The notes beneath the pieces were generated by a model, which saw only the letters and a list, made by a program, of their open reading frames with translations, did no database searches and was not told where the DNA came from. From Mesorhizobium sp. J8 (lineage in GTDB: Bacteria > Pseudomonadota > Alphaproteobacteria > Rhizobiales > Rhizobiaceae): a stretch of 64,000 nucleotides of DNA. The position numbers and the translations under genes are program-made. Positions 1-64,000 of this stretch are shown in pieces. The stretch's first letter is position 1; every line of letters begins with the position of its first letter. The stretch covers positions 4,216,001-4,280,000 of the forward strand of contig NZ_AP024109.1 in NCBI RefSeq assembly GCF_016591715.1. The letters run 5' to 3'.

Positions 1-1982
1 TCGACGCGGCGCGCCAGCTCGGCGTCTATGTCGAAAGCGTGTGTGGCGGCCGCGCCACCTGCGGGCGCTGCCAGATCGAGGTGCAGGAAGGCAATTTTGC
101 CAAGCACAAGATCGTCTCGTCCAACGACCACATCTCGCCCAAGGGTGCCAAGGAAGAGCGCTACGAGCGCGTGCGCGGCCTGCCAGAGCGGAGGCGCCTC
201 TCCTGCTCGGCGCAGATCCTCGGCGATCTCGTCATCGACGTGCCGCAGGACACGGTCATCAACGCCCAGACCATCCGCAAGGACGCCGACACCAGGGTGA
301 TCGCCCGCGATACGGCGATCCGCATGTGTTATGTCGAGATCGAAGAGCCCGACATGCACAAGCCGCTCGGCGACCTCGACCGGCTCAAGATCGCCCTGAT
401 GAAGGACTGGGGCCTCAAGAATCTCGAATTCGACTTCTATCTGCTGCCGCAGGTGCAGGGCATCCTGCGCAAGGGCAACTGGACCGCGACCGCAGCCATC
501 CACAAGGATGCCGACAGCGACATCGCGCGCGTCATCGCGCTGTGGCCCGGCCTGAAGAACGAGGCTTACGGCCTCGCCTGCGACATCGGCTCGACCACAA
601 TCGCCATGCATCTGGTGTCGCTGCTCTCGGGCCGCGTCGCCGCCTCTTCCGGCACGTCCAATCCGCAGATCCGCTTCGGCGAGGATCTGATGAGCCGCGT
701 CTCCTATGTGATGATGAATCCGGACGGCCGAGAGGGCATGACGGTCGCCGTGCGCGAGGCGGTCTCCGGCCTCGTGGACAAGGTCTGCGCGGAAGGCAAT
801 GTCCAGCGCGCCGACATCCTGGATTCCGTCTTCGTCGGCAATCCGATCATGCATCATCTGTTCCTCGGCATCGATCCGACCGAGCTCGGCGGCGCGCCCT
901 TCGCGCTCGCCGTCTCCGGCGCGGTGCGCATCAAGGCCTCCGACATCGGCCTGAAGCTCAACCAGGGCGCGCGCCTCTACATGCTGCCCTGCATCGCCGG
1001 CCATGTCGGCGCCGATGCCGCCGCCGTCACACTGTCGGAAGGGCCGCATCGCCAGGACGAGATGATGCTGATCGTCGATGTCGGCACCAATGCCGAGATC
1101 GTGCTCGGCAACTCCACGCGCGTGGTCGCGGCTTCCTCGCCCACCGGCCCCGCCTTCGAGGGCGCGGAAATCTCCGGCGGCCAGCGCGCCGCGCCCGGCG
1201 CCATCGAGCGCGTGCGCATCGATCCCGACACGTTGGAGCCGCGCTACCGCGTTATCGGCTCGGAGCTCTGGTCCGATCAGCCGGGCTTTGCCGAAAGCGT
1301 TCAGGCGACCGGCGTCACCGGTATTTGCGGCTCCGGCATCATCGAGGTGATCGCCGAGATGTACCTGTCGGGCATCATTTCCGAGGACGGCGTCGTCGAC
1401 GGCTCGCTCAGCATGCGCTCGCCGCGCATCGTGTCCAACGGCCGCACCTTCTCCTACGTGCTGAAGGAGGGTGAGCCGAAGATCACCATCACCCAGAACG
1501 ACGTGCGCGCCATCCAGCTTGCCAAGGCCGCGCTCTATGCCGGCACCAAGCTGTTGATGGAAAAGCAGCACACCGAGCATGTCGACCGCATCCATTTTGC
1601 CGGCGCCTTCGGTTCCTTCATCGATCCGAAATACGCCATGGTGCTTGGTCTGATCCCGGACTGTGACCTCGACAAGGTCTCGGCCGTCGGCAACGCCGCC
1701 GGCGCCGGCGCCCGCATGGCGCTGCTCAATCGCGGCTACCGGCGTGAGATCGAGGATACCGTGAGCAGGATCGAGAAGATCGAGACGGCGCTGGAGCCGA
1801 AGTTTCAGGAGCACTTCGTCTACGCCATGGCGCTGCCGAACAAGGTCGACCCTTTCCCCAAGCTGGCCTCCGCGGTGAAGTTGCCGCCGCGCAAGGTGAT
1901 GGGCGAGAACGGCGCTTCCGGCGACGCCACCCCGCGCCGGCGCTCGCGCGAGGAGCGCGCGGCACGGCGCGGCCGCGACTAG
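1..1982 (+). CDS. RACo-like corrinoid-activating ferredoxin/ASKHA ATPase (DUF4445), 5' end missing
   Basis: The reading frame is open from base 3, so the true start lies before the window. About 659 residues are visible. A 2Fe-2S ferredoxin cysteine set is seen near residues 14, 20, 23 (CGGRATCGRC) and 68 (RLSCSA). A long C-terminal ASKHA-type ATPase region follows, with phosphate-binding motifs ACDIGSTT (near 192) and DVGTN (near 359) and an ICGSG turn. Proteins of this family use ATP and an Fe-S cluster to reduce the cobalt of corrinoid methyltransferase proteins back to Co(I). No methyltransferase or corrinoid protein is inside the window; partners are presumably upstream. The C-terminal 30 residues are strongly basic. 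The family is clear; the exact methyl donor is not. Confidence 0.85.
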   Translation, partial: DAARQLGVYVESVCGGRATCGRCQIEVQEGNFAKHKIVSSNDHISPKGAKEERYERVRGLPERRRLSCSAQILGDLVIDVPQDTVINAQTIRKDADTRVIARDTAIRMCYVEIEEPDMHKPLGDLDRLKIALMKDWGLKNLEFDFYLLPQVQGILRKGNWTATAAIHKDADSDIARVIALWPGLKNEAYGLACDIGSTTIAMHLVSLLSGRVAASSGTSNPQIRFGEDLMSRVSYVMMNPDGREGMTVAVREAVSGLVDKVCAEGNVQRADILDSVFVGNPIMHHLFLGIDPTELGGAPFALAVSGAVRIKASDIGLKLNQGARLYMLPCIAGHVGADAAAVTLSEGPHRQDEMMLIVDVGTNAEIVLGNSTRVVAASSPTGPAFEGAEISGGQRAAPGAIERVRIDPDTLEPRYRVIGSELWSDQPGFAESVQATGVTGICGSGIIEVIAEMYLSGIISEDGVVDGSLSMRSPRIVSNGRTFSYVLKEGEPKITITQNDVRAIQLAKAALYAGTKLLMEKQHTEHVDRIHFAGAFGSFIDPKYAMVLGLIPDCDLDKVSAVGNAAGAGARMALLNRGYRREIEDTVSRIEKIETALEPKFQEHFVYAMALPNKVDPFPKLASAVKLPPRKVMGENGASGDATPRRRSREERAARRGRD

Positions 1983-1983
1983 A

Positions 1984-2026
1984 GCAATTCCAGGAAAAGT
2001 GTGAGCGGTTTTCCGCCCGGAATTGC
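1984..2026. repeat. Short palindromic element, AAAAGTG-core type, GCAATTCC arms
   Basis: Outer arms GCAATTCC and GGAATTGC enclose an inner stem (GGAAAA / TTTTCC) around GTGTGAGCGG. A second copy with the same arms lies at 3706-3751. Related elements with different arms lie at 9473-9516 and 35355-35403. It sits immediately after the stop codon of the upstream gene. Confidence 0.75.
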
Positions 2027-2043
2027 GTAAAAACAAGGAGATA

Positions 2044-2080
2044 GAGCATTTCACCATTTCCGTGAAACGGTGAAATGCTC
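2044..2080. repeat. 17-bp-stem hairpin between convergent genes
   Basis: GAGCATTTCACCATTTC pairs with GAAACGGTGAAATGCTC across a 3-base loop, with one mismatch. It lies between two convergent genes, just beyond the stop of the minus-strand acyltransferase, and could act as a bidirectional terminator or an RNA-stabilising structure. No strong T-run directly follows on either strand. Confidence 0.65.
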
Positions 2081-2092
2081 CAACGTTTCAGC

Positions 2093-3115
2093 TCATTCCG
2101 CGGCTCCCGCAGCCGCCGCGCTTCTTGCCTTGACCGCCGCCTTCGGGCGTTGCGGATGCAGCAGCCCGATCAACGGCTTTTCGACGATCAGATAGAGCAT
2201 CGCCGAGAGCGCAAGCGTGGCGACCAGGATCATCGCCGGCTGCAAAGCCCCGGGAATCCCGGCCCTCAGGACGACGCCCGTCGCCAGCACGCCGACCACG
2301 ACATGCCATAGGTAAATCGAATAGGACGCGTCGCCGAGGAACGTGGGCAGGGCGGCCGGCTTGAACGGCCGCGCCCGCTCGGCAAAGACCCCGCCCGCCA
2401 CGATCAACGCGGCCGGAAGCCCCCAGCGCAAGGCGCGAGGCAAATCGGCATCGAAAAGCGTGCCGGCCGCAAGGAGAAGGAAGCCGGCGCCGGCCATGGC
2501 CATCGCCGCCCCGAGCGGCAGCCTGGCGCCCTGCAACCACAAGCGCCCCACGACGACGCCGGCCGCGAACTCGATCACGACTGGATCGGTGAAGGCATGC
2601 GCATATCCCGCGGGAAGGACGAAATGCAGCGCGACGATGGCGACAAGCGCGCCCACGAGAACGCCGAACCGCCAGCGCTCGCCGAGGAACAGGACGAGCG
2701 TGAAGACGAGATAGAACATCATCTCATAGCAAAGCGTCCAACCCTGTATGACGATGGGATGCAGCGCCCCCTCCTGCAGGACCGGCAGGAAGAACAGCGA
2801 GCCGACGAAATTCGACACGCTGAAGAAATGGCCGTAGAAGAACTGTGGCTTGAGCAGGATGCCCGCCGCGGTCAGCAGCGTGACGATCCAGTAGAGAGGC
2901 ACGATGCGGGTGATCCGGCGCCCCATGAAACGCCAGGGATCGGCCGGTCTGCCGGCCGTCGTCACCCACATGATGAAGCCGCTGATGACGAAGAAGACGT
3001 CGACGCCGGCTGCTCCGACGTCGAACGGACCCCCGAACTGCTCGCTGACGTGAAAGCAAACGACCGCGCAGGCGGCGAGGCCGCGCAGATATTGAATACT
3101 ATGTATGCTCGTCAC
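2093..3115 (-). CDS. Acyltransferase family 3 (OafA/NodX-like) integral membrane protein
   Basis: 340 residues from a GTG start preceded by an AGGG sequence. The N-terminus (SIQYLRGLAACAVVCFH, then VDVFFVISGFIM) is the hallmark of the acyltransferase-3 family, whose members move acetyl, succinyl or other acyl groups onto cell-surface sugars in the inner membrane. About ten hydrophobic segments follow, and the conserved Arg of LRGLAA and His of the first helix are present. The C-terminus is short and basic. The gene is isolated: no polysaccharide gene adjoins it, so the acceptor cannot be deduced. It is convergent with the RACo-like gene and divergent from a small DUF1127 gene. Confidence 0.88.
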   Translation of the reverse strand: MTSIHSIQYLRGLAACAVVCFHVSEQFGGPFDVGAAGVDVFFVISGFIMWVTTAGRPADPWRFMGRRITRIVPLYWIVTLLTAAGILLKPQFFYGHFFSVSNFVGSLFFLPVLQEGALHPIVIQGWTLCYEMMFYLVFTLVLFLGERWRFGVLVGALVAIVALHFVLPAGYAHAFTDPVVIEFAAGVVVGRLWLQGARLPLGAAMAMAGAGFLLLAAGTLFDADLPRALRWGLPAALIVAGGVFAERARPFKPAALPTFLGDASYSIYLWHVVVGVLATGVVLRAGIPGALQPAMILVATLALSAMLYLIVEKPLIGLLHPQRPKAAVKARSAAAAGAAE

Positions 3116-3254
3116 GATGCCCTGACCCGTATCGCATCATGCTGCGGTGCACACACCCCACGCCGCATTGCACAATAACAATGCAGCCGGTCGCCTCTGT
3201 CAACCGCCGATGGCAGCTATTCGGACCGGAACCGGCACGCCGGCCTGCTCAATT

Positions 3255-3296
3255 CATTTGTATGCAAATGTTTCCGGATCCACGCGATCCGGAAAC
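3255..3296. promoter_or_regulatory. Two adjacent perfect inverted repeats upstream of a DUF1127 gene
   Basis: CATTTG-TATG-CAAATG (3255-3270) is followed at once by GTTTCCGGATC-CACGC-GATCCGGAAAC (3270-3296), an 11-bp perfect stem with a 5-base spacer. The pair lies in the 293-bp gap between the divergent acyltransferase and DUF1127 genes. No T-run follows, so an operator pair is more likely than a terminator. Function is inferred from position only. Confidence 0.5.
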
Positions 3297-3408
3297 CGAA
3301 ACGCTGTTCTCGCGAAATCGACCCGATACATGCGTGACGCATTTAGCGGCCATCGCACGGCGGCAGCGATCATCCTCGGCCGCCATTGCTCTTCAAGGGA
3401 GATGAAAA

Positions 3409-3594
3409 ATGTCGATGTTCGGAAATCTCAGCCGCTTCGGTGTCACCATCAGGCAGGCTCATGCCAGGAACAAGGCGATCCGCGCGCTCAACGATCTGCC
3501 GGCGCATGTCCAGAAGGATATCGGCTGGCCGGCCTCGCCGCCGAGCGACCCGCAGGCAGCCCTTCACGCGCTGCTTCTGGGCACGCCGCGCTGA
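3409..3594 (+). CDS. DUF1127 (YjiS-like) small protein
   Basis: 61 residues with a good ribosome site (GGGAGA before AAAAATG). The conserved DUF1127 core is visible as RALNDLPAHVQKDIGWP at about residues 26-42, rich in basic residues at the start. DUF1127 proteins are short, common in Rhizobiales, and have been linked to RNA, phosphate and carbon metabolism rather than to an enzymatic reaction. The end overlaps a possible 36-codon reading frame (TGATG). A second DUF1127 gene lies 2.4 kb downstream with the same QKDIGWP block. Confidence 0.85.
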   Translation: MSMFGNLSRFGVTIRQAHARNKAIRALNDLPAHVQKDIGWPASPPSDPQAALHALLLGTPR

Positions 3595-3704
3595 TGACTT
3601 TCGCCGACAAATGCAAGCTGCTCGGCAAACGCCGGGGCCGCGACGCGGTTCCGGCGGCCGGCGACAACAAGCTGCGCGCCGCGCTGCTGCCGAAGCGGCC
3701 TTAG
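3594..3704 (+). CDS. Possible 36-residue peptide coupled to DUF1127 gene
   Basis: An ATG overlaps the DUF1127 stop codon (TGATG), and the frame runs 36 codons to a TAG that abuts a palindromic repeat. The product is basic (KLLGKRRGRD near the start, LLPKRP at the end). No family is recognised. Overlap coupling is the only support; it may be chance. Confidence 0.25.
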   Translation: MTFADKCKLLGKRRGRDAVPAAGDNKLRAALLPKRP

Positions 3705-3705
3705 G

Positions 3706-3751
3706 GCAATTCCAGGAAAAGTGCGCAGCGGTTTTCCGTCCGGAATTTCGC
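3706..3751. repeat. Second copy of GCAATTCC-armed palindromic element
   Basis: Shares GCAATTCCAGGAAAAGTG and CGGTTTTCCG with the copy at 1984-2026. The right arm has decayed (GGAATTTCGC instead of GGAATTGC). The element starts just after the stop of the 36-codon frame and lies upstream of the esterase gene. Confidence 0.7.
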
Positions 3752-3882
3752 AAACAACGAACTGGCACCATTGCATCACGCCGATGGGCCAGCGGCGGAA
3801 CCTTGACATTTTTAACTGCGGTACAATCTTCGAATAGCGGGGGAATTCTCTTAGTCGGCTCTGCCGAAGTCCGTGTATCCGC

Positions 3883-4845
3883 ATGCCAAGTTTGAAAAGC
3901 CATCTCGTTTCGTTCGTTCTCAGGCACAGCCGCAAGAAGGCGTTTTCCAGTCCCGAGAACCTGCACCGTTGGATCGCCTACGCCCGCAAGACCGAGGGCT
4001 ATCATCCGCCGGCCTTGCTGAAGGCGCGGCTGGACATCACCGAGACCGAGATCGACGGCTTTCCCGTCTATGAGATCGCGCCTAAGGCGGGCGAGCGCCG
4101 ACGCATCCTTTACATGCATGGCGGTGCCTATGTCTTTCAGATCACCTCCTACCACTGGGGGTTGATCGCCGAGATGGCCGAGCGTCTCGGTTTCGGCATC
4201 ACCGTGCCGATCTACCCAATCGCGCCCGAGCATAATTTCCACGACATGTTCGGCATGGTCGGCGAGGTCTACCGGCGCATGCTCGAAGAGACCGACGCCG
4301 AGGACATCGTCTTCATGGGCGATTCCGCCGGCGGCAACATGGCGGTCGTGCTGACCATGATGGCGGCCGAGGAAGGCCTGCCCTCGCCGTCCCGTCACGT
4401 GCTGATCTCACCCGGCCTCGACGTTTCGCTTGCAAATCCTGAAGTCTTCGAAGCCGAGCGGCAGGATCCGTGGCTGGGTATTCCGGGTGGGCTGGAAGCG
4501 GTGCGGCTCTACAGCGCCGGTTTCGACCGCAAAGACTGGCACATCAGCCCGCTCTACGGCGACTTATCCGTGCTGCCGAAGACGCTGCTGCTGACCGGTT
4601 CACGCGACATGCTGACACCAGACAATCTGATCTTCGCCGAGCGCGCGCGCGCCGCCGGCGTCGAGGTCGACGTGGTCTATGAAGAGGGCATGTTCCACGT
4701 CTGGCCGCTGATCGAGATGCCCGAGGCACGCCGCGCGCGTGACAGCATCGTCGACTTTCTCAGCCTGCCGGCACCGCGCCATGCTCGGGCGCGGCGCAGG
4801 AGAAGGGCTGCCCTCGCAGCCCGCACGGCACCGGCCGCCGAGTAG
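3883..4845 (+). CDS. Alpha/beta hydrolase, hormone-sensitive-lipase family esterase
   Basis: 320 residues. The oxyanion motif HGGAY is at 79-83, the nucleophile elbow GDSAGG has Ser148, and the likely acid and base are Asp242 (TGSRDML) and His272 (GMFHVW), giving a complete triad. The HSL family hydrolyses short-chain esters or acyl-alcohols in the cytoplasm. The first 60 residues form the usual helical cap. The C-terminal 25 residues are alanine/arginine-rich. The gene is convergent with the LysR regulator, one base apart, and stands alone, so no substrate is indicated. Confidence 0.87.
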   Translation: MPSLKSHLVSFVLRHSRKKAFSSPENLHRWIAYARKTEGYHPPALLKARLDITETEIDGFPVYEIAPKAGERRRILYMHGGAYVFQITSYHWGLIAEMAERLGFGITVPIYPIAPEHNFHDMFGMVGEVYRRMLEETDAEDIVFMGDSAGGNMAVVLTMMAAEEGLPSPSRHVLISPGLDVSLANPEVFEAERQDPWLGIPGGLEAVRLYSAGFDRKDWHISPLYGDLSVLPKTLLLTGSRDMLTPDNLIFAERARAAGVEVDVVYEEGMFHVWPLIEMPEARRARDSIVDFLSLPAPRHARARRRRRAALAARTAPAAE

Positions 4846-4846
4846 C

Positions 4847-5746
4847 TCAGAACTTGCCGGTCTCGCGGAACAGTTCGAACGTCGCCCGGATATGGTCGGC
4901 CACGGCCTTCACCGGCGCGCTGGCGTCGGGCGCCACCACCATGGCGAGATTGTAGGTACCGATCTCGGGCATGCCATCCTTGGCCCCCAGCGAGACCATC
5001 TCGTCGCCGAGGAAGGATTTTGGCAGCGGCGCCACCGCGAGGTCGGCCATGATCGCGGCGCGCTGGCCGGCCGTGTGGGCGCTCATATAGGCGATGCGGT
5101 AATTGCGGCCTTCACGTCCAAGCGCTTCCAGGGCCCCTGCCCGCCACGCGCAGCCTTCCTCCCACAGCGACACCGGCAAGGGCTCGCGCAGATGCGCGCA
5201 GCCGCCCTTGGCGCCGGCCCACACGATCGGTTCGGTCAACAGTACCTCGGCGCCGATCGCGCTGGTCTTGTAGGAATTGGTGAGCAGCGTGATGTCGAGC
5301 GCGCGGTCGTCCATGCGCCGGCGCAGGTTGATGCTCTGGTCGATGGTGACGTCAACAGCGATCGAGGGATGCGACTGCGCGAAGCGCTTCAGCACATGCG
5401 GCAGCACCCGCTCGCCATAATCGTCGGGGGAGCCGAGCCGCACCACGCCGACAATGTCGGGGATGATGAACTTCGACACCACCTCGCGGTTGATCGACAA
5501 CAGCCGGCGCGCATAGCCGAGCAGCATCTCGCCATCCGTGGTCAGCGTCACCGAGCGCGCATCGCGCGCGAAGACCGAACGGCCAAGGATGTCCTCAAGC
5601 TTCTTGATCTGCATGGAGACGGCGGACGGCGTGCGGAACACCGCATTGGCGGCCGTGGTGAAGCTGCCGGTCTCGGCGATCGCGACGAAAGTGCGCAGCA
5701 CATCGAGATCAAGCAGCGGCAGCGGGTGGTTGAGCGGGGCATTCAT
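4847..5746 (-). CDS. LysR-family transcriptional regulator
   Basis: 299 residues. The N-terminal winged helix-turn-helix spans roughly residues 13-72 (VLRTFVAIAETGSFTTAA, then MQIKKLEDILGRSVF), followed by the usual substrate-binding domain. LysR regulators bind DNA as tetramers and respond to a small co-inducer. They often control a divergent neighbour; here the divergent side (5747-5965) leads to the second DUF1127 gene. The esterase is convergent. No effector can be inferred. Confidence 0.88.
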   Translation of the reverse strand: MNAPLNHPLPLLDLDVLRTFVAIAETGSFTTAANAVFRTPSAVSMQIKKLEDILGRSVFARDARSVTLTTDGEMLLGYARRLLSINREVVSKFIIPDIVGVVRLGSPDDYGERVLPHVLKRFAQSHPSIAVDVTIDQSINLRRRMDDRALDITLLTNSYKTSAIGAEVLLTEPIVWAGAKGGCAHLREPLPVSLWEEGCAWRAGALEALGREGRNYRIAYMSAHTAGQRAAIMADLAVAPLPKSFLGDEMVSLGAKDGMPEIGTYNLAMVVAPDASAPVKAVADHIRATFELFRETGKF

Positions 5747-5965
5747 GGGAGCCTGCTTTCAATTTTTCTGATGCAATTCATCATTCCATTTCGTTTGATT
5801 GAACATCACTCCGGGCGCATAGTCAACTTGATCGATGCGGGATGCTGCCAAAAGCAGCCATTAGACGATCATGACACAGTCCTGCAATCGACGCGAAATG
5901 AAGCTGAAACAGACCTGACTTAAGGCAATGACGGGCGCCTCCCAGCCCGCATAGAGGAGAGAGAA

Positions 5966-6151
5966 ATGTCTATCCTGTCGTCCATCGGTCGGCTTGCGAC
6001 CGAATTCAGCGCGGCCCGCGCCCGCTATCAGACCGAACGCGCCATCCATGCGCTACCGATCGAACTGCAGAAGGATATCGGCTGGCCCGAAGCCGCCGAC
6101 GCCAAGACCGGCTTGCGCCTCGGCGTCGGGAACTGGGCTGGAGCGAAGTAA
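5966..6151 (+). CDS. DUF1127 small protein, second copy
   Basis: 61 residues preceded by AGGAGAGAGAA. The C-terminal half carries ERAIHALPIELQKDIGWP, the DUF1127 signature, at about residues 27-44. It is basic overall and ends NWAGAK. It differs from the copy at 3409 in its N-terminal third and tail, so the two are old paralogues rather than a recent duplication. A strong rho-independent terminator follows 22 bases after the stop, so it is probably a single-gene transcript. Confidence 0.87.
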   Translation: MSILSSIGRLATEFSAARARYQTERAIHALPIELQKDIGWPEAADAKTGLRLGVGNWAGAK

Positions 6152-6173
6152 TTAAGTGTGTATGGAGTTCTGA

Positions 6174-6205
6174 AGGCCTGCCGCATCAGCTCGGCGGGCC
6201 TTTTT
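6174..6205 (+). terminator. Rho-independent terminator of DUF1127 gene
   Basis: AAGGCCTGCCG and CGGCGGGCCTT form a GC-rich stem around a short loop (CATCAGCT), followed by TTTTTG. Confidence 0.85.
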
Positions 6206-6494
6206 GTTATGGTTTTTGTTTGCATTCAAATGAGTTTTCCAGCCATGCGGCCGCTGCATGACGCACATGAACCACTCGCATAGCGGGTTAACAGGCCAGT
6301 TAAAGCACTGTAAATAATAGGAAATTTCGGTCACATTGCCCAAAAATGTCGCAAACCATGTCGCTTTTCATATCAAGCGCTTCGTTTTTGCGATTTAGTT
6401 TTTGCTGAAGTGAGCCTATATGGGCCGCAGCAAAAACGAGCTGCCCCACTCCTTAAAGCGAAGGCGACCCGTCTGAGCAACCAAATGGAGATGG
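6206..6494. other. Intergenic region with TGTCGC direct repeats and an inverted repeat
   Basis: This gap holds no convincing gene. It is more AT-rich than its surroundings. TGTCGC occurs twice with 12-bp periodicity (6347-6352, 6359-6364). GTTTTTGCTG (6398-6407) and CAGCAAAAAC (6428-6437) form a perfect 10-bp inverted repeat with a 20-base spacer. It presumably carries the promoter of the small gene at 6495. Confidence 0.5.
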
Positions 6495-6632
6495 ATGATG
6501 AAGCTCTTTGCCCGCCTGTTCACCCGCCGCGAAATGAACCTGACGACCGCTTTGGAGCGTCAGCGTCTAGCCAAGACCATGCCTGGTCAGACCGGCGCCG
6601 TGGCCGCCGCTCGTCTCGGCTTTGTCGCCTGA
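6495..6632 (+). CDS. Small 45-residue protein of unknown function
   Basis: The frame begins MMKLFARLFTRRE and ends ARLGFVA. A GGAG sequence lies just upstream, and a strong terminator begins 24 bases after the stop; together they support a real gene below usual gene-finder limits. The start has hydrophobic and arginine residues alternating as in an amphipathic helix. I recognise no family. It is the third short gene in a row on this strand after the two DUF1127 genes and may belong to the same class of rhizobial small proteins. Confidence 0.6.
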   Translation: MMKLFARLFTRREMNLTTALERQRLAKTMPGQTGAVAAARLGFVA

Positions 6633-6655
6633 GACAATTCGGCTACTGAATTAAC

Positions 6656-6683
6656 GCCGCCCGGCTTGCCAGGCGGCCTTTTT
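6656..6683 (+). terminator. Rho-independent terminator of the 45-residue gene
   Basis: GCCGCC pairs with GGCGGC around a CGGCTTGCCA-type loop, followed by CTTTTTG. Confidence 0.82.
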
Positions 6684-6741
6684 GTATGGGCGTTGGACCT
6701 GATCTCGGCGCGGGGACAGCTTGCAGTTGCACGAATTGCCC

Positions 6742-6763
6742 ATTTGCGACCCGTGTCGCAAAT
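6742..6763. promoter_or_regulatory. Perfect inverted repeat upstream of GlxA-type regulator
   Basis: ATTTGCGA-CCCGTG-TCGCAAAT, 8-bp arms, 107 bases before the GTG start of the regulator. It contains TGTCGCAAA, also seen at 6347. AraC-type regulators with a GATase-like domain (ArgR, GbdR) are known to use TGTCGC-like half-sites, so autoregulation is plausible. Confidence 0.45.
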
Positions 6764-6869
6764 TTAATCTTCACTTAGCCGCCTACCCGATTGACAGGAA
6801 TGGTTTTTCCTGTTGTCGCTATGCTGTTCGCGACATCCTGTTCGCGTCATGGCTGCGTGAGGTTTCCCC

Positions 6870-7871
6870 GTGAATGCCGTAAAGCACCCGATCAAGAGAT
6901 CGTTTGTATTTTTCCTCGTTCCCGACTTCACCATGATCGCCTTCGCGACGGCGCTCGATCCGCTGCGCTCGGCAAACCGGATGCTCGGCTACGAAGCCTA
7001 TAGCTGGCGCCTGGCAAGCATCGACGGCAAGCCGGTCCGCGCCTCGAACGGCGTCGAATGCGCCGTCAACACCTCGCTCGAAGAGGAGCGCAGGAAGATG
7101 GCCGGGCCGGACCGCCCGAACATGGCGATCGTCTGCAGCGGCATCAATGTCGAGCGCTACCAGAACAAGTCCGCCTTTGCCTGGCTGCGCGAGGAATACA
7201 ACCGCGGCGTCGCCGTCGGCGGCCTGTGCACCGGCGCCCACATCCTGGCCGCCGCCGGCCTGCTCTCCAACAAGCGCTGCGCCATCCACTGGGAGAACCT
7301 GCCGGGCTTTTCCGAGGCGTTCCCCAAGGCCAATGTCTTTGCCGACCTCTTCGAGGTCGACCAGAACATCTATACCTGCGCCGGCGGCACCGCCGCGCTC
7401 GACATGATGCTGAAGCTGATCGGCGACGATTTCGACGAGAGCCTCGTCAACCGCGTGTGCGAGCAGGTGCTGACCGACCGGGTGCGCAGCCCGACCGACC
7501 GCCAGCGCCTGCCGCTGCGTGCCCGCCTCGGCGTTCAGAACTCGAAGGTGCTCACCATCATCGAGCTGATGGAAGCCAACCTCGCCGAGCCGCTGTCGCT
7601 GATCGAGATCGCCGACCATGTCGATCTTTCCCGCCGGCAGATCGAGCGCCTGTTCCGCACCGAAATGGGCCGCTCGCCCGCCCGCTACTATCTGGAAATC
7701 CGGCTCGACCGCGCCCGGCACCTGCTCATCCAGTCGTCGATGCCGGTGGTGGAAGTGGCGGTCGCCTGCGGCTTCGTCTCGGCCTCGCATTTCTCAAAAT
7801 GCTATCGCGAGCTCTATGCGCGCTCGCCGCAGCAGGAACGCGTCGACCGCAAGCAGTTGCTGGCGGCCTGA
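6870..7871 (+). CDS. GlxA/GbdR-type AraC-family regulator with GATase1-like sensor
   Basis: 333 residues from a GTG start. Residues 10-190 form a DJ-1/PfpI-like domain with the elbow cysteine in GGLCTGAH (Cys120). An AraC-type double helix-turn-helix spans about 225-320 (LSLIEIADHVDLSRRQIERLF, then VAVACGFVSASHFSKCYRE). Members such as GbdR, CdhR and ArgR sense small nitrogen compounds, including glycine betaine/dimethylglycine, carnitine products and arginine. Given the many demethylating enzymes in this window a GbdR-like role is attractive, but the gene is convergent with a NitT/TauT-type transporter and not next to an oxidase, so the ligand is open. Confidence 0.85.
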   Translation: MNAVKHPIKRSFVFFLVPDFTMIAFATALDPLRSANRMLGYEAYSWRLASIDGKPVRASNGVECAVNTSLEEERRKMAGPDRPNMAIVCSGINVERYQNKSAFAWLREEYNRGVAVGGLCTGAHILAAAGLLSNKRCAIHWENLPGFSEAFPKANVFADLFEVDQNIYTCAGGTAALDMMLKLIGDDFDESLVNRVCEQVLTDRVRSPTDRQRLPLRARLGVQNSKVLTIIELMEANLAEPLSLIEIADHVDLSRRQIERLFRTEMGRSPARYYLEIRLDRARHLLIQSSMPVVEVAVACGFVSASHFSKCYRELYARSPQQERVDRKQLLAA

Positions 7872-7884
7872 TCCCAAGTTCCGA

Positions 7885-8682
7885 TTATGCCCCAGCTGAC
7901 TGCGTCTGCGCCGTCCGCATGGCCTCAACGCGGATGTCTTCGGTGAGCTGTGCCTTGAGCACGGAGAATTCCGGGCTGGTCTTCAGCGTGTAATGGCGCG
8001 GATGCGGTAGGTCGACCGGCACGTCGGACTTGATGCGGCCAGGCCGCGCGCTCATCACGATCACCCGCGACGCCATGAAGATCGCCTCCTCGATGTCATG
8101 GGTGACGAACAGCACTGTCTTCTTGCGCCGCTCCCAGATCCCGAGCAGCAATTCCTGCATCAGCCCGCGCGTCTGGTTGTCGAGCGCGCCGAACGGCTCG
8201 TCGAGCAGCAGGATTTCCGGGTCGTTGGCCAGCGCCCGCGCGATCGCCGTGCGCTGCTGCATGCCGCCCGACAGCTGCTTCGGCCAATGGTTCTCGAAGC
8301 CCCTCAGACCGACGAGATCGATATAGGAGGCGACGATCTCGTTGCGCTCGCGCTCGGGCCGGTTTTGCTCACGCAGGCCGAAACCGATGTTCTCGGCGAC
8401 CGTCAGCCAGGGAAACAGCGTGTAGGACTGAAACACCATGCCGCGGTCCGGTCCCGGCCTTGTGACCGCCCTGCCGTCGAGCAGCACGCGGCCGGTGCTC
8501 GGCGCTTCCAGGCCGGCGACGATCCTGAGCAAAGTCGACTTCCCGCAACCGGATGGCCCGAGGATGGTGATGAAGTCATTGGCCGCGACCGCGAGGTCGA
8601 CGGGCTGCAGCGCCCGCACCGGCTCCCCGCCCCCGACCCCGGCAAAGGTCCGCGAGACGCCCTCGATCAGAAGCTTGCTCAT
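7885..8682 (-). CDS. ABC transporter ATP-binding protein, NitT/TauT (SsuB-like) family
   Basis: 265 residues. Walker A GPSGCGKST is at about 42-50, the signature LSGGMQQRTAIARAL and Walker B LLLDEPFGALD follow, and the H-loop is THD. The start was chosen at the ATG that overlaps the permease stop (ATGA). The open frame extends further upstream, but that part is a shadow of the permease. Last gene of a substrate-binding protein/permease/ATPase set on the minus strand. Family transporters carry nitrate, sulfonates, taurine or pyrimidine-type compounds; substrate not determinable here. Confidence 0.9.
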   Translation of the reverse strand: MSKLLIEGVSRTFAGVGGGEPVRALQPVDLAVAANDFITILGPSGCGKSTLLRIVAGLEAPSTGRVLLDGRAVTRPGPDRGMVFQSYTLFPWLTVAENIGFGLREQNRPERERNEIVASYIDLVGLRGFENHWPKQLSGGMQQRTAIARALANDPEILLLDEPFGALDNQTRGLMQELLLGIWERRKKTVLFVTHDIEEAIFMASRVIVMSARPGRIKSDVPVDLPHPRHYTLKTSPEFSVLKAQLTEDIRVEAMRTAQTQSAGA

Positions 8683-9455
8683 GCCAGGCTCCACGGATAG
8701 AGCCAGCGGTTGAGCGCCTTGAAGGCGAAATCGGACAGAAGCCCGATCAGCCCGATGACGATGATGCCGAAGATGATCTGCCCCGTCGCCAGCCGCGACT
8801 GGCTGTTGATGATCATGTAGCCGATGCCCGACGACGAGCCGATCAGTTCGGCGACGATCACATAGGTCCAGGCCCAGCCCAGCACCAGCCGCAGCGTTTC
8901 GGCGATCTCCGGCGCGTTGGCCGGCATGATGACGCGCTTGACGATGCCGTTGTCGGTCGCGCCCAGCGTATAGGCGGCCTCGACCAGGTCGCGGCGCGTT
9001 GCGCCGACCTTGACCGCGACGATCAGGATGATCTGGAACACCGAGCCGACGAAGATCACCAGCAGCTTTTCCAGTTCCCCGATGCCGGCCCACAGGATGA
9101 GCAGCGGAATGAAGGCCGACGCCGGCAGGTAGCGCGCAAAGGAGACGAACGGCTCGAGGAAGGCTTCGACCGGCTTCCAGGCGCCCATGGCGATGCCGAT
9201 CGGCACCGCGACGATCGACGCCAGCACGAAGCCGCCGAAGACACGCCAGATGGTGATCAGGATGTCGAGCCAAAACCGGTCTTCGACCAGCAGCCGCCAG
9301 CCGTCTCTAAGCATCGACAGCGGATCAGCCAGAAAGATCCGGTTCACATGACCTCCGAGCGTGATCCATGCCCAGAACGCCACGAAAAGCACGAAGAAGG
9401 TGATGCCGAGCACAGTTCGCGTGCCCGGCTGAACGGGGTACAAGGGACGCAGCAT
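8679..9455 (-). CDS. ABC transporter permease, NitT/TauT (SsuC-like) family
   Basis: 258 residues with about six membrane segments. The cytoplasmic EAA-type loop is visible as EAAYTLGATDNGIVKRVIMP in the middle of the protein, the contact point for the ATPase. The first segment is near residues 16-34. It overlaps the ATPase by four bases, indicating translational coupling. A 163-bp gap containing a palindromic element and a hairpin separates it from the binding-protein gene, a common way to give the binding protein higher expression. Confidence 0.9.
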   Translation of the reverse strand: MLRPLYPVQPGTRTVLGITFFVLFVAFWAWITLGGHVNRIFLADPLSMLRDGWRLLVEDRFWLDILITIWRVFGGFVLASIVAVPIGIAMGAWKPVEAFLEPFVSFARYLPASAFIPLLILWAGIGELEKLLVIFVGSVFQIILIVAVKVGATRRDLVEAAYTLGATDNGIVKRVIMPANAPEIAETLRLVLGWAWTYVIVAELIGSSSGIGYMIINSQSRLATGQIIFGIIVIGLIGLLSDFAFKALNRWLYPWSLA

Positions 9456-9472
9456 CAGGCCCTGTCCTTAAA

Positions 9473-9516
9473 GCATGTCTCCCAAAAGTGGAAACCCGTT
9501 TCGGGTAAAGGCATGC
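9473..9516. repeat. Palindromic element, AAAAGTG-core type, GCATG arms
   Basis: GCATG...GCATGC arms enclose CCCAAAAGTGGAAACCCGTTTCGGG. The layout is the same as at 1984, 3706 and 35355 but with other outer arms. It lies inside an ABC operon between the permease and binding-protein genes. Confidence 0.6.
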
Positions 9517-9580
9517 GTAATTCAACGAGCTAAAGCGCGAGGAGCGCATCTGAAGGATCGCGGCGCGCTCAGGGGGAAGG

Positions 9581-9605
9581 GATCGGCGGCGTGACACCGC
9601 CGATC
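9581..9605 (-). other. Hairpin downstream of ABC binding-protein gene
   Basis: GATCGGCGG-CGTGACA-CCGCCGATC, a perfect 9-bp stem 14 bases beyond the binding-protein stop. There is no T-run on the minus strand, so it is better explained as an RNA 3'-stabiliser or partial attenuator than as a full terminator. Confidence 0.5.
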
Positions 9606-9618
9606 GGGCGATGCGCGA

Positions 9619-10569
9619 TCAGTTGGCGACCGCGCTGGTGTCGGCAAGCGTCGTCACATCCGGCGCTTCCTTGATCAGCCCCATCTGCAGCAGGAGCTCG
9701 GCGGCGGTCTTGGAAAAGTCCTGGAAATCCTTGGTGAAGAACTGCTTGTTCTCCGCCTTGTCGGCCCATTTCAGGTACTTGGCCGAGTCCTCGAACTCCT
9801 TGGCAGACTGCTTCACGTCGGCGCCCATGATCTCGTAGGATTTCTGCGGGTCCTTCTTGATCATGTCGAGCGCGTCGAAATAGCTGTCGGCGAGCGCCTT
9901 GGCCGCATCGGGATTGGCCTTGAGGAAGCTCGGCGTGCAGCCGACCGTATCCATCACCATCGGATAGTCGAGCGTGGTCGCCAGGATGTGGCCCTGGTCG
10001 GCCTTGTCGCGGACGGCCGAGATGAAGGGTTCGTAAGTAACGGCGGCGTCGTTCTGGCCGGCCAGGAAGGCCTGCGCCGCCGCATCCGGCTCCAGGTTGA
10101 CGACGGTGACGTCCTTGGTCGACATGCCGTTCTTGTTGAGCACCCAGGCGAGCAGGAAGTAGGGCGAGGTGCCGGGCGCGGACGAGGCGACGTTCTTGCC
10201 CTTGAGATCGGCGACGGTCTTGATGTCGTTGCGCACGACGATGCCGTCGGCGCCGTAGGATTTGTCGAGCTGGAAGATCTGTTTGGTGGTGACGCCGCTG
10301 GCGTTCCACACCATCCAGGTTTCGACCGTGGTCGCCGCGCATTGCAGGTCGCCGCTGGCGATGGCCAGCGGACGGCTTGCCTGCGGCACTTTCTTGAGCG
10401 TGACGTCGAGCCCGTGCTTTTCGAAAAGCCCCGCCTGCTTGGCCAAGGTCAGCGGCGCGAAGCCGGTCCAGCCGCTGATGCCGATGGTGAGCGAGGTGGC
10501 TGCCATCGCCGGCGTGCCAAGCGCCGCGGCCGCCGTCAGCGCCGCCGCGAAAATGGAGGTTCTGTTCAT
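9619..10569 (-). CDS. ABC transporter substrate-binding protein, NitT/TauT (SsuA/TauA-like) family
   Basis: 316 residues from the ATG preceded by AAGGGGAACC; the open frame continues upstream but lacks homology there. Residues 1-23 form a signal peptide ending near AMAA. The mature start SLTIGISGWTGFAPLTLAKQAGLFEKHGLDV is typical of the SsuA/TauA/NMT1-like fold, a periplasmic two-lobe receptor. Residues around EPDAAAQAFLAGQNDAAVTYEPF line the cleft in relatives. First gene of the transporter operon. Substrate unknown; the family ranges over sulfonates, nitrate and thiamine-pyrimidine precursors. Confidence 0.88.
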   Translation of the reverse strand: MNRTSIFAAALTAAAALGTPAMAATSLTIGISGWTGFAPLTLAKQAGLFEKHGLDVTLKKVPQASRPLAIASGDLQCAATTVETWMVWNASGVTTKQIFQLDKSYGADGIVVRNDIKTVADLKGKNVASSAPGTSPYFLLAWVLNKNGMSTKDVTVVNLEPDAAAQAFLAGQNDAAVTYEPFISAVRDKADQGHILATTLDYPMVMDTVGCTPSFLKANPDAAKALADSYFDALDMIKKDPQKSYEIMGADVKQSAKEFEDSAKYLKWADKAENKQFFTKDFQDFSKTAAELLLQMGLIKEAPDVTTLADTSAVAN

Positions 10570-10706
10570 TGTGGTTCCCCTTTTTGTGGTGAGCGCGAAT
10601 TGTCTCACAGACGCCAAAAGGCTTGTCAATGAAGCAGAAGCCGCAGGCGACGATGGTCCAATCCTCCGGCGTCGCGACGGCCGACCTGGAAGGGCTTCTC
10701 GATCCG

Positions 10707-11549
10707 TTACGGCATGCCCCAGCCGCGGTTGCGCCACATCTTCTCGCCCACCAGGCAGTCCGCTGCCGGCCTGTCGTCGGCGAGCACGACCGGCGGATGC
10801 GTGGCCTCTCCGGCCGCCCATTGCGGTGAAGCCGGACCGGCGAGCTCCAGCACCAGCTTGCGGCGGATCGCTTCGGGAAACTGCGTCCAGTCATTGACCG
10901 GGATCATGAAGGCGCCAGGCCCACCGATGACGCAGTCACTGTAATAGCGGTCGAGATTTTCGACATCGAAGGCGCCGCTGAAACCGCCGCGCGTCATCAA
11001 CGGCAGTCCGTTGATGGTGATGCCTTGCTTGACCACCTCGTCGCGGGTGAGGTCGACCGGCGCGCCCTGGTTGTTGGGCCCGTCACCGGAAACGTCGATG
11101 ACGCGCTTCGTCCCCTGGAACCCGCTCTCGGCGAACAGATCGCTGCCGAAGCTCAGCGCGCCGGAGATCGAGGTCCGCCGGGCGCTGTCCGGCGGGCGGG
11201 CATTGAGCTGAGCCACCACTCTCTCGGCATCGGCGCGATTGGCGATCACCGTCCATGGCACGATGACGCGCTGCCAGGTCGTGCCCGCCCATTCCACATA
11301 GGTGACGGCGATCTTGCCATAGGCGCCGTCGGCGATGGCCTTGAGCACATTGTCATGCGTGAGCGCCGCAGCGTAGCCGTGGCGCTGGATCTCCAGCTCG
11401 GCCGGCGACATGGAGAGCGAAACGTCGACCGCCAGCACCAGTTCGACATCGACGGGCTCGGCGGGAGAAGCTGCCGGCGTAAGCCAAAGCGCCAGCGCCA
11501 GGGCGGCACCGGCCGAGACGATATGCCTTGCGCGGGCATAAGCGGACAT
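10707..11549 (-). CDS. DUF1194 secreted von Willebrand-A-like protein
   Basis: 280 residues with an N-terminal signal peptide (hydrophobic residues 10-28, cleavage near ASPAEP). The MIDAS metal-site motif DVSLSMS follows in the mature N-terminus, and DVSGDGPNNQG later gives a second MIDAS segment. DUF1194 proteins are alphaproteobacterial exported proteins with a VWA-type fold and no known reaction. The C-terminal stretch ends GEKMWRNRGWGMP. It stands alone between purC and the ABC operon. Confidence 0.82.
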   Translation of the reverse strand: MSAYARARHIVSAGAALALALWLTPAASPAEPVDVELVLAVDVSLSMSPAELEIQRHGYAAALTHDNVLKAIADGAYGKIAVTYVEWAGTTWQRVIVPWTVIANRADAERVVAQLNARPPDSARRTSISGALSFGSDLFAESGFQGTKRVIDVSGDGPNNQGAPVDLTRDEVVKQGITINGLPLMTRGGFSGAFDVENLDRYYSDCVIGGPGAFMIPVNDWTQFPEAIRRKLVLELAGPASPQWAAGEATHPPVVLADDRPAADCLVGEKMWRNRGWGMP

Positions 11550-11580
11550 GGGGGAAGGTTAGGCGAAAATCGTTCCGCGC

Positions 11581-11601
11581 AAAAGCCGGGAATTTCCCGG
11601 C
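11581..11601 (-). terminator. Terminator of purC
   Basis: GCCGGGAA and TTCCCGGC form an 8-bp perfect stem around one base. On the minus strand it is followed by TTTTGCGC. It lies 27 bases after the purC stop. Confidence 0.72.
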
Positions 11602-11627
11602 ATTGGATTTTCGGCCGGCGTAGTCTT

Positions 11628-12569
11628 CTAAAAATATCGCGCGAGATTCGAACGGATGCGCTCCAGCACCGTGGCCCCGGACAGGTCGGGCACGAATTTC
11701 GCGCCCGTGATCGCCTCATAGGCCTGGATATAGACCGCCGAAGCCTGGTTGATGATCTCGTCCGGAATTTGCGGGATCGGGTCCTTGTAGGGATCGCACC
11801 GCGCCGACACCCATGAGCGGATAAAATCCTTGTCGAAACTCCGCGGCCGCCCGCCGCTTGCAAATGCCTCGTCGTAGCTCGCGGCGATCCAATAACGGCT
11901 GCTGTCGGGCGTATGGATTTCGTCCGCCAGCATAATGGTGCCGTCCGCCGCCGTGCCGAATTCATATTTGGTGTCGGCCAGGATCAGGCCGCGTTCGGCG
12001 GCGCGCTGCTGGCCGCGGGCAAACAGCTGCAGCGCGTAGCGCGATACGGTGTCCCACTGCGCCTGCGTCAGCAGGCCCTGCTCGAGGATCTCGGCTTCCG
12101 ACAGGGGCTCGTCATGGCCGCCATGGGCGGCCTTGCTGGTCGGCGTGATGATCGCTTGGGGCAGCTTTTCATTGTCGCGCAGCCCGTCGGGAAAGCTGTG
12201 GCCGTAGAGGCTGCGTTCGCCTTTCCGGTATTTGGTCAGGATCGAGGTGCTGGTGGTTCCCGCCAGATAACCGCGCACGACCATCTCGACCGGCAGCATG
12301 TCGAGCCGCCTGCCGACGACGACATTGGGGTCGGGATATTCCAGCACGTGGTTGGGACAAATGTCGGCGGTTTCCTCGAACCAGTAGCGCGCCGTCTGGG
12401 TGAGGACCTGCCCTTTAAACGGGATCGAGGCCAGGATCGTGTCGAACGCGCTCAGACGATCGGTGGCGATGATGATGCGGCGCCCGTCCGGCAGATCGTA
12501 ATTTTCGCGCACCTTGCCGTTGTAGCGGTTGGGCAGCTCGGGAATGAAGGCGTCGGACAGGATGCGCAT
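11628..12569 (-). CDS. purC: Phosphoribosylaminoimidazole-succinocarboxamide synthase (SAICAR synthase)
   Basis: 313 residues. It joins aspartate to CAIR with ATP in purine synthesis. The family signatures [23 protein letters not shown] and the nucleotide/CAIR loop [11 protein letters not shown] are all present, and later [10 protein letters not shown]. The ATG beginning MRILSDAF was preferred over an ATG 36 bases upstream because relatives start at this point. This is the long form (about 310 residues), distinct from the roughly 250-residue form; rhizobial genomes often carry both, so a second purC elsewhere is likely. It is not in a purine operon here. Confidence 0.92.
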
Positions 12570-12626
12570 GGACGAATGGCTTTCGCGGACTCTGATGGGC
12601 CACATAAGCCGCTGGCCCCCGGCACA

Positions 12627-13397
12627 TCAAGCCGGATGCTGCGGAACGGGCTTCTTCTTGCCGGCAGCGCGAAACGCCCGCCAGTTCGGCCTGAAGGACG
12701 GTGGAATCCACAGCAGAATTCCGGCTGTTGCCGCAGGCACGATGACCGCGAAGCGCAGAAGCGAAAGCACGACGCCGCAGAAGCCGACGATCCGCACAGC
12801 GGCATCCGTGCCGAAGCGCGGCGCAAGCAGATGCCTGGCGATCGCCCCACCATCGAGCGGAAATGCCGGAAGGAGGTTGAGAATGGCCAGAATCGCGTTC
12901 ACCAATGCGCCAAGCCAAAGCGTCCACTCAAGAAGCGTGTCCGGTCTCGGCGGCGGCGAACTGAAAAGACCGTCCGGATCGACAGGCAACAAGGGCCGGG
13001 CAAGAAGGTAATAGGCAGAAAAGCCCGCCGCCAGCATGATGTTCACCAACGGTCCGGCGAAGGCGATCCACGCCCAGCCATAAGGCGAAGCCGCGCCCGG
13101 CTTGAACCAGGCGATTCCGCCGAAGAGGTACAGATCTATCCGTTGGGTGCCTATGCCTTGTCTGCGTGCCGCCCAGACATGGGCAAGCTCGTGCAGGAAC
13201 ACCGACAGGAACAAAAGCGCTGCGAATGTGACGGTATGCGTCAGCGCTAGCCTGGGGTGCCTCGACCACTCATGAAGAAACGGCAGGATGGCTGGAATAG
13301 CAAAGGTCCAGCTGACATGAACGGGAATGTCTCCCTTCATCGTGAAGACGAATGCGTCGTTTTTCCTGTCCCAGCCGAACCGTTGCACGATGCCCAC
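12627..13397 (-). CDS. Site-2 protease family (M50) intramembrane metalloprotease
   Basis: 256 residues from a GTG start. The zinc-binding HELAH motif sits in a hydrophobic helix (FLHELAHVWAARR, about residues 67-79), and the second metal segment is NLLPAFPLDGG near residue 170. These two motifs define the M50 family, which cleaves substrates inside the membrane. There are four to six hydrophobic segments and no PDZ or CBS domain, so it is a minimal SpoIVFB/Rip3-like type. The N-terminal domain (FVFTMKGDIPVHVSWTF) resembles the small leading domain of Rip-type proteins. Substrate unknown. Confidence 0.86.
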   Translation of the reverse strand: MGIVQRFGWDRKNDAFVFTMKGDIPVHVSWTFAIPAILPFLHEWSRHPRLALTHTVTFAALLFLSVFLHELAHVWAARRQGIGTQRIDLYLFGGIAWFKPGAASPYGWAWIAFAGPLVNIMLAAGFSAYYLLARPLLPVDPDGLFSSPPPRPDTLLEWTLWLGALVNAILAILNLLPAFPLDGGAIARHLLAPRFGTDAAVRIVGFCGVVLSLLRFAVIVPAATAGILLWIPPSFRPNWRAFRAAGKKKPVPQHPA

Positions 13398-13437
13398 CCC
13401 GCCCTGCGCAAACGCTACGCGAGAATCTCGGCCCGCA

Positions 13438-13466
13438 CAAAAGCAAAAGCCCGACCGAAGCCGGGC
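13438..13466 (-). terminator. Terminator of dimethylglycine-dehydrogenase-like gene
   Basis: On the minus strand GCCCGGC-TTCG-GTCGGGC, a 7-bp stem with a TTCG tetraloop, is followed by TTTTGCTTTT. Confidence 0.82.
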
Positions 13467-13490
13467 CCTGCATCTTTCTGCCTCCGGTCC

Positions 13491-16052
13491 TCAGCTCCTC
13501 GGCTTGAGGTTCTCCGGGTCGTAGAGCGGCTTGTAGCCGACGCCGGCCACCTCGACCGGATAGGTCTCGCCAAAATACTCGACCTGCAGCTTGCGGCCTT
13601 CTTGGGCATAGGCCCAGGGCAGATACGCAAGCGCGATGTTCTTGCCGATCGTCGGGCCATAGGCGACCGAGGTGGTGAAGGAGCGGCGGCCGAGTTCGTC
13701 GACCAGCGTCTCGCCCGTGGCCGGGTCCATTACCGGCATGGTGCCGACCGGGTAACGCGCAACGCCCTTGGAATCGATGTTGTCGGTCATCACCAGCGTG
13801 CACAGCATCGCCGGCTGGTGCTCGCGGGCGCGGTATTCCAGATGCTTGGCCTTGCCGCAGAAGTCGTTCTCCTTGACCTTCGGACGGGCAAGGTCGGCCT
13901 CGAGCAGATTGTACTCGGTAAGCAGATCGGCGTTCTGCAGCCGCAGGCTCTTTTCCATGCGGCGCGTGTTGGCATAGGTCTCGACGCCGAAAGGCATGAC
14001 GCCGGTCGAGCGCAGCGCGTCCCAGACGGCGAGGCCGTCCTCGTAGCGCATATGCAGTTCCCAGCCCTGCTCGCCGACATAGGAGATGCGGAAGGCGGTG
14101 ACGTCCTTGCCGCCGATCTTGATCGGCTTGATCGCGGCGAAAGGGAAATTCTCCGGCGTCAGCCCGTTCGGATCCTCGACCACCTTCTGCAGGGTCGTGC
14201 GCGCGTTCGGCCCCCAAATGCCGATGGTGACGTATTTTTCGGTCACGTCGGTCACGGTGGCGTCGAAGCCTTTGTCCTGCGCGGTGCGCTGCATGTAGCG
14301 GAAATCGCGCGGGCCGGCATCGGCGCCGTCTATCACTCTGCAGCGGTCGGCCATGCGGATCACGGTGAAGTCGGCGCGCACCATGCCTTCCTCGTCGAGA
14401 AAGTGGGTGTAGATGCCCTTGCCGATGTTGTTGTCGCCGCCGATCTTGGCCGCGCACAGCCATTCGAGTAGGGCGACGTGGTCCGGTCCCTCGACGTCAT
14501 ACATCGAGAAATGCGACAGGTTGACTATGCCGCAATCCTCGCTCATCGCCAGATGCTCGGCGTTGGATACACGCCAGAAATGGCGGTTGTCCCATTCGTT
14601 CTCGCGCACCGGCACGCGGTTGCCGTATTTTTCCAGGAGATGCTCGTTGGCGGCATAGCCGTGGGCGCGCTCCCAGCCGCCCAGTTCCATGAAATAGCCG
14701 CCGAGTTCCTTCTCGCGCTCATAGAACGGCGAGCGGCGGACGTTGCGGCCCTTCGAGAACGGCTCGCGCGGATGCACCGCCGGATTGTAGACCTTCATCG
14801 CCGTCTCGGTGCAGCGGTCCCAGATGAACTGTTCCTGCATCTGGTGCGGATAGAAGCGCGAATAGTCGATCTGGTGATGGTCGATCGACGTGCGGCCGTC
14901 AGTCATCCAGTCGGCGATCAGCTTGCCCATGCCCGGCCCGTCCTTGACCCAGATGGCGACGGCGTACCACAGGCCCCTCACCTTCTGGCTTTCGCCCATC
15001 GACGGGCCGCCATCGGTGGTCACCTGCAGCAACCCGTTGAAGGAATGGCCCTCATTGTAGCCGAGCTCGCCGAGGATCGGCGTCAGTTCCATGGCGCGCT
15101 CCAGCGGCGCCATGATCTGCTCCATGTCGAGATCGCGCTGCGACGGCGAAAGCCGCGCCTCGTGCTTTTCGAGCAGATCGCGCGGGTGGCAGAGACGCGG
15201 ATTGGTCTCCTCGTAATAGCCCCATTCGATCTGCCCGCCCTCGGCGGTCTTCGGATCGCCGGTGTCGCGCATATAGGCCGAGTTGCCCTGGTCGCGCAGC
15301 AGCGGCCAGCCGATCTCCTTGCCAGTGCCGGCGAACTCGTTGTAGGGGCCGAAGAAGGTGAGCGGATGGTCGATCGGCATGACCGGCAGATCCTCGCCGA
15401 CCAGCGCCGCGGTGAGCCGGCCCCAGATGCCGGTGCAGACCACGACATAATCGGCCTCGATCGTGCCGCGCTCGGTCACCACGCCTTTGATGCGGCCGTT
15501 CTCGACGATCAGTTCCTTGGCCGACGTGTTGGCGAAAGCCTGAAGCTTGCCGGCAGCGATACCCTGGTCGACCAGCTTGCCAGCCACCGTCTGCGAGCGC
15601 GGAATGACGAGGCCGGCGTCGGGATCCCACAGGCCGCCCTGCACCAGATGTTCCTCGATCAGCGGGAATTTCTCCTTGATCTCGGCCGGCTCGATCAGTC
15701 GGGCGCGGGTGCCGAACGCCTTGGCGGAGGCCACCTTGCGCTTGATCTCGTCCATGCGGGCATCGTCGCCGACGCGGGCGACCTCCAGGCCGCCGACGCG
15801 CGCGTAGTGACCCATCTTCTCGTAGAAATCAATGGAGTAGAGCGTCGTCCAGCAGGACAGGAAATCGTGGCTGGTCGTGTAGCAGAAGTCCGAGGCGTGC
15901 GCCGTCGAGCCGATATCGGTCGGGATGCCCGACTTGTCGATGCCGACGATATTGTCCCAGCCGCGCTCGATCAGGTGGTGGGCGACGGACGCGCCGACGA
16001 TACCGCCCAGACCGACGATGACGACCTTCGCCTTTTTCGGAAACTCTGCCAT
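13491..16052 (-). CDS. FAD-dependent oxidoreductase, dimethylglycine/sarcosine dehydrogenase type with GcvT domain
   Basis: 853 residues starting at MAEFPKK, which matches the family start better than an upstream GTG-type extension. Order: FAD-binding DAO domain (GLGGIVG at 14-20; GSTAHAS with His52 in the place of the flavin-linking His), an FAO-type middle domain (about 390-440), then aminomethyltransferase (GcvT) and its C-terminal domain (about 470-850). Such enzymes oxidise N-methyl groups and pass the one-carbon unit to tetrahydrofolate. The GSTAHAS loop differs from the TWHAAG loop of the two paralogues at 42582 and 46213, so the substrate probably differs. Single gene with its own terminator; the thi operon lies upstream. 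Confidence 0.87.
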   Translation of the reverse strand: MAEFPKKAKVVIVGLGGIVGASVAHHLIERGWDNIVGIDKSGIPTDIGSTAHASDFCYTTSHDFLSCWTTLYSIDFYEKMGHYARVGGLEVARVGDDARMDEIKRKVASAKAFGTRARLIEPAEIKEKFPLIEEHLVQGGLWDPDAGLVIPRSQTVAGKLVDQGIAAGKLQAFANTSAKELIVENGRIKGVVTERGTIEADYVVVCTGIWGRLTAALVGEDLPVMPIDHPLTFFGPYNEFAGTGKEIGWPLLRDQGNSAYMRDTGDPKTAEGGQIEWGYYEETNPRLCHPRDLLEKHEARLSPSQRDLDMEQIMAPLERAMELTPILGELGYNEGHSFNGLLQVTTDGGPSMGESQKVRGLWYAVAIWVKDGPGMGKLIADWMTDGRTSIDHHQIDYSRFYPHQMQEQFIWDRCTETAMKVYNPAVHPREPFSKGRNVRRSPFYEREKELGGYFMELGGWERAHGYAANEHLLEKYGNRVPVRENEWDNRHFWRVSNAEHLAMSEDCGIVNLSHFSMYDVEGPDHVALLEWLCAAKIGGDNNIGKGIYTHFLDEEGMVRADFTVIRMADRCRVIDGADAGPRDFRYMQRTAQDKGFDATVTDVTEKYVTIGIWGPNARTTLQKVVEDPNGLTPENFPFAAIKPIKIGGKDVTAFRISYVGEQGWELHMRYEDGLAVWDALRSTGVMPFGVETYANTRRMEKSLRLQNADLLTEYNLLEADLARPKVKENDFCGKAKHLEYRAREHQPAMLCTLVMTDNIDSKGVARYPVGTMPVMDPATGETLVDELGRRSFTTSVAYGPTIGKNIALAYLPWAYAQEGRKLQVEYFGETYPVEVAGVGYKPLYDPENLKPRS

Positions 16053-16187
16053 TGCCCGCGACTCCAAAGGGATAAAGCGGGCGGGACTATAGGGCGGAGC
16101 GGTAGGGAGATTGAAGCCTGTTTGCGACATTGGGAAAAGGCCGAGCGACCCTGACGCCGGCCAAGCCTGTCATGGGCGAGGAATTGC

Positions 16188-16973
16188 TTATCTTAGGCGC
16201 CCGGAACCGGGTTCGCGCCCGATGGACCGCAGGAGCCTCTCGAAGACAAGCCGCTTGCCTTCACGCACGCTGTCCTCGAGCGGTTTCGCACCGGCCAAAT
16301 GCGCGGCTATCGCGCTGGCCAGCATGCAGCCGGTCCCGCGCATGGAGCCGGCAAGCCTTGGCATATCGACGTGGATAGGTTCTTGTCCAGGGCGCAACAG
16401 GATATCCGTTGATCTGGGTCCCGTCGCATGGCCACCCTTGATGAGCAGTGCCTGCGGCCCGGCCGCAAGCAATCGCCTCCCCTGCCGCAGCGCATCATCG
16501 TCGTCCACGGCCAAATCCGAACCGGTCAGGATGGCCAGCTCGACAAGGTTCGGCGTGACGAGACGGCAAAGCGGCATGAGATCGCGCTTCAAGACCCCGA
16601 TCGCCCCCGGTTCCAGCAGTTGCCTGCCCGACGAGGAAGCCAGCACCGGATCGAGGATTGCCGGTATCCGTGAATTTTCGCTGAGCACGGCGGCAACCGC
16701 CGCGATGACGCGTCCCGTCGAAAGCATGCCGATCTTTATCGCGGATACGCTGTTCGCCCGCAGCGCCGCGCGCATCTGATCGGCGACCAGGCCGGGCTGC
16801 ATATGGTGGACAGCCGTGACTGATTGGTGTGTCTGCACCGTTACCGCGGTGACGGCAACGCAAGCGCGCAAGCCGACGGCAGAGATCGTCTCGATGTCGC
16901 GCGCAATTCCTGCTCCCCCACTGGAATCCGATCCGCCGACGACGAGCACATGCGGGTCCTGGTTCAGCGCCAT
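16188..16973 (-). CDS. thiD: Hydroxymethylpyrimidine/phosphomethylpyrimidine kinase
   Basis: 261 residues. It phosphorylates HMP and HMP-P to HMP-PP for thiamine synthesis. Ribokinase-fold signatures are VGGSDSSGGAGIARDI at the N-terminus, VTVQTHQSV, and the anion hole/catalytic GTGCMLASAIAAHLA at about residues 213-227. Last gene of the thiamine operon; its start overlaps the thiE end by 10 bases, indicating coupling. Some residues of the pyrimidine pocket vary (VTPNLVELAIL rather than the usual TPN.PEA), but the gene order leaves little doubt. Confidence 0.92.
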   Translation of the reverse strand: MALNQDPHVLVVGGSDSSGGAGIARDIETISAVGLRACVAVTAVTVQTHQSVTAVHHMQPGLVADQMRAALRANSVSAIKIGMLSTGRVIAAVAAVLSENSRIPAILDPVLASSSGRQLLEPGAIGVLKRDLMPLCRLVTPNLVELAILTGSDLAVDDDDALRQGRRLLAAGPQALLIKGGHATGPRSTDILLRPGQEPIHVDMPRLAGSMRGTGCMLASAIAAHLAGAKPLEDSVREGKRLVFERLLRSIGREPGSGRLR

Positions 16974-17569
16974 GGGTCAGTCTTTTCGATCCATTCTCTC
17001 GTACGCGCCTCGGGATCCGGGTTCAGCGTTATGTCCGTCACCACCGCGGCACTGTCGGCGCCGGCTCCGAAAACTCCATCGAGCCGTTCCGGATTGAGGC
17101 CGCCGATGGCGACCAGCGGAATGGGTGCGACGGCGTCCTTCCAGACGCGAACCCTTTCGAGTCCCTGCGGCGCCCATTTCATCGTCTTCAGGATGGTCGG
17201 ATAGACCGGACCAAGCGCGACGTAGTCGGGCCTGGCTGCCATGGCCGTTTCCAGTTCGGCATGGTCGTGCGTGCTCAGCCCGAGCCTGACGCCGGCCTCC
17301 CGTATCTGAGGCAGGCTGGCCGTTTGCAGATCCTCCTGGCCGAGATGGACGAAGTCGCAGCCCTCCTCGATCGCCAGGCGCCAATGATCGTTGACGATGA
17401 GCTGGCAATCGTGTCGTGCACACAAGGCTTTCGCCTTGCGCATCTCCACGCGCAGCCCGTCCTCGTCCATGTCCTTGATGCGCAGTTGGACCAGCCTGAC
17501 GCCAAGCGGCACCAGCCGCTCGATCCAGGCGGCGCTGTCGACGATCAAGTAGAAGGGATCGAGCTTCAT
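16964..17569 (-). CDS. thiE: Thiamine phosphate synthase
   Basis: 201 residues from the ATG that overlaps the thiG stop (ATGA). It joins HMP-PP and thiazole phosphate to thiamine phosphate. A TIM-barrel of the ThiE family is recognised by VQLRIKD (pyrophosphate Arg/Lys), [16 protein letters not shown] and VAIGGLN near the end. The start [11 protein letters not shown] is short compared with enteric ThiE but normal for rhizobial forms. Fifth gene of the operon. Confidence 0.92.
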
Positions 17570-18339
17570 GAGAAAACCGCCCTGCCGATTGTGGGCGTCG
17601 ATGGCACGGCGACGTCGCGCGGCTCGAGCAGCCCCGAACAGAAGGCTTCGCGGCCAGCATCGACCGCCTTGCTGAAAGCGCGCGCCATGCCCACCGGATC
17701 GGCAGCCTTGGCGACCGCCGTGTTGAGGAGCACGGCGTCGAAGCCGAGTTCCATGACGGTTGCCGCGTGCGACGGGCGTCCGAGACCCGCATCGACGATC
17801 AACGGAACGTCGGGGAAGTGCCCGCGCATTGAACGCAGCGCCATTATGTTGACCGGCCCGAGCGCCGAACCGATCGGCGCGCACCACGGCATCAGCACCT
17901 TGCAACCGGCCCCCAGCAGTCGTTCGGCGACGACAAGGTCATCGGTGGTATAGGGGAATACGTCGAAACCGTCCTCGCAAAGGATGCGTGCGGCCTCGAC
18001 CAGGCCGAACACGTCGGGCTGCAGCGTGTCGTGGTTGCCGATCACTTCGAGCTTGATCCACGACGTGCCAAAGATCTCGCGGGCCATCTTCGCGGTCGTC
18101 ACCGCTTCCTTGACGGAGTGGCAGCCGGCAGTGTTGGGCAGCACCCTCACACCGAGCGAGCGGATCAGCGACCAGAATTGCTCGCCGCCCCTGCCGCCAA
18201 TCATTTCACGGCGCAGCGAGGCCGTCACCACCGAGGTGCCCGACGCCTTAACCGCTTCGGCGAGCACCGTCGGGGAAGGATATTGTGCGGTGCCCAGCAG
18301 CAGACGCGAGGTCAGTTTTGTCCCGAAAAGATCGAACAT
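17566..18339 (-). CDS. thiG: Thiazole synthase
   Basis: 257 residues. It makes the thiazole phosphate ring from deoxyxylulose phosphate, dehydroglycine and the ThiS thiocarboxylate. Signatures are [11 protein letters not shown] near the start, LPNTAGC, the Schiff-base lysine region WIKLEVIGN, and [12 protein letters not shown]. Three bases separate it from thiS upstream and it overlaps thiE downstream by four, as expected for a tightly coupled operon. Confidence 0.94.
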
Positions 18340-18342
18340 CGG

Positions 18343-18540
18343 CTAGCCTCCCTGCATGGGCGACAGGATTTCGATCCGATCGCCCTCGCTCAACTGGAAT
18401 TCCGGCCGTTTGGCCGCGGGCACGACATCGCCGTTCAGCGCGGTGGCGAGCCAGCCGCCCTCATAGTCCAGCTCCTTCAAAAGGGCGTCGAGCGTCGCCG
18501 CCTTGGCTTCAAGCGCTTTGCCGTTGACGATCAGCTTCAT
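18343..18540 (-). CDS. thiS: Sulfur carrier protein ThiS
   Basis: 65 residues with a ubiquitin-like fold, starting MKLIVNGK and ending with the obligatory Gly-Gly (SPMQGG) that becomes a thiocarboxylate. Its start overlaps the end of thiO by 32 bases. The segment WLATALNGDVVPAAKR is the conserved core. Confidence 0.94.
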   Translation of the reverse strand: MKLIVNGKALEAKAATLDALLKELDYEGGWLATALNGDVVPAAKRPEFQLSEGDRIEILSPMQGG

Positions 18541-19516
18541 TTTCAGACTCCAGGTCGGCGGATGAATTGAAGAAGAGGTCGGCAGCCTGCCTGGCCATGG
18601 CCGGTGAGAGCAGGAAACCGTGCCGGTAAAGGCCGTTGATCGTGATCGCGCCGTCCTTCCGATGCGTCACCCGCGGCAGATTGTCGGGATAGGCAGGACG
18701 AACGCCCGCGCCCGTCTCGACGATCTCGGCCTCACCGAACGCCGGATGAAGTGCGTAGGCCGCATTGAGAAGTTCCATCAGCGAACGGACGGTAATCGGC
18801 CCGTCATGGTCGCTTTCGATCATGGTCGCGCCGACCATGAACTGATGATCGGTGCGCGGCACGACATAGATCGGATGACGCGGATGGAGCAGACGCACCG
18901 GCCGCGCGAGCGAGACCTCACGCGTGCGGAGGATCAGCATTTCGCCACGCACGCTGCGCAAATCGTGGTCAGCCCGCGCCATGCCCGTGCAATCGATCAC
19001 CTGATCAAAGCCGGAAGGAGCGATCTCGCCCCTATCGAGGAGGAAGACGACGCCCATCGCGCGCAGTTTGCCGGCCAACGCTTCCAGAACCCGGCGCGGA
19101 TCGAGATGGGCTTCCCCGGCAAAGAACAACCCCTGGCGGAAGCGACCGGCAAGATCGGGCTCAAGGGCCGCAAGCGCCTCTTCGCCGACGGACTCGCAAT
19201 TGCGCGTGCGAGCCGCAAAACGGGCAAGCTCGGAGGCATCGCGCGCATGGGCGACGACGAGGGTGCCGGCCTTCGTCACGAGCCCGGGCACTGTGGTATC
19301 CCACCACTCAGCGGAGGTTCTGCCGAGCGTGACAACCGCCTCTTCCGCGCTTTCGCGTTCGCACCAGGGGGCCAGCATACCGCCGGCAAGCCAGGAGGCC
19401 TTGCCGCCTATCTGGCCCCTGATTTCAACAACCGTGACCGACGCAGCCCGCGCGGCCAATTCATGGGCGACGGTGAGGCCTGCCACACCGGCGCCTTTGA
19501 CAAGGACACGGCGCAT
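18509..19516 (-). CDS. thiO: Glycine oxidase ThiO
   Basis: 335 residues. An FAD enzyme that oxidises glycine to the imine used by ThiG. The dinucleotide motif GAGVAGL is at 8-14, followed by the substrate-proximal MLAPWCE segment and the C-terminal FAD segment NGLYRHGFLLSP. This aerobic route replaces ThiH. It sits between thiC and thiS. The C-terminal tail overlaps thiS and is highly polar (ESENEADRQRQSA), probably an overlap product without a role. Confidence 0.9.
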   Translation of the reverse strand: MRRVLVKGAGVAGLTVAHELAARAASVTVVEIRGQIGGKASWLAGGMLAPWCERESAEEAVVTLGRTSAEWWDTTVPGLVTKAGTLVVAHARDASELARFAARTRNCESVGEEALAALEPDLAGRFRQGLFFAGEAHLDPRRVLEALAGKLRAMGVVFLLDRGEIAPSGFDQVIDCTGMARADHDLRSVRGEMLILRTREVSLARPVRLLHPRHPIYVVPRTDHQFMVGATMIESDHDGPITVRSLMELLNAAYALHPAFGEAEIVETGAGVRPAYPDNLPRVTHRKDGAITINGLYRHGFLLSPAMARQAADLFFNSSADLESENEADRQRQSA

Positions 19517-19519
19517 GGC

Positions 19520-21570
<2,051 letters not shown>

Positions 21571-21577
21571 GAATGGC

Positions 21578-21609
21578 TTAGGTTGAACGGGCCGGCGCCG
21601 TCTTGTCAA
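21578..21609 (-). promoter_or_regulatory. Probable promoter of the thi operon
   Basis: TTGACA lies on the minus strand at 21609-21604. A weak -10-like CTAAGC lies at 21583-21578, about 20 bp away. It is immediately upstream of the riboswitch. The -35 is convincing, the -10 is not. Confidence 0.4.
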
Positions 21610-21678
21610 GCACGTTCGGCCCCGGATGGCAGATCGGGTTCGGTTGCCGCCGTGGCGACCGGTTGGCGATGGACGCTA

Positions 21679-22725
21679 GAGTCTTTCATGTTTTGACGGA
21701 AGCGTATCCGGCGTTTTCGAAGTAGTTCTTGCATTCGGCTGCCTCGATGGCTTCGACGAGGTGGCCGATGTGTCGCCAAGTGTCCTCGACGGTGCGTTTC
21801 TGCGCCTGGCGCATCCAGTGCTTGATCTTGGCGAAGGCCTGCTCGATCGGATTGAGGTCCGGTGAGTAGGGCGGCAGGTACCAGAGCCTGGCGCCAGCGG
21901 CTTTGATCATCTGCCTGATGGCCGCCGACTTATGGCTGCCCAGGTTGTCCATGATGACGATGTCGCCGGGCTTCAGCACGGTGATGAGCTGCTGCTCGAC
22001 ATAGGCGCGGAAGCATTGGCCGTTGATCGGTCCGTCGAAGACGCAAGGTGCCGCGAGCCGATCACAGCGCAGCGCGCCGAGGAAAGTCAGCGTGCGCCAA
22101 TGACCATGTGGAGCCAGGCCGCGCAGCCGCTTGCCCTTCGGCCCCCAGCCGCGCAGGGGAGCCATGTTGGTCTTGATCCAGGTCTCATCGATGAAGACCA
22201 GGCATTGGGGATCGAGGCCGGCCTGCCAGGATCGCCATCGCTGGCGCCGACGGGCAATATCGGCACGTGCCTGCTCAAGGGCGAACAGCGTTTTTTTTGA
22301 AGCTTAGCCCTTCGCGGCGCAGGAACTGCCACACCGCATTGTGCGAGACCTTGACCCCGCGCGCGGCCAACTCGTCCTTCAGCCGATGTAGCGACAGATC
22401 AGAGGTCTGGTTGATCCGCTCCACGATGAAGGCTCGATGCGGTTCCAGAACCCGCTTACGGTGGCCACCCATCTTGCCCGGCGCCACCGAGCCGGTTGCC
22501 TGATGACGCTGCAACAATTTCACGGCTGTCGAATTTGCGATACCGAACCGCTTGGCGGCCGACCGGCGGCTCTCGCCACTCAAAACCGCCGCAACAACCC
22601 GCTCGCGTAAATCATCGGAAAGAGGTCGAACCATCAGATGCTGGCCTCCTATCCAGCCAGCATCTTGAATCACAAATCAGGCCGAGCGGGAATCCCCTAC
22701 GATTCAATCAAGCTATGAAACGCTC
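21679..22725 (-). mobile_element. IS630-family insertion sequence, complete, 1047 bp
   Basis: Terminal inverted repeats begin GAG at each end: 21679-21706 against the complement of 22725-22698, 20 of 28 positions equal, including GAG, TTTCAT, TTGA and CGTA. Both ends are flanked by TA (21677-21678 and 22726-22727), the target duplicated by IS630/Tc1-mariner elements. The interior carries one transposase in two frames. It lies between the FkbM gene and the thi promoter. Confidence 0.9.
21686..22634 (-). CDS. IS630-family transposase split over two frames
   Basis: The first part (22634-22275, 119 residues, start MVRPLSDDLRERV) carries a helix-turn-helix (SRRSAAKRFGIANSTAVKLL). The second part, ending at 21686, carries the DDE catalytic residues in VFIDETW, VIMDNLGSH and LNPIEQAF. 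The join lies at a run of eight A on the coding strand (SFKKN... in the first frame, KKTLFALEQ in the second). A seven-A message would give one continuous protein of 315 residues. Either transcriptional slippage/frameshifting makes the full enzyme or the gene is recently broken. Confidence 0.85.
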
Positions 22726-23477
22726 TAGGTGAAAGCCCAGATGTCCTCGGCCTGGAAGCCTACCTGGTAGCCGGCGGTCTTGAGCTTCACCACGACCTGG
22801 CCGATCTCGGCGGCCGGCAGCGCGCCGACCTCGATCTTGATCATGCCGGGGCGGTAGCGCTTGAGGTCGAGCTGCTCGAACACCATCCAGTCGGCGCCCT
22901 CGCAGTCGACCAGGAAGGCGTCGATATGGGCAATGCCGTTGCGGTCGAGCAGCGCCTGCAAGGTCTCCGACGGCACTTCGATGTCCTTCAGATGCGGCGC
23001 GAACTTGTTGAAGTTGGCATCGGCCTCGCCCCAGGCGTTCTTCCCCGACATCAGATTGGTTTCGGTGACCGATGAGCAGCCGATGAACTCGATCGGCAGT
23101 GTGCCGGCTTCGAGCGCCGCGGCATCGAAGGTGTGGACCGTGATCGTGCCCTTGGTCCTGGTCACCGCCACCGGCTCGATGACGAAGCGCGTCGTATCCG
23201 GGTAATTGGCGCGCAGCCGCTTCTGATTGTAGGGGATCGGCTCGACCAGCACGGCGCGCGCGCCCGCAATGCGGTGCAGCCAGGGCGTCACGTCGTCGAA
23301 CAGCGCGCCGTCGCAGGCGCCGACATTGACCATCTGGAACGGCCGGCCGCCAAAACGTGCTCTGAGCGCCGCCTTGGCCAGGAACTTCGTGCCGTGCAGC
23401 GCCGGCCCGCGGTCGAGCAGGCCGGTCGGCAGACCGAGCGACAGAAGAACGCGCGCGAATGTGGATAGCGAGCTCAT
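22725..23477 (-). CDS. FkbM-family methyltransferase
   Basis: 250 residues from the ATG that overlaps the preceding gene (ATGA). The SAM-binding segment is MVNVGACDGALFDDV, and the FkbM signature acidic block is AFLVDCEGADW. The family O-methylates sugars and polyketides, often in surface polysaccharide clusters. Last gene of the seven-gene operon with DprE1-like and UbiA genes; methylation of the exported sugar is a reasonable guess. The IS630 element is inserted exactly in its TAG stop, yet a TAG is still read, so the protein is unchanged. Confidence 0.85.
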   Translation of the reverse strand: MSSLSTFARVLLSLGLPTGLLDRGPALHGTKFLAKAALRARFGGRPFQMVNVGACDGALFDDVTPWLHRIAGARAVLVEPIPYNQKRLRANYPDTTRFVIEPVAVTRTKGTITVHTFDAAALEAGTLPIEFIGCSSVTETNLMSGKNAWGEADANFNKFAPHLKDIEVPSETLQALLDRNGIAHIDAFLVDCEGADWMVFEQLDLKRYRPGMIKIEVGALPAAEIGQVVVKLKTAGYQVGFQAEDIWAFT

Positions 23478-24706
23478 GACTTGTCTCCGGAAATGACCTG
23501 CAGCGCCGCGCGGCGCCCGCCCTGGCTTGCCGCCGTCCACAGCGCCGTCAGCGGCGCGGCCAGCAGCAGGAAGGGCGGCAGGAGATTGGGGAAGTAGATG
23601 CGGGTGTCGTGGATCGGGAAGACGGCGAATTTCGCCAGCACCCCGAGCACCAGCGCCGCCAGCAGGATGCCGCCGCGCCGGTCGAGCCGGAAGCCGGCAT
23701 GGTGCAAGCCGAACCAGCCGGCCAGTGCCAGCACCGACACGCCGACCCAGCTGTTGACGCTGATCGCGCGCACCAGTGAGGCGACGAAGGCCTTGAGATA
23801 CGCCGCCACCGAGAACGGCGGCTCGAACCCGTCCATATTGTAGTGCTGCTCGATGCTGGAGAACCAAAGATGCGGCCACCAGCCGGGATGCTGGGCCCAA
23901 TGCGAAATGGCGAAATAGGCAATGAAGGATGCCGCGAAGCCGGTTAGAGCGCCCCAAGCCCTCTCGCGGAAAGCGACGAGCAGCACCGCGAAAATGGCGA
24001 GGAAAACGATGTTGTCGGGTCTGACCATGAAGGCCAGGAACAGCACGACCGCCGTCGCCGCCTCGCGCTTGCGCACATAGGTGAAGGTTCCGCCGAGGAA
24101 CAGCGCCGAGCAGAGAAGGTCCGGCGTCGAGGCGCGCGCCGCATCGCCGAAATCGGCCATGATCAGGATCGCGCCGAGGACCGGCGCCAGCGCCAGCGCG
24201 CCTTCCGCGCGCAGCCAGGTGAGCGTGATGGCGCCGAGCAGCAGCACCGAGAATACCTGCACCAGCCGCATCGCCTCGACAGGCGAGACGACATGGCTGA
24301 GGCTGGACAGGATTTCGGCGTAGAGGAACTTGATCCGATACATGCCGAGCAGCGAATGGAAATCGGCGGCATTCTCCGCCATGTGGCTGCGGAAGCCGCC
24401 GCCATCGTCGGTCAGGGTTTTGTAGTCAGCGGCCGACACTCCGGTCTTGACCGTGCTGTAGGCATAGTCGTGCAGAGCCTGCGGATCGGGATAGGCGCCT
24501 TCCTCGGCGATCGCAAGATAGGGCAGCATGTCCCAGTTGGCGTCGGGCATGAACCAGGCGGTCGCGGCGGTAAGCAGGATATAGAGCGAAAACGCAATCG
24601 CCCCGATCGTTGCGGCCCACCGCGCATTAATCCCCTCGCCCCACGCCAGGCCGGCGCCGGTCAGCCGTTCCAGCGGATTGGTCGGAGCGGACGGCCTGGT
24701 CAGCAT
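23474..24706 (-). CDS. Polytopic membrane protein, putative GT-C-type glycosyltransferase
   Basis: 410 residues with about ten hydrophobic segments, the first near residues 32-50. It is followed by a long hydrophilic loop after ANWDMLPYLAIAEEG that places Asp residues outside the membrane, the usual layout of GT-C glycosyltransferases that use lipid-phosphate sugars. A second outside loop (HPGWWPHLWFSSIEQHYN) lies mid-protein. No family motif beyond this layout is certain. In an operon making a polyprenyl-phosphate sugar it is the best candidate for the enzyme that transfers the sugar in the periplasm. Confidence 0.6.
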   Translation of the reverse strand: MLTRPSAPTNPLERLTGAGLAWGEGINARWAATIGAIAFSLYILLTAATAWFMPDANWDMLPYLAIAEEGAYPDPQALHDYAYSTVKTGVSAADYKTLTDDGGGFRSHMAENAADFHSLLGMYRIKFLYAEILSSLSHVVSPVEAMRLVQVFSVLLLGAITLTWLRAEGALALAPVLGAILIMADFGDAARASTPDLLCSALFLGGTFTYVRKREAATAVVLFLAFMVRPDNIVFLAIFAVLLVAFRERAWGALTGFAASFIAYFAISHWAQHPGWWPHLWFSSIEQHYNMDGFEPPFSVAAYLKAFVASLVRAISVNSWVGVSVLALAGWFGLHHAGFRLDRRGGILLAALVLGVLAKFAVFPIHDTRIYFPNLLPPFLLLAAPLTALWTAASQGGRRAALQVISGDKS

Positions 24707-24718
24707 GCTCGGCGACCC

Positions 24719-26194
24719 CTACTTGCCGACCTGGCTTTTCACGAAATCCTTCACGATCGCAACGATGCCGCGCGACAGCAGGCTGTCGAAGGCATCGACG
24801 AAGCGGTCGACATGCTCGGGTCGGCAGATCAGCGGCGGCTCGAGCCGGATGACGTTGCGGTTGTACTCGGTGAAGGCGACGAGCACGTCATAGTCGCGCA
24901 GCAAGAGCGAGCCGACGAAGCCCGAGAGCGAACCCTTCAGCTTGTCGTCGAGCACGCTCACGACCGGGCGCAGCACCATCGGCAGGGTCTGCGAGAAATC
25001 ATGGAACTCAAGCCCGATCATGAAACCCTTGCCGCGCACATCCTTGATGATCTTTGGATATTTTTCCTTCAGCGCCTGCAGCCGCTGCAGCAGGTATTCG
25101 CCGGTCGAGGCAGCGTTGTCGATCAGCCCCTCGTCATAGAGCACGTTGATGCCCTCGATCGCGGTGACGCAGGCCTCGCCCATGCCGCCGAAAGTGGCCA
25201 TGGCATGGATCATCGCCGTCTTCGGCGTGCCATAGGCTTTCATATAGACGTCGCGCCTGGCGATCATGGCGCCGACCGCCGCCTTGCCGGCGCCGAGCGA
25301 CTTGGCCAGCGCCGTCACGTCGGGCACGACGCCGTAGTGCTCGAAGGCGTAGAAGCGGCCGGAGCGGCCATAGCCGCACTGCACCTCGTCGGCGACCCAC
25401 AACACGCCATGTTGATCGCACAGCGCGCGCAGCTTCTGCCAGTACTGCGCCTCTGCCTGGATGATACCCCCACCACCCTGGATGGTTTCCAGCACGATGA
25501 CACCGATCTCAGGATCGCTCTTGAACAGGCGCTCGACGGCGTCGATGTCGGCGAAGGGAACGCGCACGACATTATCCGCCACCTTGAAGTCGGCGCGGTA
25601 GAGCTGCCCGTCGGTGATCGCCAGCACGCCCTTTGTCTTGCCGTGGAAGGAATTCTCCGCATAGACAATCTTCGGCCGCTTCGGGCCTGCGGCGCGCTCG
25701 GCAAGCTTCACCGCCGCTTCCATGGCTTCCGAGCCGGACGAGCCCAGAAACACCATGTCGAGGTCGCCGGGCGAGCATTTGGCGATGTTGTGCGCGAGGG
25801 CCGCCGCATATTGCGACATGAAGGCGATCGCGATCTCCTGGCGCTTCTCCTCCTGGAACTTCTTGCGGGCTTCCAGGATGCGCGGATGGTTGTGGCCAAA
25901 GGCCAGCGAACCGAAGCCGCCGAAGAAGTCGAGGATCTTGCGGCCGTTCTGGTCGATATAGAACATGCCCTCGGCGCGCTCGATCTTGACCTTGTGGAAG
26001 CCGAGCAGCTTCATGAAATGCAACTGCCCGGGATTGAGATGCGCCTTGAACAGGTCGGTGATGCGGGCGACGTCCATCGCCTTGGCCTCTTCGACGCCGA
26101 TCAGGTCGGGCTTGGCGATGGAAGCGGGCGAAAGCGCCGGGGCATCGACCAGCGTGCGCGCGGCTGTCTGTTCCGGCTTGGCCATGACGGTCAT
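24719..26194 (-). CDS. Class-III PLP aminotransferase (aspartate aminotransferase family label)
   Basis: 491 residues from the ATG behind AGGGGAGA. Fold-type I class-III signatures are GSEAMEAAVKLA, FHGKTKGVLA, DEVQCGYGRSGRF, and the PLP lysine in ALAKSLGAG (Lys298). Relatives aminate ketones or aldehydes at the end of ornithine, GABA, or aminoglycoside sugars. The neighbours are the GT-C-like protein (12 bases away) and the SDR (22 bases). In this operon it might aminate a keto-sugar made by the DprE1-like oxidase, but amino acid metabolism is equally possible from sequence alone. Confidence 0.8.
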   Translation of the reverse strand: MTVMAKPEQTAARTLVDAPALSPASIAKPDLIGVEEAKAMDVARITDLFKAHLNPGQLHFMKLLGFHKVKIERAEGMFYIDQNGRKILDFFGGFGSLAFGHNHPRILEARKKFQEEKRQEIAIAFMSQYAAALAHNIAKCSPGDLDMVFLGSSGSEAMEAAVKLAERAAGPKRPKIVYAENSFHGKTKGVLAITDGQLYRADFKVADNVVRVPFADIDAVERLFKSDPEIGVIVLETIQGGGGIIQAEAQYWQKLRALCDQHGVLWVADEVQCGYGRSGRFYAFEHYGVVPDVTALAKSLGAGKAAVGAMIARRDVYMKAYGTPKTAMIHAMATFGGMGEACVTAIEGINVLYDEGLIDNAASTGEYLLQRLQALKEKYPKIIKDVRGKGFMIGLEFHDFSQTLPMVLRPVVSVLDDKLKGSLSGFVGSLLLRDYDVLVAFTEYNRNVIRLEPPLICRPEHVDRFVDAFDSLLSRGIVAIVKDFVKSQVGK

Positions 26195-26216
26195 CTGAAA
26201 AATCTCCCCTTCGCGC

Positions 26217-27224
26217 CTATTCGGCGGGCACATGTTTCGCGGCGACGGCGTGGCCGCCCTTCTTGGCGCGGTATTCGCTGTAGGCGGCGATCAGCATGTC
26301 CTCGTCGCGGTATTGCGGCACCCAGCCGAGCTGGCGCTCTGCCTTGGACACGTCGAGCACGCATTCCTCGTCGGCGATCAGATACTGCTCCGGATCCATG
26401 ATCGGCATGTTCAACAGGTCGAGCAGGTCGAGCGTGCGCTTGACCGCCCAGCCGGGCGTCGGCAGCAGGATCGACTTCGAGCCGGCATGGCGAATGAGAT
26501 CGCCGAGCAGCTTCTTCACCGGCGGCGGATTGAGCGAGCCGAGATTATAGGCTTCGTTCGGCACGCCGGCTTTCCAGGCAGCGCGGGCGGCTTCGGCGCA
26601 GTCGAACACCGAGATGAACTGATAGGGGTTCCTGCCCGAGCCGATCATCGGCACCGGAAGATTCCAGTCGATCAGCTTGAACAGCTTTTCCAGGATGCCG
26701 AGCCGTCCGGGCCCAATGATCAAACGCGGCCTGAACAGCGAGATCGACATGCCGCGCTTGCGCCATTCGGCGGCGAGCTCCTCGGTCTTCAGCTTCGACA
26801 GGCCATACTCGCCGAGCGGCGAGACCGGATGGTCCTCGGTCATCGGCAGCACCACAGTGTGGCCGTAGATCATGTCGGTCGTATAGTGGACCAGCTTCGA
26901 GGCGCCGGCCTTGTCCATCGCCTGGATGATGTGCTCGGTGCCGTGGAAATTCACCGGGAAGAAGAAGTCGTGCCGCTTGGCGCGCACCTGGATCGGCGAG
27001 AGCATCTTGGCCGACAGATTGTAGACCACGTCGTCGGCCCTGAGCCCGACCGCCGCGACCGAAGCCGGATCGGTGACATCGCATGTGATGAAGCGCATCG
27101 AACGGTAGTGCGGCAGGTCACTCTTGACGATATCGGCGATGACGACAGTCTCGCCATCGGCGACGAGCTTGGGGGCAAGGTGACGGCCCACGAATCCGTC
27201 GCCTCCGAAAATCACATGTCTCAT
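26217..27224 (-). CDS. NAD-dependent epimerase/dehydratase (extended SDR)
   Basis: 335 residues from the ATG overlapping the small membrane-protein stop (ATGA). The Rossmann motif GGDGFVG is at 7-13, and the catalytic YGLSK tetrad residues are in PLGEYGLSKLKTEE. The sugar-nucleotide pocket resembles GalE/RmlB-like proteins (LFRPRLIIGPGR). It could supply a sugar or reduce a keto-sugar lipid. Unlike DprE2, which is a classical short SDR of about 254 residues, this is of the extended type. Confidence 0.85.
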   Translation of the reverse strand: MRHVIFGGDGFVGRHLAPKLVADGETVVIADIVKSDLPHYRSMRFITCDVTDPASVAAVGLRADDVVYNLSAKMLSPIQVRAKRHDFFFPVNFHGTEHIIQAMDKAGASKLVHYTTDMIYGHTVVLPMTEDHPVSPLGEYGLSKLKTEELAAEWRKRGMSISLFRPRLIIGPGRLGILEKLFKLIDWNLPVPMIGSGRNPYQFISVFDCAEAARAAWKAGVPNEAYNLGSLNPPPVKKLLGDLIRHAGSKSILLPTPGWAVKRTLDLLDLLNMPIMDPEQYLIADEECVLDVSKAERQLGWVPQYRDEDMLIAAYSEYRAKKGGHAVAAKHVPAE

Positions 27225-27670
27225 CGAACGACCTCGCTTGTGCCGATCTTGTCGGGATTGATGGATGCGGTCCGCTCCTCGTGTCCCCGCCCGCCCATTT
27301 CTCTGCCACTCTGCGCGATCAGGATCGTGCCGACGCAGATGCAGGCGATACCGGCGATGCGCCAGCCATTGAGGTCCTCGCGGAAGACGAAATAGGCAAA
27401 GATCGCCACGGCGACATAGGCGAGGCTGAGGAATGGATAGGCGAAGCTGAGCTCGACCTTGGACAGGACGTAGAGATGCGATGCCATCGAGATGACGAAG
27501 GTGCACAGCCCCAGGAACACCCAGGGGCTGAACACGATCTGCAAGAGCTTGACGAGCGGATTGACGCCTTCGAAGGAGATCGGCCCCATCGACATCATGC
27601 CTTGCTTCAGCATCAGCTGCGCGGCGGCATTGGTCATGACCGTGAAGAGAATGAAGATTATGTATTTCAT
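27221..27670 (-). CDS. Small EamA/SMR-like membrane protein, putative lipid-sugar flippase
   Basis: 149 residues from ATG, with a GTG three codons upstream as alternative (the upstream GGGGCGGGG serves either). Four hydrophobic helices: residues 4-22, 44-60, about 65-85 and 90-120. The segment SFAYPFLSLAYVAVAIFAYF is typical of the EmrE/ArnE-like superfamily. ArnE/ArnF-type proteins flip undecaprenyl-phosphate aminoarabinose. Here, next to polyprenyl-pentose genes, the same task is suggested. The C-terminal 25 residues are hydrophilic. Confidence 0.7.
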   Translation of the reverse strand: MKYIIFILFTVMTNAAAQLMLKQGMMSMGPISFEGVNPLVKLLQIVFSPWVFLGLCTFVISMASHLYVLSKVELSFAYPFLSLAYVAVAIFAYFVFREDLNGWRIAGIACICVGTILIAQSGREMGGRGHEERTASINPDKIGTSEVVR

Positions 27671-27793
27671 TGTTGCCACCCCGCCCCTTGTGCGGTCCTA
27701 TTACAAACCTGCAAATATTTCGTGAAGCCGCGATAGTGTTTTGAGTAACCCAGGGCGTAACTCTTTATTTACCATGATTTATTCGACTTTTAT

Positions 27794-29149
27794 CTATTCA
27801 GCGGCTTCGGCTCTCCCTTGTCCAATCTCGAGTCTCTTGGCGGTACGCGTCCAGAAGCCCGATATGAAAGCCGGGTCGCGAAGCGCCTCCAGCCGCCGCC
27901 ATTGCGGGAACGACGCGGCGAATGTCTCAGGCCCCATCCGGGCGTCCTTGTAGGGGTTCACCGCGCCGCCCGCCTCGACCGTGATGCGATCGAGCTCGGC
28001 GAGCAGCCGCAACGTCCTTTCGCCCCGGTTGGGGAAATCGAGCGTCAGCGTGTAGCCGGGCCGCGGGAAGGACAGCAGCGCCGGCGAGCGGACATCGCCG
28101 AAGCGCTTGAGCACTGTCAGGAACGATCCCTGCCTTGCCCGCCGCGCCGCATCGAGCAGTGCCGGCACGATGCGGCGGGCCTTCTCCTCCGGCACCACGC
28201 TTTGGTGCTGGAAAAGCCCGCGCGGCCCGTAGAGCCGGTTCCAGTCGCGGACGCCGTCGAGCGGAAAGAAGAAGGCCTGGTAGCCAGCTTGGCGCGGAAT
28301 CGCGGACTTGCCCTTTTTCCAGCGGTAGGCTGCGTTGAAGGCGGTGAGGAAGGGCCGGTTCAGCACATTGAACGGCGGCTGCACCGGCACGGAAAGCCGG
28401 CTGCCGGCATTCGCCGCGGCGTGCGAGCCGTGCTCGGCGTGATTGCCGGTGAACAAAAGCCCTCGCCCGCGCCCATGGCCGCCTGCAAGCTGGTCGATCC
28501 AGGCGACGGCATATTCGTTGGCCTGGTCGGCCGCCTCGGCAAGATCGAAGAATTCACCGAGATCGCGAAACCGCGTCGCCCTTTCCATGATGTCGAGCGA
28601 CGGCACCCGCATCAGCCTGATGGACGCTGAAAGGATCAGCCCGGTCAGCCCCATGCCGCCGATCGTCGCCCCGAACAGGCGGACATTGTCGGTCGCCGAG
28701 CAGCGATAGGTCCGGCCGTCGGACCGAAGCAGCGTCAAAGCCTCGACATGGCAGCCGAAGGTGCCGCGCCGATGATGGTTCTTGCCGTGAACGTCGTTGG
28801 CGATCGCGCCGCCCAGCGTCACGAACTGCGTGCCTGGAACCACGGCCGGAAAGAAGCCGTAGGGCGCGGCATAGGCGATGATGTCGCAAAGGAGCGTGCC
28901 GGCATCGGCTTCGAGCACGCCGGTCTCGGCGTTGAAGGAACGGATACGGTTGAACGGCCGCATGTCGACCACCATGCCGGCATCGTTCTGGCAACTGTCA
29001 CCATAGGAGCGGCCATTGCCGTAGCCGAGCAACGATCCCGGACTGGCCTTGCCGTTCTTCAGAATCGCGATCGCCTCTTCCGCCGGGATCGCCTTGCGCG
29101 CCGGTGGGGTCGCCAGTCCGAAGCTGCCGAAGCGCTCCTGCCCCATCAC
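27794..29149 (-). CDS. DprE1-like FAD-dependent polyprenylphosphoryl-ribose 2'-oxidase
   Basis: 451 residues from GTG (an ATG follows directly). VAO-type FAD domain with GYGNGRSYGD at 42-51 and HGKNHH at 121-126. Comparison from memory with mycobacterial DprE1 shows conserved active-site residues: His121 (His132), Gln314/Gln316, Lys348 in FLTVLKRFG, and Lys401 in PYKDAR (Lys418). The cysteine hit by benzothiazinones (Cys387) corresponds to Thr369. The enzyme oxidises C2' of polyprenyl-phosphoribose to a keto sugar. It is coupled to the UbiA-HAD gene by overlap. I rate the family as very likely, the exact sugar as inferred. Confidence 0.85.
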   Translation of the reverse strand: MMGQERFGSFGLATPPARKAIPAEEAIAILKNGKASPGSLLGYGNGRSYGDSCQNDAGMVVDMRPFNRIRSFNAETGVLEADAGTLLCDIIAYAAPYGFFPAVVPGTQFVTLGGAIANDVHGKNHHRRGTFGCHVEALTLLRSDGRTYRCSATDNVRLFGATIGGMGLTGLILSASIRLMRVPSLDIMERATRFRDLGEFFDLAEAADQANEYAVAWIDQLAGGHGRGRGLLFTGNHAEHGSHAAANAGSRLSVPVQPPFNVLNRPFLTAFNAAYRWKKGKSAIPRQAGYQAFFFPLDGVRDWNRLYGPRGLFQHQSVVPEEKARRIVPALLDAARRARQGSFLTVLKRFGDVRSPALLSFPRPGYTLTLDFPNRGERTLRLLAELDRITVEAGGAVNPYKDARMGPETFAASFPQWRRLEALRDPAFISGFWTRTAKRLEIGQGRAEAAE

Positions 29150-30579
29150 CAGCCCCCGGCGACGAGGAAGACCGCGCCGATCGCGACGACGATCTGGCTG
29201 CGCCAGTCGCGGATGATGAAGACGACCGGATCGTCATGCATCTCGTCGCGCCGGGCGAGGATCCAGACACGCATCGTGAGGTAGAGCACGATCGGCGCCA
29301 GCGGCCATATCAGCCACGGATGCGGGTAAAGCTCACGCACCGCCGGGCTGTCCATATAGAGCGCGAGCACCAGCGCCGAGGAGAAGGCCGACGCCATGCC
29401 GGCCTGGGCGACGATCTCCTGGTCCTCGGTCTGATAGCCGCGGCCGGCGATGCGCTCGCCCGGCGGGATGGCCGTGGTGCGCAATTCGACGAAGCGCTTC
29501 ACCAGCGCCAGCGACAGGAAGAAGAAGATCGAGAAGGCAAGCAGCCAGAAGGAAACGTCGACGCCGGTGGCGGCGGCGCCCGCCAGCACGCGGATCGTGT
29601 AGAGGCCCGCAAGCGTCAGCACATCGACCAGGAGCATGCGCTTGAACGACAGCGAATAGGCGGTGGTGACGACCAAGTAGCCTAAAAGCACGCCAAGGAA
29701 TTCGATCGGCAGGAAGAGGCTGGCGGCAAGGCCGATCGCAAGCAGCGCGGCGATGGCCCCGAGCCCGAACGGGATCGACAATGCGCCGCTGGCGAAAGGC
29801 CGGTTGCGCTTGGTCGGATGCTTGCGGTCGAGCGCGAGGTCGAAGAAATCGTTGAGGATGTAGATGGCGGACGCCACCGCGCTGAAGGAGACGAACGCCA
29901 GCAGGCATTCCCAGATCATATTGGGATTGAAATATTCGTGCGACAGCACCATCGGCACGGCGATCAGCGCGTTCTTCAGCCACTGATGCATGCGCAGCAT
30001 CTTGATGTAGGTCCGAAACGTCGGCTTCGGCGCCGGCATGGCCTCGGCTTGATGGGCCGCCTGCCAGCGCCGGGCCACGCGGTCGGGCGCCACGACCAGC
30101 GCGCTGCGCGCGGCGTCGAACACTTTGAGGTCGTGGCGACTGTTGCCGGCATAGTCGAAGCCAGCATCGCCATAAGCGGCGACAAGGGCCGCGCATTTCT
30201 TGGCCGACGTCATGTTGTGCGGCCCGTCGGTCGCCAGCACATGATCGAAAATGCCGAGATGTGCCGCGATCGCCTCGGCGAACTTGCGCGGCGTTCCCGT
30301 CGCCAGCACGATCTTGCGGCCCTCCCGATGCTCGGCGCGCAACCGCTCAAGCAGGTCCTGGCGGTAAGGCAGCGAGGCCGGGTCAATGTCGACTCGCCTG
30401 GCGATCTCCCGCTTCAGCCGGGCCGGTCCGCCGGCCAGCCAGAAGGGCAGGAGAAAGACATAGAGCGGGTTCTTCTTGAGCAGGATGAACAAACCTTCCC
30501 ACAGAAGGTCCGTTGCAATCAGCGTTCCGTCGAGATCGACCGCAAGCGGAATTGCGTTCCTGTCCGACCTCGCGTCCAT
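29146..30579 (-). CDS. HAD phosphatase-UbiA fusion, putative polyprenyl-phosphate phosphoribosyltransferase
   Basis: 477 residues from the ATG after GGGGCAGGA; a TTG 20 codons upstream is less likely. Residues 10-165 form a HAD domain with VDLDGT (Asp15, Asp17), LATGT and GNSRHD. Residues 190-477 form a UbiA membrane domain with eight to nine helices and the Mg-binding NDFFDLALD (Asn243, Asp244, Asp247, Asp251). In mycobacteria a UbiA protein (Rv3806c) makes decaprenyl-phosphoryl-5-phosphoribose and a separate phosphatase removes the 5-phosphate. The fusion may do both. First gene of the operon. Confidence 0.82.
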   Translation of the reverse strand: MDARSDRNAIPLAVDLDGTLIATDLLWEGLFILLKKNPLYVFLLPFWLAGGPARLKREIARRVDIDPASLPYRQDLLERLRAEHREGRKIVLATGTPRKFAEAIAAHLGIFDHVLATDGPHNMTSAKKCAALVAAYGDAGFDYAGNSRHDLKVFDAARSALVVAPDRVARRWQAAHQAEAMPAPKPTFRTYIKMLRMHQWLKNALIAVPMVLSHEYFNPNMIWECLLAFVSFSAVASAIYILNDFFDLALDRKHPTKRNRPFASGALSIPFGLGAIAALLAIGLAASLFLPIEFLGVLLGYLVVTTAYSLSFKRMLLVDVLTLAGLYTIRVLAGAAATGVDVSFWLLAFSIFFFLSLALVKRFVELRTTAIPPGERIAGRGYQTEDQEIVAQAGMASAFSSALVLALYMDSPAVRELYPHPWLIWPLAPIVLYLTMRVWILARRDEMHDDPVVFIIRDWRSQIVVAIGAVFLVAGGW

Positions 30580-30774
30580 TGTCCTGCCCCGATCGAGCGC
30601 CAGATTCCGAAATTCCGCTTCGGAGCCGCGCCAATTCAACCCACGCCCTGTGCCGGCGTCCTCGGGGGAGATATAGCCGGGGATGACGCAACGAACGTTA
30701 AAACGTCCGGTTGCAGGGCATGGTCATACCGGTTTTTCGGGCACCATCGTTAAGCGTCGACTACCGGAAACGAT

Positions 30775-30801
30775 AAAAGGCCGGACAGCGGTCCGGCCTT
30801 T
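30775..30801 (-). terminator. Terminator of small secreted protein gene
   Basis: AAAGGCCGGAC and GTCCGGCCTTT form a 10-11-bp stem around a 4-base loop. On the minus strand the run is CCTTTTATCG. Confidence 0.82.
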
Positions 30802-30833
30802 GCCAATCTTGCGGGGCCAATCAGCGGCAAGAG

Positions 30834-31097
30834 TTACTTGATGCGGGCCGCCCCGCCCGAAATTTCGACCGTTTCCGAGCCGGTCAGGGCTTCGAGGTCA
30901 CCATTGGGCAGGGTGACGAAGCAGCCGTTCGAGCAGAATTCCACCGTCTCGCCGGCGGCAAGCGTCAGTTCGCTCTTGGCGCCGCCTTCGGTCACGACCA
31001 GGGTCCGCGTCTGAGCGTCCCTATTGATCGCGCTGGCGGCGAAAGCCGAACCGCCCAGGGCCAAGAAAGCGATGGCGGCAACGACAGACTTCCACAT
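30834..31097 (-). CDS. Small secreted protein, unknown function
   Basis: 87 residues. A clear signal peptide (MWKSVVAAIAFLALGGSAFA) cleaves near Ala20-Ala21. The mature part is an acidic, beta-rich 65-residue domain with one Cys pair (FCSNGCF at 54-60) followed by PNGDLEALTGSETVEI. No family is recognised. The frame is open further upstream, but the signal peptide fixes the start. It has its own terminator, so it is a single-gene transcript. Confidence 0.75.
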   Translation of the reverse strand: MWKSVVAAIAFLALGGSAFAASAINRDAQTRTLVVTEGGAKSELTLAAGETVEFCSNGCFVTLPNGDLEALTGSETVEISGGAARIK

Positions 31098-31166
31098 TGC
31101 ATTTCCGGTGTTTTGCACACCGCCTCTGTTCAAATTTGCAAGGCATTCTCGCCCTTTGCATCGAAG

Positions 31167-31194
31167 CTTATATGAGATGTTACCTGAACCGCAA
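31167..31194 (-). promoter_or_regulatory. Candidate promoter of the small secreted protein
   Basis: Minus strand: TTGCGG (31194-31189), 16-bp spacer, TATAAG (31172-31167), about 70 bases before the start codon. The rest of the gap 31098-31250 shows nothing else; 31251-31412 is a palindromic repeat. Confidence 0.4.
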
Positions 31195-31250
31195 CTGAAT
31201 GCCGCATTCATGCCACAATCGGTTTGGGTTCGTCGCAGGTAGCGCCACCG

Positions 31251-31412
31251 AAGGTGTATCGATATTCGGTCAGGCAGAGTCGGAGTCGAAGACGGGCGCG
31301 TAGCGACCAAACTGGGTGGGCTCCGAGAACCGGAGCGGAGCGTACCTGAAAGTGCGTAAGCACCGGAAGATGCCATTTGCAGACCGGCCTCACCCGATAT
31401 CGATGCACCTTA
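31251..31412. repeat. Long palindromic element, copy A (diverged)
   Basis: Ends AAGGTGTATCGATATTCGG and CCGATATCGATGCACCTT are complementary. The centre contains GAGAACCGGAGCGGAGCGTAC and GTGCGTAAGCACCGGAAG. The same plan is seen at 39312-39444 and 59487-59631. Its right end contains the TAA stop of the MscS-type gene. Confidence 0.75.
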
Positions 31413-33899
31413 GCCAGGGTCGGGCTTGCGGCCCCTCCGCTTCATCTTGGCCAGCCGCTCCCGCTCGGCCGCGGCTTCCGCCTCGAGCCGCTGGCGCTCG
31501 GCGAATTCGGCCTCGATCTTGTCGTCGTCGATCGGCCAAGGTTCGTGCTTCTTGCTCTCGACCACGGCGCGCGGCGTCGATGGGATCTCGATCTGCTCCT
31601 GCTCGAAGATGTCGAAGATGGCGAAGCGGATGTCGTTCTGCACGACGCTGCCGTTCATGATGTCGGCCACGAACACCCGGATCTCGAATTCGAGCGCGGC
31701 CGAGCCGAAATTGGCAAAGAGGACGAAGGGCTCGGGATTCTTCAGCACCATCGGATGGGCGCGCGCAATGTCCGTCAGGATGGCATGGACGCGCTTGACG
31801 TCGCTGCCATAGGCGACGCCGACCTTGATGTCGATGCGCCCGAGCTTGTTGCGATGCGTCCAGTTGCCGACCGCATTGTTGATGAGGTTCGAATTGGGCA
31901 GGATCACTGCCTGGCGCTGGAAGGTCTCTATCTCCGTGGCCCGCACGCTGATCTTGCGCACCGTGCCGCTGACGTCGCCCGCGACAATCCAGTCGCCGAC
32001 CTTGAACGGCCGCTCGGCAAGCAGGATGAGGCCTGAGACGAAATTCGACACGACGTTCTGCAGGCCGAAGCCGATACCCAGCGAAAGCGCGCCGGCGACC
32101 AGCGCCAGATTGGAAAGGTCGATGCCCGCGGCCGAGATGCCGACCAGTGCCGCGACAGCCACGCCGGCATAGCCGACACCCAGGCGGATCGAGTTGCGCA
32201 CGCCGGCATCGACCTTGCCGCGCGCCATCACCGAACCGTCCAGCCAGCCCTGGAACCAGCGCGTCAGGAAATAGCCGATGACGAAGACGACGATGCCGCT
32301 GAGGATGCCTAGCAAGGAGATGGTCACCGAACCGATCGTGACCCCGGTCGCCAGCTTGTAGGCCCAGGCCTCGATATCGCCGGGCTGGAAGCCCCACATC
32401 AACAGGATCAGCGGCAGGAAGACCACCACGATCATCAGGTTGATGGCGATGCTGACCACCAGCCCGAGCTGGTCGAGGGCGGTATCCTCGTAGCTTGAGT
32501 TTTCCGAAAGCCATCGCCCGACCGACGTATCGGCGAAGCCGCCCTCCTCGCCGATCGCGCGTGCCGACAGGAAGCCGATATAGGCGGTCACCAGCACCGT
32601 GCCGGTCACCACGACCTGGAAGGAGACGAAAAGGGCGAGACCGATATAGCCGAGCAGTGCCGCAGCAATGGTGAACAGGCCGAGGGCGATGGCAAGGAAG
32701 CGAAGCCATGCCGGCCAGGGGCGCCATGAGCCGTCAGCCGCCCTGAACGGCCGCAGCAGGCCCATCAGAATCAGGATGACGCCGACGATGATCGTGGCGA
32801 CAAAGCCCCTGGCGATCGTCAGCGACAGCGGCGAGCCCATCTTCTCGTTGACGACCGACAGGAAGTAATTGAACCCGAGCACCAGCGCCATGGCGGTCGT
32901 CAGTCCGACAAGCCAGCGCGCCGGGCCGGTCTCGACCGGGATCAGGCGCCAATTGGGCAGGCGCGGCTCGAGCGCCGCATTGGTCAGCCGGTTGACGCAG
33001 AACACCATGCCGATCACCGTCAGCAAGGCATCGAGGAAGGTGCCGATATCGCCACGCAGCACATTGTAATAGTTGAAGAAGAACACGGCCGAGGCGAAGA
33101 AGACGCCGAGCGCCAGCGTTGGCAGCAGCGTCGACCAGAAAGCCACCGACAGCCTGCTGAGATAGGAAGGATCCTCGATGGTCGGGTCGGCCTCGAATAT
33201 ACGGCCGAACAGGCGCCTGCCGCCGATCAACAGGACTGCCGCCAGCGCCAGGGCCATGAGCGTCGCCGCGAGGATCGCCTGGAACTTGAACCTGACGGCG
33301 AAGCTCGCCCAGGACGACACCGCCTTGTAGAGGCCCGTGAACTGGTCATGTGCGTCGGAAAATGCCTGCGGGCTCAGCGCCTCCGTCAGGTCGTAATGCT
33401 TGGTGATGACGCTGCGGAATAGCTCGCTGCGCATGGCGGCGATCTTGTCGACCAGCCCGTTGACGCGGATCGAAAGATTCTGCGCGCTGGCGACCACCGC
33501 GTTGATCTCGGCCTTCTCAGTGGCAAGCGCGCTCCGCTCGTTGCTGACGACCTCCGGCTCGGGAGGCTGTCCCTCCGCCGGCGGCGCGCCGAGCACCTGG
33601 ATGCGGTTGTTGATGTCGTTGAGGCGCTGCCGGAACGCCAGCGCGCTGTTCAGCGCCGCGCGCGAAATATCTTCCAGCTGCAACCGGATATCGACCAGCC
33701 CCGCATCATCCTGATTGGGGTCGCTCAGTTTCTTTTCCAGGCCGTCGGTCTTGGTCGTCAGATCCTGGATGACCTTGGTCTGATCGGCGATGAGCTGCGA
33801 GGAACCATGGCCGATCGCCTGGGCCGACGCCTCGAGCGCCGGCTGCCCGAAGACAGCGACGATGACGATCAGGATCAGGCGGAGCTGTCGGAAGAGCAT
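31410..33899 (-). CDS. Large MscS-family mechanosensitive channel (DUF3772 N-terminal domain)
   Basis: 829 residues. Signal peptide 1-27 (cleavage near ASAQA). A periplasmic coiled-coil-rich domain of about 35-190 matches DUF3772 (repeated Leu/Gln/Asp heptads, QLEDISRAALNSALAFRQRLND). Then come about ten membrane segments and a C-terminal MscS core, with the pore helix region VAGALSLGIGFGLQNVVSNFVSGLILL and the beta domain GDWIVAGDVSGTV. The C-terminus is a charged helix (RQRLEAEAAAERERLAKM). It releases solutes under osmotic downshock. The stop codon lies inside a palindromic repeat. Confidence 0.9.
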   Translation of the reverse strand: MLFRQLRLILIVIVAVFGQPALEASAQAIGHGSSQLIADQTKVIQDLTTKTDGLEKKLSDPNQDDAGLVDIRLQLEDISRAALNSALAFRQRLNDINNRIQVLGAPPAEGQPPEPEVVSNERSALATEKAEINAVVASAQNLSIRVNGLVDKIAAMRSELFRSVITKHYDLTEALSPQAFSDAHDQFTGLYKAVSSWASFAVRFKFQAILAATLMALALAAVLLIGGRRLFGRIFEADPTIEDPSYLSRLSVAFWSTLLPTLALGVFFASAVFFFNYYNVLRGDIGTFLDALLTVIGMVFCVNRLTNAALEPRLPNWRLIPVETGPARWLVGLTTAMALVLGFNYFLSVVNEKMGSPLSLTIARGFVATIIVGVILILMGLLRPFRAADGSWRPWPAWLRFLAIALGLFTIAAALLGYIGLALFVSFQVVVTGTVLVTAYIGFLSARAIGEEGGFADTSVGRWLSENSSYEDTALDQLGLVVSIAINLMIVVVFLPLILLMWGFQPGDIEAWAYKLATGVTIGSVTISLLGILSGIVVFVIGYFLTRWFQGWLDGSVMARGKVDAGVRNSIRLGVGYAGVAVAALVGISAAGIDLSNLALVAGALSLGIGFGLQNVVSNFVSGLILLAERPFKVGDWIVAGDVSGTVRKISVRATEIETFQRQAVILPNSNLINNAVGNWTHRNKLGRIDIKVGVAYGSDVKRVHAILTDIARAHPMVLKNPEPFVLFANFGSAALEFEIRVFVADIMNGSVVQNDIRFAIFDIFEQEQIEIPSTPRAVVESKKHEPWPIDDDKIEAEFAERQRLEAEAAAERERLAKMKRRGRKPDPG

Positions 33900-34030
33900 G
33901 ACTGTGTTGGCGACTCGCGGCCGAAAAAAACCTCGAAATTTCCGCCTTTGATAAAGACCGGCATATCGGGCGGCAAGCCGTCCCGACCGGATCGGCGGGA
34001 GTCGGCCTGGCGAAAAGCGATGGCGTAATC

Positions 34031-34060
34031 TTGGCTTTGCGCTTCCCGCCTGCTCTATAG
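34031..34060 (+). promoter_or_regulatory. Candidate promoter of soxBDAG
   Basis: TTGGCT (34031-34036), 18-bp spacer, CTATAG (34055-34060), 35 bases before soxB. A ribosome site (GATAGGAAG) precedes the ATG. Confidence 0.4.
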
Positions 34061-34094
34061 TCTGCCGCCTCGCATCAAAAGGACGATAGGAAGA

Positions 34095-35354
34095 ATGGCG
34101 GAATATTCAGCCTTTTCGCTGCTCAAGAACGCGCTGGCCGGCAATAAGGATTGGAAGCCCGCCTGGCGCAAGCCGGACCCCAAGGCTTCCTATGACGTGA
34201 TTATCATCGGTGGCGGCGGCCACGGTCTTTCGACCGCCTATTACCTTGCCAAGGAACACGGCATCACCAATGTCGCGGTGCTGGAGAAGGGCTGGCTGGG
34301 CTCCGGCAATGTCGGCCGCAACACCACGGCGGTGCGTTCCAACTATCTCTTGCCGCAGAACACCCGCTTCTACGAACATTCGATGAAGCTGTGGGAGAAC
34401 CTCTCTCACGACCTCAACTACAACGTCATGTTCTCGCAGCGCGGCTGCCTGAACCTCGCGCATACGCCCGCGCAACTCGACGATTATGCGCGGCGCGGCA
34501 ATGCCATGCGCCATCTCGGCGTCGACGCCGAGCTGTGGAGCGTCGACCGGATCAAGCGGCTTGTCCCGGCGCTGGATGTTTCGGGTTCGGCGCGTTTCCC
34601 CGTCCTTGGCGGGCTGATGCAGCCGCGCGCCGGCACGGCCCGGCACGACGCGGTCGCCTGGGGCTATGCGCGCGGCGCCGACCGACGCGGCGTCGATATC
34701 GTCGAGAATTGCGAGGTCACCGGCTTCCTGCGCGACGGCGGGCGCATCACCGGCGTTTCGACGACGCGCGGCGAGATCCGCGCCAAGAAGGTCGCCCTTG
34801 CGGTTGCCGGCAGCACCGGCCGCGTCATGCAGCTTGCCGGCATTTCGCACATGCCGATCGAAAGCCATGTGCTGCAGGCCTTCGTCTCGGAATCGCTAAA
34901 ACCCATCGTCGACACCGTTCTCACCTTCGGCATGGGCCATTTCTACATCTCTCAGTCCGACAAGGGCGGCCTCGTCTATGGCGGCGACCTTGACGGCTAC
35001 AACAGCTACGCCCAGCGCGGCAGCCTGCCGATCGTCGACGAGGTGATGAGCGAGATGCTGGCGCTGTTCCCCGGCCTGGCTCGTGTGCGTATGCTGCGCT
35101 CCTGGGGCGGGCTGTGCGACATGACGATGGACGGCTCGCCGATCATCACCACCGGTCCGCTGCCGGGAATGTATCTCAATTGCGGCTGGTGCTACGGCGG
35201 CTTCAAGGCGACGCCCGCCTCGGGCTGGTGCTTTGCCTACACCATCGCCAAGGACGAGCCGCATGAGCTCAACGCGCCCTTCACGCTCGACCGTTTCTAT
35301 CGTGGCCTCATCATCGACGACAAAGGCCAGGGCGCGAATCCGCGGCTGCATTAG
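34095..35354 (+). CDS. soxB: Sarcosine oxidase beta subunit
   Basis: 419 residues. The beta subunit holds FAD and the covalent FMN and oxidises sarcosine to glycine plus formaldehyde or methylene-THF. FAD motif GGGGHG is at 39-44, and GLMQPRAGTARHDAV contains His184, the likely FMN-linking histidine. C-terminal FAD contacts are CGWCYGGFKATPASG. Length is as in Corynebacterium SoxB. First gene of soxBDAG; a palindromic element separates it from soxD. Confidence 0.95.
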   Translation: MAEYSAFSLLKNALAGNKDWKPAWRKPDPKASYDVIIIGGGGHGLSTAYYLAKEHGITNVAVLEKGWLGSGNVGRNTTAVRSNYLLPQNTRFYEHSMKLWENLSHDLNYNVMFSQRGCLNLAHTPAQLDDYARRGNAMRHLGVDAELWSVDRIKRLVPALDVSGSARFPVLGGLMQPRAGTARHDAVAWGYARGADRRGVDIVENCEVTGFLRDGGRITGVSTTRGEIRAKKVALAVAGSTGRVMQLAGISHMPIESHVLQAFVSESLKPIVDTVLTFGMGHFYISQSDKGGLVYGGDLDGYNSYAQRGSLPIVDEVMSEMLALFPGLARVRMLRSWGGLCDMTMDGSPIITTGPLPGMYLNCGWCYGGFKATPASGWCFAYTIAKDEPHELNAPFTLDRFYRGLIIDDKGQGANPRLH

Positions 35355-35403
35355 GGAACCATGATCCCAAAAAGTGGAAATCGGCTTTTGGAAAAGATCA
35401 TGG
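35355..35403. repeat. Palindromic element, AAAAGTG-core type, AACCATGATC arms, inside the sox operon
   Basis: AACCATGATC and GATCATGGTT are perfect 10-bp arms. The interior CCAAAAAGTGG...CTTTTGG gives a second stem. It begins directly after the soxB stop. Confidence 0.75.
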
Positions 35404-35425
35404 TTGAACAAGAAGATACAAGAAA

Positions 35426-35719
35426 ATGCTGATCACCTGTCCCTATTGCGGCCCGCGCGACGTCATCGAATTCACTTACCAGGGCGACGGCAACCGCGAG
35501 CGGCCGCAGCCCGCGTCGCAGAACCTCGACGCCTGGAATGCCTATGTCTACGACCGGCTGAATCCGGCCGGTGATCACAATGAGATCTGGCAGCATTCCG
35601 GCGGTTGCCGCGCGCATCTGAGGGTCGTGCGCAACACCATCACGCATGAGATCCTGAGCACCGAATTCGCGCGTGGTGGCCACAAATCCACTGACAACAG
35701 GGCGGAGGGCCGCTCGTGA
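35426..35719 (+). CDS. soxD: Sarcosine oxidase delta subunit
   Basis: 97 residues. The small zinc-binding subunit of heterotetrameric sarcosine oxidase. Zinc ligands are seen as CPYCGPRD (Cys5, Cys8) and HSGGCRAHL near residues 57-65. The C-terminal tail is polar and overlaps the start of soxA by four bases (GTGA). Confidence 0.94.
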   Translation: MLITCPYCGPRDVIEFTYQGDGNRERPQPASQNLDAWNAYVYDRLNPAGDHNEIWQHSGGCRAHLRVVRNTITHEILSTEFARGGHKSTDNRAEGRS

Positions 35720-38709
35720 GCCCCCGCCGCGCCGAGACCGGCGGCCGGATCGACCGGCTGCGCACCATCCGCTTCACCTTCGACGGCGCGCCCTATACCG
35801 GCCATGCCGGCGACACGCTGGCCTCGGCGCTGCTCGCCAATGGCGTGACGCTGTTCGGCCGCTCCTTCAAATACCATCGCCCGCGCGGCCTGCTCGCCGC
35901 CGGCGTCGAGGAGCCCAACGCGCTGGTGACGGTGCTGCGCGGCGAGGTGCGTGAGCCGAACATCCCGGCCACCATGGTCGAGATCTATGATGGGCTCGTC
36001 GCCGTCAGCCAGAACCGCACGCCTTCCCTCGCCTGGGACATCGGCGCCATCAACCAGCTCGGCGGCAAGATCCTGTCGGCCGGTTTCTACTACAAGACCT
36101 TCATGGGGCCGGTGATCGGTCCGCTGAAAGGCACGCGCTTCTGGATGTTCTGCGAACATTTCATCCGCCGCGCCGCCGGTCTCGGCAAGGCCGGCACCGC
36201 TCCCGACCCGGGGCGCTACGAGCGCATGAACGCGTTTTGCGACGTGCTGGTCGTCGGCTCCGGTCCGGCCGGCCTGATGGCCGCGAAGGCCGCTGCCGAC
36301 CAGGGCGCCCGCGTTATCCTCGCCGATCTCGAAGCCAACCTTGGCGGCTCCGCCAACTGGTCGGGCGAGACCATTGACGGCATGCCCGCCGCCGACTGGG
36401 CCCAGCGCATGGCTGCGCAGCTCGGAGGCAACGATAATGTGCGGCTTTTGCCACGCACGACGGTGTGGGGCTATTACGACGGCAACACGCTTGCCGCCCT
36501 TGAGCGCGTGAGCGACCATAAGGAAGTGGCGGCCAAGGGCGAGCCGCGCCAGCGCTACTGGGCGATCCGCGCGCGTACGGTGGTGCTCGCCACCGGCTCG
36601 TTCGAGCGGCCGCTGGTGTTTCCCGGCAATGATCGTCCGGGCGTCATGCTGGCGCATGCGGCCGAACGTTACGCCAACGAATATGGCGTGCTGCCGGGAC
36701 AGCGCATCGCGCTCTTCACCAATAACGACAGCGCCTACCGCTCCGCCGTCGCCTTGAAGAAGGCCGGCGCAGCAGTGGTTGCCATTATCGACGTCCGCGG
36801 CGATGTCTCAAACGAGATGCGCCGGCTGGCGAGCGATGCGGAGGCCGAGCTGCTTGCCAGTCACGCTGTGGTCGCGACCGAAGGCGGCAAGGCGCTCACC
36901 GGCCTCAAGGTGCAGCGCTTCGACTTTATGAGCGGCGCACTGAGCGGCGACGAACGCAGCATCCATGCCGACAGCCTTCTGATGTCGGGCGGCTGGTCGC
37001 CGACCATCCATCTCGCCAGCCAGGCCGGCGCGAAGGCCGAGTGGGATCCGGCAAGACAAGCCTTCCTGCCGCCGAAGCCGACGCAACGATGGATCGGCGC
37101 CGGCGCTTTCACCGGCAGTTTTTCGACTGCCGAAGCCATTGCCGAAGGCCGCGCGGCCGGCCTTCAGGCGGCCGGAGGTGCAGCATCATCCGCACCCCTG
37201 CCCGTGGTTGAGGCTGCTCCGGGCGAGCCCGATCCGGCCCCGGTTTTCGAGATCAAGGCCAAGGGCAAGAGTTTCGTCGATTTCCAGCACGATGTCACCG
37301 CCGAGGACGTGCGGCTGGCGCATCGCGAAGGCTTCGTCTCGGTCGAGCATCTGAAGCGCTACACCACGCTCGGCATGGCGACCGACCAGGGCAAGAACTC
37401 CAATGTGCCGGGCCTCGCCATCATGGCCGAGGCCCTGGGCAAGCCCATCCCCGAAGTCGGCACGACGCGCTTCCGCCCGCCCTATACGGCCGTGTCGATC
37501 GGCTCGCTTGCCGCCGAACGCTTCGGCGATCTCAAACCCGAGCGGCTGACGCCGATGCATGACTGGCACGTCGCCAATGGCGCGAGAATGTATTCGGCCG
37601 GCCTCTGGTACCGGCCGATGATCTACGGCCTTCCGGGCGAGACGGTCGAGCAGGCCTATGTCCGTGAGGCCAGGGCAACCCGCGAGAGCGCCGGCATTGT
37701 CGACGTCTCGACGCTGGGCAAGATCGCGGTGCAGGGGCCTGATGCGGCCGAGTTCCTCGATCGCGTCTACACCAACATGTTTTCGACGCTGGCCGTCGGC
37801 AAGGCCCGCTACGGCCTGATGCTGCGCGAGGACGGGCTTGCCTTCGACGACGGCACCACCTGGCGGCTCGGCGAGCAGGAATTCCTGATGACCACCACCA
37901 CGGCCAATGCCGGAAAGGTGATGCAGCATCTGGAGTATTTCCTCGACGTCATCTGGCCGGAGCTGAAGGTCATCGTCACCTCCGTCACCGACGAATGGGC
38001 GGGCGCCGCGATCGGCGGCCCGAACGCACGCGCCATCCTCGCTTCCTGCGTCACCGGCACCGCCGTCGATAACGCCACTTTGCCCTTCATGGGCATCGTC
38101 CATGGCCGAATCGCCGGTGTCCCGGTGATGATCTGCCGGCTGTCCTTTTCCGGCGAGATGGCCTTCGAGGTCTATTCCGGCGCCGGCTACGGCACCCGCG
38201 TCTGGGAAGCCCTGATCGAGGCCGGCAAGCCTTTCGGCCTTGTCACCTACGGGCTGGAGGCGCTGGGCACGATGCGCATCGAAAAAGGCCATGTCACCGG
38301 CGCCGAGATCGATGGCCGTACCACGGCGCGCGATCTCCATCTCGACTGGATGCTGTCGAAGAAGAAGCCCTTTATCGGCTCGGCCATGATGGACCGCGAA
38401 GGCCTTATCGCTCCGGACCGGCTGGAGCTGGTCGGGCTGATCGCCCTCGACAACCGGCCGCTCAACGGCGGCGGTCATATCGTCGAGGAACTGGACGAGG
38501 CCAATCCGCACGACTCGCTCGGTCACATCACCGCCTGCTGCTATTCGCCGGCGCTCGGCAAATATATCGCGCTGGCTTTGGTCAAGGGCGGCAAGGCGCG
38601 CCACGGGACGCGCGCCTTCGTGTCCGACCCGCTGCGCAACCGGTTCGGGCCGGTCGAAATCGTCTCCAACCATTTCTACGATCCCGACGGGAGCCGCATG
38701 CATGGCTGA
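35716..38709 (+). CDS. soxA: Sarcosine oxidase alpha subunit
   Basis: 997 residues from GTG. Order: N-terminal ferredoxin-like domain (about 15-105) without the cluster cysteines, NAD-binding Rossmann domain (LVVGSGPAGLMAAKAAA near 176-192), a second dinucleotide-fold part (about 290-480), then a GcvT folate domain (about 600-990) that takes up the one-carbon unit. Matches the family's usual length and order. Overlaps soxD and soxG, so all four are translationally coupled except for the soxB-soxD gap. Confidence 0.95.
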   Translation: MSPRRAETGGRIDRLRTIRFTFDGAPYTGHAGDTLASALLANGVTLFGRSFKYHRPRGLLAAGVEEPNALVTVLRGEVREPNIPATMVEIYDGLVAVSQNRTPSLAWDIGAINQLGGKILSAGFYYKTFMGPVIGPLKGTRFWMFCEHFIRRAAGLGKAGTAPDPGRYERMNAFCDVLVVGSGPAGLMAAKAAADQGARVILADLEANLGGSANWSGETIDGMPAADWAQRMAAQLGGNDNVRLLPRTTVWGYYDGNTLAALERVSDHKEVAAKGEPRQRYWAIRARTVVLATGSFERPLVFPGNDRPGVMLAHAAERYANEYGVLPGQRIALFTNNDSAYRSAVALKKAGAAVVAIIDVRGDVSNEMRRLASDAEAELLASHAVVATEGGKALTGLKVQRFDFMSGALSGDERSIHADSLLMSGGWSPTIHLASQAGAKAEWDPARQAFLPPKPTQRWIGAGAFTGSFSTAEAIAEGRAAGLQAAGGAASSAPLPVVEAAPGEPDPAPVFEIKAKGKSFVDFQHDVTAEDVRLAHREGFVSVEHLKRYTTLGMATDQGKNSNVPGLAIMAEALGKPIPEVGTTRFRPPYTAVSIGSLAAERFGDLKPERLTPMHDWHVANGARMYSAGLWYRPMIYGLPGETVEQAYVREARATRESAGIVDVSTLGKIAVQGPDAAEFLDRVYTNMFSTLAVGKARYGLMLREDGLAFDDGTTWRLGEQEFLMTTTTANAGKVMQHLEYFLDVIWPELKVIVTSVTDEWAGAAIGGPNARAILASCVTGTAVDNATLPFMGIVHGRIAGVPVMICRLSFSGEMAFEVYSGAGYGTRVWEALIEAGKPFGLVTYGLEALGTMRIEKGHVTGAEIDGRTTARDLHLDWMLSKKKPFIGSAMMDREGLIAPDRLELVGLIALDNRPLNGGGHIVEELDEANPHDSLGHITACCYSPALGKYIALALVKGGKARHGTRAFVSDPLRNRFGPVEIVSNHFYDPDGSRMHG

Positions 38710-39304
38710 GCTGCATTTGCCCGAACGCCAGTCGCCGCTCGAGCCGGATTATCATCCCGGTTCGCACGGCAATTTCGAACATGGCGTCGATGTCATCCTG
38801 TCCGAGACGCGGCCGGGTTCGATCCTGCAGCTCGCCGGCTGGCCGGGCGAGGAGACGCGGCTGATCGAGGTCATCCGCAAGGTCACCGGGCTCGCTCTGC
38901 CCGACGGCGCCGGCGGCGGCGTGAGCAGTGGCGGCCGCGCCGCTTTCGGCTTCGCGCCGGGGAAATTCACCGTGGTCGACGAGGCAGAGGGGCTTGCGCA
39001 AGCCTTCGCCGGCGCCATCACGCCGGCCATCGGCACGCTGACCGATCTCTCGCATGGCCGCACCGCGATCCGCATCGCCGGCCCGAAGGCCGAATGGGTG
39101 ATGGCGAAGTTCTTCGCCATCGACTTCGCCTTGCCCGCCTTCCCGCTCGGCGCCGGCCGCTCGACCAATCATCACGACATCTTCGCCCAAATCCAGCGCA
39201 GCGGCGCCGACCAGTTCGACATCTACGTCTTCCGCTCCTTTGCGCGGTCGTTCTGGAAGGCCTTGTGCCACGCCAGCGAAGAAGTCGGCTACGAGGTGCA
39301 GTAG
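38702..39304 (+). CDS. soxG: Sarcosine oxidase gamma subunit
   Basis: 200 residues. Structural subunit with a GcvT-like fold, recognised by PLGAGRSTNHHDIFAQIQRSG-type spacing and FDIYVFRSFARSFW near the C-terminus. Overlaps soxA by eight bases. Last gene of the operon; a long palindromic element follows eight bases downstream. The usual companions glyA, purU and folD are absent here. Confidence 0.92.
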   Translation: MAELHLPERQSPLEPDYHPGSHGNFEHGVDVILSETRPGSILQLAGWPGEETRLIEVIRKVTGLALPDGAGGGVSSGGRAAFGFAPGKFTVVDEAEGLAQAFAGAITPAIGTLTDLSHGRTAIRIAGPKAEWVMAKFFAIDFALPAFPLGAGRSTNHHDIFAQIQRSGADQFDIYVFRSFARSFWKALCHASEEVGYEVQ

Positions 39305-39311
39305 AGCGCTT

Positions 39312-39444
39312 AAGGTGTGTTGAGATTCAGGTCAGGCCGAGCCGGATTTCGAGAACCGGAGCGGAGCGTACTAAAGTACGTGAGCACCGGAAGCGCAGGA
39401 AATTGGCATTGCAGGCCGGCCTCACCTGAATATCAACACACCTT
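39312..39444. repeat. Long palindromic element, copy B
   Basis: AAGGTGTGTTGAGATTCAGG at the left is complementary to CCTGAATATCAACACACCTT at the right. Centre: GAGAACCGGAGCGGAGCGTAC / GTACGTGAGCACCGGAAGC. Nearly identical arms to copy C (59487-59631). Located after soxG. Confidence 0.85.
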
Positions 39445-39583
39445 TGGTCCAGCCGCTAACTGGCACTATCAACGGCTACAACTGCTGCTTGAGCACTGGG
39501 CCAGCAGGCGCGATAGCTAAGGAATCACGGGCGTTTGCCAAGGCAGACGCCCGCTCAGGCAACCAGTTCGACCATACCCTTCC

Positions 39584-41026
39584 ATGACTGTTGAGACTTC
39601 GGCGACGGCCACGACCCGCTTTGCTCCGGCGGAGGGTCCGTCGATGCTGTTGCCGGCAACCGTCGCTTGTGGCGTGTTCATGACGAGCCTGGACCAGAAC
39701 GTCGTGGTCACCGCGCTGCCCGGCATCGGCGAGAGCCTGGACCGCCCGCCAAGCCAGCTTGGCCTTTTGATCACCGTCTATGTCGCGAGCCTCATCGTCA
39801 CCATGCCGCTCGGCGGCTGGCTGGCCGACCGCTTCGGCCTGCGCAATGTCTATTGCTTCGCCCTGCTCGTCTTCGCCAGCGCCTCGGCCTTGTGCGGCCT
39901 TTCGGAAAATATCTGGATGCTGGTCGGCTCGCGCGCCTTGCAGGGGTGCGGCGGCGCGCTGATGGGCACGCTTGGCCAGGTCGTGATCCTGTCGAGTTTC
40001 CCGCGCGACCGCACGCTGAAGATCAACATGTATATCTCGCTCGCCGGCCAGTCAGGGCCGCTGGTCGGACCGCTCGTCGGCGGCGCGCTGACCACCTACG
40101 TGTCCTGGCGCTGGATCTTCTACATCAACATCCCGATCGCTCTGACCGCGGCGCTTCTGGCTGCCTCGCTGTTCCCGACGACGACCAAGCCGGTGCGCAC
40201 GCCATTCGATTATCCGGGCTTCCTGCTCGTCGGCAGCGGCATGGGGCTGCTCGTCTTCGGCATGGATTCGCTCGCCGCCAAGGATGCCGCGGGCAGTCTC
40301 ATCGGCATCGAGCTCGGCCTGGCGATCGTCATCCTGACGGTTGCCGCCTTCTATTGCCTGCGCGCCCGCAATCCGCTGCTCGACCTCAACCTGCTGCGCA
40401 TCCGCACTTTCCGCATCTCCTTCCTCACCGGCGGTGGTCTCGACACGATCGGCCTGAGTTCCGTGGTTTTCCTTCTGCCGCTGATGTTCCAGCTCGGCTT
40501 CGGCATGAGCGCGGTGCAAGCAGGATCGCTGACTTTCGTCGCCGCGATCGGGTCATTGCTGATGCGCTTCTTCATGCCGCGCCTTCTGAACCGTTTCGGC
40601 TTCAGGCGCGTGCTGGTCACCAACACGCCGATCGTCGCCCTGCTGGTTGCCGGTTTCGCCCTGATGCAGGAAAGCCTGCCGGCCTGGATCGTTTTGGCCT
40701 ACATCTTCACCTTCGGCGTCTTCCGCTCCGTGCAATGGGCCTCGACCGGCAATCTTTCCTATTCGGACATCGCGCCGGAGCAGCTCGCCCGCTTCAGCGC
40801 GCTCTATTACATCCTGTGGCAGCTTGCGGTGGCGATCAGCGTCGGCCTCGCGGCGGCGCTGCTCTCGCTGCTTGCCGGCGGCGGCAAGGCCAGCGTCAAT
40901 GACTATCGCATCCTGTTCGTCATCGAAGGCCTGATCACGCTTTGCGCGCTGTCGGCCTATCTCAGGCTGACGCCGCAGGACGGCGCGCATGTCAGCGGAC
41001 ACGGTGCGCATATGAACACCGACTAA
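39584..41026 (+). CDS. MFS transporter, DHA2 (EmrB/QacA) type drug/solute exporter
   Basis: 480 residues, about 14 helices. Motif A is GGWLADRFGLR (about 67-77), and the DHA2/DHA1 motif C analogue is GQSGPLVGPLVGG. The first helix carries FMTSLDQNVVVTALPGI, as in EmrB (motif D1 region). It exports hydrophobic compounds with proton exchange. No HlyD-type partner adjoins. It is convergent with the nitroreductase. Confidence 0.88.
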   Translation: MTVETSATATTRFAPAEGPSMLLPATVACGVFMTSLDQNVVVTALPGIGESLDRPPSQLGLLITVYVASLIVTMPLGGWLADRFGLRNVYCFALLVFASASALCGLSENIWMLVGSRALQGCGGALMGTLGQVVILSSFPRDRTLKINMYISLAGQSGPLVGPLVGGALTTYVSWRWIFYINIPIALTAALLAASLFPTTTKPVRTPFDYPGFLLVGSGMGLLVFGMDSLAAKDAAGSLIGIELGLAIVILTVAAFYCLRARNPLLDLNLLRIRTFRISFLTGGGLDTIGLSSVVFLLPLMFQLGFGMSAVQAGSLTFVAAIGSLLMRFFMPRLLNRFGFRRVLVTNTPIVALLVAGFALMQESLPAWIVLAYIFTFGVFRSVQWASTGNLSYSDIAPEQLARFSALYYILWQLAVAISVGLAAALLSLLAGGGKASVNDYRILFVIEGLITLCALSAYLRLTPQDGAHVSGHGAHMNTD

Positions 41027-41033
41027 GCCGGCG

Positions 41034-41738
41034 CTACTCCGCGAACGTCACCCAGTCCTCGAGCGGCGCTCGGTCGGTGCGGAACTCGTTCTCCGGCTTC
41101 GACGTGTCCTCATAGCCGAGCGCCATTCCGCAGACGACGATTTCCTCGTCGGGAATGTTGAGCACCGGCCTGATCTGGCGGTGATAGGGCGCGAAGGCCG
41201 CCTGGGGACAGGTATGCAATCCCCTGCCCCGCGCAGCGACCATGATGTTCTGCAGGAACATGCCGTAATCGATCCAGGAGCCCTGGTTCAACCTCCGGTC
41301 GATCGTGAAGATCATGCCGACGGGAGCGTCGAAGAAGATGAAGTTGCGGTCGTGCTGCGCCCGCATCTTGTCGACCTCGCGCCGGCCGATGCCCAGCGCG
41401 CCGTAAAGCCCAAAGCCGTTGGCGCGTCGGCGGGTCAGATAGGGCTCGAAGAACTGGTCGGGATAATAACGATATTCGTCCCACTCCGCCTTTTCAGCGC
41501 GAATGCCGGAGTTGAGGATGGCGTCGCTGATGCGCTGTTTGACCTCGCCCTTGGTCACATAGACGCGCCAGGGCTGCATGTTGGTGCCGGACGGCGCGCG
41601 CGCGGCGACCGCCAGGATCGCGCGGATCGTCTCGTCATCAACCATGTCGGGCAGGAAAGCGCGCACGGAACGGCGCGAGGTGATCGCCTCGTCGACGATC
41701 GCCGCTTCCGATGCGATCCGGATGTTCTTCTCAAGCAT
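41034..41738 (-). CDS. Nitroreductase-family FMN oxidoreductase
   Basis: 234 residues from the ATG behind AAAGGGA; the open frame upstream lacks homology. FMN contacts are SRRSVRAF near the start and ARAPSGTNMQPW in the middle third, and the dimer/flavin segment is IDYGMFLQNIMVAARGRGL. The family reduces nitro groups, enones or quinones with NAD(P)H. It is divergent from an XRE-cupin regulator and shares with it a 235-bp promoter region containing a perfect inverted repeat, so it may be a member of that regulon. Confidence 0.87.
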   Translation of the reverse strand: MLEKNIRIASEAAIVDEAITSRRSVRAFLPDMVDDETIRAILAVAARAPSGTNMQPWRVYVTKGEVKQRISDAILNSGIRAEKAEWDEYRYYPDQFFEPYLTRRRANGFGLYGALGIGRREVDKMRAQHDRNFIFFDAPVGMIFTIDRRLNQGSWIDYGMFLQNIMVAARGRGLHTCPQAAFAPYHRQIRPVLNIPDEEIVVCGMALGYEDTSKPENEFRTDRAPLEDWVTFAE

Positions 41739-41919
41739 GGGCCGTCCCTTTGCGCATGGCCGGAAACCGCCAACACGGTTTTCCTGACGACCATCCGCAG
41801 ACTCTAAGCTAAACTGGTCCCCGACCGGGCGCCCCACTCGCCGCTCGTGCGCGAGCCTTTGCATCAACGGCCGAAAACGCGCAAGCAAATCTTGTGGCCT
41901 ATGAAAATCCCCTTGATTT

Positions 41920-41945
41920 TTTCATGATTTTACCGCTTCATGAAA
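41920..41945. promoter_or_regulatory. Probable operator between nitroreductase and XRE-cupin genes
   Basis: TTTCATGA-TTTTACCGCT-TCATGAAA, 8-bp perfect arms. Each arm is itself centred on the palindrome TCATGA. The area is AT-rich. Position just upstream of the XRE-cupin start fits autoregulation. Confidence 0.55.
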
Positions 41946-41973
41946 TTTAGCCGGATTTTTTCACGAGAAGCGC

Positions 41974-42561
41974 TTGAGCTCGACCACGGCCAGATCGGAG
42001 CAGGATAATGGCGACCGGCTGCTGGCCGGCGACATCCGCGCGCTGCGCAAGGCGCGCGGTTTGACGCTGGCTGAAATCGCCCTGAAGCTTGGCCGGTCGG
42101 TCGGCTGGGTCAGCCAGGTGGAGCGTGGCCTCTCGGTGCCTTCGGTCGGCGACCTGCGGGCATTCGCCGATCTCTTCGATGTACCGATCAGCCTGTTCTT
42201 CAGCCATGACGTGCCGGTCGAAGAGGAGCGCGGCGTGATCGTCCGGGCCGGCCGCCGCCGCGTGCTTGGCACAAGTGAATCCGGGTTGGTGGAAGAGCTT
42301 CTGTCGCCCGATCTCGGCGGTAGCTTCGAGGTGGTGCGCTCGGTGTTCGCGCCCGGCGCCGAGATGAAGACGGCAGCACTTCGGCCGACTGAGGAAGCCG
42401 GATACATCGCATCGGGCCTATTCGACATCGAGATAGCAGGCGTCTGGCATCGGCTTGGCGAAGGGGACTCGTTTCGCTTCGAGGGAAAGCCTTATCGCTG
42501 GCGCAATCCGGGCACCGAGCCGGCGGTTGTCATCTGGGTGGTTTCACCGCCTGTCTATTGA
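41974..42561 (+). CDS. XRE-family regulator with C-terminal cupin (PuuR-like)
   Basis: 195 residues from a TTG, the only plausible in-frame start, with GAGAAG upstream. Helix-turn-helix at about 18-75 (LRKARGLTLAEIALKLGRSVGWVSQVERG), cupin at about 120-190 (EAGYIASGLFDIEIAG, GDSFRFEGKPYRWRN). This type senses a small ligand in the cupin and often controls amine or amino acid catabolism. It is 20 bases upstream of the oxidoreductase at 42582 and probably in the same transcript. Confidence 0.86.
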   Translation: MSSTTARSEQDNGDRLLAGDIRALRKARGLTLAEIALKLGRSVGWVSQVERGLSVPSVGDLRAFADLFDVPISLFFSHDVPVEEERGVIVRAGRRRVLGTSESGLVEELLSPDLGGSFEVVRSVFAPGAEMKTAALRPTEEAGYIASGLFDIEIAGVWHRLGEGDSFRFEGKPYRWRNPGTEPAVVIWVVSPPVY

Positions 42562-42581
42562 TTTACTTTGGAGGACAAAAC

Positions 42582-45035
42582 ATGGCGGGTTTGCCGACCA
42601 CGGCGCGCGTGGTGATCATCGGAGGCGGCGTTGTCGGCTGTTCATCGCTCTATCATCTGTGCAAGGCGGGCTGGACCGACTGCGTGCTTCTGGAAAAGAA
42701 CGAGCTGACCTCCGGCTCGACCTGGCATGCCGCCGGCAACGTGCCGACCTTTTCATCGTCATGGTCGCTGATGAACATGCAGCGCTACTCGACCGAGCTT
42801 TACCGGGGGCTCGCCGAAGCGGTCGACTATCCAATGAACTACCACGTCACCGGCTCGCTCCGGCTCGCCCATACGAAGGAGCGCATCCAGGAATTCCAGC
42901 GCGCCAAGGGCATGGGTCGCTACCAGGGCATGGACATCGACGTCGTCGGCCTTGACGAGATCAAACGCCGTTACCCTTTCATCGAGACGCACGATCTAAA
43001 AGGCGCGCTTTACGATCCGAGCGACGGCGACATCGACCCGGCGCAGCTGACCCAGGCGCTTGCCAAGGGCGCGCGCGACATGGGCGCCAAGATCGTCCGC
43101 TTCTGCCCGGTCACCGGCGTGCGCCGTGAGAACGGCGAATGGGTGGTCGAAACACCGCAGGGCGAAATCCGCTGCGAGATCGTCGTCAACGCCGCCGGCT
43201 ACCGCGCCGCCGAGGTCGGGAAAATGTTCGGCCGCGACGTGCCGATGATGGTGATGAGCCATCAATACATCTTGTTCGAGGAAATCCCCGAGCTTGCCGC
43301 CTGGACGAAGGAACAGGGCCACAAGCTGCCGCTGCTGCGCGACGTCGACACGTCCTATTACCTGCGCCAGGAAAAGACCGGCATGAATCTCGGCCCCTAT
43401 GAGCGCAATTGCCGCGCGCATTGGGCGACCCACAACGATCCGATGCCGGAGGATTTTTCCTTCCAGCTTTTCCCCGACGACCTCGATCGTCTCGAGCATT
43501 ATCTCGCCGACGCCGTCGCTCGCGTGCCGATCCTCGGCACCGCCGGCCTTTCCAAGGTGATCAACGGACCGATCCCCTATGCGCCGGACGGCAACCCGCT
43601 GATCGGGCCGATGCCCGGCGTGCCGAATGCCTTCGAAGCCTGCGTCTTCACCTTCGGCATCGCGCAAGGTGGCGGTGCCGGCAAGGTGCTGGCCGAATGG
43701 GTGACGGAGGGCCAGACCGAGTGGGACATGTGGTCTTGCGACCCGCGCCGCTTCACGTCCTTCGCCTCGGCGCCCGATTATTGCGTCGCCAAGGGCATGG
43801 AAATCTACGGTAACGAATACGCCATCCAGTTCCCGCGCCATGCCTGGCCGGAGGGTCGCAACCGCAAACTTTCGCCGCTCCATGAGCGCATCAAGGCGCT
43901 GGGCGGCCAGTTCGATGCCTATAATGGCTGGGAGCGCGCGACCTGGTACGCGAAGCCCGGCGACGATACCTCCGAGGAAGCGACGCTGACCTTCCGCCGT
44001 GACGGGCCCTGGCAACGCGCGGTGCGCGAGGAATGCCTCGCCGTGCGCGACGCCGCCGGCATTCTCGACCTGCCCGGCTTCTCGCGCTTCAACCTCGAAG
44101 GCCCGGGCGCGGCCGACTGGCTGTCGCTCCAGGTCACCGGCCTCGTGCCGAAGCCCGGCCGCATCGGTCTCGTCTATTTCTCGGACGACAAGGGCCGCAT
44201 CGTCACCGAAATGTCGGTGGTTCGCCATGGCGAGGACCAGATGACGCTGATCACCGCGGCGGTGGCGCAATGGCACGATTTCGAATGGCTGAAGTCGCGC
44301 ATGCCGGCCGATGCTGCCTTCACGCTGACCGACCGGACGGAAGAATATTCGACCCAGATTCTCGCCGGTCCGAACTCGCGCAAAATCCTGGCCGAGGTCT
44401 GCGAGGCCGATTTGAGCCTGCCCTGGCTGACGCATCAGGAAACGACCATCGCCGGGCGCTGGGCGAAACTGGTGCGCGTCTCCTTCGCCGGCGAACTCGG
44501 CTGGGAAATCCACACCAAGGTCGCCGACACGCTGGCGGTCTTCGACGCCGTCTGGGCAGCCGGCCAGAAGCACGGCCTGACGCCTTTCGGCATGTATGCG
44601 CTGGATTCGCTGCGTCTCGAAAAAGGCTACCGCGCATGGAAGGGCGATCTTTCCACCGACTATTCGATCCTGCAGGGCGGGCTGGAGCGCTTCGTCAAAT
44701 GGGACAAGCCCGATTTCCGCGGCAAGGCTGCTTTGCTCAATGAGAAGCAGCAGGGCGTGAAGAAGCGCTTCGTCACGCTGGTGGTCGAAAACCCCGGCGA
44801 CTGCGACGCGCCCTATATGTCCACGCTCTGGCACGACGGCAGGATCGTCGGCGAGACGACGTCCGGCGGCTGGGGCCATCGCGTCGGCAAGTCGATCGCG
44901 CTCGGCATGCTGCGCGCCGACCTCACCGAGCCGGGTACAGCGGTCGAGGTCGAGATTTTTGGCGATCGCTTCAAGGCCGTCGTCCAGAAGGACGAGCCGC
45001 TGTGGGATCCGAAGAATGAGAGGTTGAGAGCCTGA
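42582..45035 (+). CDS. FAD-dependent oxidoreductase with GcvT domains, dimethylglycine-dehydrogenase-like
   Basis: 817 residues from the ATG behind GGAGG. FAD motif GGGVVG is at 14-19; the flavin-linking histidine His49 is in SGSTWHAAGN. FAO-type domain around 370-430 (PLHERIKALGGQFDAYNGWERA), then the GcvT folate domain and C-terminal domain to 817. Predicted to oxidise an N-methyl amino acid and give methylene-THF. It overlaps the next gene (TGATG). Paralogue of 46213 in the same operon. Confidence 0.88.
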   Translation: MAGLPTTARVVIIGGGVVGCSSLYHLCKAGWTDCVLLEKNELTSGSTWHAAGNVPTFSSSWSLMNMQRYSTELYRGLAEAVDYPMNYHVTGSLRLAHTKERIQEFQRAKGMGRYQGMDIDVVGLDEIKRRYPFIETHDLKGALYDPSDGDIDPAQLTQALAKGARDMGAKIVRFCPVTGVRRENGEWVVETPQGEIRCEIVVNAAGYRAAEVGKMFGRDVPMMVMSHQYILFEEIPELAAWTKEQGHKLPLLRDVDTSYYLRQEKTGMNLGPYERNCRAHWATHNDPMPEDFSFQLFPDDLDRLEHYLADAVARVPILGTAGLSKVINGPIPYAPDGNPLIGPMPGVPNAFEACVFTFGIAQGGGAGKVLAEWVTEGQTEWDMWSCDPRRFTSFASAPDYCVAKGMEIYGNEYAIQFPRHAWPEGRNRKLSPLHERIKALGGQFDAYNGWERATWYAKPGDDTSEEATLTFRRDGPWQRAVREECLAVRDAAGILDLPGFSRFNLEGPGAADWLSLQVTGLVPKPGRIGLVYFSDDKGRIVTEMSVVRHGEDQMTLITAAVAQWHDFEWLKSRMPADAAFTLTDRTEEYSTQILAGPNSRKILAEVCEADLSLPWLTHQETTIAGRWAKLVRVSFAGELGWEIHTKVADTLAVFDAVWAAGQKHGLTPFGMYALDSLRLEKGYRAWKGDLSTDYSILQGGLERFVKWDKPDFRGKAALLNEKQQGVKKRFVTLVVENPGDCDAPYMSTLWHDGRIVGETTSGGWGHRVGKSIALGMLRADLTEPGTAVEVEIFGDRFKAVVQKDEPLWDPKNERLRA

Positions 45036-46216
45036 TGCCAAGACCATCCAAGCGCATCACCGCCATCGTGCCTTCGGGCAAGGATGGCTGGGAAGTCCAC
45101 TTCGCTGCCTGGACCCGCAAGCAGGCCGGCGAGGACATCATCGTGCTTTCGGTCGGCGACCACGACTTCGACACGCCGTCGGAAACGATCGAGGCCTGCG
45201 TGACCGCCGTGCGCGAGAGCAACCATCATTATACGCCGCTCCCTGGCCTGCCGCGCCTGCGCAAGGCGATGGCGGCGGCATCTACCGCCTGCGGCGGCAT
45301 CCCGACGGATCCCGACGAGGTGATCGCCACGGCTGGCGGCCAGGGCGCGCTCTATGCCGCCGTGCAGGGCGTGCTCGACCCGGGCGACCACGCCATCGTC
45401 GTCGCGCCCTATTACGCCACCTACCCCAACACCTTCAGCGCCGCGGGAGCCAGCTTCACCGTGGTCGAGACGCCGGCCGAGGACGGTTTTCAGCCACGCG
45501 CGGACATGATCCGCGCCGCGCTCAAGCCCAACACCCGCGCCATCCTGATCAACACGCCGAATAATCCGACCGGCGCCGTCTACTCGCGCGAACGGCTAGA
45601 AGAGCTGGCCGAAATCTGCAAGCAGCACGATCTCTGGCTGCTGTCGGACGAAGTGTACTGGACACTTGGCGGCGGAGAGCACATCTCGCCGCGCTCGCTT
45701 CCCGGCATGGCCGAGCGAACGCTGGTGATCAACTCGATGTCGAAAAGCCATGGCATGACCGGCTGGCGCATGGGCTGGCTGACCGGTCCGAAAGCGATGA
45801 TCGCGCTGATGATCGATCTCAATCTGGTCACGACCTACGGCCTGCCGGCCTTCATCTCGATCGCCTGCGCCGAGGCGCTGGAGAACCACTATGGCGTGAA
45901 GGACATCGCCAAGCGCTACGCCGCGCGGCGCACCCTCTTCCTCGATGCCATGCGCGGCGCCAACGAAGTCACCGTGCGCGGCTCCGAAGGCGGCATGTAT
46001 GTCATGCTCGACATCTCCGCCGTCGAGCCCGACGACGAGAAATTCGCCTGGGCGCTGCTCGACAAGGAAAAGGTCGGCGTCATGCCGGGCTCCAGCTTCG
46101 GCGACGCCGCCGCGGGGCATATCCGCATCAGCCTCTGCCAGCCTGAACCCATCCTCAAGGAAGCAGCGCTTCGCCTGCGCCGCTTCGCTTCCAACTATCG
46201 CCGCGAGGCCGCATGA
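45035..46216 (+). CDS. Class I/II PLP aminotransferase
   Basis: 393 residues. PLP lysine Lys237 in SMSKSHGMTGWRMGW, INTPNNPTGAVYSRE and SDEVYW are the class signatures, and an Arg near the C-terminus (HIRISLCQPE) binds the carboxylate. It overlaps both flanking oxidoreductase genes by a few bases (TGATG and ATGA), so all three are translated together. The likely task is transamination of the amino acid left after N-demethylation; aspartate, aromatic or other substrates cannot be told apart. Confidence 0.87.
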   Translation: MPRPSKRITAIVPSGKDGWEVHFAAWTRKQAGEDIIVLSVGDHDFDTPSETIEACVTAVRESNHHYTPLPGLPRLRKAMAAASTACGGIPTDPDEVIATAGGQGALYAAVQGVLDPGDHAIVVAPYYATYPNTFSAAGASFTVVETPAEDGFQPRADMIRAALKPNTRAILINTPNNPTGAVYSRERLEELAEICKQHDLWLLSDEVYWTLGGGEHISPRSLPGMAERTLVINSMSKSHGMTGWRMGWLTGPKAMIALMIDLNLVTTYGLPAFISIACAEALENHYGVKDIAKRYAARRTLFLDAMRGANEVTVRGSEGGMYVMLDISAVEPDDEKFAWALLDKEKVGVMPGSSFGDAAAGHIRISLCQPEPILKEAALRLRRFASNYRREAA

Positions 46217-48660
46217 CCAGGACTGTCCCCAGCAAAGCCCGCGCCGTCATCATCGGCGGCGGCGTCTCCGGCTGCTCGGTCGCCTATCACCTGGCCAAGC
46301 TCGGCTGGACCGACATCGTGCTCTTGGAGCGCAAACAGCTCACCTCAGGCACCACCTGGCACGCTGCCGGCCTGATCGGCCAGCTGCGCGGCTCGCAGAA
46401 CATGACGCGGCTGGCCAAATATTCGGCCGACCTCTACGTCAAGCTCGAGGCCGAGACGGATGTCGGCACCGGCATGCGCCAGGTCGGCTCGATCACCGTC
46501 GCGCTGACCGAGGAGCGCAAGCACGAGATCTATCGACAGGCATCGCTGGCCCGCGCCTTCGACGTCGACGTGCGCGAGATTTCGCCGCGCGAGGTCAAGG
46601 AGATGTACCCGCATCTCAACGTCTCGGATGTGGTGGGCGCCGTGCATCTGCCGCTCGACGGCCAGTGCGATCCCGCCAATATCGCCATGGCGCTGGCCAA
46701 GGGCGCGCGCCAGCGCGGTGCGACGATCGTCGAGAACGTCAAGGTCACCAAGGTCCATACCAAAAACGGCCGCGTCTCCGGCGTCTCCTGGACACAGGGC
46801 GAGGAGCAAGGCACGATCGAGACCGACATTGTCGTCAACTGCGCCGGCATGTGGGCGCGCGAGTTGGGCCGGCAGAACGGCGTCACCATCCCGCTGCACG
46901 CCTGCGAGCATTTCTACCTCGTCACCGAGCCAATCCCGGGCCTTTCCCGCCTGCCGGTGCTGCGTGTTCCCGACGAATGCGCCTACTACAAGGAGGACGC
47001 CGGCAAGATGATGCTGGGTGCCTTCGAGCCGGTGGCGAAGCCCTGGGGCATGGACGGCATCCGCGAGGATTTCTGCTTCGACCAGTTGCCCGAGGACATG
47101 GACCATTTCGAGCCCATCCTCGAAATGGGCGTCAACCGCATGCCGATGCTCGGCACCGCCGGCATCCATACCTTCTTCAACGGCCCCGAGAGTTTTACCC
47201 CCGACGATCGCTACTATCTCGGCGAGGCGCCCGAGCTTTCCGGCTACTGGATGGCGACCGGCTACAATTCGATCGGCATCGTTTCCTCCGGCGGCGCCGG
47301 CATGGCGCTGGCCCAGTGGATCAACGACGGCGAGGCGCCGTTCGACCTGTGGGAAGTCGATATCCGCCGCGCCCAGCCTTTCCAGAAGAACCGCCGCTAC
47401 CTCAAGGAGCGCGTCTCCGAAACGCTCGGCCTGCTCTATGCCGACCATTTCCCCTATCGCCAGATGGCGACCTCGCGCGGCGTGCGCCGCTCGCCCTTGC
47501 ACGAGCAGCTCAAGGCGCGCGGCGCCGTCTTCGGCGAGGTGGCGGGCTGGGAACGCGCCAACTGGTTTGCGCGCGACGGCCAGGAGCGCGAATACCGCTA
47601 TTCCTGGAAGCGGCAGAACTGGTTCGACAACCAGCGCGACGAGCATCTCGCGGTGCGCAACGGCGTCGGCCTGTTCGACATGACCTCCTTCGGCAAAATC
47701 CGCGTCGAGGGCCGCGATGCCTGTGCCTTCCTGCAACGGCTCTGCGCCAATGACATGGACGTTGCGCCGGGTAAGATCGTCTACACGCAGATGCTCAACC
47801 AGCGCGGCGGCATCGAGAGCGACCTCACCGTGACGCGGCTTTCGGAAACGGCCTATTTCCTCGTCGTGCCCGGCGCGACGCTGCAGCGCGATCTCGCCTG
47901 GCTGCGCAAGCATGTCGCCGACGAGTTCGTCGTCATAACCGACGTCACCGCCGCCGAGGCCGTGATCTGCGTCATGGGTCCGGGGGCGCGAAAACTGATC
48001 CAGAAGGTCAGCCCGAACGATTTTTCCAACGCGGCCAATCCATTCGGCACGTTCCAGGAGATCGAGATCGGCATGGGGCTGGCCCGCGCCCACCGCGTCA
48101 CCTATGTCGGCGAGCTCGGCTGGGAACTCTACGTCTCGACCGAGCAGGCGGCCCATGTCTTCGAGGCGATCGCCGAAGCCGGCGCCGATGTCGGCTTGAA
48201 GCTTTGCGGCCTGCATACGCTCGATTCCTGCCGCATCGAAAAGGCCTTCCGCCATTTCGGCCACGACATCACCGACGAGGACAACGTGCTGGAGGCCGGC
48301 CTGGGCTTTGCCGTAAAGACGAGCAAAGCCGGCTTCATCGGCCGCGACGCGGTGCTCAGGAAGAAGGAGGCCGGCCTATCACGCCGGCTGGTGCAGTTCC
48401 GCCTGAAGGACCCTCAGCCGCTGCTCTTCCACAACGAAGCGATCCTGCGCGACGGCCGGATTGTCGGCCCGATCACATCAGGCAATTACGGCCACCACCT
48501 CGGCGGCGCGATCGGCCTGGGTTACGTGCCATGCCAGGGCGAGAGCGAGGCGGATGTGCTGGGCTCATCCTACGAGGTCGAGATCGCCGGCGAACGCTTC
48601 GCGGCGGAAGCCTCGCTGAAGCCGATGTATGATCCGAAGGCGGAAAGGGTGAGAATGTAG
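46213..48660 (+). CDS. Second FAD-dependent oxidoreductase with GcvT domains in the operon
   Basis: 815 residues. GGGVSG at 15-20, TSGTTWHAAG with His50 for covalent flavin, FAO-type domain (PLHEQLKARGAVFGEVAGWERA around 430), GcvT and C-terminal domains to the end. Same architecture as the gene at 42582 but clearly diverged, so the two probably act on different methylated substrates or successive methyl groups. Last gene of the XRE operon. A long inverted repeat follows the stop. Confidence 0.88.
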   Translation: MTRTVPSKARAVIIGGGVSGCSVAYHLAKLGWTDIVLLERKQLTSGTTWHAAGLIGQLRGSQNMTRLAKYSADLYVKLEAETDVGTGMRQVGSITVALTEERKHEIYRQASLARAFDVDVREISPREVKEMYPHLNVSDVVGAVHLPLDGQCDPANIAMALAKGARQRGATIVENVKVTKVHTKNGRVSGVSWTQGEEQGTIETDIVVNCAGMWARELGRQNGVTIPLHACEHFYLVTEPIPGLSRLPVLRVPDECAYYKEDAGKMMLGAFEPVAKPWGMDGIREDFCFDQLPEDMDHFEPILEMGVNRMPMLGTAGIHTFFNGPESFTPDDRYYLGEAPELSGYWMATGYNSIGIVSSGGAGMALAQWINDGEAPFDLWEVDIRRAQPFQKNRRYLKERVSETLGLLYADHFPYRQMATSRGVRRSPLHEQLKARGAVFGEVAGWERANWFARDGQEREYRYSWKRQNWFDNQRDEHLAVRNGVGLFDMTSFGKIRVEGRDACAFLQRLCANDMDVAPGKIVYTQMLNQRGGIESDLTVTRLSETAYFLVVPGATLQRDLAWLRKHVADEFVVITDVTAAEAVICVMGPGARKLIQKVSPNDFSNAANPFGTFQEIEIGMGLARAHRVTYVGELGWELYVSTEQAAHVFEAIAEAGADVGLKLCGLHTLDSCRIEKAFRHFGHDITDEDNVLEAGLGFAVKTSKAGFIGRDAVLRKKEAGLSRRLVQFRLKDPQPLLFHNEAILRDGRIVGPITSGNYGHHLGGAIGLGYVPCQGESEADVLGSSYEVEIAGERFAAEASLKPMYDPKAERVRM

Positions 48661-48669
48661 CGCCGGCGT

Positions 48670-48830
48670 CCCCTTCTCCCCTTGTGGGAGAAGGAGACGG
48701 ATGAGGGGTGTTCCAGCGGAGTGAGACGCTGGCGATTGTGGAGGCCCAACGCGGCCGAAGGTTAGCGCCAAGCTGGAGCACCCCTCATCCGGCCGCTTCG
48801 CGGCCACCTTCTCCCACAAGGGGAGAAGGA
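48670..48830. repeat. Imperfect inverted repeat, about 160 bp
   Basis: The left arm contains CCTTCTCCCCTTGTGGGAG and GGATGAGGGGTG. The right arm contains CACCCCTCATCC and CTCCCACAAGGGGAGAAGG. Sub-hairpins lie within both arms, plus GGCCGCTTCGCGGCC. It lies between convergent transcription units and fills most of the gap. This kind of sequence is widespread in rhizobial intergenic space (recollection). Confidence 0.75.
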
Positions 48831-48842
48831 GAAACCGGCGCT

Positions 48843-49430
48843 TCAAAACCGCTCCAGCCTCACCCTGACCTTCCCCAGAAACGCCGCCCTCGTCTTCGGC
48901 GTGGACGAATCCATCAGATAATGCGCCAGGAAGAACGTCTTGCAGCGCGTGGCGCACAGCGCCCGCATGCCGCGCAGGATCGTCTTGCGGCCCGGCTGGC
49001 CGACGACCACGCTCCACCAGGTCGGCGCGCCGCAGGTGGTGATGACGCCGACCTTGGTGACATGCCGCATCAGCGACGTGATTCGCCCCTTGCCGGCCGG
49101 CAGCTTGAAGGCGATGTCGGTCGCCCAGACCCGGTCGAACCAGCCTTTCAGCATCGCCGGCAAGCCGTACCACCAGGTCGGATAGATGAAGAGGATCGCC
49201 TCGGCCCATTGCAGATGCTCGAAATGCGGTTCGAGAGCCGGATCCTCAGGCGCGCGGTCGTTATAGGAGCGCCGCTCCTCGCAGCTCATCACCGGATCGA
49301 AATTCTCGGCGTAGAGATCGAGCAGCCGCACGTCCCACCCCCTTTGCGTCAGCACCTCGATCGCCGTGTCGCGGATCGCCGCGCAGTAGCTTTCGGGCAC
49401 CGGATGGCAATAGACCACCAGCACGCGCAT
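48843..49430 (-). CDS. NAD(P)H-dependent oxidoreductase, flavodoxin-like fold (NQO-type)
   Basis: 195 residues. The flavodoxin-2 family is recognised by LVVYCHPVPESYCAA at the start and FIYPTWWYGLPAMLKGWFDRV in the middle. It transfers electrons from NAD(P)H to quinones or similar acceptors via FMN/FAD. Paralogue of the upstream gene, which it overlaps by one base. Last gene of the seven-gene transporter/amidohydrolase operon. The family contains both quinone reductases and azoreductases. Confidence 0.86.
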   Translation of the reverse strand: MRVLVVYCHPVPESYCAAIRDTAIEVLTQRGWDVRLLDLYAENFDPVMSCEERRSYNDRAPEDPALEPHFEHLQWAEAILFIYPTWWYGLPAMLKGWFDRVWATDIAFKLPAGKGRITSLMRHVTKVGVITTCGAPTWWSVVVGQPGRKTILRGMRALCATRCKTFFLAHYLMDSSTPKTRAAFLGKVRVRLERF

Positions 49431-50011
49431 CAGAATTGGTCCATGCTGGCGGCCACTTTAGCCATGAAGGCTTTGCGCGTCTCGTCGGTGGAGACGTTCA
49501 TCAAATAATGCGCGAGATAAGAGACGGGAGCACCGGGTCTGATCGTGGCCCGCAGCATGCGCTTGACTATCTTGCGCGGCGGGTCGCCCATCAGGATGGC
49601 GCGAAAACGGCTGCCGCCATAGGTGGTGACGGCCGCCATCTTGCGGATGTTGTGCAGCGTCGGCCGCACCTTGCCGTCGACCAGCTTGAACGACACGCCG
49701 GGCAGAAACACGCGGTCGAAAAAGCCTTTCAGGATCGCCGGATAGCCGTAGTTCCAGACCGGAAACGACAGCACCAGCGCCTCGGCGTTCTTCAGCCTTT
49801 CGACATAGCCGGCGACGGCGTCGGCTGGGCCGCGCGGATCGTGGTAGCCGAGCCGCTCGGCGCGCGTCAGCCGCGGATCGAAATCCTCGGCATAAAGGTC
49901 GCAATCGTCGACCGCATGGCCAGCAGCGGAGAGACGCTCGACGATCGTCTTGTGCAAGCCGGCGTTGAAGCTGGTCTCCACCGGATGAGCGAAGAGGACG
50001 AGGATGTTCAT
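49430..50011 (-). CDS. NAD(P)H-dependent oxidoreductase, flavodoxin-like fold, tandem paralogue
   Basis: 193 residues. LVLFAHPVETSFNAG at the start and SFPVWNYGYPAILKGFFDRV in the middle mark the same family as the downstream gene. The C-termini match as well (YLAHYLMNVS against FLAHYLMDSS). Shares its first base with the stop of the FAD-oxidase gene. Two adjacent diverged copies suggest either a heterodimer or two acceptor specificities. Confidence 0.86.
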   Translation of the reverse strand: MNILVLFAHPVETSFNAGLHKTIVERLSAAGHAVDDCDLYAEDFDPRLTRAERLGYHDPRGPADAVAGYVERLKNAEALVLSFPVWNYGYPAILKGFFDRVFLPGVSFKLVDGKVRPTLHNIRKMAAVTTYGGSRFRAILMGDPPRKIVKRMLRATIRPGAPVSYLAHYLMNVSTDETRKAFMAKVAASMDQF

Positions 50012-51417
50012 CAGCTCGCCTTTTGCAGGCCTTTGAACAGGAACGTCCGGCCGGAGCGGTAGTCGTAGTCCGGGTTTTCCCAGGCGATCATCTTGCCGGG
50101 ATTGAGCAGACCTTGCGGATCGGTCTCACGCTTGAAGGCGAGTTGGATCTCGTCCGTCTGCTTCATGCCGCCCTCTTCCAGCGTGTAGCGATGCGGGTTG
50201 AAGATCGGGCAGCCATTCTCCTCGTGCAGGCGGATGATCTCGTCCAGCCGCGCCTCGGTGGTGAACCTGACCAGCGGCAGGCCGAAGCAGGTGATGTTGC
50301 CGTCGAGCCGCACGAATTCCAGATGCGAGAACACCTCGCCCGGGAACATCGCGTCCATCTTTTCGACCAGCGCCAGTTGGTTGGGGAACGGATAGAGCGA
50401 CTGCAGATAGGTGATCGACGGGTCGACGCGCAGCGCCCTCAGCGTCGTGTGATTCCAGGCGAGCTCATAGGCAGGCGGCAGGCCCTTCTTGTCCTCGTCG
50501 GTTGCGGTTGCCGCGCTGAAGATGACCTCGCCGCCGGCGCGCCTTGTGAAGGCGAGGAAGGCGTCGAGCCCGTGCCGTGCCACCATGACGACGCAGATGC
50601 TCTGCCCCTCGCGCAGGAACTTCTGGTGCCGCTTGAAATAGAGCTGGGGCACGGGTGCGGCGATCGGCGTGATCAGCTTGGTTAGGATGCCGTCCTGGCA
50701 GGCCAGCGCGTTGCCGTAGCGGGCGGCGCCCATGAAGCTGTCGAAGCCGACAATGACGTCGATCCATTCATAGGCGGCGGTCAGCGGCATCTCGACCTCG
50801 GTGATGATGCCGTTGGTGCCATAGGCATGCGTGACCTTGTGCAGGTCCTCGCCGGTGAGCTCGAGCGCCTTCGGCTCGGCCTCCATGGTGACGACGCGCA
50901 GCCGCAGCACATTGCCGAAATCGCGCAGGCCGCCGAAATTGATCGAGCCGACCCCGCCCGAACCGCCGGCGATGAAGCCGCCGATCGAGGCGGTGTTGTA
51001 GGTCGAGGGCGAGAGCCTGAGCTCCTGCCCGGAATGCGCCCGCGTCGCCTTGTCGATCTCGGCAAGGATTGCGCCCGGCCCGGTCACCACCCGCCCCGGC
51101 GCGATCGTCTTGATCTCGTTCATCTCGGCGAGGTTCAGCACCACGCCGCCCGACAACGGCATCGCCTGCCCGTAGTTGCCGGTGCCGCTGCCGCGCGGCG
51201 TCACCGGGACGCCATGCCGGTGGCATGCGGCAAGCACGCGGATCACCTCATCCTCGCTCTTCGGGGTGACGATCAGGTCGCCCTTGATGTGATCGAGTTG
51301 CGCCTTCAGCACCGGACTGTACCAGTAGAAGTCGCGGCTTTTCTGCTGGACGATGGCCGGATGGTCGTCGACCTTGATCCCGTCGAGATCGCGCTTCAGC
51401 GCTGCGATATCCATCAT
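50011..51417 (-). CDS. FAD-binding oxidoreductase, GlcD/VAO type
   Basis: 468 residues. The N-terminal FAD-binding-4 domain has the pyrophosphate loop VTPRGSGTGNYGQAMPLSGG and the STYNTASIGGFIAGGSGGVGS segment; the C-terminal cap ends DPQGLLNPGKMIAWENPDY. The family oxidises hydroxyacids, alcohols, phenols or ring C-H bonds. Overlaps the amidohydrolase by four bases. In this operon it may oxidise the deaminated ring product, with the two flavodoxin-like proteins handling the electrons or quinoid products. Confidence 0.86.
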   Translation of the reverse strand: MMDIAALKRDLDGIKVDDHPAIVQQKSRDFYWYSPVLKAQLDHIKGDLIVTPKSEDEVIRVLAACHRHGVPVTPRGSGTGNYGQAMPLSGGVVLNLAEMNEIKTIAPGRVVTGPGAILAEIDKATRAHSGQELRLSPSTYNTASIGGFIAGGSGGVGSINFGGLRDFGNVLRLRVVTMEAEPKALELTGEDLHKVTHAYGTNGIITEVEMPLTAAYEWIDVIVGFDSFMGAARYGNALACQDGILTKLITPIAAPVPQLYFKRHQKFLREGQSICVVMVARHGLDAFLAFTRRAGGEVIFSAATATDEDKKGLPPAYELAWNHTTLRALRVDPSITYLQSLYPFPNQLALVEKMDAMFPGEVFSHLEFVRLDGNITCFGLPLVRFTTEARLDEIIRLHEENGCPIFNPHRYTLEEGGMKQTDEIQLAFKRETDPQGLLNPGKMIAWENPDYDYRSGRTFLFKGLQKAS

Positions 51418-52715
51418 CTCACCATCAATTCGTCGAGTTCGGCATAATCGGGCAGCCGGCGTTCGATCGCCTTGCCGTCGCGCACGACGATGCGATCCGA
51501 TTCGGGCCGCGACAGCAATTCGGTCCAGCTCCGCCCCTTGAAGACAATGAAGTCGGCGCTGCCGCCGACCGCTAGCGTGCCGGCGTCTTCAAGCCGCATC
51601 ACTTCGGCCGGTGTAGCCGCGACCGCCCTCGGCCAGTCGCCTACCGGATGGTCGAAATGCAGGATGCGCGTCGCCATGCGGTAGACCTCCAGCATGTCGA
51701 GGTCGCCATAGGCGTAGAACGGATCGCGCGTGTTGTCGGAGGCGACCGCCACCTTGATGCCGCGCGCCTTCATCTCGTGCAGCAGCGTCACGCCGCGCCA
51801 GCGCGGGGTGGTGTGGTTGTTGCGGCGGTCCTGCAGATAGAGGTTGCACATCGGCAGCGACACCACGGCGAGCCGCGCCTTCGCCACCTTGTCCAGCGTG
51901 TCGAGCACCTCGAGGTCCGGCTGGCGCGCCAGCGAGCAGCAATGGCCGACCAGGATGTTGCCCTCAAAGCCGTTCCACAGCGACGCCTCCGCGATCTTCT
52001 TCAGCGAGATCGCCGCGACGTCGTCGGTCTCGTCGGCATGGAAATCGAGATCGATCCCGTGCTTGATGGCTTCAGCGAACACCTTGTCGAGCAGTTCCTC
52101 GAGATCGGGCACCATATAGGTGACGACGCCCAGCACGCCCTTGGCCGCCGCGACACGCTTGGCCAGCCGCTCGAACCACACCTTGTCGCGCACGCCTTCG
52201 ATGCCGAGCAGGCACGCGGCCTGCAGGTCGATCCGCCCGCGCCACCTCTCCCGCATCGTCTCGAACACCGGCCAGGAGATCTCCTCCTGAGGCGGCACGG
52301 AGTCCAGATGCGTGCGCAAGGCCTTGGTGCCGTGCGCATAGGCCGAGCGCAGCGAAAAATCCATGCGGCGCGCGACGTCCTCCGCGTTCCAGCGCGCGGC
52401 GCGGTCGGCGCCGGTGGCATTGAGCGCGCCCATGAAGGTGCCGTCGGGATTGGGCTTTCGCGGCCAGATATGGCCCTTGTCGATATGGGTGTGGCAATCG
52501 ACGAAACACGGCAGCACGATCCGGCCGGCAAGGTCGAGGGCATCGGCCTGGACTTTCGATTTGCCATGCACCGCAATGCTCGAAACCTTGCCGTCGGCGA
52601 CCGATAGATCGGCAAGCGCGAAGCCGTCGCTGTCCAAGGCGGCCGCAAGGCCGGGTGTCAGCGAGGCATGCAGCCGGACATTGGCAAGCTGGTATGATGC
52701 TTTGTCCGGAATCAA
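51414..52715 (-). CDS. CodA-like amidohydrolase (cytosine/creatinine-deaminase family)
   Basis: 433 residues. Metal ligands: DCHTHIDKGH (two His), DFHADETDD (His and Glu), GHCCSL (His) and SDNTRDPF (Asp), matching the cytosine deaminase set. The end carries the standard DFIVFKGRSW segment of amidohydrolases. The family deaminates cytosine, isoguanine, creatinine and related rings. Located directly after the ABC transporter genes, so it probably acts on the imported compound. Known CodA members are soluble cytosolic enzymes. Confidence 0.85.
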   Translation of the reverse strand: MIPDKASYQLANVRLHASLTPGLAAALDSDGFALADLSVADGKVSSIAVHGKSKVQADALDLAGRIVLPCFVDCHTHIDKGHIWPRKPNPDGTFMGALNATGADRAARWNAEDVARRMDFSLRSAYAHGTKALRTHLDSVPPQEEISWPVFETMRERWRGRIDLQAACLLGIEGVRDKVWFERLAKRVAAAKGVLGVVTYMVPDLEELLDKVFAEAIKHGIDLDFHADETDDVAAISLKKIAEASLWNGFEGNILVGHCCSLARQPDLEVLDTLDKVAKARLAVVSLPMCNLYLQDRRNNHTTPRWRGVTLLHEMKARGIKVAVASDNTRDPFYAYGDLDMLEVYRMATRILHFDHPVGDWPRAVAATPAEVMRLEDAGTLAVGGSADFIVFKGRSWTELLSRPESDRIVVRDGKAIERRLPDYAELDELMVR

Positions 52716-52748
52716 CTGCCGCTCCCTTGGGTGATGAGACGAACCACC

Positions 52749-53600
52749 CTAGTGCTCCTGCCTCAGCGCGCTCTCGTGCCAGCGGCGCAGGATGAGATGC
52801 GACACCAGCGACAGCACCAGGAAGATCAGGATGCCGGTGAGCGAGATCAGGATCAGCGCCGCGAACAGACGCGGCGCGTTGAGCCGGTAGCCAGCCTCGA
52901 TGATACGCGAGGCAAGCCCCGACGACTGCCCCTGCGCGCCGGCGACGAATTCGGCGACCACGGCCCCGATCAGCGACAAGCCGCCGGCGATCTTCAGCCC
53001 GCCGAGGAAATAAGGCATCGCCGCCGGCAGCCGCAGATAGCGCAATTGCTGCCAGCGCGTCGCGCCGTTGAGCTTGAACAGGTCGCGCAAATTGCGGTCG
53101 ACCGAATTCAGCCCGAGCGTGGTGTTGGACAGGATCGGAAAGAAGGCGACGATCCAGGCGCAGAGCAGCAGTTTGACGGTCTGGTTGTTCACATAGATGT
53201 TGATCAGCGGGAAGATGGCGACGATCGGCGTCACCTGCAGCACGATCGCGAAGGGGAAGAATGACATCTCCACCCATTTCGACTGCGCGAACAGCACCGC
53301 CAACCCGACGCCGCCAATGACGGCGAGCGCCAAGCTGAGGAAGGTGATCCGGAGCGTCACCAGCAGCGACGAGAACAGCAGGCCGGCGTCGCTGTGCAGC
53401 GTCTGCAGCACCACGCCCGGCCGCGGCAGGATATATTGCGGGATCTCGTTCCAGACGCAGATGCGGTCCCACAGCACGATCGCCAGCACCATGATCGCCA
53501 GCGGCAGCCCCCATTTGCCGATGCGCTCCAGCCGCTCCTGGCGGGCGCGGCGCGTCTCTTCCGGATCGAGTTTCAGCGCGGTGTCGTCAATGGCCGTCAT
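52749..53600 (-). CDS. ABC transporter permease (NitT/TauT type)
   Basis: 283 residues from the ATG that begins MTAIDD; the open frame upstream is a shadow of the ATPase gene. Six hydrophobic segments, with the EAA-type loop DLFKLNGATRWQQLRYLRLP in the middle. Overlaps the ATPase gene by 14 bases. Part of the SBP-ATPase-permease set of this operon. Confidence 0.88.
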   Translation of the reverse strand: MTAIDDTALKLDPEETRRARQERLERIGKWGLPLAIMVLAIVLWDRICVWNEIPQYILPRPGVVLQTLHSDAGLLFSSLLVTLRITFLSLALAVIGGVGLAVLFAQSKWVEMSFFPFAIVLQVTPIVAIFPLINIYVNNQTVKLLLCAWIVAFFPILSNTTLGLNSVDRNLRDLFKLNGATRWQQLRYLRLPAAMPYFLGGLKIAGGLSLIGAVVAEFVAGAQGQSSGLASRIIEAGYRLNAPRLFAALILISLTGILIFLVLSLVSHLILRRWHESALRQEH

Positions 53601-54408
53601 GATGCGATCCTGCGGTTGAGTTGATGGCGTCGACCAGCACGTCCGAGGCCTGCCGGCAAAGCGCGGCATAGTCGGGCGAGGTGCGGAACGCCTCGTCGCG
53701 CGGATAAGGCGCGTTGATGGGGAGTTCGCCATGGACGCGGCCCGGCCGCGCGGCCATGACGACGACACGGCTGGACAGGAACACGCTTTCGAAAACGCTG
53801 TGAGTGACGAAGACGACGGTGAAGCGTTCGTCCTGCCACAGCTCCAGAAGATCGTTGTTGAGCTTGAAGCGGGTGATCTCGTCGAGCGCCGCGAAGGGCT
53901 CGTCCATCAACAGGATGCGCGGCTTGGTCACCAAGGCCCTGGCGATCGAGACGCGCATCTTCATGCCGCCGGAAAGCTCGCGCGGCACGGCGTTTTCGAA
54001 GCCGGTGAGATGGACCCGCGACAACATTTCCATCACGGCGGGTTCCGCCTTGGCGCGAGACACACCCTTCAGCCTCAGCGGCAGCCAGACATTGTCGAAG
54101 ACGCTGGCCCAGGGCAGCAGCGTCGGCTCCTGGAAGACGAAGCCGGTGTTCGAGCGGTCGATCGAGCCGCGCCAGTCGAGCTGGCCCGAGGTCGGCGTCG
54201 ACAGACCCGCGATCAGCCGTAGCGCCGTCGACTTGCCGCAGCCCGACGGGCCAAGCAAGCTCAGGAAATCGCCTTCCCGGATCGCCAAGTCGACCTTGCT
54301 CAGCGCCGTTACGCCGTTGGAAAAGACCTTGCCGACATTGCGCAACGCAAGCAGCATCGGGGCCGCGCCCGATGCCGCCGGCATATCAGCCACTTTCTCC
54401 TGGATCAT
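53587..54408 (-). CDS. ABC transporter ATP-binding protein (NitT/TauT type)
   Basis: 273 residues. Walker A LLGPSGCGKST at about 51-61, signature ELSGGMKMRVSIARAL, Walker B LLMDEPFAALDE and H-loop THSVFE. Begins 15 bases after the binding-protein gene. The second transporter set of this family in the window; sequence differs clearly from the set at 7885-10569. Confidence 0.9.
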   Translation of the reverse strand: MIQEKVADMPAASGAAPMLLALRNVGKVFSNGVTALSKVDLAIREGDFLSLLGPSGCGKSTALRLIAGLSTPTSGQLDWRGSIDRSNTGFVFQEPTLLPWASVFDNVWLPLRLKGVSRAKAEPAVMEMLSRVHLTGFENAVPRELSGGMKMRVSIARALVTKPRILLMDEPFAALDEITRFKLNNDLLELWQDERFTVVFVTHSVFESVFLSSRVVVMAARPGRVHGELPINAPYPRDEAFRTSPDYAALCRQASDVLVDAINSTAGSHHDGH

Positions 54409-54423
54409 CTCAGGCAGGCCGCC

Positions 54424-55428
54424 TTATTTCTTCAGCTCCAGCCCGACGCCCTTGTTGATGAAGGCCAGCGTGTAGGCCTTCTTGATGTCGAGGCCTGGCT
54501 GCGCGACCTTGGCCTTGACCATCTTGTCGTAAAAACTCTGGATGCGGGCTTCGTTCATCGTGCCGATGCCGAGCTTTTCCGAATCGCCCGAATCGACGAT
54601 GCCGAACTTCTTCAATTGCTCGATCGAGAAGGCGATCTGCTCATCCGTCATGTCGGGATTGTCCTTCTTGATCATGTCGTTGGCGGCCTTGTTGTCGCCA
54701 TAGAGGTACTTGTACCAGCCCTTGGCTGAGCCATCGACGAAGCACTGCACCACCTCTGGCCGCTTGTCGATCGTATCCTGCATCACCTCGATGGTCGTGG
54801 CATAGGTGTCCCAGCCATTGTCGGCAAGCAGGAACTGGTTTGGCATGAAGCCGCCCTGTTTCTGCACCGCGAATGGCTCGGAGGTGACATAGCCCTGCTG
54901 GATCGACTTCTTGTTGGCGATGAAGGGCGCCGGGTTGAACGTATAGGGCACGCGCTTGGCGGCGTCGAAGCCGAGATCGGTGACCATCCATTGGAAGAAG
55001 GTCTGCGCGCCTTCGTCACCCATGATGTACTGGTCGGCCTTCTTGAGATCCTCCCACTTGTCCAACCCTTCCCCCGGATGGGACATGATGACCTGCGGAT
55101 CCTTCTGGAAATCGGCAGCGACGACACGCATCGGAATCCCTTGCTGCACGGCGTCGAAGGCGGAGAGCAGGTTGCCGCCCATGTAGAAATCGATCTTGCC
55201 GGCAAGCAGCATCGGCCGGCCGCTGACCTGCGGGCCGCCCTGCATGATGGTGACGTCGAGACCGCATGCGGCATAGGTGCCGTCGGCAATCGCCTGATAG
55301 TAGCCCCCATGCTCCGGCTCGGCGAGCCAGTTGGTGCCGAACGTAACCTTCTCGTTCGCGGCAGCGCTCAGCGTGCTCGCCGCCAGCAAGGCGATCGAGC
55401 CCGCCAGGATCTTCCTATTTCCGATCAT
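54424..55428 (-). CDS. ABC transporter substrate-binding protein (NMT1/THI5-like)
   Basis: 334 residues from the ATG at MIGNRKIL, behind GAGGGTGAG. Signal peptide 1-21, cleavage near LSAAANE. The mature start VTFGTNWLAEPEHGGYYQAIADGTY resembles NMT1/THI5-type receptors that bind pyrimidine or other N-heterocyclic rings. GGPQVSGRPMLLAGKIDFYMGG is the usual next segment. With a CodA-like deaminase in the operon, an N-heterocycle is the favoured ligand; this is inference. Confidence 0.87.
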   Translation of the reverse strand: MIGNRKILAGSIALLAASTLSAAANEKVTFGTNWLAEPEHGGYYQAIADGTYAACGLDVTIMQGGPQVSGRPMLLAGKIDFYMGGNLLSAFDAVQQGIPMRVVAADFQKDPQVIMSHPGEGLDKWEDLKKADQYIMGDEGAQTFFQWMVTDLGFDAAKRVPYTFNPAPFIANKKSIQQGYVTSEPFAVQKQGGFMPNQFLLADNGWDTYATTIEVMQDTIDKRPEVVQCFVDGSAKGWYKYLYGDNKAANDMIKKDNPDMTDEQIAFSIEQLKKFGIVDSGDSEKLGIGTMNEARIQSFYDKMVKAKVAQPGLDIKKAYTLAFINKGVGLELKK

Positions 55429-55629
55429 AAACTCACCCTCTCTTGGCTCCGGCGCGCAACGCGCTGGGCTCGACACCATTGGTTCAAGAAGCAAGACACA
55501 TGCCACCACCCGGGCCGCCCGCTTGCGCGGCAGTCATTGCCGAGACCGGAAGGGTCATGCTGTACGAAAGGCATCGTGCCCATTTTTTGAACGCCTGTCC
55601 ACAATCGCCCTGGCGGCATGCACCGCATC

Positions 55630-55658
55630 TTGAAGGTTTCATGAATCGAGCCTTAGTC
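55630..55658 (+). promoter_or_regulatory. Candidate promoter of the RidA gene
   Basis: TTGAAG (55630-55635), 17-bp spacer, TTAGTC (55653-55658). The 252-bp gap 55429-55680 separates the divergent ABC operon and must contain both promoters. Nothing else was recognised in it. Confidence 0.35.
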
Positions 55659-55680
55659 TGCGGGCGCACAGGAGAATGCT

Positions 55681-56064
55681 ATGCTGAAATACCTCGCCCC
55701 CAAGACCATCAAGCCGCCCTTCGCGCGCTACAGCCACGGCGTCGAAATACCCGCCGGAAAGCGCCTGGTGCTGTGCTCGGGCCAATTGGGCATCGGGCCC
55801 GACGATTTCGTGCCGGATGATGCCGGCGCGCAGACGGAGCTTTGCTTCAAGAACATCGCCGCGATTCTGAGCGAGGCCGGGCTGACGTTGAACGACACCG
55901 TGCGCATAAACGCCTTCGTCACCGGCCGCGAGCACCTGCAGGCCTATATGGATGTCCGCAACCGGCTCTTTTCCGATCCCGCGCCGGCATCGACACTGAT
56001 GATCGTTTCCGGCTTCGCCCGTCCGGAGTTCAAGGTCGAGGTCGAGGTGCTGGCGGCAGGCTAG
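55681..56064 (+). CDS. RidA (YjgF/UK114) family protein
   Basis: 127 residues with AGGAGAATGCT before the ATG. Family signatures are YSHGVEIPAGKRLVLCSGQLGI at the start and VRINAFVTGREHL in the middle. RidA hydrolyses reactive enamine/imine intermediates; distant members act in degradation of pyrimidines and nitroaromatics. The usual C-terminal Arg that binds the imine (ASTLMIVSGFARPEFKVEVE) is replaced by Met-Ile-Val in the corresponding stretch, so it may be a non-archetypal member. Upstream of the creatininase-family gene on the same strand. Confidence 0.85.
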   Translation: MLKYLAPKTIKPPFARYSHGVEIPAGKRLVLCSGQLGIGPDDFVPDDAGAQTELCFKNIAAILSEAGLTLNDTVRINAFVTGREHLQAYMDVRNRLFSDPAPASTLMIVSGFARPEFKVEVEVLAAG

Positions 56065-56123
56065 CTGCTGCCGCGTACAGTTTTTAGATCTGGCCGGAAG
56101 GCAGACCAATCAGGAGACGAAAA

Positions 56124-56921
56124 GTGACGAAAAGACGTGTGTGGTGGGGCGACTACCGGACGACCGAATATGCCTCCATCGACGCCGAAGCGACCATCGC
56201 CGTGCTGCCGGTGGCCGCGATCGAGCAGCATGGCCCGCATCTTCCGGTCTCGACCGACACCTCGATCATGGTGGGCATGCTGGAGACGGTGATCGCGCGT
56301 CTGCCCGACGATCTCGACATCCGCATCCTGCCGGTCCAGGCGGTCGGCAAGTCGAACGAGCACCTGCATGCGCCAGGAACGCTCACCTTGCCCGCCACCA
56401 CCTTGGTGGACGCCTGGACCGAGCTCGGCCTGTCGGTCGCCCGTGCCGGGGTGAGAAAGCTGATCATCGTCAATTCGCATGGTGGCAATGAAGAGATCAT
56501 GGGCATCATCTCGCGCGAGTTGCGCGTGCGCGCCAAAATGCTGTCGGTGAAGACGAGTTGGCAGCGTTTCGGCCGCCCGGCCGGCATGTATACCGAGCTC
56601 GAGGACCGTCACGGCATCCATGGCGGCGATGTCGAGACCTCGCTGATGCTGCACTTCCGGCCCGACCTCGTCGACATGAGCAAGGCCGACAATTTCGTCT
56701 CCAATGTCGGTCGCGCCGAAAAGGAATTCGCCCTGCTGCGCCACACCGGCACCCACGCCTTCGCCTGGATAGCCAGCGACCTCAACCCCAATGGCGTGGT
56801 CGGCGACGCCTCGATCGCAACGGCCGAGAAGGGCCGCCTGACCGCGGAAATGCAAGCCGACGGTTTTATCAACCTGATCAGGGATGTGCGGAAGGCAAAG
56901 CTTGCGGAGTGGCTGTCGTAG
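56124..56921 (+). CDS. Creatininase-family amidohydrolase
   Basis: 265 residues. Metal-binding signature EQHGPHLPVSTD near residues 33-44 and NSHGGNEE near 118-125; the C-terminal GIHGGDVETSLML is also conserved. The family includes creatininase, mycofactocin peptidase and FAPy deformylase, so creatinine is not assured. Fifty-nine bases after RidA and likely co-transcribed. Divergent from the CodA operon, which supports a common ring-opening pathway. Confidence 0.83.
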   Translation: MTKRRVWWGDYRTTEYASIDAEATIAVLPVAAIEQHGPHLPVSTDTSIMVGMLETVIARLPDDLDIRILPVQAVGKSNEHLHAPGTLTLPATTLVDAWTELGLSVARAGVRKLIIVNSHGGNEEIMGIISRELRVRAKMLSVKTSWQRFGRPAGMYTELEDRHGIHGGDVETSLMLHFRPDLVDMSKADNFVSNVGRAEKEFALLRHTGTHAFAWIASDLNPNGVVGDASIATAEKGRLTAEMQADGFINLIRDVRKAKLAEWLS

Positions 56922-56934
56922 CGGCCGCTTTAGC

Positions 56935-57444
56935 TTAGGCCTCGATCCCCAGTTCGAAGGGGATCCCCTCGAACGCATCGGCGCCTCGGCCGATCGACTC
57001 GATCGCCGTTATCATCCGGCCGTCGCGCTGGAGCAGCATGTCGGCGACCGCGATCAGCCGGGGATTGGGCGTCGCGGTCGGCGAGAGCCAGCGCAGCGTC
57101 CGGGCGAGTTCCATCTCGTCGCGCTTGGGCGCCAGCGCCGCTGCGATGATGTAAGCCGACGCCGTCGAGCGGCTGACGCCGGCGTAGCAATGCACGACCA
57201 GCGGCTTTACCCGATCCCAGCGATAGGCGAAATCGAGCAAGGCCCGCACATGCTCCTCGCCGGGCATCGTCATGCCTTCCTGCGCCGCGGCGATGTCGTG
57301 CATGACGAGATGCAGGTGGTTTTCCGCCAGGATCGAGGCCGGCCGGGTCACTTCGGTGCCCGCGGCAAGCAGGGACAGCAAGCGCTCGGCGCCAGTCCTT
57401 GCGACGGTTTCGTCGACTTTCGACAGCGAACAGACATGGATCAT
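56935..57444 (-). CDS. Tyrosine-phosphatase-family protein
   Basis: 169 residues. The PTP loop HCYAGVSRS has Cys86 and Arg92 in the correct HCX5R spacing, and Asp50 (MHDIA) is the probable general acid. The segment PTATPNPRLIAVAD is common in alphaproteobacterial members of this dual-specificity-like family. Overlaps the upstream threonine-phosphate decarboxylase gene by four bases (ATGA). This coupling hints at a cobalamin-related small-molecule phosphatase rather than a signalling role, but no direct evidence exists. Confidence 0.82.
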   Translation of the reverse strand: MIHVCSLSKVDETVARTGAERLLSLLAAGTEVTRPASILAENHLHLVMHDIAAAQEGMTMPGEEHVRALLDFAYRWDRVKPLVVHCYAGVSRSTASAYIIAAALAPKRDEMELARTLRWLSPTATPNPRLIAVADMLLQRDGRMITAIESIGRGADAFEGIPFELGIEA

Positions 57445-58496
57445 CGTCCGAACTCCTCCGGCGCATCCTCGCGCCGCGCGGCCCAGGCGGCAAGGGCGCC
57501 CTCAAGGCGCTGCCAATCCGCTTCGTCGCCCGGCAGACCGATGCGCAAGACCTGCGGCCGCTCCGCAAAATGGCGGACCAGCACGCCGCTAGAGCCCAGT
57601 GCCGAAAACAGGCTTGGAGCCTCGGCAAACGACAAGTAGCGGAACAGGCTGGTGCCGCCGGCGACCGGAACATCAAATCGGCCAAGCAAGGCGTCGAGCC
57701 GCCCGGCATCCCGCGCCAGGCCCTGCCGCATATCGGCCTGCCATTTCGTATCCGACAAGGCTCGGATGCCGTATTCCAGCGCCGGACCAGCCACCGCCCA
57801 GGGTCCGAGCTGCGCATCCAGCCGCTCGGCGGTCAGTTGATCGGCGAGCGCGAAGCCGAGCCGAACGCCGGCAAGGCCGAAGAACTTGCCGAACGAGCGC
57901 AGCACGACAATGCCGCCCTCCCCGACATCTTCCGCCAGGCTGTGCTCGATTGGGCCGACGTCCATGAAGGCTTCGTCGATCACGAGCAGCCCGCCCTTGG
58001 CGCGAAGCCGCGCCGCTAGGTCGAGCAGGCGCGCTTTTTCGATCACCCGCCCGTCCGGATTGTTGGGATTGACCAGCACCGCGAGGTCCGCCTCGGCCAG
58101 CGCATCGAAATCGCTGACTTCCGCGACCGCATGGCCGGCGATAGCCGCGGCGCGAGCGTGTTCGGCATAGGTCGGGGCGAGTACCAGCGCCTTGCCGGGC
58201 CGCAGCAGCGAAGCCACGCGCGGCAGCAGAATCTGGGTGCCGGGCCCAGCCACGATATGGAAGGCCGACGGCGCGCCATAGGCTCCAGCCGCAATTTCGG
58301 CCAATTCGCGCAGTTGTCCTGCCTCCGGCAATCGGGTCAGGGCGGTAGCGGGCAGTTCGAAAAGCGGATAGGAGTGCGGGTTGATACCTGTCGAGAGGTC
58401 CAGGAAAGGTTGTGGCGCATGAGGAAAAAGCGCGCTTGCCCGGCCAAGGCTGCCGCCATGATCAACCGCCGCGATCGCGCCGCTTAGAAGCTTCAT
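57441..58496 (-). CDS. cobD: Threonine-phosphate decarboxylase (CobC in Pseudomonas nomenclature)
   Basis: 351 residues. PLP enzyme that makes aminopropanol phosphate for the cobalamin nucleotide loop. HGGSL near the start, LDLSTGINP, VNPNNPDGR and the PLP-lysine region RSFGKFFGLAGVRLG are the signatures of the HisC-like CobC/CobD family. AGGA precedes the ATG. Its start codon overlaps the start codon of the divergent cbiB gene (CATG). The symbol follows the enteric/RefSeq usage. Confidence 0.9.
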   Translation of the reverse strand: MKLLSGAIAAVDHGGSLGRASALFPHAPQPFLDLSTGINPHSYPLFELPATALTRLPEAGQLRELAEIAAGAYGAPSAFHIVAGPGTQILLPRVASLLRPGKALVLAPTYAEHARAAAIAGHAVAEVSDFDALAEADLAVLVNPNNPDGRVIEKARLLDLAARLRAKGGLLVIDEAFMDVGPIEHSLAEDVGEGGIVVLRSFGKFFGLAGVRLGFALADQLTAERLDAQLGPWAVAGPALEYGIRALSDTKWQADMRQGLARDAGRLDALLGRFDVPVAGGTSLFRYLSFAEAPSLFSALGSSGVLVRHFAERPQVLRIGLPGDEADWQRLEGALAAWAARREDAPEEFGR

Positions 58497-59484
58497 GTCC
58501 GTCCTGATCGCTTTCCTGTCACTCGCCGTCGAACGCGCCCTCGGCTATCCGGACTGGCTGTTCAACGCCATCGGCCACCCGGTAAGCTGGATCGGCAGGC
58601 TGATATCCTTTCTCGATCGCCGGCTCAACCGCGCCACCGATTCCGACGAATTGCGTCGCCGCCGCGGCGTCCAGGCCTTGCTCATCATTCTGCTGGTGCC
58701 TGGCCTCGTCGGCCTTGCGCTGCATGTTCTGCTCTGGCTGATCTTTCCCACCGGCCTGGTGTTCGCTGCCATCCTCGGCTCCACGCTGCTGTCGCAGAAA
58801 AGCCTCGCCGAGCATGTCGAGGACGTCGCCGACGCGCTGGAGACCGGCGGCCTGACGCTCGGCCGCATCGCCGTTTCGCGCATTGTCGGCCGTGATCCGG
58901 AAAAGTTGGACAAGGCGGGTGTCGCCCGCGCGGCGATCGAAAGCCTGGCCGAGAATTTCTCCGACGGCATCGTCGCGCCCGCCTTCTGGACCGGCGTCGG
59001 CGGGCTTGGCGGAGGTGCTGCCTACAAGGCCGCCAACACTGCCGATTCGATGATCGGCCACAAGACGCCGAAATACGAAGCCTTTGGCCGTGCGGCCGCT
59101 CGTTTCGACGACCTGGTCAACCTGCCCGCATCGCGGCTGACCGGCCTGCTGATCGTGCTGGCGGCATTTCTTGTATCCGGCGCCGATCCGCGCGCCGCCT
59201 GGCATGTCATGCGCCGCGACGCCGGGAAGCACCGCTCGCCCAATGCCGGCTGGCCGGAAGCCGCGATGGCCGGCGCGCTCGGCCTTTCGCTCGCTGGGCC
59301 GCGCAGCTATGGCGGCGAGGTCGTCGAGGACGCCTTCATGGGCGAAGGCGGCCGCCGCGAGGCAGAGAGCACCGACATCCGCCAAGCGTTGAAGCTCTAT
59401 CGCATGGCGGACTGGCTGCTGCTTGGCCTGTTCGCGATCGTCTCGGCGATGGTGATCTACCTGACCATCTTGATCGGCGGCTAA
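58495..59484 (+). CDS. cbiB: Adenosylcobinamide-phosphate synthase (CbiB; CobD in Pseudomonas nomenclature)
   Basis: 329 residues, four to five membrane helices. It attaches aminopropanol (phosphate) to adenosylcobyric acid. Signatures are the first-helix LERALGYPDW-type start, HPVSWIGRLI, the central VARAAIESLAENFSDGIVAPAFW, and KAANTADSMIGHKTPKYEAFG. The ATG overlaps the cobD start on the other strand, leaving no room for a separate upstream region; only a weak AGAAG is seen before it. Confidence 0.93.
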   Translation: MSVLIAFLSLAVERALGYPDWLFNAIGHPVSWIGRLISFLDRRLNRATDSDELRRRRGVQALLIILLVPGLVGLALHVLLWLIFPTGLVFAAILGSTLLSQKSLAEHVEDVADALETGGLTLGRIAVSRIVGRDPEKLDKAGVARAAIESLAENFSDGIVAPAFWTGVGGLGGGAAYKAANTADSMIGHKTPKYEAFGRAAARFDDLVNLPASRLTGLLIVLAAFLVSGADPRAAWHVMRRDAGKHRSPNAGWPEAAMAGALGLSLAGPRSYGGEVVEDAFMGEGGRREAESTDIRQALKLYRMADWLLLGLFAIVSAMVIYLTILIGG

Positions 59485-59486
59485 GG

Positions 59487-59631
59487 AAGGTGTGTTGAGA
59501 TTCAGGTCAGGCCGAGTCGAAAACGGTGGCTTCAGAGAACCGGAGCGGAGCGTACTTAAAGTACGTGAGCACCGGAAGCGCAGGAAGCCGCCGTTTGCAG
59601 GCCGGCCCCACCTGAATATCGACACACCTTA
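59487..59631. repeat. Long palindromic element, copy C
   Basis: Left AAGGTGTGTTGAGATTCAGG, right CCTGAATATCGACACACCTT. Centre GAGAACCGGAGCGGAGCGTAC-TTAAA-GTACGTGAGCACCGGAAGC. Fills the gap between convergent cbiB and cobO, and its last bases form the TAA stop of cobO. Confidence 0.85.
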
Positions 59632-60258
59632 GAATTCGATTCCTTGCTGCGCCTTCACGCCGGCGGCGAAATGGTGCTTGGTCAGCCCCATCTCGGTGAC
59701 GAGATCGGCCGCCTCGACGAGCAGCGGCTTGGCGTTGCGGCCGGTGACGATGACATGCAAATCGTCTCGGCGCGCCATCAGCCCCGCGACCACTTTCTCC
59801 AGATCGAGATAGTCGTAGCGCAGCGCGATGTTGAGCTCGTCGAGCACGACCAGGCTGATCGATGGATCGGCCATCAGCTCCAGCGCCTTGGCCCAGGCGG
59901 CCTCGGCGGCGGCGATATCGCGCTTGAGGTCCTGCGTCTCCCAGGTGAACCCCTCGCCCATCGCATGCCAGACGACGCGGTCGCCAAAGGCTGCAAAGGC
60001 GTCCTTCTCGCCGGTATGCCATTTGCCCTTGATGAACTGGACGACGCCGACCCGCTTGCCGTAGCCCAGCATCCTGAGCGCCAGGCCGAACGCGGCCGTT
60101 GTCTTGCCCTTGCCCGGTCCGGTGTTGACGATCAGCAGCCCTTTCTCGATCGTCTTGCCGGCCACCTCGGCATCCTGCACGGCCTTCCGCTTGGCCATCT
60201 TGGCGCGATGACGCTCGGCGTCCCCCTCGCTAATCATCTTGTCCTCGATCTCAGCCAT
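59629..60258 (-). CDS. cobO: Cob(I)yrinic acid a,c-diamide adenosyltransferase
   Basis: 209 residues. It transfers the adenosyl group from ATP to cob(I)alamin precursors. P-loop NTGPGKGKTTAA is at about 45-56, and VVLDELNIALRYDYL and VIVTGRNAKP are CobO/BtuR signatures. The stop codon is inside a palindromic repeat. It follows cobU by one base, giving a cobU-cobO transcript. Confidence 0.94.
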   Translation of the reverse strand: MAEIEDKMISEGDAERHRAKMAKRKAVQDAEVAGKTIEKGLLIVNTGPGKGKTTAAFGLALRMLGYGKRVGVVQFIKGKWHTGEKDAFAAFGDRVVWHAMGEGFTWETQDLKRDIAAAEAAWAKALELMADPSISLVVLDELNIALRYDYLDLEKVVAGLMARRDDLHVIVTGRNAKPLLVEAADLVTEMGLTKHHFAAGVKAQQGIEF

Positions 60259-60259
60259 G

Positions 60260-60805
60260 TCATTTCACCTTGAGCGGCAGCCCTGCCACCATCATGAGAA
60301 CGCTGTCGGCCGTCGCCGCGACCTGCTGGTTGAGCCGGCCGGCGGCATCGCGGAAGCGGCGCGCCAAAGCGTTATCGGGCACGATGCCCAGCCCGACCTC
60401 GTTGGAAACCACGAACCAAGGCCCGCGCGGCCGTGACAGCGCGTCCTTGAGCCGCTGGCACTCGGCTTCGACATCATGTTCGGCCAGCATGTGATTGGTG
60501 AGCCACAAAGTCAGGCAGTCGATCAGCACAGGTTCGTGGTTTGGCAAGCTCTCGATTGCGCCGACCAAATCGAGCGGCGCATCGACGGTGACCCAGCCTT
60601 CGCCGCGCCGCGACCGGTGCAGCGCGATGCGCTCGCGCATCTCGTCGTCATAAGCCTGTGCCGTGGCGATGTAGGTCCAGGGCGATGGGTTCGCGGTCGT
60701 CAGCTTCTCGGCATAGGAACTTTTGCCCGAGCGGGCACCGCCCAGGACGAAGGTCAGTTTCCGATCGGAAGCTCTGTTGCCGCTCGCCGCTGTCGCGCCG
60801 GTCAT
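60260..60805 (-). CDS. cobU: Adenosylcobinamide kinase / adenosylcobinamide-phosphate guanylyltransferase
   Basis: 181 residues from ATG; a GTG four codons upstream is possible. P-loop VLGGARSGKSSYAE at about 20-33, then TYIATAQAYDDEMRERIALHRSRR with the guanylated His, and VVSNEVGLGIVPDN. Bifunctional in nucleotide-loop assembly. No B12 riboswitch was recognised in the 122 bases before it. Confidence 0.93.
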   Translation of the reverse strand: MTGATAASGNRASDRKLTFVLGGARSGKSSYAEKLTTANPSPWTYIATAQAYDDEMRERIALHRSRRGEGWVTVDAPLDLVGAIESLPNHEPVLIDCLTLWLTNHMLAEHDVEAECQRLKDALSRPRGPWFVVSNEVGLGIVPDNALARRFRDAAGRLNQQVAATADSVLMMVAGLPLKVK

Positions 60806-60927
60806 TCCTGCCTTCACCTTGGATGAACATCGTCGTGGCCATCAGCCCGACGGCGCGACTTTAGGCACAAGCCCTCCTGCCGGCAAACCAAATTCCGCCA
60901 CCGCTCGGCGCGATTGCGGCACGACTG

Positions 60928-61614
60928 CTACGAGCCGGCGATCCGGGCGGCGACCAGCTGCTGCAACCGCCATAGATGCGTATCGTGGATGCCGCGCTGC
61001 TCCAGGTTTTTCACCGTGTTGTAGAGATAATCGACGCCCGAACCCCAGTGGCCGCAGGATGTCGCCAGCCTCTCGACGATCTCCTCCTCGCTCAACGGAC
61101 CGGCATAGGTGGTTCCGTGCCGGTTGATGACGAAGGCCAGTGCCCTCAGCGGACCGCCATCGCTCGTCATATTGAGCAGGCGCGGATGGTAGCTGGTCGG
61201 CTTCAGCGTCACCTCCCGCCGCAGCAACCTGTCGAGTTGCTCGCGCCGGTCGCCGTCGCCGAGTCGAAAGGCGACGCCCCTGCACTGTCCGCCGCGATCC
61301 AGCGCCATCATCAGGCCCGGGCTTTCCTTGGTGCCGCGCCAGCGCGTCATCTTCATGCAAAAGGACCTGTGCCAGCCGCGCAGCACGGCCACCCGCTCCT
61401 CGACATGCTCGATCTCCGGCTTCCAAATCAGGGAGCCGTAGCCAAACAGCCAGAGCGGTTCGTTGGCGGGAAGCTGAGCCTCCAGCATACGCGCCATTGC
61501 GTCATAATCCGCGTCATCCAGATGCGCGGCGTCGGGATCGGGCCCGCTGTCCTCTACAATGCGGAAGCAGCGGGCGACCAATTCCTCGGTGAGCGACATG
61601 GTTCTTGGCAGCAT
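60928..61614 (-). CDS. Gamma-glutamylcyclotransferase, ChaC type
   Basis: 228 residues from ATG; a second ATG five codons later is possible. The substrate loop LFGYGSLIWKP (about 57-67) is the family hallmark, with WHRSFCMKM and the later NRHGTTYAGPLSEEEIVE helping. The family cleaves glutathione or gamma-glutamyl peptides to 5-oxoproline. Stands alone, divergent from the Rieske gene. The usual catalytic Glu would lie in the KESPGLMMALDRG or following strand; not verified. Confidence 0.84.
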   Translation of the reverse strand: MLPRTMSLTEELVARCFRIVEDSGPDPDAAHLDDADYDAMARMLEAQLPANEPLWLFGYGSLIWKPEIEHVEERVAVLRGWHRSFCMKMTRWRGTKESPGLMMALDRGGQCRGVAFRLGDGDRREQLDRLLRREVTLKPTSYHPRLLNMTSDGGPLRALAFVINRHGTTYAGPLSEEEIVERLATSCGHWGSGVDYLYNTVKNLEQRGIHDTHLWRLQQLVAARIAGS

Positions 61615-61718
61615 GGACGCGACCTTAAGGTTCCTGCGCCGGCGCTACAATCCGCGGGGCCGGCAATTGACAACAGCTTTGCCGGGGTGTCGGCTGGTCG
61701 TCAGCAAAGGAGAAGCCG

Positions 61719-62909
61719 ATGCAGCCCAATCCGAGCGAACGCGATCCTTACAACGGCCTGACCAGCCTCCAGCCGACCTTGCCGTCGGTCGCCTATTGGG
61801 ATGCCGATTCATACCGGCGAGATCTCGACGCCATTTGGTACCGAAGCTGGCTGATGGTCTGCCGCGAGGCCGACATTGCCGAACCCCTCGCCTTCCGCAC
61901 GGTGCGCATCGGCAGCCAGGAGATCGTCGTGCTGTGCGACGAGACCGGCGCCCTGCGCGCCTTCCACAACACCTGCCGGCATCGCGGTTCACAGCTTTGC
62001 CAGGAAAGCGCCGGGCGGCTGAAAGCCAGGCTGCTCACCTGCCCCTACCATGCCTGGTCCTATTCGCTGCGCGGCGATCTCGTGCGCGTGCCGTCGAAGT
62101 CTTTGCCCGAGGGCTTCGACAAGGCCGATTATCCGCTCTACCGCATGGCGCTCTCGGTCTGGCGCGGCTTCGTCTTCGTCAACCTCGCCGAGGAACCCGA
62201 AGATTCGACGGAGAACTTCTTCGATCAGGCCTCCGGCGATCTATCCAACTGGCCGCTGGAAACCCTCGTCACCGGCCACCGGCTCACCAAGGTTATGAAC
62301 TGCAACTGGAAGATCTTCTGGGAAAACTTCAACGAATGCCTGCACTGCCCGGGTGTGCACAAGGACCTGTCGCGACTGGTACCGATCTATGGCCGCGGCC
62401 TGATGGCAAGGCATGACGATCCCGAATGGGCGCGCCACGCCGACAATGACGATCCGGAATTCTCCGGCCGCCTGCGCGCCGGCGCCGAGACATGGTCGCG
62501 GGATGGCCATGTCCATGGTCCCGTCTTTTCCGGCCTGACTCCGGCCGAACGCGCCGCCGGCCAGACTTATGCCACCTCGCTACCCTCTATGTTCATCGTG
62601 GGGCACGTCGACTACATGCGCACCGTGCGGCTCGCCCCGCTCGGCCCCGAGCAGACCGAGCTCACCGCCGAATGGCTGTTCGCGCCGGACGCGCTGGGAA
62701 AGACCGACATAGACAACATCGTCGCCTTCGGCACCCAGGTGCTGGAGGAAGACGCCGCGATCTGCGAGGTCAACCAGAAGGGGCTCCGCTCGATGCGCCA
62801 TCGAGCCGGTGTCCTGATGCCGGAGGAATACGATTTGCACCGCTTCCACGATTGGGTGCGCGGGTGCCACACGGCCTTTAAAACGCCTTCGGCAGATAGC
62901 GCCAGGTGA
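61719..62909 (+). CDS. Rieske non-heme iron oxygenase alpha subunit, quaternary-amine (GbcA/Stc2/CntA) type
   Basis: 396 residues behind AAAGGAG. Rieske cluster ligands Cys86-X-His88 (CRHRG) and Cys108-X2-His111 (CPYHAW). The mononuclear iron site is NECLHCPGVH with His209 and His214, and the bridging position is Glu206, not the Asp of ring dioxygenases. From recollection, a bridging Glu and this NWKIFWENFNECLHC context characterise monooxygenases that demethylate glycine betaine, stachydrine or carnitine. No reductase subunit is adjacent. The 3' end overlaps the convergent MFS gene. Confidence 0.84.
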   Translation: MQPNPSERDPYNGLTSLQPTLPSVAYWDADSYRRDLDAIWYRSWLMVCREADIAEPLAFRTVRIGSQEIVVLCDETGALRAFHNTCRHRGSQLCQESAGRLKARLLTCPYHAWSYSLRGDLVRVPSKSLPEGFDKADYPLYRMALSVWRGFVFVNLAEEPEDSTENFFDQASGDLSNWPLETLVTGHRLTKVMNCNWKIFWENFNECLHCPGVHKDLSRLVPIYGRGLMARHDDPEWARHADNDDPEFSGRLRAGAETWSRDGHVHGPVFSGLTPAERAAGQTYATSLPSMFIVGHVDYMRTVRLAPLGPEQTELTAEWLFAPDALGKTDIDNIVAFGTQVLEEDAAICEVNQKGLRSMRHRAGVLMPEEYDLHRFHDWVRGCHTAFKTPSADSAR

Positions 62910-64000
62910 CGAAGCCGCAGAAGGCGGCCAGGATGCCGAGCGTGACGAACACCGAGCCCAGCCCGAAGAAGGTGAGCACAACCGAATAGACGAGCGGCGG
63001 CGTCAGCTCGGAGAAATCGAGATAGGTGCGATAGACGGCCGCCATCTGCGCCTTCTCGTATGAGCGCACCGAACGCATGAAGGCGGTCGAGCCGAGCGCG
63101 TCGAGCGCGATGGTGAAGAGCGCGCCGAAGAGCAGCAGCGCGGCCGTGAGAAGCGGCGCGGCCTCGCCGATCCCGCCTGCCGCGAACAGCACGGCCGACA
63201 TGGCGAAATAGGCGAAGGTCATGACGCGCCTTCCGCCGAAGCGCTTGCCCGCCCTGCCCCAGAAGATAGCCGCGAACAGAAGCGCGTTGCCGGCCGAAAC
63301 CAGCAGGCCCCCGGCGAGTTCGCCCTGGCCGGTGATCACCATGAACAGCGGGCCATAGACGAAGAACGTCGTCCAGAAGCAGGAGCGGCCGAAGGCGATC
63401 AGCCAGGCAAGCCTGAGCCTCGGCTGCTTCACGAAGCGGCCGATATTGGCGAGCGGATTGGCGGGACGCGACTTGCCGGGCCGGATCGACTGGTTGTCGC
63501 TCAGCCGATAGAACCAGAACAGGCAAAGCAGCGCGCACGCAAAGACCAGGACCGCGCCATGCGCGGCATAGATGCCGAAATGGGTGTAGAGGAAGATGCC
63601 GAGCGTCGGCCCGCCGGTCCAGGCGAACATCGACCACGCCATGCGCAGCGATTCCGCCTGCATGAAGTCGGTCTTGCGGATGTGGTCCATGATATAGAGG
63701 TTGAGCGTGATCGACAGCGCGCTCGCCCCCATGACGCGGCACAGCATGCCGGCAATCTGCCCGGGCAGCGTGTGGGTGACGAAGAAGGCGGAGCCGATCG
63801 CCAGCAGCACGCAGCCGGCCGTGTAGACCCAGCGCCGCGCGAAGCGGCGGATCAGCATCGGCATGAACAGCGTCACCGAAAGCCCCATCAGCGACACGAT
63901 GGTGTAGAGGATCGAGACGATCCGCTCATTGTGCAGGATCTCGTAGGCCTGGATCGGGATCACGCTGGAGATGGTGGCGCGGGCGAAGGATTCCACCGCA
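62878..64000 (-). CDS. MFS transporter, start outside window
   Basis: The frame is open to the window edge; the first GTG (63996) begins ESFARATISSVIPIQAYE, which in relatives is the loop after the first helix, so the true start lies beyond base 64000. About 11 helices are visible; FARATISSVIPIQAYEI and RRFARRW are the motif A region. The cargo cannot be inferred. It is convergent with the Rieske gene, overlapping its 3' end by 32 bases. Confidence 0.8.
   Translation of the reverse strand, partial: AVESFARATISSVIPIQAYEILHNERIVSILYTIVSLMGLSVTLFMPMLIRRFARRWVYTAGCVLLAIGSAFFVTHTLPGQIAGMLCRVMGASALSITLNLYIMDHIRKTDFMQAESLRMAWSMFAWTGGPTLGIFLYTHFGIYAAHGAVLVFACALLCLFWFYRLSDNQSIRPGKSRPANPLANIGRFVKQPRLRLAWLIAFGRSCFWTTFFVYGPLFMVITGQGELAGGLLVSAGNALLFAAIFWGRAGKRFGGRRVMTFAYFAMSAVLFAAGGIGEAAPLLTAALLLFGALFTIALDALGSTAFMRSVRSYEKAQMAAVYRTYLDFSELTPPLVYSVVLTFFGLGSVFVTLGILAAFCGFVTWRYLPKAF

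Follow-up and report, generated by a model that had tools for sequence, protein, structure and literature searches.

The mycobacterial DPA pathway (Rv3806c, Rv3807c, DprE1, DprE2, Rv3789 and Aft/Emb) relies on a UbiA phosphoribosyltransferase, the oxidase DprE1, a small flippase and GT-C enzymes; its DprE1 and DprE2 are known to act together as an epimerase. The Arn (L-Ara4N) system of lipid A follows a related logic, in which an aminopentose on polyprenyl phosphate is moved by the flippase ArnE/F and transferred by the GT-C enzyme ArnT; its sugar is a pyranose derived from UDP-GlcA with the help of the DegT-type aminotransferase ArnB and of ArnC. Among rhizobia, the classical relatives are the noe genes, of which noeC, noeH and noeO can presumably be assigned gene by gene to steps of arabinose-donor synthesis. 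The passages describing noeCHOP and noeCNHOP in Azorhizobium and Rhizobium IRBG74 present them as arabinose-donor homologues that feed a secreted glycan, adjoin nod genes and include no aminotransferase (PMC5080398, PMC2443382); of the four steps to the arabinose donor, noeC, noeH and noeO cover three, and the noe operon also encodes a transferase (PMC5080398). In the relevant parts of Kelly et al. 2024 (PMC11127046), the three-component systems for pentofuranose side chains in Citrobacter youngae O1/O2 comprise a HAD-UbiA polyprenyl-phosphate ribofuranose synthase, a MATE-protein flippase and a GT-C enzyme, and the arabinofuranose systems have DprE1/E2 homologues; the word 'aminotransferase' is absent from the main text of that paper.

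Here we describe a seven-gene operon of Mesorhizobium sp. J8 that has the UbiA phosphoribosyltransferase, DprE1, small flippase and GT-C parts in common with the mycobacterial set but differs from it in lacking DprE2, in its HAD-domain phosphatase, in an added class-III aminotransferase (AT3) and in an ArnF-like flippase. We think it reasonably probable that the product of the operon is an amino-pentofuranose linked to polyprenyl phosphate, which its enzymes attach to a surface glycan.

Results

A conserved operon in Mesorhizobium and scattered relatives

The window, the whole stretch of DNA analyzed, spans 64,000 nt of NZ_AP024109.1 (GCF_016591715.1), positions 4,216,001 to 4,280,000. Seven minus-strand open reading frames running from 30579 to 22725 of the window are real at the following coordinates (domains assigned with Pfam/NCBIfam):

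29146..30579, minus strand: P0001, HAD-UbiA fusion, 477 aa; predicted polyprenyl-phosphate phosphoribosyltransferase and 5'-phosphatase
27794..29149, minus strand: P0002, DprE1-like FAD oxidase, 451 aa; predicted polyprenyl-P-ribofuranose 2-oxidase
27221..27679, minus strand: P0003, EamA/ArnE-ArnF-like small membrane protein, 152 aa; predicted flippase
26217..27224, minus strand: P0004, extended SDR, 335 aa; predicted epimerase or other accessory
24719..26194, minus strand: P0005, class-III aminotransferase AT3, 491 aa; predicted to aminate the DprE1 ketone
23474..24706, minus strand: P0006, polytopic membrane protein of the GT-C glycosyltransferase type, 410 aa; predicted periplasmic aminopentosyl transferase
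22725..23477, minus strand: P0007, FkbM methyltransferase, 250 aa; lineage-specific accessory

In operon order the intergenic distances are -4, 114, -4, 22, 12 and -4 bases, a span of -4 to 114 that agrees with the one-strand operon of ATGA-type overlaps or gaps of at most about 125 bp claimed in the initial annotation. The seven genes are under purifying selection, with dN/dS of 0.04-0.24 (measured against up to five loci, four for FkbM). The search for this gene order across relatives, which that annotation had asked for, returned it on a single strand for the genes found in 80/80 close loci. These are the best 80 of 462 relatives, retrieved with the aminotransferase as query, so that AT3 is present by construction (80/80). 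The SDR was found in all 80 as well, DprE1 and EamA in 79 each, HAD-UbiA in 78, the P0006 type in 75 (seven of them at 32-39% identity) and FkbM in 61 (three of them short remnants); the missing core genes are confined to L019 and L035, two loci cut off by the end of their contigs. The conserved gene order is not chance.

The gene set occurs in Mesorhizobium and in scattered relatives, including Pseudaminobacter and Nitratireductor. AT3 is present in 21/397 genomes of the order and, outside the order, in G205 alone (2/289 genomes of the class including the window's own, at E 1e-100); in a phylum sample it was found in 7/398 genomes, all within the order (E 1e-90). The protein search, which gave the best 120 of 2460 matches, says nothing on breadth. 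DprE1 had no match in four Mesorhizobium genomes without AT3, a set that contained no known-positive genome. In 17 AT3 loci outside the genus the gene order is shuffled, UbiA and DprE1 being present in 16 of them and on another contig of the same genome for the seventeenth; because the association persists through this shuffling, we rejected the reading of the operon genes as unlinked neighbors. None of these 17 loci matched FkbM, and 14 have the SDR. We also discarded the flanking genes as partners, since neither the downstream thiamine genes nor the upstream MscS-type gene had a match in these 17 loci. In most of the 80 close loci, among them those of Pseudaminobacter and Nitratireductor, the MscS-type gene does keep its upstream position.

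Enzyme families of the seven proteins

The best model for P0001 is HAD-UbiA NF006088 (646 bits, above cut-off), followed by decaprenyl-phosphate phosphoribosyltransferase models at 109-154 bits, below their cut-offs (DPPR synthase NF008977, 154); ubiquinone and heme O models score at most 26 bits. The best solved match, the phosphoribosyltransferase 8j8j (E 1.1e-24; 8j8k also matched), agrees with this placement of the UbiA domain on the phosphoribosyltransferase side, as first proposed. Its N243, D244, D247, D251, K257, R260 and R330 are identical in 17/17 distant, 78/78 close and 9/9 classical rows, and P0001 appears to supply the UbiA-family polyprenyl-phosphate phosphoribosyltransferase of a DprE1-type pathway.

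P0002 scores 324 bits against the DprE1 model NF053785, under the 500-bit equivalog cut-off, as did all six other DprE1s scanned, and matches PDB DprE1 at E 1.6e-66. In M. tuberculosis numbering, the equivalents of Y60, H132, K134, Q334, Q336, K367 and K418 are conserved, and those of S228, Y314 and N385 are V, F and T in AT3-type DprE1 and equally in the classical group. With its key residues intact, P0002 looks like a DprE1 oxidase that retains the catalytic residues, and its earlier labeling as DprE1-like holds.

P0005 carries PF00202 (290 bits), and its nearest solved structures are 4ppm (PigE) and putrescine aminotransferase. Lys298 (the PLP lysine by position), Asp269 and Arg450 are kept in 17/17 distant and 80/80 close rows, and the predicted structure is moderately confident (pLDDT 73). 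Relative to putrescine aminotransferase, AT3 has about 22 additional residues following Asp399, where PigE has a longer insertion; this stretch of AT3 might contact lipid.

P0003 matches EamA (PF00892, 32.6 bits), ArnF (NF002816, 50.5 bits) and ArnE (33.5 bits), both Arn models under cut-off, and does not match GtrA, so that the locus shows no GtrA/Rv3789-type flippase; ArnF is also the best model for 4/4 distant homologs. P0006 matched 0 families in the Pfam and NCBIfam libraries, and the GT-C-like label given to this sixth gene was borne out by structure: the first 47 rows of a fold search with the predicted model were all GT-C-fold proteins. It resembles ArnT among others, with ArnT tied with ALG12 and further GT-Cs, and the GT-C fold gives no sugar specificity. 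An acidic residue, D59, follows its first membrane helix (11-52) and is identical in 21/21 rows. The locus thus seems to combine synthase, flippase and GT-C, the three components of a pentofuranose system, with the flippase assigned by family resemblance. P0004 (PF01370, 114.6 bits) has conserved GxxGxxG and YxxxK motifs, and P0007 matches PF05050 at 58.6 bits. ArnA, ArnB and ArnC are absent from the families of the seven proteins (for P0005, the best 25 of 69).

A probable replacement of DprE2 by AT3

HAD-UbiA (E <= 1e-30) is found in 21/21 AT3 genomes compared with 104/397 genomes of the order (hypergeometric 1e-13). A DprE2-type reductase (NF005489, E <= 1e-60) occurs in 38/397 genomes, in 28 of them above the curated cut-off, and among the 104 HAD-UbiA genomes its overlap with AT3 is 0 against 7.1 expected, counting genomes without phylogenetic correction. 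The exclusion is weaker at the genus level, with 1 shared genus against 4.7 expected among HAD-UbiA genera (P ~0.012). At E 1e-60, the DprE2 of the DPA (arabinose) variant was matched in none of the order's 21 AT3 genomes. When as many as 50 candidates were scored in each genome, 0/22 AT3 genomes passed the NF005489 cut-off, compared with 11/19 others; in the window's genome, none of 50 candidates did (best E 3.7e-23).

Neighborhoods show the same division. Among 19 non-AT3 HAD-UbiA loci, mostly the best-scoring rather than a random draw from 83 such genomes, 10 have DprE1 in the stretch and 9 do not; of those 10, DprE2 is present in 9 and GtrA in 8. The 17 AT3 loci outside the genus include none that matches DprE2 and none that matches either of two GtrA queries. 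In g235 and g296 the AT3 and DprE2 kinds occur in different species, and three DprE2 genomes have no HAD-UbiA match (G460 of g296, G325 and G407).

The DprE1 tree (L122, L166, L167 and L176 left out because a stop interrupted their translations) separates an AT3-linked clade from the DprE2-linked one with support 100/100, in 25/26 rows. AT3-linked DprE1s have Thr (15/17 distant, 79/79 close) where classical rows have Ala (9/9). In the HAD-UbiA tree, which leaves out L124, L127 and L163 on the same ground (L119 has neither UbiA nor DprE1 in its stretch), the AT3 label does not form one clade and changes 4 times, for which reason UbiA seems exchangeable. AT3 appears to stand in for DprE2 in the operon. 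The initial annotation had set the aminotransferase outside the arabinose pathway; it is indeed absent from the classical route, but it appears to replace DprE2 and does not look like a mere extra.

Discussion

We lean toward the view that a PLP-dependent aminotransferase replaced DprE2 and opened a new biosynthetic branch, converting the lipid-linked 2-keto-pentofuranose to an amino-pentofuranose donor; this positively charged furanose unit would serve bacterial surface glycans and have its own flippase and exchangeable GT-Cs. Judging from the intact DprE1 residues, the oxidase would oxidize lipid-linked ribofuranose at C2 to a 2-keto sugar, which AT3, given the exclusion of DprE2, would aminate in place of the reduction to arabinose by DprE2. 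By family and fold, the ArnF-like protein would then flip the donor and P0006 transfer it in the periplasm. In the least certain step, the extended SDR and FkbM may adjust the sugar, perhaps by epimerization and methylation; their steps, the position of the nitrogen and the acceptor glycan are inferred. As an argument against ring-ketone amination by AT3, the nearest characterized class-III aminotransferases, putrescine aminotransferase and PigE, use aldehydes or primary amines as substrates and are not known to accept ring ketones.

It is unlikely, in our estimation, that the operon makes polyprenyl-phosphate-arabinose by the classical pathway, with the SDR in the role of DprE2 and the aminotransferase employed elsewhere, for example in modifying the acceptor. 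DprE2 is itself an SDR, and the P0004 type matched at 80/80 close loci, with YxxxK in 79 and the remaining one truncated. However, three AT3 genomes (G446, G468 and G652) have neither DprE2 nor, at E 1e-20, such an SDR, and G330 retains the SDR yet still has DprE2. We demoted this explanation on the SDR-less, DprE2-less genomes, and because of them the ketone formed by DprE1 is probably the substrate of AT3 and not of the SDR, although in genomes that lack DprE2 some other, unrelated SDR could reduce it.

Also improbable is chemistry at C5, in which the 5-OH freed by the HAD domain is oxidized to an aldehyde and aminated to give a 5-amino-5-deoxypentofuranose lipid. Such a route would leave DprE2 unneeded too and fits its absence as well as C2 oxidation does; it would suit the terminal aldehydes taken by the characterized aminotransferases closest to AT3, and the separate clade of AT3-linked DprE1s with its Thr for the classical Ala. 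Against it, every DprE1 residue checked as essential is kept, and G205, the 26th row of the DprE1 tree, pairs AT3 with a classical-looking DprE1 (410 bits), on a long branch whose placement is unsure. G330 also has an AT3-clade DprE1, an ArnF-like gene and the SDR, with no close AT3 and a lone DprE2 on another contig, as if the clade still made the 2-keto sugar. Finally, hopanoid side-chain synthesis offers a parallel, in that it uses the class-III aminotransferase HpnO on an aldehyde derived from ribose as well as the extended SDR HpnA, against which P0004 reaches 58 bits (cut-off 368). We rejected a hopanoid side-chain set with an HpnO-like aminotransferase as very improbable: squalene-hopene cyclase was unmatched in 13/15 AT3 genomes tested (the window's own and 12/14 others; matched in G559 and G205) by a model that matched 1/14 named controls (Bacillus subtilis).

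Amination of the DprE1 product would make the pathway, on the best reading by analogy, a furanose counterpart of the Ara4N (Arn) system; unlike in Arn, PRPP would supply the sugar as ribofuranose, and amination would take place on the lipid. A modified lipid-linked pentose for the outer surface, as originally suggested, is supported, and the enzyme-family tests did not refute it. The occurrence of the pathway outside mycobacteria is not new, having been published for Citrobacter, Pseudomonas and Nod factors (PMC11127046, PMC5080398). From descriptions in PMC11127046 alone, P0004 can be likened to ORF13 of Citrobacter youngae O2, a sugar-switching SDR epimerase. The noe genes, put forward as the nearest rhizobial parallel, stand as a classical relative but not as the same kind, since AT3 appears to replace DprE2 here, and the presence of the operon in Pseudaminobacter and Nitratireductor does not point to a set of Nod-factor genes.

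Open-licence PMC full text yielded no paper combining the operon genes, within the limits set by spelling variants and subscription journals, and on bacterial aminopentofuranoses only PMC6780248 and PMC9615045, which look unrelated, the latter a synthetic-chemistry review; such silence is weak evidence of absence. What the comparison suggests is new is the exchange of DprE2, usually accompanied by a GtrA flippase, for a class-III aminotransferase and an ArnF-like flippase. If this reading is true, a DprE1 clade working with an aminotransferase makes the 2-keto lipid sugar a branch point, and DprE1 adjoining AT3 in the absence of DprE2 would be a genomic marker for the pathway. Many Mesorhizobium species would then be predicted to carry an undescribed amino sugar on their surface, where, speculatively, a cationic sugar could plausibly affect peptide resistance or plant contact.

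The operon and its neighbours

Within the 6.69 Mb genome, whose closest named relatives in an aminotransferase search of genome contigs are Mesorhizobium, M. plurifarium included, the window (G000:C1:4216001-4280000) carries seven genes that run leftward from 30579 to 22725 with intergenic gaps of -4, 114, -4, 22, 12 and -4 bases. The initial annotation had described a seven-gene operon on one strand, and with no gap above 114 bases that description holds.

Operon genes, in order, and downstream features
22725-30579, (-), operon:
P0001, HAD-UbiA protein (NF006088, 646 bits)
P0002, DprE1-like oxidase (NF053785, 324 bits against a cut-off of 500)
P0003, EamA protein with weak ArnF similarity
P0004, extended SDR, Epimerase family
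P0005, class-III aminotransferase (AT3)
P0006, GT-C-like membrane protein, no family match
P0007, FkbM methyltransferase
21686-22673, (-), IS630-family element (DDE_3), two ORFs in different frames, between the FkbM gene and thiC
21461-21577, (-), TPP riboswitch (RF00059, 74 bits), before thiC

Scanned against Rfam at gathering score, the window yields this riboswitch alone. The DDE part of the IS630-family element had no match in 80 related loci at E 1e-8, so the element is probably a recent insertion. In AT3, Lys298, Asp269 and Arg450 are invariant in the alignment, and its closest solved relatives are 4ppm, which we take to be PigE, and putrescine aminotransferase; its structure model is moderate (pLDDT 73) and we build no argument on it.

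Conservation in close relatives

The operon is conserved among close relatives. We used AT3 as query in genome contigs and read the best 80 of 462 relatives, in all of which the genes found keep the same order and strand. Compared with up to five of these loci, the seven window genes have dN/dS of 0.04-0.24. The GT-C copy of locus L017 and the DprE1 copy of L045 contain a stop in translation, for which a broken gene, a sequencing error or the choice of reading frame may be the cause. FkbM was not found in 19 loci and is present in 61, including three short remnants after the GT-C gene (L048, L052 and L056, matching 26%, 14% and 16% of the query), signs that the methyltransferase is being lost. 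The window's GT-C type occurs in 75 loci, seven of them at 32-39% identity; in the other five, the opposite strand adjoining or near AT3 encodes a larger protein, 578-677 residues long and with a hydropathy count of 9-10 spans, perhaps a replacement transferase. Large membrane proteins near AT3 in L072, L074, L081, L082, L085, L115 and L124 (578-677 residues, 7-10 predicted spans), of which those from L072, L074, L115 and L124 matched no family in a Pfam scan, are possibly alternative GT-C transferases. Among nine sampled genomes of the genus, five have both AT3 and HAD-UbiA and four have neither; DprE1 had no match in those four at E 1e-20, in a search run without a positive control.

Association with AT3 and exclusion of DprE2

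AT3 occurs in 21 of 397 genomes of the order and is a discrete ortholog group, because the weakest match had E 6e-219 (66% identity) despite a threshold of 1e-80. Outside the order it was found in one genome, G205, and no further one came from a search of 398 genomes of the phylum. HAD-UbiA is present in all 21 AT3 genomes, against 104 of 397 overall. We also read 17 AT3 loci from other genera (L086, L115-L130), which differ among themselves in gene order and strand. UbiA and DprE1 accompany AT3 in 16 of them; 16 include the ArnF-like gene, 14 the SDR and four the window's GT-C type. The 17th locus is from G559, which has HAD-UbiA and DprE1 on another contig (L180). The five core genes also lie, arranged as in the window, on a named plasmid of Neorhizobium sp. 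SOG26. In the UbiA partners of L086, L127 and L130, the match to P0001 begins at residue 192, 75 and 192, respectively; the HAD domain seems to be missing or cut, so a separate phosphatase would be required.

As a comparison set we took 19 loci with HAD-UbiA whose genomes lack AT3. Ten have DprE1 within the stretch, and of these nine match the classical reductase and eight GtrA (NF037976 in 4/4 scanned). All six reductases scanned (244-251 residues) exceed the PRK07102 cut-off (NF005489, 267 bits); against the DprE2 model NF053786 (cut-off 250) they reach 157-204 bits. Two DprE2 and two GtrA queries had no match in the 17 AT3 loci outside the genus. Of the 397 genomes, 38 carry DprE2 (E <= 1e-60), 35 of these with HAD-UbiA, and none of the 38 has AT3, where 7.1 would be expected among the 104 (hypergeometric 5e-5, kinship ignored); counted by genus, P is about 0.012. 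A second search, which scored as many as 50 candidates in each genome, put no DprE2 over the cut-off in any of 22 AT3 genomes. In this sample, AT3 is associated with the module and excludes DprE2. Genera g235 and g296 contain both kinds in different species; the DprE2 genome of g296 (G460) had no HAD-UbiA match, and in G371 HAD-UbiA lies away from a DprE1-DprE2 pair located elsewhere.

Proposed pathway

Kelly et al. 2024 (PMC11127046) demonstrated by biochemistry that a HAD-UbiA protein makes polyprenyl-phosphate ribofuranose, that a GT-C protein finishes that route and that the SDR ORF13 changes the side chain to xylofuranose; a MATE flippase is inferred there, and DprE1/E2 homologues mark arabinofuranose systems (PMC11127046). 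The arabinose counterpart, which acts on Nod factors, is rhizobial noeCHOP (PMC5080398, PMC2443382). The relevant passages of all three papers mention no aminotransferase.

By analogy with ORF13, the SDR step is possibly an epimerisation. Genome G330 has HAD-UbiA, DprE1, ArnF-like gene and SDR all of AT3 type, with no close AT3 found (best match 35% identity) and a DprE2 on another contig, where the 18 kb read holds no other queried gene; the SDR therefore seems not to replace DprE2 there. It also seems dispensable where AT3 is present, since AT3 genomes G446, G468 and G652 had no SDR match at E 1e-20.

Loss of DprE2 is equally compatible with AT3 acting at C5 and at C2, and the case against C5 rests on G330, G205 and the DprE1 residues. 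A 100/100 branch sets AT3-linked DprE1s (25/26 rows) and G330 apart from six DprE2-linked ones; the exception, G205, has a long branch and groups with the classical proteins. Its DprE1 also scores like these, at 410 bits, against 301-324 for three AT3-linked proteins and 377-411 for three classical ones. In M. tuberculosis DprE1 numbering, equivalents of Y60, H132, K134, Q334, Q336, K367 and K418 are present in all aligned rows, one gap aside; at the S228, Y314 and N385 positions, AT3-linked and classical proteins alike have V, F and T. The Cys387 equivalent is Thr in 15/17 distant and 79/79 close AT3-linked proteins and Ala in 9/9 classical ones. We consider amination at C5 unlikely.

In our preferred reading, amination at C2, AT3 would aminate the DprE1 ketone, giving a 2-amino-2-deoxypentofuranose. 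This amino-pentofuranose donor would then cross the membrane with the help of a flippase and serve to decorate a surface glycan.
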